Positions 1-24,506 of a stretch of DNA of 24,506 nucleotides are shown piece after piece; position 1 is the first letter of the stretch; each line of letters opens with the position of its first letter. The translations under genes were made by a program, and so were the position numbers. The notes below the pieces were generated by a model, which did no database searches, had not been told where the DNA came from, and was given only the letters and a program-made list of their open reading frames with translations. The stretch is from a virus. The stretch covers positions 1 to 24,506 of the IMG/VR virus record IMGVR_UViG_3300008459_000374; one strand, given 5' to 3'.

Positions 1-7
1 AACAAGG

Positions 8-493
8 ATGAGTAAGTTCTTCTCGGAAGAAGATTTTTCACTTGATTTAGGGATAGGTGAAGAATGGTTGTATGGTGATATGAATTTTACTTTAGTTCTT
101 TATAGGGTTGATAGGTTAAAAACCAAAACGGATGATGTTTACGGCGAAACTATTAGTGATGGTATAAAATTTTTACCTCCCGTAGAGTTTAAGGGTTACG
201 TTCAAATTATGCAACCTGAAAATAAAAATTTAGGAAATACAAAACTAAATCAATTTGAACCGGGTAATATGAAATTATCGGTATATCAAAAACATTTAGA
301 TGAATTAGGTATTGATATTAGTTTTGGTGATTATATTGGTTATTACGAAACTGAAGATAGAGTTAGATACTATACCGTAAATAATGATGGTAGAGTTGTT
401 TCAGATAATAAACACAATTATGCGGGAACAAGACCTTATTATAGGACTATAATGGCGTCCGCGGTTGTTGACAATGAATTTAGAGGTTTATAA
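8..493 (+). CDS. Putative neck / head-completion protein (gp14 position)
   Basis: Encodes 161 residues ending in TAA. I do not recognise the family with certainty. It looks like a compact beta-rich structural protein: an acidic N-terminus, a segment around residues 22-45 with GDMNFTLVLYRVDRLKT, then GDYIGYYETEDRVRYYTV around residues 107-124. It lies 3 nt upstream of a gp15-like tail terminator gene, where T4 carries neck gene 14, and T4 gp14 also has a 'GD(L/Y)I-Y' beta segment in its second half. It would therefore act at the head-tail joint. It is shorter than T4 gp14 (256 residues). The frame stays open to the window edge upstream of ATG 8, so an earlier start outside the window cannot be excluded. 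The gene and frame are clear; the role is inferred from position. Confidence 0.6.
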   Translation: MSKFFSEEDFSLDLGIGEEWLYGDMNFTLVLYRVDRLKTKTDDVYGETISDGIKFLPPVEFKGYVQIMQPENKNLGNTKLNQFEPGNMKLSVYQKHLDELGIDISFGDYIGYYETEDRVRYYTVNNDGRVVSDNKHNYAGTRPYYRTIMASAVVDNEFRGL

Positions 494-496
494 TAA

Positions 497-1534
497 ATGG
501 GTTTACCTAAAAAAATAAAAAAGAATATTCCTTTAACTCAATCTAAAATTTTATTAGAGAGAAGACAGGAACTTGTTGATAAAATCAACAAAGATGGGAC
601 TTTTTTACCTAAATCAATATTACACGCAGATTTGGATGGAGGATTTTTAGATTTTGTTAAGAATGATTTAAAAACAATTGTTAGCGGTAAAGTAATACCT
701 AACGTTGATATTTTATTAACCACTCAAAATTGGGCTCAATTCACACAAACTTGGGATTTTCAAAATATTGATAAGAATGTTGAACCCCCAATAATCACCG
801 TAATTAGAAATCCTGAAGTTAAATATGGGACAAATCCTTCAACATTATACACCATACCAAATAGAAGACAATATTTTTACGCTCAAGTCCCAACTTGGGA
901 TGGGCAGAGGTCTGGTATGGACATATATAAAATACCACAACCTGTTCCTGTAGATATAACTTATTCCGTTAAAATTATTTGTAATAGAATGAGAGAATTA
1001 AATCAATTTAATAAAGTTGTTTTAGAAAAATTCTCATCTAGACAGGCATATACTCAAATTAAAGGTCATTATATTCCGATTATAATGAATAATATTTCAG
1101 ATGAATCGGTTATGGATGTTGAAAAACGAAAATACTATATACAGAGTTATGAATTTACAATGTTAGGTTTTTTAATTGATGAGGATGAGTTTGAGGTGTC
1201 TCCCGCCATCACAAGACTTTTACAAGTTGTAGAATTCGATACTTCATCAAGAAGAAAGTATAAAAAAATAGAGACTGAAGAATCTAATACCGAACTTGAT
1301 GTTTTGTTTTTAACAGGAGTAACTTCATTATCTCAAAAATTTTATTACACTACTAATTTAATAGTTTTATCATTAAGTAATATAGATACTTACGATATTT
1401 TTATTAATGGAGATTTTTATGGGTCAAATGTTTCCGAAATACAAATAAATAATGGGGATAATCTTAAAATAGATATAGTAAAATTAGATAATAATTTCGA
1501 ATCCAAAATATCACTTAAAAGTGAAATAATTTAA
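497..1534 (+). CDS. Tail terminator / sheath stabiliser, gp15-like
   Basis: Encodes 345 residues. The central part resembles T4 gp15, which caps the finished tail and joins it to the head. Around residues 150-240 it has PVPVDITYSVKIICNR, then IPIIMNNISDES, then RKYYIQSYEFTMLGFLIDEDEF. This is the same order as T4 gp15 (PIKMIYELSIFTR, DIKIVLMSAAIDEA, RRRIEWSLTFEVNGWMYP). T4 gp15 is 272 residues. The extra length is a C-terminal segment (about 265-345) that looks like a small beta domain (TYDIFINGDFYG). The start ATG follows two TAA codons, 3 nt after the previous gene, so the two are probably co-transcribed. The stop overlaps the stop of the convergent minus-strand gene at the palindrome TTAA (1531-1534). 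Family assignment is by motif order and synteny with the sheath gene. Confidence 0.75.
   Translation: MGLPKKIKKNIPLTQSKILLERRQELVDKINKDGTFLPKSILHADLDGGFLDFVKNDLKTIVSGKVIPNVDILLTTQNWAQFTQTWDFQNIDKNVEPPIITVIRNPEVKYGTNPSTLYTIPNRRQYFYAQVPTWDGQRSGMDIYKIPQPVPVDITYSVKIICNRMRELNQFNKVVLEKFSSRQAYTQIKGHYIPIIMNNISDESVMDVEKRKYYIQSYEFTMLGFLIDEDEFEVSPAITRLLQVVEFDTSSRRKYKKIETEESNTELDVLFLTGVTSLSQKFYYTTNLIVLSLSNIDTYDIFINGDFYGSNVSEIQINNGDNLKIDIVKLDNNFESKISLKSEII
1506..1520. repeat. Direct repeat copy 1 (AAATATCACTTAAAA)
   Basis: This 15-mer lies within the last codons of the gp15-like gene (K-I-S-L-K) and is part of a perfect inverted repeat, TCACTTAAAAGTGA, at 1511-1524. The same 15-mer recurs at 1730-1744, so the two copies bracket the minus-strand RHH gene. 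Confidence 0.7.
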
Positions 1535-1692
1535 TCTTCTCCGTAAATATCTTTATTTTCTTTACATTTTTCTAAAATTATTTTTTCCAAAAACCTATAA
1601 ATTTTAACACCTTTCTTTTCACAATACTTTTTTAAAATATCGTGAACTTCTACAGATATCTTTAAATTCTTTATTTTTTTATTATCTGGCAT
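1531..1692 (-). CDS. Small ribbon-helix-helix (CopG/Arc-type) DNA-binding protein
   Basis: A 53-codon minus-strand gene. It starts with MPDNKKIKNLKISVEVHD and continues with an IL-KKYCEKKG turn and a second helix IYRFLEKIILEKCKE. This is the ribbon-helix-helix pattern: a short N-terminal beta strand (NLKISVE), helix A (HDILKKYCEKKG) and helix B (KIYRFLEKIILEKC). RHH proteins dimerise, and the paired strands bind DNA, usually as repressors. The gene runs against all its neighbours. It shares the TTAA stop palindrome with the gp15-like gene and has its own TATTTATA octamer (1727-1734, minus orientation) 34 nt upstream of its start, much like the sheath gene. A 15-bp direct repeat lies on both sides of it. 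It could autoregulate or tune the adjacent sheath promoter; that is inference. Size and strand pattern fit a real gene, not chance. Confidence 0.72.
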   Translation of the reverse strand: MPDNKKIKNLKISVEVHDILKKYCEKKGVKIYRFLEKIILEKCKENKDIYGED

Positions 1693-1726
1693 AGGATAAA
1701 AAAGGAAGAAAATATTCTGCCCAATT

Positions 1727-1734
1727 TATAAATA
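1727..1734 (-). promoter_or_regulatory. Proposed late promoter octamer for the RHH gene
   Basis: On the minus strand the site reads GATATTTATA, the same extended motif as upstream of the sheath, HAD and 74-residue genes. It ends 34 nt before the minus-strand ATG at 1692, comparable with 36 nt for sheath and 39 nt for tube. The matching motif and spacing support both the promoter and the small gene. Confidence 0.5.
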
Positions 1735-1744
1735 TCACTTAAAA
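1730..1744. repeat. Direct repeat copy 2 (AAATATCACTTAAAA)
   Basis: Exact second copy of the 15-mer at 1506-1520. It overlaps the minus-strand octamer (1727-1734) and an 11-bp inverted repeat, ACTTAAAAAGT, at 1737-1747. Read in the register of copy 1 it encodes I-S-L-K-K followed by TAA. It therefore looks like a displaced, alternative end of the gp15-like gene. Confidence 0.65.
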
Positions 1745-1747
1745 AGT
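1737..1747. promoter_or_regulatory. Inverted repeat ACTTAAAAAGT, candidate operator
   Basis: A perfect ACTT-AAA-AAGT inverted repeat between the two divergent octamers (1727-1734 minus, 1772-1779 plus). A related, longer inverted repeat (TCACTTAAAAGTGA) is at 1511-1524, on the other side of the RHH gene. Both could be RHH binding sites; this is only a positional argument. Confidence 0.3.
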
Positions 1748-1771
1748 AAAGTATTTTGTGTTTTTTATTGA

Positions 1772-1779
1772 TATTTATA
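1772..1779 (+). promoter_or_regulatory. Proposed late promoter octamer for the sheath gene
   Basis: TATTTATA in the context GATATTTATAT, 36 nt before the sheath ATG. The leader that follows is A-rich and has no Shine-Dalgarno sequence. It contains a 17-nt element that is also present before the tube gene. Confidence 0.55.
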
Positions 1780-1799
1780 TTAAAACAATAAATTAACTA

Positions 1800-1816
1800 A
1801 AAAAAATTAAAACTAA
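1800..1816 (+). promoter_or_regulatory. Leader element shared with the tube gene (copy 1)
   Basis: AAAAAAATTAAAACTAA immediately before and touching the sheath ATG. The identical 17-mer is at 6244-6260 in the leader of the tube gene. Sheath and tube are the two highest-copy tail proteins, so a translation-enhancing role is plausible but unproven. Confidence 0.4.
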
Positions 1817-4800
1817 TGGCATCTAACAACAAAGTATTTGTATCTCCAGGTGTTTACACTTCAGAGGTAGATTTAAGTTTTGTAGCACAAAGTGTTGGTG
1901 TTACGACTTTAGGTATTGTTGGTGAAACTATTAAAGGTCCTGCCTTTGAACCGATTTTCATCAGAAGCTTTGACGAGTTCTCCACTTATTTTGGTGGAAC
2001 ATCCCCTGAAAAATTTGTAAACACACAAATCCCTAAGTATGAGGCGGCGTATATCGCCAAAGCATACTTACAACAATCAAATCAATTATTTGTAACAAGA
2101 GTATTGGGTCTATCCGGTTATGACGCGGGTCCTTCTTGGTCTATTACAACTAAAGCGAATGTCGACCCGGCAACCGTTGAGTTCTTATGTACTAGCGCGG
2201 AAACTTTTAGTTGTGTTACGACTTGTTTGGATTATGAAGTAATCGATTACTCATTTGATTTTACAGGTTGCACTAATAGTACAGACTCTATCGTATTTGA
2301 CGAATCAACAATAGAATCTTTAATTAAAGATAAATTAGATCAAGAATATGAATTATTTAATGGTTCTACTTCAACTTTAAGAGATGACTTCAAGAATCAA
2401 GTGTTTGATGTAATAACAAGTAGCGATTATAATGACGCGGCGAATAATTCAGTTTATTATTATGGTATTATTTCAGGTGAAACTTATCAAACGTTTACCG
2501 GTTATACCGCACAAACAAATGTGTTTGGTGTTGATGACGTGAACTCATTAACTGCGAACTATTCAGATTCTAATAACGACCCTTGGTATTATGCTTTATT
2601 TGATAACGTAGGTTCCGGTAATTATACAGGATTCTCTTTTTATTCAGTAATTAATTTAAATTTAATACCTCCAACAACTACGACAACGTCAACATCAACA
2701 ACCACGACAACCACTACAGACCCTTGTAATCCTGTTAGCACGACAACCACATCAACAACAACTATACAACCAGTATTTTGTTATGAAGGAACTATTAGTG
2801 GTCAGATTTTTGTTTATGAAGGTAAAGCTTATACGGATTATGATGATTTAGTTGTTGCAACTCTACGTTCTAGAGGTATTGCAACATATACTCAAGATGA
2901 TGGTGCGGTTTATGAAGTTACAGGATCAACTAGTGTAACAATGAATTGTTCTAACGGATATTCAAGTGTTATAAAAAATCCTTACGCAACTTTTGGTTTA
3001 AATGTAACAAATAAAGATGGTGAAAATTTATTTTTTGAAACTTCTCTAACTAACTCAGATAGTCAATACATTACTAAAGTTTTTGGTAGAACTAATTTTG
3101 AAAAACCTAGAGATACAAACCCGTTGTTTGTTGAGGAAGTTTATCAAAGTCTATTAAATTACGGATGGAGAAAAGGTTATATTAGAGGTTTAAGCTGTTC
3201 AGTAACTTATTTACCTGAATCAAGAAATGGAGACCCTTCTTCAATAGGATGGTATCTTGAACAATATCAATCTTCAACCTCTCCTTGGGTGGTTTCTGAA
3301 TTAAGAGGTAATAAAGTTTTCAGATTATTTAAATTTACCACAATTTCAGATGGTAATAATTCTAATTACGAAGTTAAATTATCAATAGCAAATATTTCAT
3401 TTAATAATTTGACTTTCGATGTTTTAGTTAGAGATTATTATGATACTGACTCTAATCCGGTTGTTTTAGAAAAATTCACTAATTGTTCTATGGATCCAAG
3501 TGACAATTCTTACATAGCTAAAAAGATAGGAACTTTAGATGGAGAATTCCAATTAAACTCTAAATACATTATGTTAGAAGTTAACCTTGATGCTCCTGTA
3601 GATTCATTACCTTGCGGTTTTGAAGGTTACAGAAGTAGAGAGTATTCAGGTGTTAAACCTCCGTTCCCAATTTATAAAACTAAATACGATTTTCCAGGTG
3701 AGGTTGTTTATAACCCTCCTTTTGGAACTTCTACAGGTGCGGACGACGCTTTAATATCTTCAGGAGATAATGTTAGAAGAACTTACTTAGGATTATCAGA
3801 CACTATTGGTTATGATTTTGACTTTTTCGCTTATAAAGGTAAACAAACACCTTTAAATGTTTGTTTTGACACGACAGGTGATGATTGGTCTTATGTTACT
3901 AAAGGTTTCCATATGGATAAAAACGCTAGCGGTATCACAATAGGTAATGGTTTATCAACGAGTGGTACACCAGCATTTTTTGTTGGTTCGGCGGAATTTA
4001 CTTCTGATCCTGACAATGAATCAAATCCTTACTATAAAATATTTGCACGTAAATTCTCTTTAATGTGTCAAGGAGGTTTTGATGGTTGGGACATTTACAG
4101 GGAATATAGAACAAATGGTGATAGATTTAGATTAGGTCAAACTTTCTATAAAAATGGTGCGTGTCCTAATATTAAATACCCTACAGCAACAGGATGGGGT
4201 GCGTTCAAACAAATTTCGGTTGGTGATAACACCATTGATTGGGCAAATACCGATTATTACGCTTATTTGTTAGGTATAAGAACTTTTGCAAATCCTGAAG
4301 CGGTAAATGTTAACTTATTTGTAACTCCAGGTATAGATTATATCAACAATCAAAATTTAGTAATATCAACTATAGATATGATTGAAAATGATAGAGCGGA
4401 TTCTTTGTATATTACAACAACACCTGATTATAATCTATTAGTTCCTCAAACAGGTAATCAAAACGATATTATCTTCCCTCAAGATGCGGTTGATAGTCTT
4501 GATAATACAGGTATAGATTCTAACTACACTTGTACTTATTACCCTTGGGTATTAACTAGAGATTCTGTTAATAACACTCAAATCTATATTCCGGCAACTG
4601 CCGAGGTTACAAGAAACTTAGCATTAACTGATAATATCGCTTTCCCTTGGTTTGCGGCGGCAGGTTATACAAGAGGTATTGTAAACGCGATTAAGGCTAG
4701 AAAGAAGTTAACTCAAGAAGATAGAGACATATTGTATCAAGGAAGAATAAATCCAATCGCAACATTCTCTGATGTTGGAACCGTAATTTGGGGTAATAAA

Positions 4801-5139
4801 ACTCTACAAATTAGACAATCAGCTCTTGATAGAATTAACGTAAGAAGATTGTTATTACAAGCTCGTAAACTAATCTCAGCCGTTTCAGTAAGATTGTTGT
4901 TTGAACAAAACGATGAGAAAGTGAGACAAGATTTCTTAGATGCGGTTAATCCAATCTTAGATGCAATTAGAAGAGATAGAGGTTTATACGATTTCCGTGT
5001 AACCGTATCTTCTGATACTGCCGACTTGGACAGAAATCAAATGACAGGTAAGATTTATATTAAACCGACCCGTTCTTTAGAGTTTATAGATATAACATTC
5101 TATATTACTCCAACAGGAGCGTCTTTCGAGAATATATAA
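1816..5139 (+). CDS. Tail sheath protein (gp18-like), enlarged
   Basis: Encodes 1107 residues; T4 gp18 has 659. Sheath subunits polymerise around the tube and contract to drive it through the envelope. The N-terminus has the sheath signature: FVSPGVYTSEVD (8-19), GIVGETIKGPA, then YEAAYIAKAYLQQSNQLFVTRVLG (about 75-100). The C-terminal quarter (about 830-1107) is the conserved core: NLFVTPGIDYINN, then RRLLLQARKLISAVSVRLLFEQND and a final strand region GKIYIKPTRSLEFIDITFYITPTG. Between these lie inserted domains. One contains a Thr-rich tract at residues 287-316 and several Cys residues; another has SLTNSDSQYITKVFGRTNFEKP near residue 410. The insertions probably decorate the outside of the sheath. 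The gene has its own octamer and a downstream terminator, so it can be expressed alone at high level. Confidence 0.95.
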   Translation: MASNNKVFVSPGVYTSEVDLSFVAQSVGVTTLGIVGETIKGPAFEPIFIRSFDEFSTYFGGTSPEKFVNTQIPKYEAAYIAKAYLQQSNQLFVTRVLGLSGYDAGPSWSITTKANVDPATVEFLCTSAETFSCVTTCLDYEVIDYSFDFTGCTNSTDSIVFDESTIESLIKDKLDQEYELFNGSTSTLRDDFKNQVFDVITSSDYNDAANNSVYYYGIISGETYQTFTGYTAQTNVFGVDDVNSLTANYSDSNNDPWYYALFDNVGSGNYTGFSFYSVINLNLIPPTTTTTSTSTTTTTTTDPCNPVSTTTTSTTTIQPVFCYEGTISGQIFVYEGKAYTDYDDLVVATLRSRGIATYTQDDGAVYEVTGSTSVTMNCSNGYSSVIKNPYATFGLNVTNKDGENLFFETSLTNSDSQYITKVFGRTNFEKPRDTNPLFVEEVYQSLLNYGWRKGYIRGLSCSVTYLPESRNGDPSSIGWYLEQYQSSTSPWVVSELRGNKVFRLFKFTTISDGNNSNYEVKLSIANISFNNLTFDVLVRDYYDTDSNPVVLEKFTNCSMDPSDNSYIAKKIGTLDGEFQLNSKYIMLEVNLDAPVDSLPCGFEGYRSREYSGVKPPFPIYKTKYDFPGEVVYNPPFGTSTGADDALISSGDNVRRTYLGLSDTIGYDFDFFAYKGKQTPLNVCFDTTGDDWSYVTKGFHMDKNASGITIGNGLSTSGTPAFFVGSAEFTSDPDNESNPYYKIFARKFSLMCQGGFDGWDIYREYRTNGDRFRLGQTFYKNGACPNIKYPTATGWGAFKQISVGDNTIDWANTDYYAYLLGIRTFANPEAVNVNLFVTPGIDYINNQNLVISTIDMIENDRADSLYITTTPDYNLLVPQTGNQNDIIFPQDAVDSLDNTGIDSNYTCTYYPWVLTRDSVNNTQIYIPATAEVTRNLALTDNIAFPWFAAAGYTRGIVNAIKARKKLTQEDRDILYQGRINPIATFSDVGTVIWGNKTLQIRQSALDRINVRRLLLQARKLISAVSVRLLFEQNDEKVRQDFLDAVNPILDAIRRDRGLYDFRVTVSSDTADLDRNQMTGKIYIKPTRSLEFIDITFYITPTGASFENI
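2674..2763 (+). repeat. Thr-rich low-complexity tract in the sheath gene
   Basis: ACN codons dominate residues 287-316. Two Thr/Ser runs are separated by D-P-C-N-P-V (302-307). The DNA is a degenerate ACA/ACG/ACC triplet array. It probably encodes an extended linker between inserted surface domains. Confidence 0.85.
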
Positions 5140-5161
5140 TCTAAAACAAAAAAATAAAATT

Positions 5162-5187
5162 GGGGGATTAAAATCCCCCTTTTTTTT
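5162..5187 (+). terminator. Rho-independent terminator after the sheath gene
   Basis: GGGGGAT-TAAA-ATCCCCC forms a perfect 7-bp stem with a 4-nt loop, followed by eight T residues. It lies 22 nt after the sheath stop. It separates the sheath transcript from the HAD gene. Confidence 0.92.
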
Positions 5188-5196
5188 ATTCTTAGA

Positions 5197-5204
5197 TATT
5201 TATA
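5197..5204 (+). promoter_or_regulatory. Proposed late promoter octamer before the HAD gene
   Basis: TATTTATA in GATATTTATAG, directly after the sheath terminator and only 3 nt before ATG 5208. If transcription starts about 6 nt after the octamer, as at T4 late promoters, the ATG would be lost, so the mRNA would have to be leaderless or the start site unusual. Confidence 0.42.
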
Positions 5205-5207
5205 GTT

Positions 5208-6173
5208 ATGAATATTAGAAATTTAATTAAAAAAGTTTTATTAGAAGACATTAATAATAAAAAATTAAAATTATTCGCATTAGATTGGGATGATAATATT
5301 TTAAGAATGCCCACCAAAATTTATCTTAAAACAGATAATGGGGGTGTTGTAGGAATGTCAACCGATGATTTTGCGACTTATAGAAGTATGATAGGTAAAG
5401 AACCTTTCGACTACGAGGGAGAAACTATTGTTAGTTTAGATGATAACGCTTTTAGAGATTTTACTCATAGTGAAACATTTTTAAGAGACACAATGGAGGC
5501 TATTAAGAAAAATAGATTATCTCCAAGTTTTATGGGTTTTAAAAAGGCATTAACAAAAGGTAGTCCATTTTCAATAATAACCGCAAGAGGTCATAGTCCA
5601 AATGTTATTAAAAAAGGCGTAAAACTTTTTATTGATTCGGTTTTATCTCCTGAAGAGAAAGAAACTATGATTAATAACATTAAAAAAGTTTTTGATTTTG
5701 AGGATTTAAAAGGTTTTTATAAATTAGATAAAATCAATGACAGACAATTAATTGACATATATTTAGATGAGAAAGGGGAGTATTATCCTGTATCATCACC
5801 TGAATTTGGTAAAAGATTTAAACTAGATTCCGCAGGAGGAGCGTCAAGCCCTGAACACTCTAAAAAATTGGCATTATCTGATTTTATAGAAAAAGTTTAC
5901 GATAAAGTAGGACATTTAATTAAAAGTGGAAAATATGGTTCAGTTTCTTTGGGGTTCTCTGACGATGATGTTAGAAACGTTAAAAGTATGATTCAACATA
6001 TAGAGGACGAATTATCCGTTATGTATCCTGAAATTAAATTCATAGTTAAAGACACTTCTGAAGGTGGTATGAGAAAACTAGTAATTAATAGAGTGAAAGA
6101 AAATGAAAATATTAATGAAAATTATTTAGTTAAAAGAATTAAAAATAAATTATATAATAAAACTAGTTTCTAG
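5208..6173 (+). CDS. HAD-superfamily hydrolase (phosphatase-like)
   Basis: Encodes 321 residues. HAD motif I is FALDWDDN (23-30), with nucleophile D26 and acid/base D28; Asn replaces the usual Thr/Val at the fifth position. Motif II is IITARG with T125. Motif IV is GFSDDD around 249-254. The motif III lysine is not assigned with confidence. HAD enzymes of this type are Mg-dependent phosphohydrolases; the substrate is unknown. The start is fixed because no other in-frame start precedes motif I. The first 13 residues (MNIRNLIKKVLLE) form a basic amphipathic peptide ending in L-L-E, like T4 capsid-targeting peptides cleaved by the prohead protease. The C-terminal tail is Asn/Lys-rich. An enzyme between sheath and tube genes is out of place in a structural operon and has its own octamer, like an inserted extra gene. 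It ends in tandem TAG stops. Confidence 0.82.
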   Translation: MNIRNLIKKVLLEDINNKKLKLFALDWDDNILRMPTKIYLKTDNGGVVGMSTDDFATYRSMIGKEPFDYEGETIVSLDDNAFRDFTHSETFLRDTMEAIKKNRLSPSFMGFKKALTKGSPFSIITARGHSPNVIKKGVKLFIDSVLSPEEKETMINNIKKVFDFEDLKGFYKLDKINDRQLIDIYLDEKGEYYPVSSPEFGKRFKLDSAGGASSPEHSKKLALSDFIEKVYDKVGHLIKSGKYGSVSLGFSDDDVRNVKSMIQHIEDELSVMYPEIKFIVKDTSEGGMRKLVINRVKENENINENYLVKRIKNKLYNKTSF

Positions 6174-6225
6174 TAGAATTTATAAATAAAAAAACAAAAG
6201 TAAATAGAAAAAAAATAACTTGATA

Positions 6226-6233
6226 TATTTATA
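6226..6233 (+). promoter_or_regulatory. Proposed late promoter octamer for the tube gene
   Basis: TATTTATA in GATATATTTATATAA, 39 nt before the tube ATG. The 99-nt gap after the HAD gene holds this site and an A-rich leader, with no other gene. Confidence 0.52.
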
Positions 6234-6243
6234 TAAAAAGAAT

Positions 6244-6260
6244 AAAAAAATTAAAACTAA
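6244..6260 (+). promoter_or_regulatory. Leader element shared with the sheath gene (copy 2)
   Basis: AAAAAAATTAAAACTAA, identical to 1800-1816. It lies 12 nt before the tube ATG here, whereas the sheath copy touches its ATG. Confidence 0.4.
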
Positions 6261-6272
6261 AAAAACAATACA

Positions 6273-6761
6273 ATGGCAGATTTGTTAATGAAAATGCCGG
6301 TTCCTTATGAACCAAAAAGGCAAAACCGATTTATAGTAAGATTTCCTTCTACGTTAGGAATCAACGAATGGTTTGTGGAATCAGCTGCAAGACCTAGTTG
6401 GAAAACAAACGCGACTGAAATCCAATTTTTAAACACTTCAACATACGTTGCGGGACGTTTTAATTGGGATCCAATTGCGGTTAAATTTAGAGACCCAATA
6501 GGTCCATCAGCGGCTCAAGCTCTTATGGAGTGGGTTCGTTTATGTGCTGAATCTGTAACAGGGCGTATGGGTTATGCTGCGGGATATAAGAAAGATATTG
6601 ATTTGGAAATGTTAGACCCAACAGGGGTTGTAGTAGAAAAATGGATATTACAAGGAACGTTCTTAGCTAGCGTTAACTTTGGTTCATTAGCTTATAGTCA
6701 AGATGGTATCGCAACAATCGACGCTTCACTTAGAATGGATCGTTGTATATTAGTATATTGA
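6273..6761 (+). CDS. Tail tube protein (gp19-like)
   Basis: Encodes 162 residues, almost the same length as T4 gp19 (163). It forms stacked hexameric rings that make the inner tail tube and the DNA channel. Supporting sequence: NRFIVRFPSTLGINEWFVESAARPS near the N-terminus, then a middle segment WDPIAVKFRDPIGPSAAQALMEWV (about 65-88), then a beta-rich C-terminal half ending ASLRMDRCILVY. This is the usual order of a gp19-type tube: strand with central Pro, WxP-V-FRDPIGPS loop, helix, then strands. The leader has no Shine-Dalgarno sequence. The gene stops at TGA and is followed by a strong terminator, so it forms a single-gene unit with its own octamer. Confidence 0.93.
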   Translation: MADLLMKMPVPYEPKRQNRFIVRFPSTLGINEWFVESAARPSWKTNATEIQFLNTSTYVAGRFNWDPIAVKFRDPIGPSAAQALMEWVRLCAESVTGRMGYAAGYKKDIDLEMLDPTGVVVEKWILQGTFLASVNFGSLAYSQDGIATIDASLRMDRCILVY

Positions 6762-6787
6762 TTTCTAATTAAAAAAAAATATTTTTA

Positions 6788-6816
6788 ACTCCCAAGTTTA
6801 TATTTGGGAGTTTTTT
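6788..6816 (+). terminator. Rho-independent terminator after the tube gene
   Basis: ACTCCCAA (6788-6795) pairs with TTGGGAGT (6804-6811) around an 8-nt AT-rich loop, followed by a run of T to 6816. It starts 26 nt after the tube stop. Confidence 0.88.
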
Positions 6817-6835
6817 GTTTATATATGTAAAATAC

Positions 6836-6843
6836 TATTTATA
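6836..6843 (+). promoter_or_regulatory. Proposed late promoter octamer for the chaperone-like gene
   Basis: TATTTATA in ACTATTTATATT, 16 nt before ATG 6860 and just after the tube terminator. A T4-like start site would give a leader of roughly 10 nt. Confidence 0.48.
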
Positions 6844-6859
6844 TTTTTAATAAAAAAAT

Positions 6860-7621
6860 ATGGATTCACAATTTATACAAGCGGCAACACAAGATTTTAA
6901 TTTACCTCACGACATTGTTCAATTACCTAGTGGAGGTATCTTTTATAGAAGTAAAAAGAAAACTATTAAAGTCGGTTATTTAACTGCTAATGATGAAAAT
7001 ATCTTATTAAGTGCATTACAAGGGAACAACAAAGATGGTGTAATGATAAACTTACTGAGAAATAAAATATATGAACCTGAATTAAGACCTGAAGAACTAC
7101 TAGAATCAGATATCCAAGCTATTTTATTATATTTAAGAAATACTTCTTTTGGAACTGAATATGTGGTTTCATTACTTGACCCCGCAACAAATAAAAGATT
7201 TGATGTTACCATTAACTTAGAACAACTTAATATAAAACAAACAGAACAAAATCCTGAATCTGACGGCACTTTTACCATTACTTTACCTAAAAGTGGAGAT
7301 GTGGTTAAAATAAAACCATTAAATTATGGTGAAATTTTGGAAATTGAAAGAATGTCCGAATCATACCCCCCAAATAGAGTTGTTCCAAAAATAACTTGGA
7401 GGTTAAATAAACAAGTTGTTGAGATTAATGGTAGTTCAGATAGACAAATGATATCCAAATATATCGAAACAATGCCGATCATGGATTCAAAGTTTATTAG
7501 AAAATTTATAAATGATAACGTCCCTTCATTGGACTTAAAACAAATTGTAACCGCCCCTTCAGGAGAGATAGTTGAAACTGAAATCAACTTTGGGGTTGAA
7601 TTTTTTCGGCCTTTCTTCTAA
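6860..7621 (+). CDS. gp26-like baseplate / tail assembly chaperone, zero-frame product
   Basis: Encodes 253 residues in the zero frame. The N-terminal half (about 18-115) fits the T4 gp26-type baseplate family: LPSGGIFY, then YLTANDENILLSAL, then a block of helices with IYEPELRPEELLESDIQAIL. A second half (about 135-250) repeats a small alpha/beta pattern with IKPLNYGEILEIERM. The gene lies directly upstream of the tape measure gene, where tail assembly chaperones sit. Their C-terminal part is usually reached by programmed frameshifting. That is the case here: the zero frame stops at TAA 7619, while the +1 frame stays open to 7754 and carries family-like sequence. The product would bind the tape measure and recruit tube subunits. 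The distinction between baseplate gp26 and chaperone is a matter of naming; both point to tail initiation. Confidence 0.75.
   Translation: MDSQFIQAATQDFNLPHDIVQLPSGGIFYRSKKKTIKVGYLTANDENILLSALQGNNKDGVMINLLRNKIYEPELRPEELLESDIQAILLYLRNTSFGTEYVVSLLDPATNKRFDVTINLEQLNIKQTEQNPESDGTFTITLPKSGDVVKIKPLNYGEILEIERMSESYPPNRVVPKITWRLNKQVVEINGSSDRQMISKYIETMPIMDSKFIRKFINDNVPSLDLKQIVTAPSGEIVETEINFGVEFFRPFF
7604..7610 (+). other. Candidate +1 ribosomal frameshift site (TTT CGG C)
   Basis: Zero-frame codons run GAA TTT TTT CGG CCT TTC TTC TAA. The P-site tRNA on TTT (7604-7606) can slip one base to TTC (7605-7607), which its GAA anticodon pairs with better. The A-site codon CGG is rare in this AT-rich genome, so a pause is plausible. 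After the slip the reading is GGC CTT TCT, giving VEFFGLSSNYREYL. Confidence 0.5.
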
Positions 7622-7754
7622 TTATAGGGAATATCTTATCACCGAATTTATTTACTTATCTAAACAACTCGGAACTCAGTATTCCGAGTTTATGTCTATG
7701 CCAACATATTTTAGAAAATATGTGATAAATAAATTGATGGAAACAAATTCTTAA
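7608..7754 (+). CDS. C-terminal frameshift extension of the chaperone-like gene
   Basis: The +1 frame after the proposed slip encodes 48 residues: GLSSNYREYLITEFIYLSKQ, then LGTQYSEFMSMPTYFRKYVINKL and METNS before TAA. The pattern 'Y-EFM-MP-Y-RK--INKL' resembles the end of gp26/chaperone-type tail proteins, where a helix pair closes with a Met-Pro turn. There is no ATG at its start; the only in-frame start upstream is a TTG at 7572 deep inside the other gene. It is therefore best read as the tail of a fusion of about 297 residues (6860-7606 plus 7608-7751). A deletion of one T in the TTTTTT run (7601-7606) would also join the frames, so a sequencing error is the main alternative. The tape measure gene begins 35 nt after this stop. 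Confidence 0.62.
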   Translation, partial: GLSSNYREYLITEFIYLSKQLGTQYSEFMSMPTYFRKYVINKLMETNS

Positions 7755-7769
7755 AATTGTTGTTTTAAA

Positions 7770-7777
7770 TATTTATA
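7770..7777 (+). promoter_or_regulatory. Proposed late promoter octamer for the tape measure gene
   Basis: TATTTATA within the palindrome TATTTATAAATA, 12 nt before ATG 7790. Because of the palindrome the T4-type TATAAATA also occurs here (7774-7781), so orientation cannot be judged at this site alone. Confidence 0.45.
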
Positions 7778-7789
7778 AATAAAAATCGT

Positions 7790-9595
7790 ATGGCTGATAT
7801 TCTTGGTAATATAGAGAATCTTTTAAAAACCGCATTTGGAGATTTTGAACAAAAATTAAAATCGGCAATTGACCCCGAAAATATTGTAAATAAGATGATT
7901 GAGGTTGATAAGCTATCATCTGAAATGGCTAAAAACTTTGGTGTTGGTAGACAAAATATTGATGCAATACAAAAAAGTTTAACGGACTCTTATACAAATA
8001 TTTCTTTGTTAGGAGGTAGTATGAAGGATATTATGGATATCCAAAGAGACACTTCCGCGGCCTTAGGTGTTAATGTAATGCAAAGCGATGAAAACGTAAA
8101 ATCATTATATGAAACACACAAAGTTACTGGATTAGAAGTGTCTAAAATGACAAGTAATTTTAAAGATATAGGTTTTTCAACGGTACACATATCTGAACAA
8201 ATGCAAAATGTTGTGGATTCTGCTAGAGCGATAGGGGTTAGTGCAACCGCGGTATCAGGTGAAGTTATGAAGAATATGAGTAAGATGAATGAACTTAATT
8301 TTGCGAATGGTGTTGAGGGTATGGCCAAAATGGCAGCTCAGGCGGTTAATTTAAGAATTAATATGTCTGACACTTTGAATATTGCAAAAGATTTATTAAA
8401 CCCTGAAAAAGCGATTGAGATGGCAGCGGCAATGCAAAGACTTGGAGTGGCTCAATCCGATTTATTAGACCCATTAAGATTAATGGAGTTAGGACAAAAT
8501 GATCCTGCTGAATTACAAAACCAAATAGCGGAAATGTCAAAACAATTTGTCCAATTAAATAAAGATGGACAATTTGAAATTATGCCTGGTGCTAAAAGAC
8601 AATTAATGGAGGTTGAACAAGCGTTAGGTTATTTACCTGGACAATTGTCAAAGATGGCAATTTCTAGTTTTGAATTACAAGACAAAATGAACAAGATAAG
8701 ATTCCCAAAAGACGCGTTTGATGAAGACCAAAAGAATTTTATTGCTAATATGGCTCAGATGGGTAAAGATGGTAAGTATGAAATTATGTTGAAGGGTGAA
8801 AAATTGGGAATTGATGAAGCAATGCAAAAATTTAAAGATGACAAAGCTCTTTTAGAACAATATATGGAAGACCAAAAACCAAAAAGTATCGAAGAATTGG
8901 CAAGAGAACAATTGGACACCTCAAAATTAATTGAAGGTCATCTAGCGGCAATAGAAAATAGTGTTGCTTATGGTACTGCCGGTAGTGGGTTAAATAAAGG
9001 AACTATGGATTTTTTAAGAGCCGGGTCTGGTATAATGGGTGAGGCTATGAGAAGTTTAATCCCTGGGGGTAAAACATCAAAACAAACAACAGAAACTATT
9101 AAGAAAATGGGTTCAAGTGCCGGTAATATCATTTCAGGATTACAAACTGGAACGATTGACCTTAGAGGAACTTTAGAAGAAATCGAAAAATTTGGTAAAT
9201 ATTTAGAGTCGACCACTTTAAGTAATTTTAAAGAAACAATCAGTAATGCCGGAGAAGAAACTGCAAAATTAAGAGATGAATTTAAAATTTTTGACAATAT
9301 TATGTCAAAAATAAATGAGAAATATGGTAAATATATACCTGAAGAATTAAAAGATAAAAAAGGTTTAGAACCTAAAGGAAGAGAAAATCCTGACATAGAT
9401 TTTAAAAATAAAGAATCTGAAACAGGTAAAAAAACAGAAACAACTCAGAATAATAATGTGACAATAACATTTAATATAAATGGTGATGGTATTAATGAAG
9501 AGACCATAAAAAAAGAGTTACAAAAAACAGAAATAATTAACACTATCAAATCAGAGTTAGAGAAATTAAAGTCGGATAACGGTATGGGTAAATAA
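7790..9595 (+). CDS. Tail tape measure protein (gp29-like)
   Basis: Encodes 601 residues; T4 gp29, which sets tail length, has 590. The protein is mostly helical and rich in Met, Ala, Gln and Lys, with repeated amphipathic stretches: KMIEVDKLSSEMAKNFG, GEVMKNMSKMNELNFANG, AIEMAAAMQRLGVAQ. A Gly/Ala-rich, weakly hydrophobic segment lies at about 400-460 (YGTAGSGLNKG, RAGSGIMGEAMRSLIPGG). The C-terminus ends in a short coiled coil after a strand VTITFNINGDG. I see no lytic domain. It follows the frameshifted chaperone-like gene and precedes the baseplate genes, the expected place for a tape measure. By the usual rule of about 0.15 nm per residue the tail would be near 90 nm, close to T4. Role is by position, size and composition. 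Confidence 0.82.
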   Translation: MADILGNIENLLKTAFGDFEQKLKSAIDPENIVNKMIEVDKLSSEMAKNFGVGRQNIDAIQKSLTDSYTNISLLGGSMKDIMDIQRDTSAALGVNVMQSDENVKSLYETHKVTGLEVSKMTSNFKDIGFSTVHISEQMQNVVDSARAIGVSATAVSGEVMKNMSKMNELNFANGVEGMAKMAAQAVNLRINMSDTLNIAKDLLNPEKAIEMAAAMQRLGVAQSDLLDPLRLMELGQNDPAELQNQIAEMSKQFVQLNKDGQFEIMPGAKRQLMEVEQALGYLPGQLSKMAISSFELQDKMNKIRFPKDAFDEDQKNFIANMAQMGKDGKYEIMLKGEKLGIDEAMQKFKDDKALLEQYMEDQKPKSIEELAREQLDTSKLIEGHLAAIENSVAYGTAGSGLNKGTMDFLRAGSGIMGEAMRSLIPGGKTSKQTTETIKKMGSSAGNIISGLQTGTIDLRGTLEEIEKFGKYLESTTLSNFKETISNAGEETAKLRDEFKIFDNIMSKINEKYGKYIPEELKDKKGLEPKGRENPDIDFKNKESETGKKTETTQNNNVTITFNINGDGINEETIKKELQKTEIINTIKSELEKLKSDNGMGK

Positions 9596-9614
9596 AAAAA
9601 AATGTTTTATAATC

Positions 9615-9622
9615 TATTTATA
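9615..9622 (+). promoter_or_regulatory. Proposed late promoter octamer for the baseplate operon
   Basis: TATTTATA in ATCTATTTATAATAA, 13 nt before ATG 9636. The next two genes overlap and have no such site, so this one probably drives all three (9636-21398). Confidence 0.48.
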
Positions 9623-9635
9623 ATAAAAAAATAAA

Positions 9636-12600
9636 ATGTCAGAAAGCGCTCTATCCTTTACATCTACACAATCATTTAGAAACAATCTTTTAAGTAGGAA
9701 TTTGAAACCATATCGAATACCTGGAGCTTTCACACCTGCGGGTACTACAACTTATATTGCGAATATTAGTGATTATAATGTGGTCGATTCCCCTGGCGAG
9801 GTTATAACTAACGGCACGTATTCCAATCAATTATATACTTTAAATGAATATGGACCTGACGGAGGATATAACTTAAACATTAATTTCAATAATCCACCCT
9901 TAACTCAAAATTCGAATAAAGGAATTTATGATCCTTCTGACACCGCGCTTGATTTAGTTAATGAATTTTTTATTGACGCAGCGTTTGTTGTGAATAAATA
10001 CGGACCTGAAGGAGGTTATAATAGTTTGGTCGTTATTGATGATATACAGAATAGTGATAAAATTTCATTACCTTATTGGGATCCACCAATTTTCAACCCT
10101 TCATCATATTCTCCATATAATATTATAACAACAAAAAATCCTACAGGTAGCGATGGTCCTTTGTCTGAAGATTCTTTTATTGCTAAATTAGGTGCTAAAA
10201 GTTTAAAACAATTATTTGAAAGTAGAATTTCTAGTGAAACATATAAGGGTGTTAAGGGAGTTAATTTATTAATTAACGGAAAACCAACACCATTCACTTA
10301 CAATGACTTTAAAATCACCGCACCTTTAGACCAAAAGGAAAAAGATAGTGAAAAGTTATTATCAAGAATAGAGGGAGTGTATTCCCCAACATCACCAATA
10401 CCTGGAGATTATTTCCAAGATATTAATTTAAATGTTCCTTTAACTTTACAAGTTTCAGGAGCAATCAATCAAGCTAACCAAATTCTTAGTAGTGTTTTTG
10501 GTGGAAGTGCGATTTTTGGACCTATACCTGTAAAAACCATTAAACCTTCTGAAATATTTTTAGAAAATACCGGTACAGGACAGAAGTCTATTTTATTTTC
10601 AACTATTGAATATAATAGGTATAAACCAATATATAAAGACGATGTAAGTAAATTATTAAACAACCCTAATAGTGTTGAATTTAGAGCAACTCTTATTGAT
10701 TCCGCAAACGACACAATAAATAGTTCTTATTATGTCGGAAGTAGAAATTCAGAACCATCAACATTAAATTCACCAACAAATCAAGTTCCAGTAAATCCTT
10801 ATGGTCAACAAGAACAAACGCCTGTTTACGGACCTTCAGAAATGGCTATCTTATATGAAGGCAACAGAAATTTATTGGTTTTTGGTTTGGATAGTAAACC
10901 AGTTATAGATGGTGGTGGAATTGGAGGTCAATTTGTTTGGACTTCACCAAAATACAAAGGAAACGCTGGTTTTAAAGCGACCGTTGGCGGAGGTAACGGG
11001 TCTATAGATAAAGAATTTAATCAGATTAGTTCGTCATATAATAAAGACTTATCAACCAACTTAACATTTAAGAAGGGTTCTATACTTGACAATACACAAA
11101 GATTAATAGATTCTGCCGATAATGTTTCAGGTATTGCAAAATTAAAACACGTAGGAACCGCAATAAATCAAGTATCCAAAGTATTCAATGATGGGTATAA
11201 AGAACTAACTAAAGGTTCTAGAGTAGTTTCATATCGAGATTTTACTGATGGGTCTCAAAAAGGCGTCGAGTATTGTAGAGTTTTTGCTAAAGATACTCCA
11301 TACTACACTTTCGCTGATTTACAAAAAACTGATGGTATAACCACATCCGGTAGAAGATTCACAAATTCTGTGTTAGATAACACATTTAATTTAAATATAA
11401 CACCATTAAAAGGTGTCGACTCAACTAACTTAATACCAAACAACTCAGAGGGAAAAGGTGGTTATGCTAAAAAATATATGTTCTCTATCGAAAATTTGGC
11501 TTGGAGAACGTCTAGTAAACCTGGATTTACATACGATGAATTACCTGTTTGTGAAAAAGGACCTAATGGTGGTAGAGTAATGTGGTTTCCACCTTATGAT
11601 TTAAAATTTAATGATAGTAGCACGGCTTCATTTAATCCTGTTGATTTTATGGGAAGACCTGAACCTATCTATACTTATAAAAGTACGACAAGAACAGGAA
11701 CTATAAGTTTTAAAATTATTGTTGATAATCCTTCAGTAACAAATTTAATAATTGAAAAACAACTTAAAGGTGTTGGTAAAGAGAGAATTAATTCTATTAT
11801 TGACTCTTTTTTTGCTGGGTGTGTTAAATATGACATATATCAATTAGGGTTAAAATATAACACAATACCATCTAAAGATTTAGTGTTTTATAAAGAAATT
11901 TTAGAAAACCCACAATTAACTCCTGAAGAATTAAAAGGTGTTACAGCGGAAATTCCTATTGCTAATGTTGATGTTAAAAACGAAGAGACAAAATCATCTG
12001 ACGATAATCAGAAAAAAATCGATGAATATAATAAAAAATATGAAGATTTAACATTTTATTTTGAAAATGATATACCAAAACAATCTACCGAAAATTATGA
12101 AGAAACTTATAATGAATATGTAAAAAGTGAAAATATTACCAAATATTCTGATAAAACAAATTCTGCCTTTATAGATACCGGATCTTTTTGTTCTAAAAAT
12201 TTAGATTATTGTAAAAGACAAAGAGGGGTTCAAACCTTTTTTAGTGAAGTTATTGGGTGGAATTATAGTAGATTAGAGGATTTTATAAAAGATACAAGTG
12301 CGTTGTTTACTGAGAATATAGCATCTAATTTAAAAATAGAATTTGTAGGGTCAGCGTCGGCAACCGCAACCTCTGGATATAATAAAAAACTATCCCAAAG
12401 AAGAATATCTTCAGTTAAAAATTTTTTAACTGAGAAACAAGTTGGTAATATAAGTTTAAAAAAACTTTTTGAAGATAAAAAAATTGAAATAAAAGAATCC
12501 GCTCAAGGTGAGGACGGGGAGGCCGTTCCTGTAAGTAGAGGTGGAGACAAAATGGGTCGAGTTATTTGTAGTAGCGATATTACAGGGACAACCAAAGTGA

Positions 12601-14624
12601 CTTCAGATTCACAAATTTATTCATCAGACGCAATGGCGTGTAGAAGAGTTAGAATTAGTAGTATTGCCGCAAAACCTATAGAACCGCCAAAACCAAAACC
12701 AGTTGAAACCGCGCCTAATATAGATACGGTTACTTTACAACCATCAAAACCAAAATCAACAAAAAGAATAGAACAAAAAATAAAAGAGGGTATTAGTAAA
12801 AAGATATTAAGAAACCTATTAACAGAATGTGATTATTTTGAAGTTGTAAAAGAGAATGACCCAATGGTGTACGATTCAATAAAACAAAAAATAAAATATT
12901 TTAATCCGGCTTTTCACTCTATGACACCTGAAGGTTTAAACGCTAGATTAACATTTTTAAATCAATGTGTTAGACCTGGTGAAACAATACCGGTAATACA
13001 AGATGGGAAACCTGTTTATAATAACGCTCAGAATACTTCATTTGGAACTCCACCGATATTAGTTTTAAGAATTGGTGATTTTTATAACACTAAAATAGTT
13101 CCTGACGGAGTTAGTTTTACATACGATCCTTTAGTGTTAGATTTAAATCCTGAAGGTATAGGGGTTCAACCTATGATAGTCACGGTTAGTATGAATTTTA
13201 AAATGATTGGTGGTCACGGACTAAAAGAACCAATAGATAGATTACAAAACGCTTTATCATTTAATTATTACGCAAATACTGAAATATACGATGAAAGAGC
13301 TTTTGCGACCGAAGATACTACAGCGTTAGACAAACAAATTTTCGATTCAATTGTTGAATCTGAAAAACCTGCAAATGTTAATAACATTGAAAACCAACAA
13401 AAAAATGATGGAGGAAATACTATAGGTGAGATACTTACAAATATTCCTGTTACTGGCGGTCAAACAGGGGAAACATCCTATCAAAAAATAATGGACACCT
13501 TGATAACGTCTTCTAAAAAATATTCTGAGACCGTTGTAAATCAATTAGAAAAATTGGTGTTGAATTATAATTATGGTGTTTTACAAATAATGACTAAGGA
13601 TAGGTTATATATTTCTGGAACAACATCAGGAACTACGACAGGTAATAATGTTAAAATATTTGGTGCCGCAAATGGTGAATATTTAAATAGTTCTTTTGGA
13701 GATATTTTTAATGGTATAATCAAAGACGTAATAGATGATGAGACTAATCCAATAGTTGAAGAATTGTTAAAAGATAGTAGATTACCTAACGACCTTATAA
13801 GAGAAGTTAAATATAATATGAACGAATATTTAAAATCTTCAACACAAGATTTTACAAAAACTTTATTTTCTATTTTACAAGAAATAGTATTAAATGAACA
13901 AGATTTTATACAAGTAATTAAGAAAGTTAATTTAATTTGTGACAGCACCGATGGAAAATTATTATCAGGTAATATGACTAGAATATATAATTTAAGTTCG
14001 ACAACTGAAGTTAGTAATAAAAAAACTGACGGAGTTGCTCAACCAACAAATACTTATGATGAATTAATTACCGATTATACTAAATTTAACAAATATCTTA
14101 ATAACTTTGATAAATTTTTAACTGATAATGCGATAGTTACAAACACCTATGAACCTATTGGAAATTTTACACCTAAAAATACTAATTTTATTAATAATGA
14201 ACCTAACAAAAGGTTTTTTATTATATTCTCAAGAATATTACAAGATAAAAATAAAAGAAATGATTTTATTAAAGGTATAATTAAAGGTGATTTATTAAAT
14301 TATAAAAAACCAAAATATTCGTTTAATTTGTTAGATATTTTTACCGATATTGTAAACAATTTATCAAAACAATACGATAAAGAATTGGACTCAGAAGAAA
14401 AAGTTTTTAAAGAATTGAAAAAAACAAAAGATTATAAATCATTCACTAATGGTGTTGAAGAGTTATTATATCCTAAAGGTAAAATTAGAAAATTTACATA
14501 TACCACAATACCTAATCAAACTAAACAAGACCAACAAAAAATAAATCTTTTAGATATATACGCAACAACAAATAGTAATACTGATAAAAGTGTATTCGAT
14601 GGTAAAGTAAAATTAGATTCATAA
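9636..14624 (+). CDS. Large baseplate / tube-initiator-like protein with OmpA-like domain
   Basis: Encodes 1662 residues. N-terminal region: two copies of YGP(D/E)GGYN (72-79, 122-129). Region 610-760 has FPPYDLKFNDSS, a GRPEPIYTYKSTTRTGTISFKI stretch and a helix, resembling the tube-like fold of gp48/gp54-type tube initiators. A related segment follows at about 1138-1215 (VLRIGDFYNTKIVPDGVSF, PMIVTVSMNFKMIGGHG). Residues 806-1010 form an OmpA-like domain: FYFENDIP (807-814), then LKIEFVGSASATAT (899-912), YNKKLSQRRISSVKNFL (915-931) and CRRVRIS (1002-1008). The N-x-x-L-S-x-x-R core (N916, L919, S920, R923) is present, but Ser replaces the usual Asp of the G-H-T-D motif. OmpA domains bind peptidoglycan. 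The gene follows the tape measure and starts the overlapping baseplate operon. Baseplate role is likely; exact gp48/54 equivalence is uncertain. Confidence 0.75.
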   Translation: MSESALSFTSTQSFRNNLLSRNLKPYRIPGAFTPAGTTTYIANISDYNVVDSPGEVITNGTYSNQLYTLNEYGPDGGYNLNINFNNPPLTQNSNKGIYDPSDTALDLVNEFFIDAAFVVNKYGPEGGYNSLVVIDDIQNSDKISLPYWDPPIFNPSSYSPYNIITTKNPTGSDGPLSEDSFIAKLGAKSLKQLFESRISSETYKGVKGVNLLINGKPTPFTYNDFKITAPLDQKEKDSEKLLSRIEGVYSPTSPIPGDYFQDINLNVPLTLQVSGAINQANQILSSVFGGSAIFGPIPVKTIKPSEIFLENTGTGQKSILFSTIEYNRYKPIYKDDVSKLLNNPNSVEFRATLIDSANDTINSSYYVGSRNSEPSTLNSPTNQVPVNPYGQQEQTPVYGPSEMAILYEGNRNLLVFGLDSKPVIDGGGIGGQFVWTSPKYKGNAGFKATVGGGNGSIDKEFNQISSSYNKDLSTNLTFKKGSILDNTQRLIDSADNVSGIAKLKHVGTAINQVSKVFNDGYKELTKGSRVVSYRDFTDGSQKGVEYCRVFAKDTPYYTFADLQKTDGITTSGRRFTNSVLDNTFNLNITPLKGVDSTNLIPNNSEGKGGYAKKYMFSIENLAWRTSSKPGFTYDELPVCEKGPNGGRVMWFPPYDLKFNDSSTASFNPVDFMGRPEPIYTYKSTTRTGTISFKIIVDNPSVTNLIIEKQLKGVGKERINSIIDSFFAGCVKYDIYQLGLKYNTIPSKDLVFYKEILENPQLTPEELKGVTAEIPIANVDVKNEETKSSDDNQKKIDEYNKKYEDLTFYFENDIPKQSTENYEETYNEYVKSENITKYSDKTNSAFIDTGSFCSKNLDYCKRQRGVQTFFSEVIGWNYSRLEDFIKDTSALFTENIASNLKIEFVGSASATATSGYNKKLSQRRISSVKNFLTEKQVGNISLKKLFEDKKIEIKESAQGEDGEAVPVSRGGDKMGRVICSSDITGTTKVTSDSQIYSSDAMACRRVRISSIAAKPIEPPKPKPVETAPNIDTVTLQPSKPKSTKRIEQKIKEGISKKILRNLLTECDYFEVVKENDPMVYDSIKQKIKYFNPAFHSMTPEGLNARLTFLNQCVRPGETIPVIQDGKPVYNNAQNTSFGTPPILVLRIGDFYNTKIVPDGVSFTYDPLVLDLNPEGIGVQPMIVTVSMNFKMIGGHGLKEPIDRLQNALSFNYYANTEIYDERAFATEDTTALDKQIFDSIVESEKPANVNNIENQQKNDGGNTIGEILTNIPVTGGQTGETSYQKIMDTLITSSKKYSETVVNQLEKLVLNYNYGVLQIMTKDRLYISGTTSGTTTGNNVKIFGAANGEYLNSSFGDIFNGIIKDVIDDETNPIVEELLKDSRLPNDLIREVKYNMNEYLKSSTQDFTKTLFSILQEIVLNEQDFIQVIKKVNLICDSTDGKLLSGNMTRIYNLSSTTEVSNKKTDGVAQPTNTYDELITDYTKFNKYLNNFDKFLTDNAIVTNTYEPIGNFTPKNTNFINNEPNKRFFIIFSRILQDKNKRNDFIKGIIKGDLLNYKKPKYSFNLLDIFTDIVNNLSKQYDKELDSEEKVFKELKKTKDYKSFTNGVEELLYPKGKIRKFTYTTIPNQTKQDQQKINLLDIYATTNSNTDKSVFDGKVKLDS

Positions 14625-14950
14625 TGGCTAAGAGACAATCATATCAAAGGTATAACGAGTTTTTAATTAATGGGCAACAGACTATAGTTCCATACATTAG
14701 TTTACCCTCAAAAACAACCGATAAAAAATACATATATAAAGTTGGACAAAGTAGGTTAGACGTTATCTCACAACAATACTATGGTTCACCAACATTTGGG
14801 TGGTTAATATTAATGGCAAACCCTAAGTTTGGAGGACGAGAATGGAATGTTCCTGACGGATCAATATTGACAATTCCATTTCCTTTAGTAGCTTCAATAC
14901 AAGACTATAACAACCAATTAAATAATTATTTTTTATATTATGGTAGATAA
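14624..14950 (+). CDS. Baseplate wedge protein, gp53 / LysM-like
   Basis: Encodes 108 residues. The central part reads YIYKVGQSRLDVISQQYYGSP, then FGWLILMANPKFGGREWNVPDG and SILTIPFPL. This is the LysM-type pattern shared by T4 gp53-like and P2 gpX-like baseplate proteins: 'V-x-x-G-x-x-L-x-x-I-A/S-x-x-Y-Y-G-S', a W-x-x-L/I-x-x-x-N-P turn, and a final P-x-G-x-x-L-x-I-P. Such proteins sit at the hub-wedge junction and may contact peptidoglycan or other baseplate parts. The start ATG overlaps the previous stop (TAATG) and the 3' end overlaps the hub gene by 11 nt, so translation is probably coupled across all three genes. Confidence 0.82.
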   Translation: MAKRQSYQRYNEFLINGQQTIVPYISLPSKTTDKKYIYKVGQSRLDVISQQYYGSPTFGWLILMANPKFGGREWNVPDGSILTIPFPLVASIQDYNNQLNNYFLYYGR

Positions 14951-17900
14951 TTCCGAAAACATATTAGTAGACTTTGACTGCAACAACATAATCGTTATAG
15001 ACCCAAATAAAGTTATTGATGAAAATGGTAACGCTAAAGAAAGATTAGTAAAACAAGAAAATCTTGTAATGTACGCTAATCTTGAATGTAAGTTAGTCCC
15101 AAGAACAAAATTAGCTATCGGGGTTCCACTTAATGATAGTATACAAACAATATCATTAGCGTCTATTAATTTTATGAAACCCGGAGGTAAAGATTTTTTA
15201 GAGAATGATTGGGTTGATGATTTTACAGGTAAAAATTCTTTGGAGGGTAAAGGTGTTAATCAACCAAACTATAAATCTGTTGATGGACAAGACGGGTCTT
15301 CATTTATAAGAGAAACTATTCAAAATGGAGGTAAAAATGGGTCTATTGACACAGGGTTATTAGGTATTGTTAGTATAGATATTAATCAAAATACCTCTTT
15401 TATGCCGGTTATTGTTGTTAAACTAATAGATATAAAAGGTAGAGCATTATTTGAGTTGGGTGATAATTCACCATACGCGGCTTTTTTTAATTTACCTTAC
15501 CCTATGTTTTATTTAACCATAAAAGGTTATTATGGTAAGGCAATAAGACTACCATTAATGTTAAATAATTTTAGTACTAGTTTCGACGCTAACACTCAAA
15601 ATTTTGACATTACATTAAAATTCTACACATACAAATATTCGGTTCTTAGCGATTTAACTATGGGGTCTTTATTAGCAACACCTCATATGTTCCCATCCTC
15701 AATATCAATTAATACTAAACAAGGAGGGCCTTCACAATTTACAAATTCAAAAAATTCAATTGTTGAGAGAGGACTTCAAAAAATAAAAGAAGTTTATAGT
15801 GAGTATAAGTCAAAAGGACTTATTCCTGATAATTTTCCTGAGATAACTATTATGGAAATGAGGAATAGCGTGGATAATTTTGTCAACAACGTATTGGATA
15901 GTTTTACAAAACAAAATTTAGAACCATTAAACAATATAAATGATTATAAGGATATTTTAGATGAATATAGAAAAGAAGTGTTTTTCGCATTAAATGGTTC
16001 TTGGTTTTCCGATTTTATGGATAGTGAGAATTATTATATATTAAAAAATAATAGAGGGTATATTTACACATTTTTAGACGAAGACGTATCAAAAAACATA
16101 ACCGCAAAAAATAAATTACAAAAAGAATATATTGACAATTATAATAATCTATTAAATAAAAATCCGACTTGTGGTAAAAATGGAACATACAAAGTTGACG
16201 GTAAGGTTTACCCTTCAAGTATTAATTGTGACGTTAAAATAGGTCAATTTATTGTAGATAATGTAACTGATGATGATATTGATTTTGAAGAAACTTTCCT
16301 AAAAAGAAATAAAAGTAAAACAAAACCTACCAATGATGAATTAGACACATTAAGAGCTCAGTTTAGAAAAAAAAACACCGCATCAAGTGTCAGTACTAAA
16401 GATGGTAAAGTTTTTAAAGTGGAGTGGTTTATATTTGAAAGTGCGAATACAGGAAGTCAACCATCTCAAGATATTAAGGATAATAAAAGCTATGTGTTAA
16501 GTCCGAATACCGCTTTTATTGAATATACATCTAATTTATTAAAACAATTAGACAGAATAAGACAAGAAATTGAAGTCAAACTAACAGACGCTTTATCTAA
16601 CTTATTGCAAAGTAGTGATAACGGGATAGGATTTATACCCAATTTAAGAAATGTTTTAGCGGTTGTATTTGCTAGTGGAGAGGCGTTTTTAAGGTTAATG
16701 GACGATGTTCACACAACAGCTTGGGGGCTAAACTCAAATGAAAACGCTAATAGAGAACGTAAGAAATTAGTATTGAATTCTACCACATCTAATATTAGTT
16801 CAGACAATTTAACTTCAGGTTTTGATGATAATGTCCCTATTTATCCTTGGCCGCAAGTTATTGAATTAACCGTTGACCAAAATGGTAAAGAAAAATATAA
16901 TTTAGAATACCCGGGTAAATTTGTGTTAAGAGATACCTACAAAACAAATATTTTTGAATATTGGCCGGAAGTTGAATTTGTTGAGGAGTTTATAAACGCT
17001 TTAACAAAAAGAGAAGAGTTCGAAAATAAACCCGAACCAATAAAAAATGAAAGCTTAGATATAACTAAAATATCATTAAATCCTATTGAGTTTCCAATCA
17101 GTAATGACCTTTTTTCAAACAAAGAAGAGATAAAATATTTTTTTGAAATATATGAAAGAATATCCTTGTATTCTGATTATACCAGATTTTCTAGAGTGCA
17201 GAACAACACATCAGAAACAGATTCAATAAGTTTAATTATTTCTGAAGCGGAAAGTACAAATATAAAAAATAGTTTAACTAACGATAGTCCATTTCTTTTA
17301 AGTAAGTTAAAACAATATAGATTTTTATCATCAAATTTCTTAGAAATACTTAAAAATTTTTCAAATAACGGATTAGGTGAAAGCTGGCAAAATTTCATTA
17401 GAGGTAATTTTAATACTCCATACATAAAAAATACGATAAATAACTCACAATTTAGTTTTATTAATTCACTATTACTATCTAGTAGTATTAGTTCACCATC
17501 AGTATCTTTAAATAATGTTGGAGAATTATCTAAATATTTTAAAGAATCTACAACATCAAATGAGTTTGATTTTTCAGATATATACCCAATAACTAATCTT
17601 AATTGGGTTAAAAATAATTTTTCTAATGGTAAAAGTATTGGTAATGTTAAAAACATTTTTAATACTACAAAGGTTTTGAATTACGACGCTGATAAAAAAA
17701 CAATAACTAATTTTAGTGACTTTTCAGATTTAAAGAAAAATAGACCAATTACTAATTTTAATTGGATAGGTAATAAATTACCAAGTTTAACTGATATCGA
17801 TTACCCCGTTTTAAAAAATTTTTTCATTAATAGAAATACTGAAGACCAACTACCAACTGAAGGTGATTTAACTTATAGAAGTTACAATAACGGAGACGAA

Positions 17901-20900
17901 GATAATTTATTTTTTTATCAAACAACATCAATATTTAACACACCATATTTTACAAATTCAATACAGGAAGGGGTTAGTAAGTTTAGAAGTTATAATCAAT
18001 ATCCATTTGTTTCTGCCGCATACTATTTTATAAATAGTTTACCTTTAGCGACTTTAAGAGAGAAGTATAAATCATACACATCAAATGGGGATAATGTTAA
18101 ACCAAACGTTGAAGACTTGGACTACATTATCTCAACACTAAAAAAATTTGGTGCAATACATAAAATACCATATGCTTGGATTTTAAAACTGGGTTCAGTT
18201 TGGCATAGATATAAAAAATTTTATGAAACAGGTGAAGATATTTTAAATAATTCTTGGACAGGTACTAGTTATATTAGTAATTACGACCCTGAAACTAACA
18301 ACCCTGAAAAAGTTTATAGTTTAGTTATTAATAATTCGCAGATAGATATCGTATTACAAGATAACACGATTATTGGGGGACAAGAATTTACCCTAATGAA
18401 TGTCGGTTTCTACCCAAAATTAATCAATGATTTTAATGTATTTTATCAAGGTTATGAAATATATACAGGATATACCGACCAAGATATACAATCAGGGTTT
18501 ACCTCTGGAGTTTCTTTAAATTATGTTGAAAATGCTATTATAGATTTACCTAGGTCAGGAACAACACTACCTGGTTTCGACCCAAATTCGCAAACAAGGA
18601 GTTTAAGAATAATACCTTGGTCAGTTACGGTCGATACTTTAGATAAGAAATTTTCATATGTTTTACCATCAGCCGGCTCACTAATAAATCAAACAAAGAA
18701 TCAATGTTTTGATATAACAAAAACACCAAACCAATTAAAAATTGAGGTTTTGAATAATAAATCAATTTTTGATGGTTCCGTTAGAAATTTTTGGGGCGCA
18801 CCAAATTACGGATATTTTGATAACGAAAGAGTTGATAAACCTGACGTTAGTGAATATTTGAAAAAAATAATATCTGACCAAAGTGTTCAAAACAATTTTA
18901 GAATAACAGGTTTAGATGGGTATACATCGATAAGTGACATTTTTGGGGCTTTTGAAAAAGATGTTTTAGATGCCTTCGAGGAACAATTTTTAAATTTCTC
19001 AAAATCAGTATATGATTCTGAAATTAATATTGATGTTAATAATACCGACACGGTTAAAAATATTACTAATTCAATCAATTTAGACGATTCGACTAGTAAA
19101 ATGTTAAATTTCCAAGCTTTAATGAGAGATATAATGAAAATCAGTAAAGTTACTGGAAATACCGGAACCGAATACGTCACAAATGTTCAAATAGCTCAAA
19201 CTGCGAATATTGTTGACAAAATTAAGAATTTTTTAAGTTTTGACATAGTATTTAAATACGGAAATCCGACAAACTTTAATAAAAGATTATTTTATAGTTT
19301 TTCAAACTTTGAAATTACAGACCCATTAACTTGGAATTATTATACGGTTGATACCCCAAACGCTCTACCTTCACAGGGAGGATCAGTAACGTTTTTACAA
19401 TCTTTCAATAACTATGTTGAGGAGTGGAAAACATTACTAACTTACGTTGGATTTAGTGATATACCTGAATTAGTTTACACCAATAACGGGTCCTATATAA
19501 CAGATTTTTTTATTGACTTTAATGTTGCGTTTTCAGTTAATAATATTAAAAATTTAACACCAATTATTAAAATTTACGCAACTCAAAAATTATTAAATCC
19601 TTCATTAAATCGCGAAAAATTTACCGATTTAATGGATGAATATATTCAAAAAAATGATAGATTTTTAGGTAAAATATTAAATAATGTATTCATTAATTTA
19701 AGGAAAAATCTTCCGGATGTCTCAATATCTACAAGAGGAAATACTTTTTCTAAATTAGAGGGTAACCAAACTAAATATGAAGTATATGATGTTTTAAAAT
19801 CTTTAAATGATAAATGGATTTCTGGTTCGGATTTTAAAAATAAAACTTTATTTGAAGATGTTTTATTATTAGATAGAGCGTCTAGAAATATTGGAGATAA
19901 AATTTTGGTAGACATTTATAAGTTAAAAAATAGATTAACCAATATAAATGCCGACTCTAAAATGCTTTCATTCATTCAGTCCATAATTATTGAGAATCAT
20001 TTTGTGGTTATGAACTTACCTTCATATGTAAATTTTTACAATGTACAAGATGTGGTTAAAAATCCAACACCTAGAATTGAAGGGACGACTGAATTTGCTA
20101 ACACATTGTTTGGAACTTTTTTAAATGTTGATTATACCGATTCTTCATCTAAAATGGTTTGTTTTTACGGAAATAAACCTAGCGAACATTTGGACGTTAA
20201 AAAGAATGTGGATTATAGATATAGAAATGATGGACTTGACATTTATAATTGTAATAATGATTTAGTAGAAAATCTATCAAATAAAACTGACTATGGATTA
20301 TCAAATAGGGTTGTCGGATTTAATGTAGATATTGGTCCTCAAAATCAACAAATATTTAATGGGTTTAATGTTACCCAAAACGCAGGTAAAGCCACTAGTG
20401 AAAGTTTACAAATATTAAACGAAATGGCTAACTTGAGAGGAAATAGAGGTGGGGCAACTCAGAGCACTTCATTATATAATTTATATAAAAATAGAAGTTA
20501 TAGTTGTAGTGTGACTATGTTGGGTAACGCTTTAATACAACCAACAATGTATTTTAATTTAAGATACGTCCCTATGTTTAGTGGTTCTTATATGATACTA
20601 GATGTGAATCATAAAATATCACCTGGTTCTTTTATGACTACCTTTACAGGTATTAGACAAAACGCGGCAAGATTACCTGAGTTGGACGATTATTTACAAA
20701 TTTTAAAGGTTAATTTGTTAAAATCTATCCAAGATAATGTTATAAAAAATCAAAGAGATAAGAGTAGTGGTAGTACTGGAAATAGTATTTCTAACAAAAA
20801 TAACGCATCTAATAGTGTGACAAATAAAAATTCAACTACTTTATCTGCTAATCAAAGTTGTAAACCTAACGACAAGTATTCTAAATTTGAATTATTTAAT

Positions 20901-21398
20901 TCGAACAAATCAAAATATAAAACCACCGAAGTTATTAAAAAACTAAATGAAGTTTTAGGTAGCGGAAGTGAATCTTTAAAAATAAAAACAACTATTTTCT
21001 GTTCGTTTTATTGGGGGTCTTATGATGATAAAACATTTAACGCTTACGGAGAAAATTTATCATCAGTAGTTATTAGTCAAGATTGGGCGGCTTTAGGTGA
21101 CCAATATTTTAGTAAAAAATATTATTGCTCGTCATCAAACGACCCAATGGCAGTATTTGAAACCCTTGAAAAATTAATTCAATTTTTTAATAGTAAATGG
21201 TCACAAATAATTAACACAGAAATAAAGACGATAGATGAAAAGAGTGTTACAAGATTTTTATTATTATATTCAGAATCTAAAATTAAAACTACAAATGAAT
21301 ATAATCAAATAAATAAAGATAATTTAAAAGTTCTCGAGGATTTTACAAAAAAAGCAATTAATTTATTTAATTCGGCGTCACAAGGAATTTCTCCATAA
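14940..21398 (+). CDS. Giant baseplate hub protein (gp27/gpD-like C-terminal core)
   Basis: Encodes 2152 residues; T4 gp27 has 391. The N-terminal 260 residues look hub-like, with LGIVSIDINQN, FYLTIKGYYGK and NFDITLKFYTYKYSVLSDLTMGS. The clearest part is near 1790-1920: VVGFNVDIGPQNQQIFNGF, then YSCSVTMLGNALIQPTMYF and GSYMILDVNHKISPGSFMTTFTG. This matches the end of gpD/VgrG/gp27-type hubs, where a strand-rich domain ends in 'G-Y-x-I-x-x-V-x-H-x-I-x-x-G-x-F-x-T'. After it come an Asn/Ser linker (about 1940-1980) and a C-terminal helical domain with Cys residues. The long middle holds a repeat, PITN(L/F)NW (883-889 and 936-942). I see no lysozyme motif. The gene starts inside the previous one, so it belongs to the same operon. 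Confidence 0.8.
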   Translation: MVDNSENILVDFDCNNIIVIDPNKVIDENGNAKERLVKQENLVMYANLECKLVPRTKLAIGVPLNDSIQTISLASINFMKPGGKDFLENDWVDDFTGKNSLEGKGVNQPNYKSVDGQDGSSFIRETIQNGGKNGSIDTGLLGIVSIDINQNTSFMPVIVVKLIDIKGRALFELGDNSPYAAFFNLPYPMFYLTIKGYYGKAIRLPLMLNNFSTSFDANTQNFDITLKFYTYKYSVLSDLTMGSLLATPHMFPSSISINTKQGGPSQFTNSKNSIVERGLQKIKEVYSEYKSKGLIPDNFPEITIMEMRNSVDNFVNNVLDSFTKQNLEPLNNINDYKDILDEYRKEVFFALNGSWFSDFMDSENYYILKNNRGYIYTFLDEDVSKNITAKNKLQKEYIDNYNNLLNKNPTCGKNGTYKVDGKVYPSSINCDVKIGQFIVDNVTDDDIDFEETFLKRNKSKTKPTNDELDTLRAQFRKKNTASSVSTKDGKVFKVEWFIFESANTGSQPSQDIKDNKSYVLSPNTAFIEYTSNLLKQLDRIRQEIEVKLTDALSNLLQSSDNGIGFIPNLRNVLAVVFASGEAFLRLMDDVHTTAWGLNSNENANRERKKLVLNSTTSNISSDNLTSGFDDNVPIYPWPQVIELTVDQNGKEKYNLEYPGKFVLRDTYKTNIFEYWPEVEFVEEFINALTKREEFENKPEPIKNESLDITKISLNPIEFPISNDLFSNKEEIKYFFEIYERISLYSDYTRFSRVQNNTSETDSISLIISEAESTNIKNSLTNDSPFLLSKLKQYRFLSSNFLEILKNFSNNGLGESWQNFIRGNFNTPYIKNTINNSQFSFINSLLLSSSISSPSVSLNNVGELSKYFKESTTSNEFDFSDIYPITNLNWVKNNFSNGKSIGNVKNIFNTTKVLNYDADKKTITNFSDFSDLKKNRPITNFNWIGNKLPSLTDIDYPVLKNFFINRNTEDQLPTEGDLTYRSYNNGDEDNLFFYQTTSIFNTPYFTNSIQEGVSKFRSYNQYPFVSAAYYFINSLPLATLREKYKSYTSNGDNVKPNVEDLDYIISTLKKFGAIHKIPYAWILKLGSVWHRYKKFYETGEDILNNSWTGTSYISNYDPETNNPEKVYSLVINNSQIDIVLQDNTIIGGQEFTLMNVGFYPKLINDFNVFYQGYEIYTGYTDQDIQSGFTSGVSLNYVENAIIDLPRSGTTLPGFDPNSQTRSLRIIPWSVTVDTLDKKFSYVLPSAGSLINQTKNQCFDITKTPNQLKIEVLNNKSIFDGSVRNFWGAPNYGYFDNERVDKPDVSEYLKKIISDQSVQNNFRITGLDGYTSISDIFGAFEKDVLDAFEEQFLNFSKSVYDSEINIDVNNTDTVKNITNSINLDDSTSKMLNFQALMRDIMKISKVTGNTGTEYVTNVQIAQTANIVDKIKNFLSFDIVFKYGNPTNFNKRLFYSFSNFEITDPLTWNYYTVDTPNALPSQGGSVTFLQSFNNYVEEWKTLLTYVGFSDIPELVYTNNGSYITDFFIDFNVAFSVNNIKNLTPIIKIYATQKLLNPSLNREKFTDLMDEYIQKNDRFLGKILNNVFINLRKNLPDVSISTRGNTFSKLEGNQTKYEVYDVLKSLNDKWISGSDFKNKTLFEDVLLLDRASRNIGDKILVDIYKLKNRLTNINADSKMLSFIQSIIIENHFVVMNLPSYVNFYNVQDVVKNPTPRIEGTTEFANTLFGTFLNVDYTDSSSKMVCFYGNKPSEHLDVKKNVDYRYRNDGLDIYNCNNDLVENLSNKTDYGLSNRVVGFNVDIGPQNQQIFNGFNVTQNAGKATSESLQILNEMANLRGNRGGATQSTSLYNLYKNRSYSCSVTMLGNALIQPTMYFNLRYVPMFSGSYMILDVNHKISPGSFMTTFTGIRQNAARLPELDDYLQILKVNLLKSIQDNVIKNQRDKSSGSTGNSISNKNNASNSVTNKNSTTLSANQSCKPNDKYSKFELFNSNKSKYKTTEVIKKLNEVLGSGSESLKIKTTIFCSFYWGSYDDKTFNAYGENLSSVVISQDWAALGDQYFSKKYYCSSSNDPMAVFETLEKLIQFFNSKWSQIINTEIKTIDEKSVTRFLLLYSESKIKTTNEYNQINKDNLKVLEDFTKKAINLFNSASQGISP

Positions 21399-21404
21399 GT
21401 AGGA

Positions 21405-21412
21405 TATTTATA
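21405..21412 (+). promoter_or_regulatory. Proposed late promoter octamer for the 74-residue gene
   Basis: TATTTATA in GGATATTTATATATA, 6 nt after the hub stop and 14 nt before ATG 21427. It would also serve the overlapping downstream gene. Confidence 0.5.
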
Positions 21413-21426
21413 TATAAAAAACAATT

Positions 21427-21651
21427 ATGAGTACAAAAATGATATTAGACAATTACTTGGGTAAAAATACAAGAATGTCAGAAAAAGATTTGGGTGATGG
21501 ATCTAAACAAGTTTGTGATTTAGATACTGGTGAATGTTATACTTTAAGAATGAAAGATGGTCTTATTGAAAGAGTTGACAACACATTAAATAAAAATAAA
21601 AAAATACAAGTTGAAACAAAAACGGGTATTAAACAATTATTAAATGGTTAA
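21427..21651 (+). CDS. Small protein of unknown function, 74 residues
   Basis: I do not recognise the family. After a short helical N-terminus (ILDNYLGKNTRMSEKDLGDG) it has a compact beta-like segment, KQVCDLDTGECYTLRMKDGLIERVD, with two Cys residues (in V-C-D and E-C-Y) that could pair, then a Lys-rich C-terminus. It has its own octamer after the hub gene and overlaps the next gene by 8 nt if that gene starts at 21644. The position suggests a virion or assembly protein expressed late. Gene reality is supported by coding pattern, promoter and spacing. Confidence 0.7.
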   Translation: MSTKMILDNYLGKNTRMSEKDLGDGSKQVCDLDTGECYTLRMKDGLIERVDNTLNKNKKIQVETKTGIKQLLNG

Positions 21652-22336
21652 TAATATGGGAATTGATAATAAAATATTAAAAGAAATAAGTAGATATAAA
21701 CAAATTAATAACTACTTAATAGAACAAGAAGTTCCTCCACCACCTACAGAAGAACCGGCGTTACCACCGGCGCCCGATGCGGGAATTGCTCCACCTGACG
21801 CTGCGGCACCAACAGACCCGGCAACGGCAACACCCCCACCAGCACCAGAATCAACAACACCGCAACCTGTTGATACTGCAACTGACCCTGATGTTGAAAA
21901 AATTGGAGATGAGAAAGAGGGTAAAGAAGAGTTAGAAATTACTGATTTAGTTAAATCTCAAAAAAATGTTGAGACAAAACAAGAAGAATATTTTGATAGT
22001 TTATTTAAACATCTAAATGATTTAGAAAGTAAGTTATCGGATATGGACACAATAGTTAATAAATTAAATGATTTAGAGGCTAAAGTTGAAAAATATAGAC
22101 CTAAATCATCTCAAGAAAAATTAGAATTACGTTCTTTAGATTCGGGACCTTTTAATCAAAAACTTTCAGATTTTTTTGAAGATAAAAGAGAAGATTTTGA
22201 AAAAACAGGAAAAGAAGAGTATATTTTAACTAAAGATGACGTTGAAGATTATTCACCATCTGAAATTAAAAAAAGTTTTAGAGATTTTGAACAAGGTAGA
22301 GACGATATTGAAGATAATTTTCAAAAAATTAGATAA
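21644..22336 (+). CDS. Virion-associated protein with Pro/Ala linker and coiled coil
   Basis: Encodes 230 residues from ATG 21644, or 226 from ATG 21656; the second start avoids overlap with the previous stop and fits the peptide pattern better. The N-terminal 27 residues (KILKEISRYKQINNYLIE near the end) form a helix ending in L-I-E, like T4 capsid-targeting peptides. Residues 29-86 are a Pro/Ala/Thr linker, locally GC-rich. Residues about 98-155 form a coiled coil (YFDSLFKHLNDLESKLSDMD, IVNKLNDLEAKVEKY). The acidic C-terminal third has DSGPFNQKLSDFFEDKRED and KSFRDFEQGRDDIEDNF. I do not recognise a family. Peptide, linker and coiled coil together would suit a protein packaged in the prohead and trimmed by the protease; that is inference. 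The gene ends just before a hairpin. Confidence 0.72.
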   Translation: MVNNMGIDNKILKEISRYKQINNYLIEQEVPPPPTEEPALPPAPDAGIAPPDAAAPTDPATATPPPAPESTTPQPVDTATDPDVEKIGDEKEGKEELEITDLVKSQKNVETKQEEYFDSLFKHLNDLESKLSDMDTIVNKLNDLEAKVEKYRPKSSQEKLELRSLDSGPFNQKLSDFFEDKREDFEKTGKEEYILTKDDVEDYSPSEIKKSFRDFEQGRDDIEDNFQKIR

Positions 22337-22337
22337 T

Positions 22338-22362
22338 TTGGGGTCACGTAATGTGACCTCAA
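22338..22362 (+). terminator. Hairpin after the 230-residue gene, probable terminator
   Basis: A 10-bp stem, TTGGGGTCAC with GTGACCTCAA (one G-U pair), around the loop GTAAT. The nearest T run (22369-22373) is 6 nt past the stem, so termination may be weak. It separates the late unit from the SSB promoter. Confidence 0.6.
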
Positions 22363-22394
22363 TTTGACTTTTTAAAGGCTGACACTTATATTTT
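22363..22394 (+). promoter_or_regulatory. Host-type promoter for the SSB gene
   Basis: TTTG (22363-22366), 20 nt, then TATATTTT (22387-22394), a near match to the Bacteroidota consensus TTTG-N19/21-TAnnTTTG. It can also be read as TTGACT-N17-TATATT, close to a general sigma-70 promoter. The start site would be near 22401, giving a leader of about 20 nt. No late octamer is present. Confidence 0.6.
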
Positions 22395-22421
22395 CGTATA
22401 AACAATTAAATTATATAACAA

Positions 22422-23276
22422 ATGGCGACAAACAATTCATTAGACGCGGTACTGGCTCAGTACGAACAATCAAAACAAGGTTCATCATCCACCTCAAAAA
22501 TGTCACAAGACGAAAGGATGAAAAAATACTTCGCAGCGATCCTTAAAGATAACGAAAAACAAGGACAAAAAAGATTAAGAATTTTACCAACAAAAGACGG
22601 ATCATCACCTTTTAAAGAAGTGTGGTTTCACGAAGTTCAAGTAGACGGAAAATGGGTTAAATTATATGACCCAGGTAAAAACGACAATGAACGTTCACCT
22701 TTAAGTGAAGTTTACGAAGAACTAATGTCTACAGGTAAAGAGAATGATAAAAAATTAGCATCAACATATAAACCTCGTAAGTTTTATATTGTAAAAGTTG
22801 TTGATAGAGACAACGAATCTGATGGTGTTAAATTTTGGAGATTCAAACACAATTACAAAAATGAAGGAATCTTAGATAAGATTATCCCAATTTGGAGAAA
22901 TAAAGGAGATATTACTGACCCTGAAAAAGGAAGAGATTTAATCCTTGAACTTACTAAAGCAAAAACTCCAAAAGGAGCAACTTATACGGTTATCCAAACA
23001 ATTATGTATGATGATGCGGCGCCTGTTCACACAGACAAGGAAACCTCAGATTCTTGGATTAATGATGAATTAACTTGGGAAGATGTTTATTCGAAAAAAC
23101 CTGAAGAATATCTTGAAGCAATTGCAAGAGGAGAAACTCCACGTTGGGATTCAGACTCAGGGAAATATGTTTATGGGTCATCAACATCAGAGACAATTGA
23201 TATGGGAGGAAAAAATTCTAACAAATATTCTGACCCACAAGAAAATCAAGAGCCTGACGAAGATATGCCTTTCTAA
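22422..23276 (+). CDS. Single-stranded DNA-binding protein, gp32-like
   Basis: Encodes 284 residues. T4 gp32 coats single-stranded DNA during replication, recombination and repair. The core fits its OB fold: KRLRILPTKDGSSPFKEVWF, then QVDGKWVKLYDPG, parallel to gp32 IRFLPSKN-APF and KKNGKWYIE. Next comes FYIVKVVDRDNESDGVKFWR, parallel to gp32 NILVVKDP-NEGKVFKYRF. There is no Cys in the protein, so the Zn site of T4 gp32 is missing. The N-terminal 30 residues are polar and would carry the cooperativity arm. The C-terminus is acidic and ends in PDEDMPF, like the DDDIPF tip of bacterial SSB and unlike gp32. It has its own host-type promoter and terminator, as expected for an earlier gene than the tail genes, and lies near a uvsX-like gene, its usual partner in strand exchange. 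Confidence 0.9.
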   Translation: MATNNSLDAVLAQYEQSKQGSSSTSKMSQDERMKKYFAAILKDNEKQGQKRLRILPTKDGSSPFKEVWFHEVQVDGKWVKLYDPGKNDNERSPLSEVYEELMSTGKENDKKLASTYKPRKFYIVKVVDRDNESDGVKFWRFKHNYKNEGILDKIIPIWRNKGDITDPEKGRDLILELTKAKTPKGATYTVIQTIMYDDAAPVHTDKETSDSWINDELTWEDVYSKKPEEYLEAIARGETPRWDSDSGKYVYGSSTSETIDMGGKNSNKYSDPQENQEPDEDMPF

Positions 23277-23283
23277 AAATCTA

Positions 23284-23318
23284 AATGGGTGTAATAGTTG
23301 ATATTATACCCATTTTTT
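23284..23318 (+). terminator. Rho-independent terminator after the SSB gene
   Basis: AATGGGTGTAATA pairs with TATTATACCCATT over 13 bp (one G-U pair) around the loop GTTGA, ending in six T residues. It starts 7 nt after the SSB stop. Confidence 0.9.
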
Positions 23319-23348
23319 ATTATTATTTAATAAATAAAACTTATTCTT

Positions 23349-23579
23349 ATGAACAAAGACGCTAGAATCAGAATGGCGATGTATGAATCATTGCAACATA
23401 AATACAAATCACAAATGGCTGAGGCCGAAGCATCACTTTTAATTTATTTCACATCACCCGTAGGTATTGGAGAACACCCTCAACACGTTGAGGAAATGGA
23501 TAAATTAATTGAAAAAATCTCAAATGCGGATGACAAGTTAAAAACCTTGGAATCATTTATGAAATACGAATCTTTGTAA
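23349..23579 (+). CDS. Small helical protein of unknown function, 76 residues
   Basis: I do not recognise a named family. It is all-helical in appearance: a first helix (RIRMAMYESLQHKYKSQMAE), a turn with SPVGIGEHPQHVEEM, and a second helix (DKLIEKISNADDKLKTLESF). The turn 'VGIGEHP' looks like a conserved motif and the length is typical of small phage genes near replication proteins. It comes after the SSB terminator; I see no clear promoter, only an AT-rich stretch resembling a broken octamer (TATTTAATAAATA, 23323-23335). The next gene starts 2 nt after its stop, so the two are probably co-expressed. Confidence 0.65.
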   Translation: MNKDARIRMAMYESLQHKYKSQMAEAEASLLIYFTSPVGIGEHPQHVEEMDKLIEKISNADDKLKTLESFMKYESL

Positions 23580-23581
23580 TT

Positions 23582-24340
23582 ATGAATTTACCATTTATTT
23601 CTTGTAAGTGTATAACCTATGGTAGAGTAAATTTTTTGGAGGAAAGTATATATTCTTTCTTAAATCAAAATTATAAAGGTAGAAAAGAACTCGTTATAGT
23701 TAACGATTATCCTGAACAAATTTTAGAGTTTAATCACCCTGAAGTAAAAATAATTAATTTAAATGAAACATTTAAGACTATTGGTGAAAAAGAAAATTTT
23801 GCAGTGTCAAAATGTTCTGGGGATTTGATTGCGGTTTGGGATGACGATGACATTGCACTATCAAATCATTTAGAGAATATCTCTAAATATTTCACGAATA
23901 ACGATTCATTACTTCATTGGCAAAAGGGAGTGTTTTATAATGAACCTAACATAACATCAATAACCAGTTTGGGTAATTCCGGTATTGTTTATTCTAAAAA
24001 AATATGGGAAGAAATTGGTGGTCACCCACTTGAAAATGCGGGTTATGATGTTACATTTGTTAATAACATAATGAGAAAAACTAATAATCTTGGTATTGTG
24101 AAAGCATCACCTCCTGATAATGAAGTTTCTTGGTTTTATATGTGGGGAGGTCGTGGTTATCATATGAGTGGTATGGGAACAGATACCCCGAACAGGGAGA
24201 ATGTTGTGGAGAGAAATAAAAAACATATTGATTATATGAAAAATAAAGGTAAAATACCCGTAGGTGAAATTTTACTCGAACCAAAATGGAATAGAGACTA
24301 TCAAAAACTTTTAAATGAATTTTTAAATAAAAAAAAATAA
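23582..24340 (+). CDS. Family 2 (GT-A) glycosyltransferase
   Basis: Encodes 252 residues. The start FISCKCITYGRVNFLEESI (5-23) is the first strand and helix of a GT-A fold, where nucleotide-sugar binding begins. LVIVNDYP (37-44) gives the second nucleotide-contacting Asp (D42). The metal-binding DxD motif is WDDDD (86-90). A later SLGNSGIVYSKKIWEEIGGHPL is the typical acceptor-side segment of family 2 enzymes, and SWFYMWGGRGYHMSG lies near the active site. It would transfer a sugar from a nucleotide donor to an unknown acceptor: phage DNA, a virion protein, or host surface glycan. No membrane segment is seen. It sits between a small gene and uvsX, 2 nt after the former and 1 nt before the latter, so it is part of the replication-side operon. 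Confidence 0.85.
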   Translation: MNLPFISCKCITYGRVNFLEESIYSFLNQNYKGRKELVIVNDYPEQILEFNHPEVKIINLNETFKTIGEKENFAVSKCSGDLIAVWDDDDIALSNHLENISKYFTNNDSLLHWQKGVFYNEPNITSITSLGNSGIVYSKKIWEEIGGHPLENAGYDVTFVNNIMRKTNNLGIVKASPPDNEVSWFYMWGGRGYHMSGMGTDTPNRENVVERNKKHIDYMKNKGKIPVGEILLEPKWNRDYQKLLNEFLNKKK

Positions 24341-24341
24341 T

Positions 24342-24506
24342 ATGGCAATAAAAAAGACTGATTTTAAATCAATAAAAGAAAAATTTTCCACTAAAACAAA
24401 ATACAAACCTGAACAATTTTATAATTGTGGTGACGCTTTTATGGAGGCTTGTGGACTACCAGGACCTGTTATGGGAGGTATTAATATGTTCTTAGGTCAT
24501 AGTAAT
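24342..24506 (+). CDS. uvsX: UvsX/RecA-like recombinase, 5' end only
   Basis: Only the first 55 codons are in the window; the gene runs off the right edge. After a Lys-rich start (MAIKKTDFKSIKEKF) it has FYNCGDAFMEACGLPGPVMG, then INMFLGHSN at the very end. LGHSN is the beginning of a Walker A motif (G-x-x-x-x-G-K-T) as in phage RecA-type recombinases; the G-K-T would come just beyond the edge. T4 UvsX has the same layout: a short N-terminal part, a Gly-rich 'GG' turn, a strand, then Walker A. UvsX promotes strand invasion on DNA coated by the SSB. The neighbouring gp32-like gene supports the call, but the catalytic part is unseen. Confidence 0.68.
   Translation, partial: MAIKKTDFKSIKEKFSTKTKYKPEQFYNCGDAFMEACGLPGPVMGGINMFLGHSN

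Follow-up and report, generated by a model that had tools for sequence, protein, structure and literature searches.

How contractile phages grip the cell wall whilst the tail tube crosses the periplasm is poorly understood, and a peptidoglycan-binding fold in a baseplate is a candidate anchor. The locus considered here raises the question of whether such a fold is present in the baseplate of an uncultured phage and, if so, what it does there. The window, i.e. the whole stretch of DNA analysed, is a 24.5-kb IMG/VR virus record (IMGVR_UViG_3300008459_000374, 24,506 nucleotides). A preliminary description of it had placed an OmpA-like domain at 12051-12665, which corresponds exactly to residues 806-1010 of a 1662-aa protein (open reading frame at 9636..14624, + strand), and had proposed that it may help the baseplate to engage peptidoglycan during penetration. 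The fold and the baseplate context are both borne out by profiles, structure prediction and synteny; the engagement of peptidoglycan emerges as plausible.

The gene lies within a contractile-tail cluster. In order, the window encodes a tail sheath (1816-5139; 1107 aa), a tail tube (6273-6761), a gp26-like baseplate protein (6860-7621), a tape-measure protein (7790..9595, +; assigned from its position and sequence character), the 1662-aa protein, a homologue of the LysM-fold baseplate wedge protein gp53 of T4 (14624..14950, +; PHROG 7145, E 9e-7; hhalign to T4 gp53, E 3.2e-5) and a 2152-aa neighbour (14940..21398, +) that is presumed to be a wedge protein from its position in a conserved gene order. 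The family match of this neighbour is to PLAT/LH2 alone and is weak (residues 190-267, E 0.0054). Sheath-family matches are confined to the last ~300 residues of the sheath, the N-terminal part of which is long. The window also encodes a glycosyltransferase and a single-strand binding protein of the gp32 type. The order of tape measure, 1662-aa-type protein and gp53 was seen in all 14 loci read across the junction, and three phages that are further removed have a syntenic open reading frame directly upstream of gp53. Most loci read have homologues of the sheath, the tube, the gp26-like protein and gp53 in this order, which places the protein in a tail/baseplate cluster. The host is probably a member of the Bacteroidota, a tentative assignment based on the bins in which homologues were placed and on phage immuto, which is a Flavobacterium phage.

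Using patterns drawn from the whole 1662-aa protein, we recovered 39 IMG/VR homologues with 36-71% identity. The domain alone found no relative as a single-sequence query; the whole protein as the query did. Among 50,697 phage records nothing matched the whole protein or its C-terminal half, PHROGs contained no family for it, and hhalign comparisons with T4 gp27, gp48, gp54, gp5, gp6 and gp7 were not significant (E 0.066 or worse). RecA appeared amongst the phmmer matches to the PDB due to low-scoring repeats, and was dropped once a profile was used. The C-terminal ~420 residues (1240-1662; 13353-14624) are little conserved, with no match found.

Residues ~804-1015 (12045..12680, +) are almost certainly a divergent member of the OmpA_C-like (OmpA/Pal/MotB) fold superfamily, as judged from profile matches and a predicted structure. 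Pfam OmpA (PF00691) matched the window domain with E 3.3e-4 and 21.4 bits, which is below the curated gathering cut-off of 27.2, and Foldseek against the PDB gave no match with E <0.001. These two scores speak for chance, or for convergence on a beta-alpha-beta sandwich that has no homology to OmpA. However, we consider either to be highly improbable since independent members of the family, the profile search of the PDB and the structural superposition agree on one superfamily, with the pocket motif in register. PF00691 matched 18 of 20 aligned members (best E 2.1e-5), every other family matching two members at most. The first 26 chains in the PDB profile search were all OmpA/Pal/YfiB-type, ahead of any unrelated chain (best E 6e-4), and the NCBIfam matches of the window protein were mostly OmpA-type and covered the same stretch as the Pfam match. 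Divergent phage copies also score as OmpA (Pfam E 1.1e-4 for the rumen copy in contig L124; see below).

Structure prediction, which the preliminary description had named as the result that could overturn its reading, gave the OmpA fold. The AlphaFold2 model of the domain (pLDDT 86.8, pTM 0.83) has a four-stranded sheet with beta-alpha repeats and superposes on Pal and OmpA, with VIA-align Z scores of 10.2 for E. coli Pal (rmsd 2.4 Å over 122 residues), 9.7 for A. baumannii OmpA, 9.8 for PorE and 9.1 for TagL. In a 761-residue model (residues 490-1250), the OmpA-like domain was still mostly at 80-94 but the flanks failed (mean pLDDT 48.9). The Foldseek comparison proposed at the outset was partly successful: PorE was the top PDB match, but the best PDB E value was only 0.007, a weaker signal that is expected because of two large insertions. 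Given that a check for the Asp that defines them showed it to be absent, we do not class the domain with the canonical peptidoglycan-binding OmpA domains.

The anatomy of the domain follows from the model and from alignment (all features on the + strand). A helix at residues 783-802 (11982..12041; DSSP on the AlphaFold2 model) precedes strand 1, which with its loop forms the motif FYFENDIP (807-814; 12054..12077). The strand itself is FYF (807-809), and both F809 and P814 are ~99% conserved across 52 aligned domains. Between strand 1 and the canonical helix 1/strand-2 glycine are ~62 extra residues, mostly helical (approximately 815-876; 12078..12263; AlphaFold2 helices at model residues 42-99). 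This length, previously put at about 80 residues, comes from the 96 residues that separate F809 from G905 compared with 34 from F to G in E. coli Pal. A G-S-A-S loop (905-908; 12348..12359) follows, in which S908 aligns with the DAP-binding Asp, and then the pocket helix, Y915 N916 K K L919 S920 Q R922 R923 (12378..12404; aligned with its PorE and TagL equivalents). The surrounding sequences are IEFVGSASATAT at residues 901-912 and YNKKLSQRRISSVKNFL at residues 915-931. A second extra loop, ahead of the last strand and between strands 3 and 4, holds Cys978 (12567..12569), and the last strand (ACRRVRI, 1001-1007; 12636..12656) carries Cys1002. The motifs quoted in the preliminary description were thus all present and no more than one residue from the numbers given, including the key R923 and the N-x-x-L-S core. 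Cys978 and Cys1002 are invariant in all 52 aligned domains; a disulfide is present in the corresponding region of E. coli OmpA and RmpM, and none in PorE (PMC7192894). Other Cys pairs are clade-specific, with CPEC near strand 1 in L007-type homologues and CX6C in the insertion of the window protein (C852/C859; 12189-12212); these pairs are possible disulfides or a metal site.

From the alignments, the domain has very probably been inserted at the hinge where the two halves of a conserved baseplate domain would otherwise join. At the corresponding place upstream of gp53, Flavobacterium phage immuto, Microcystis phage Mel-JY01 and phage LR756508 have a protein of different length (716, 2255 and 1582 aa, respectively), each with one contiguous ~190-residue domain near the C-terminus. 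In the window protein, residues 631-708 (11526..11759, +) match columns 10-87 of this domain (hhalign probability 95%, E 1.8e-8), and residues 1134-1192 (13035..13211, +) match columns 103-171 (E 0.0027, probability 11%). Taken by itself the second match is weak, but it is colinear with the first, and control segments of the protein gave E values of 0.19-0.59. The two halves align to consecutive columns of one contiguous domain, so that the place of a ~15-residue turn in the other three phages is taken by ~425 residues, the OmpA-like domain among them. A profile search of phages immuto, Mel-JY01 and LR756508 found no OmpA domain.

The domain occurs often: scanning IMG/VR with motifs returned 474 stretches that encode a relative, and in 80 relatives that we fetched it was confined to this baseplate protein and to this site. 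A homologue of 1000-1800 aa, in which a divergent OmpA-like domain again separates the two halves, is encoded on contigs binned with rumen Bacteroidales and on related contigs in IMG/VR. Two follow-up scans with these distant homologues produced nothing new. The tail cluster is also carried by L124 (G001:C1, CACYXI010000001.1, 286,648 bases), a contig in a rumen Bacteroidales MAG; it may be a large phage genome that ended up in the bin of its host. In L106, the baseplate open reading frame is broken in two midway through the OmpA-like domain (open reading frames at 1446 and 3915), reflecting either a frameshift or assembly error or a real interruption.

To judge the binding pocket, we compared it with two OmpA-like domains for which contacts have been reported. 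The residues with which PorE holds the stem peptide are Arg591, Asn584, Asp576, Phe541, Tyr583 and Ile587 (PMC7192894). The aligned residues here are R923, N916, S908, F809, Y915 and L919, so that five of the six contact side chains are kept (Phe, Tyr, Asn, Leu/Ile and Arg) and Asp is changed to Ser. Binding by TagL requires Asn494, Leu497, Ser498, Arg501 and Ala502 (PMC8253398); the first four correspond to N916, L919, S920 and R923, and Ile is found at the Ala502 position. The TagL contacts with equivalents here were counted as three out of four.

The pocket residues are strongly conserved. Across the 52 domains, N916 and R923 are retained at 97% and 94% by weight, and N916, L919, S920 and R923 occupy ranks 11-17 of 211 columns by conservation (permutation P 0.00017). 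The motif scan had collected loci through SASA and AMACR motifs, and we therefore repeated the test on 20 sequences obtained from whole-protein patterns only, with a similar result (mean rank 20 of 211, P 0.0009). Since the sequences share ancestry, these P values are indicative and overstate independence, and column conservation names no ligand. In the rumen-type copies the pocket Arg is kept in nine out of nine.

The DAP-binding Asp is another matter. Its position is Ser908 in all 52 aligned domains, as the preliminary description had noted for the window, and Ser is also invariant in the 20 sequences that were not motif-collected. The divergent rumen-type copies have T, S or N at this position, with D in one. 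In A. baumannii OmpA, D271A and R286A are described as critical for DAP binding (cited in PMC6572160). The suggestion that G-x-A-S variants exist in Bacteroidota OmpA proteins was correct: of the cellular OmpA domains that two Bacteroidales genomes encode, 17 in all, 15 have Asp and two have Ser (GYAS), a third Ser being that of the phage locus itself. The existence of these cellular variants does not show that they bind peptidoglycan.

One explanation of the Ser is that the pocket binds another host ligand, e.g. a stem peptide that is amidated or modified in some other way, a free muropeptide or the C-terminus of a periplasmic peptide, the Asp-to-Ser change having shifted the specificity. The pattern of change fits, as Arg and Asn remain and the change is limited to the Asp that contacts the amine (Ser here; mostly T/S/N in the distant phages), and GYAS is also found in some cellular Bacteroidales OmpA proteins. 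Nonetheless, the sequence singles out no particular ligand and, to our knowledge, no ligand has been assigned to the cellular GxAS variants; we regard this explanation as unlikely.

We favour docking of the pocket on peptidoglycan, the putative ligand, with a probability of roughly 0.45; its plausibility comes from the pocket residues Tyr, Asn, Leu, Ser and Arg, which rank with the best-conserved positions. The domain would sit at the surface of the tube-proximal baseplate. During infection, once the tail has breached the outer membrane, the pocket would grip peptidoglycan by its DAP-containing stem peptide, with the carboxylate held by Arg923 and the rest by Asn916, Ser908 and backbone amides; Tyr915, Leu919 and Phe809 would form the hydrophobic sides. 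The tail tip would thereby be docked on the wall in the way that TagL anchors the T6SS or PorE the T9SS, whilst the helical insertions and the Cys pair may stabilise the domain. The near-complete pocket, its strong conservation, the predicted autonomous fold and the TagL/PorE precedent argue for docking; the loss of Asp from all 52 domains, a clade that lacks the pocket and the structural precedent of LysM argue against it.

That clade comprises L028 (1787-6439), L029 and L040, where the start of the helix with Asn-Leu-Ser-Arg is deleted or degenerate. Conservation in related baseplates, which the preliminary description had put forward as a check, holds for the pocket in most members, and in this clade for the rest of the domain. 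The other core positions are kept, and Ser906, Ser908, Cys978 and Cys1002 are invariant even here, so part of the conservation must be unrelated to the pocket. As a natural pocket-loss variant, the clade is useful for comparison. The main rival to docking, that the OmpA-like fold is a captured structural module that packs on other baseplate proteins, or whose pocket is filled by a partner subunit's peptide, and that makes no contact with peptidoglycan, draws on this retention of the fold without the pocket Asn and Arg (L028/L040), on the absence of the ligand-binding Asp from all members and on the structural role of LysM folds in two baseplates: the LysM domain in the A-1(L) phage wedge protein is a buried structural clamp, ringed by helices of the wedge and by initiators (PMC10966104), and in Milano, LysM is the C-terminal domain of the baseplate centrepiece (PMC10811340). 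We regard this as a serious possibility, somewhat short of even odds. Against it, Tyr-Asn-x-x-Leu-Ser-x-Arg-Arg outranks nearly all other columns in most members, which would be needless for a mere spacer, and AlphaFold2 folds the domain alone with the flanks unfolded, as for an independent module. If the domain is only structural, it would join LysM in gp53 as a second example of contractile baseplates recruiting a wall-binding fold as a structural part.

Returning to docking, a broader picture can be offered tentatively, on odds of about one in three: that widespread uncultured phages, probably of Bacteroidota, possess a wall-docking clamp made by putting an OmpA-type domain, its specificity altered by the Asp-to-Ser change, into a conserved baseplate domain. 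It would be a virion counterpart of TagL and PorE. In the open-access literature, to which our search was confined, we found no OmpA-like domain described in a phage baseplate; papers on a Leptospira prophage and on Tenacibaculum mention OmpA but have no bearing on the question.

Amongst phage proteins, a close structural match is the unannotated A0A6J5L6C4 of an uncultured phage (E 5.9e-6), which may be the same baseplate protein; R9ZWT8 of Cellulophaga phage phi17:2 and A0A6J5KTY6 of an uncultured phage (327 and 411 aa) are OmpA-like but match weakly (E about 0.25). The C-terminal domains of E. coli Pal and A. baumannii OmpA (PF00691) share with the phage domain the beta-alpha-beta-alpha-beta-alpha-beta fold (Z ~10 and 9.7), the N-x-x-L-S-x-x-R pocket helix and RRV at the last strand. 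They differ in having Asp in G-H-T/A-D where the phage has Ser, in lacking the ~62 residues between strands 1 and 2 and the extra loop before strand 4, and in being at the C-terminus of an envelope protein rather than an internal insertion in a phage structural protein. T4 gp53 and related LysM-fold wedge proteins similarly place a fold best known from peptidoglycan binding inside a contractile baseplate, but the fold is another one, the protein is separate and, in solved baseplates, it is a buried structural element. PorE of the P. gingivalis T9SS (PMC7192894) is from the Bacteroidota, like the probable host here, has an insertion ahead of the last strand and makes the Phe, Tyr, Asn, Ile/Leu and Arg contacts; however, it retains the Asp and its crystal contains bound peptide, whereas in the phage domain the Asp is replaced by Ser, and there is a Cys pair with no counterpart in PorE. 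TagL, the peptidoglycan anchor of the EAEC T6SS (PMC8253398), likewise carries an OmpA-like domain on a contractile injection machine, with equivalents of the Asn, Leu, Ser and Arg; it retains Asp486 and is an accessory protein of the membrane complex of the firing cell, whereas the phage domain belongs to the baseplate of a free virion.
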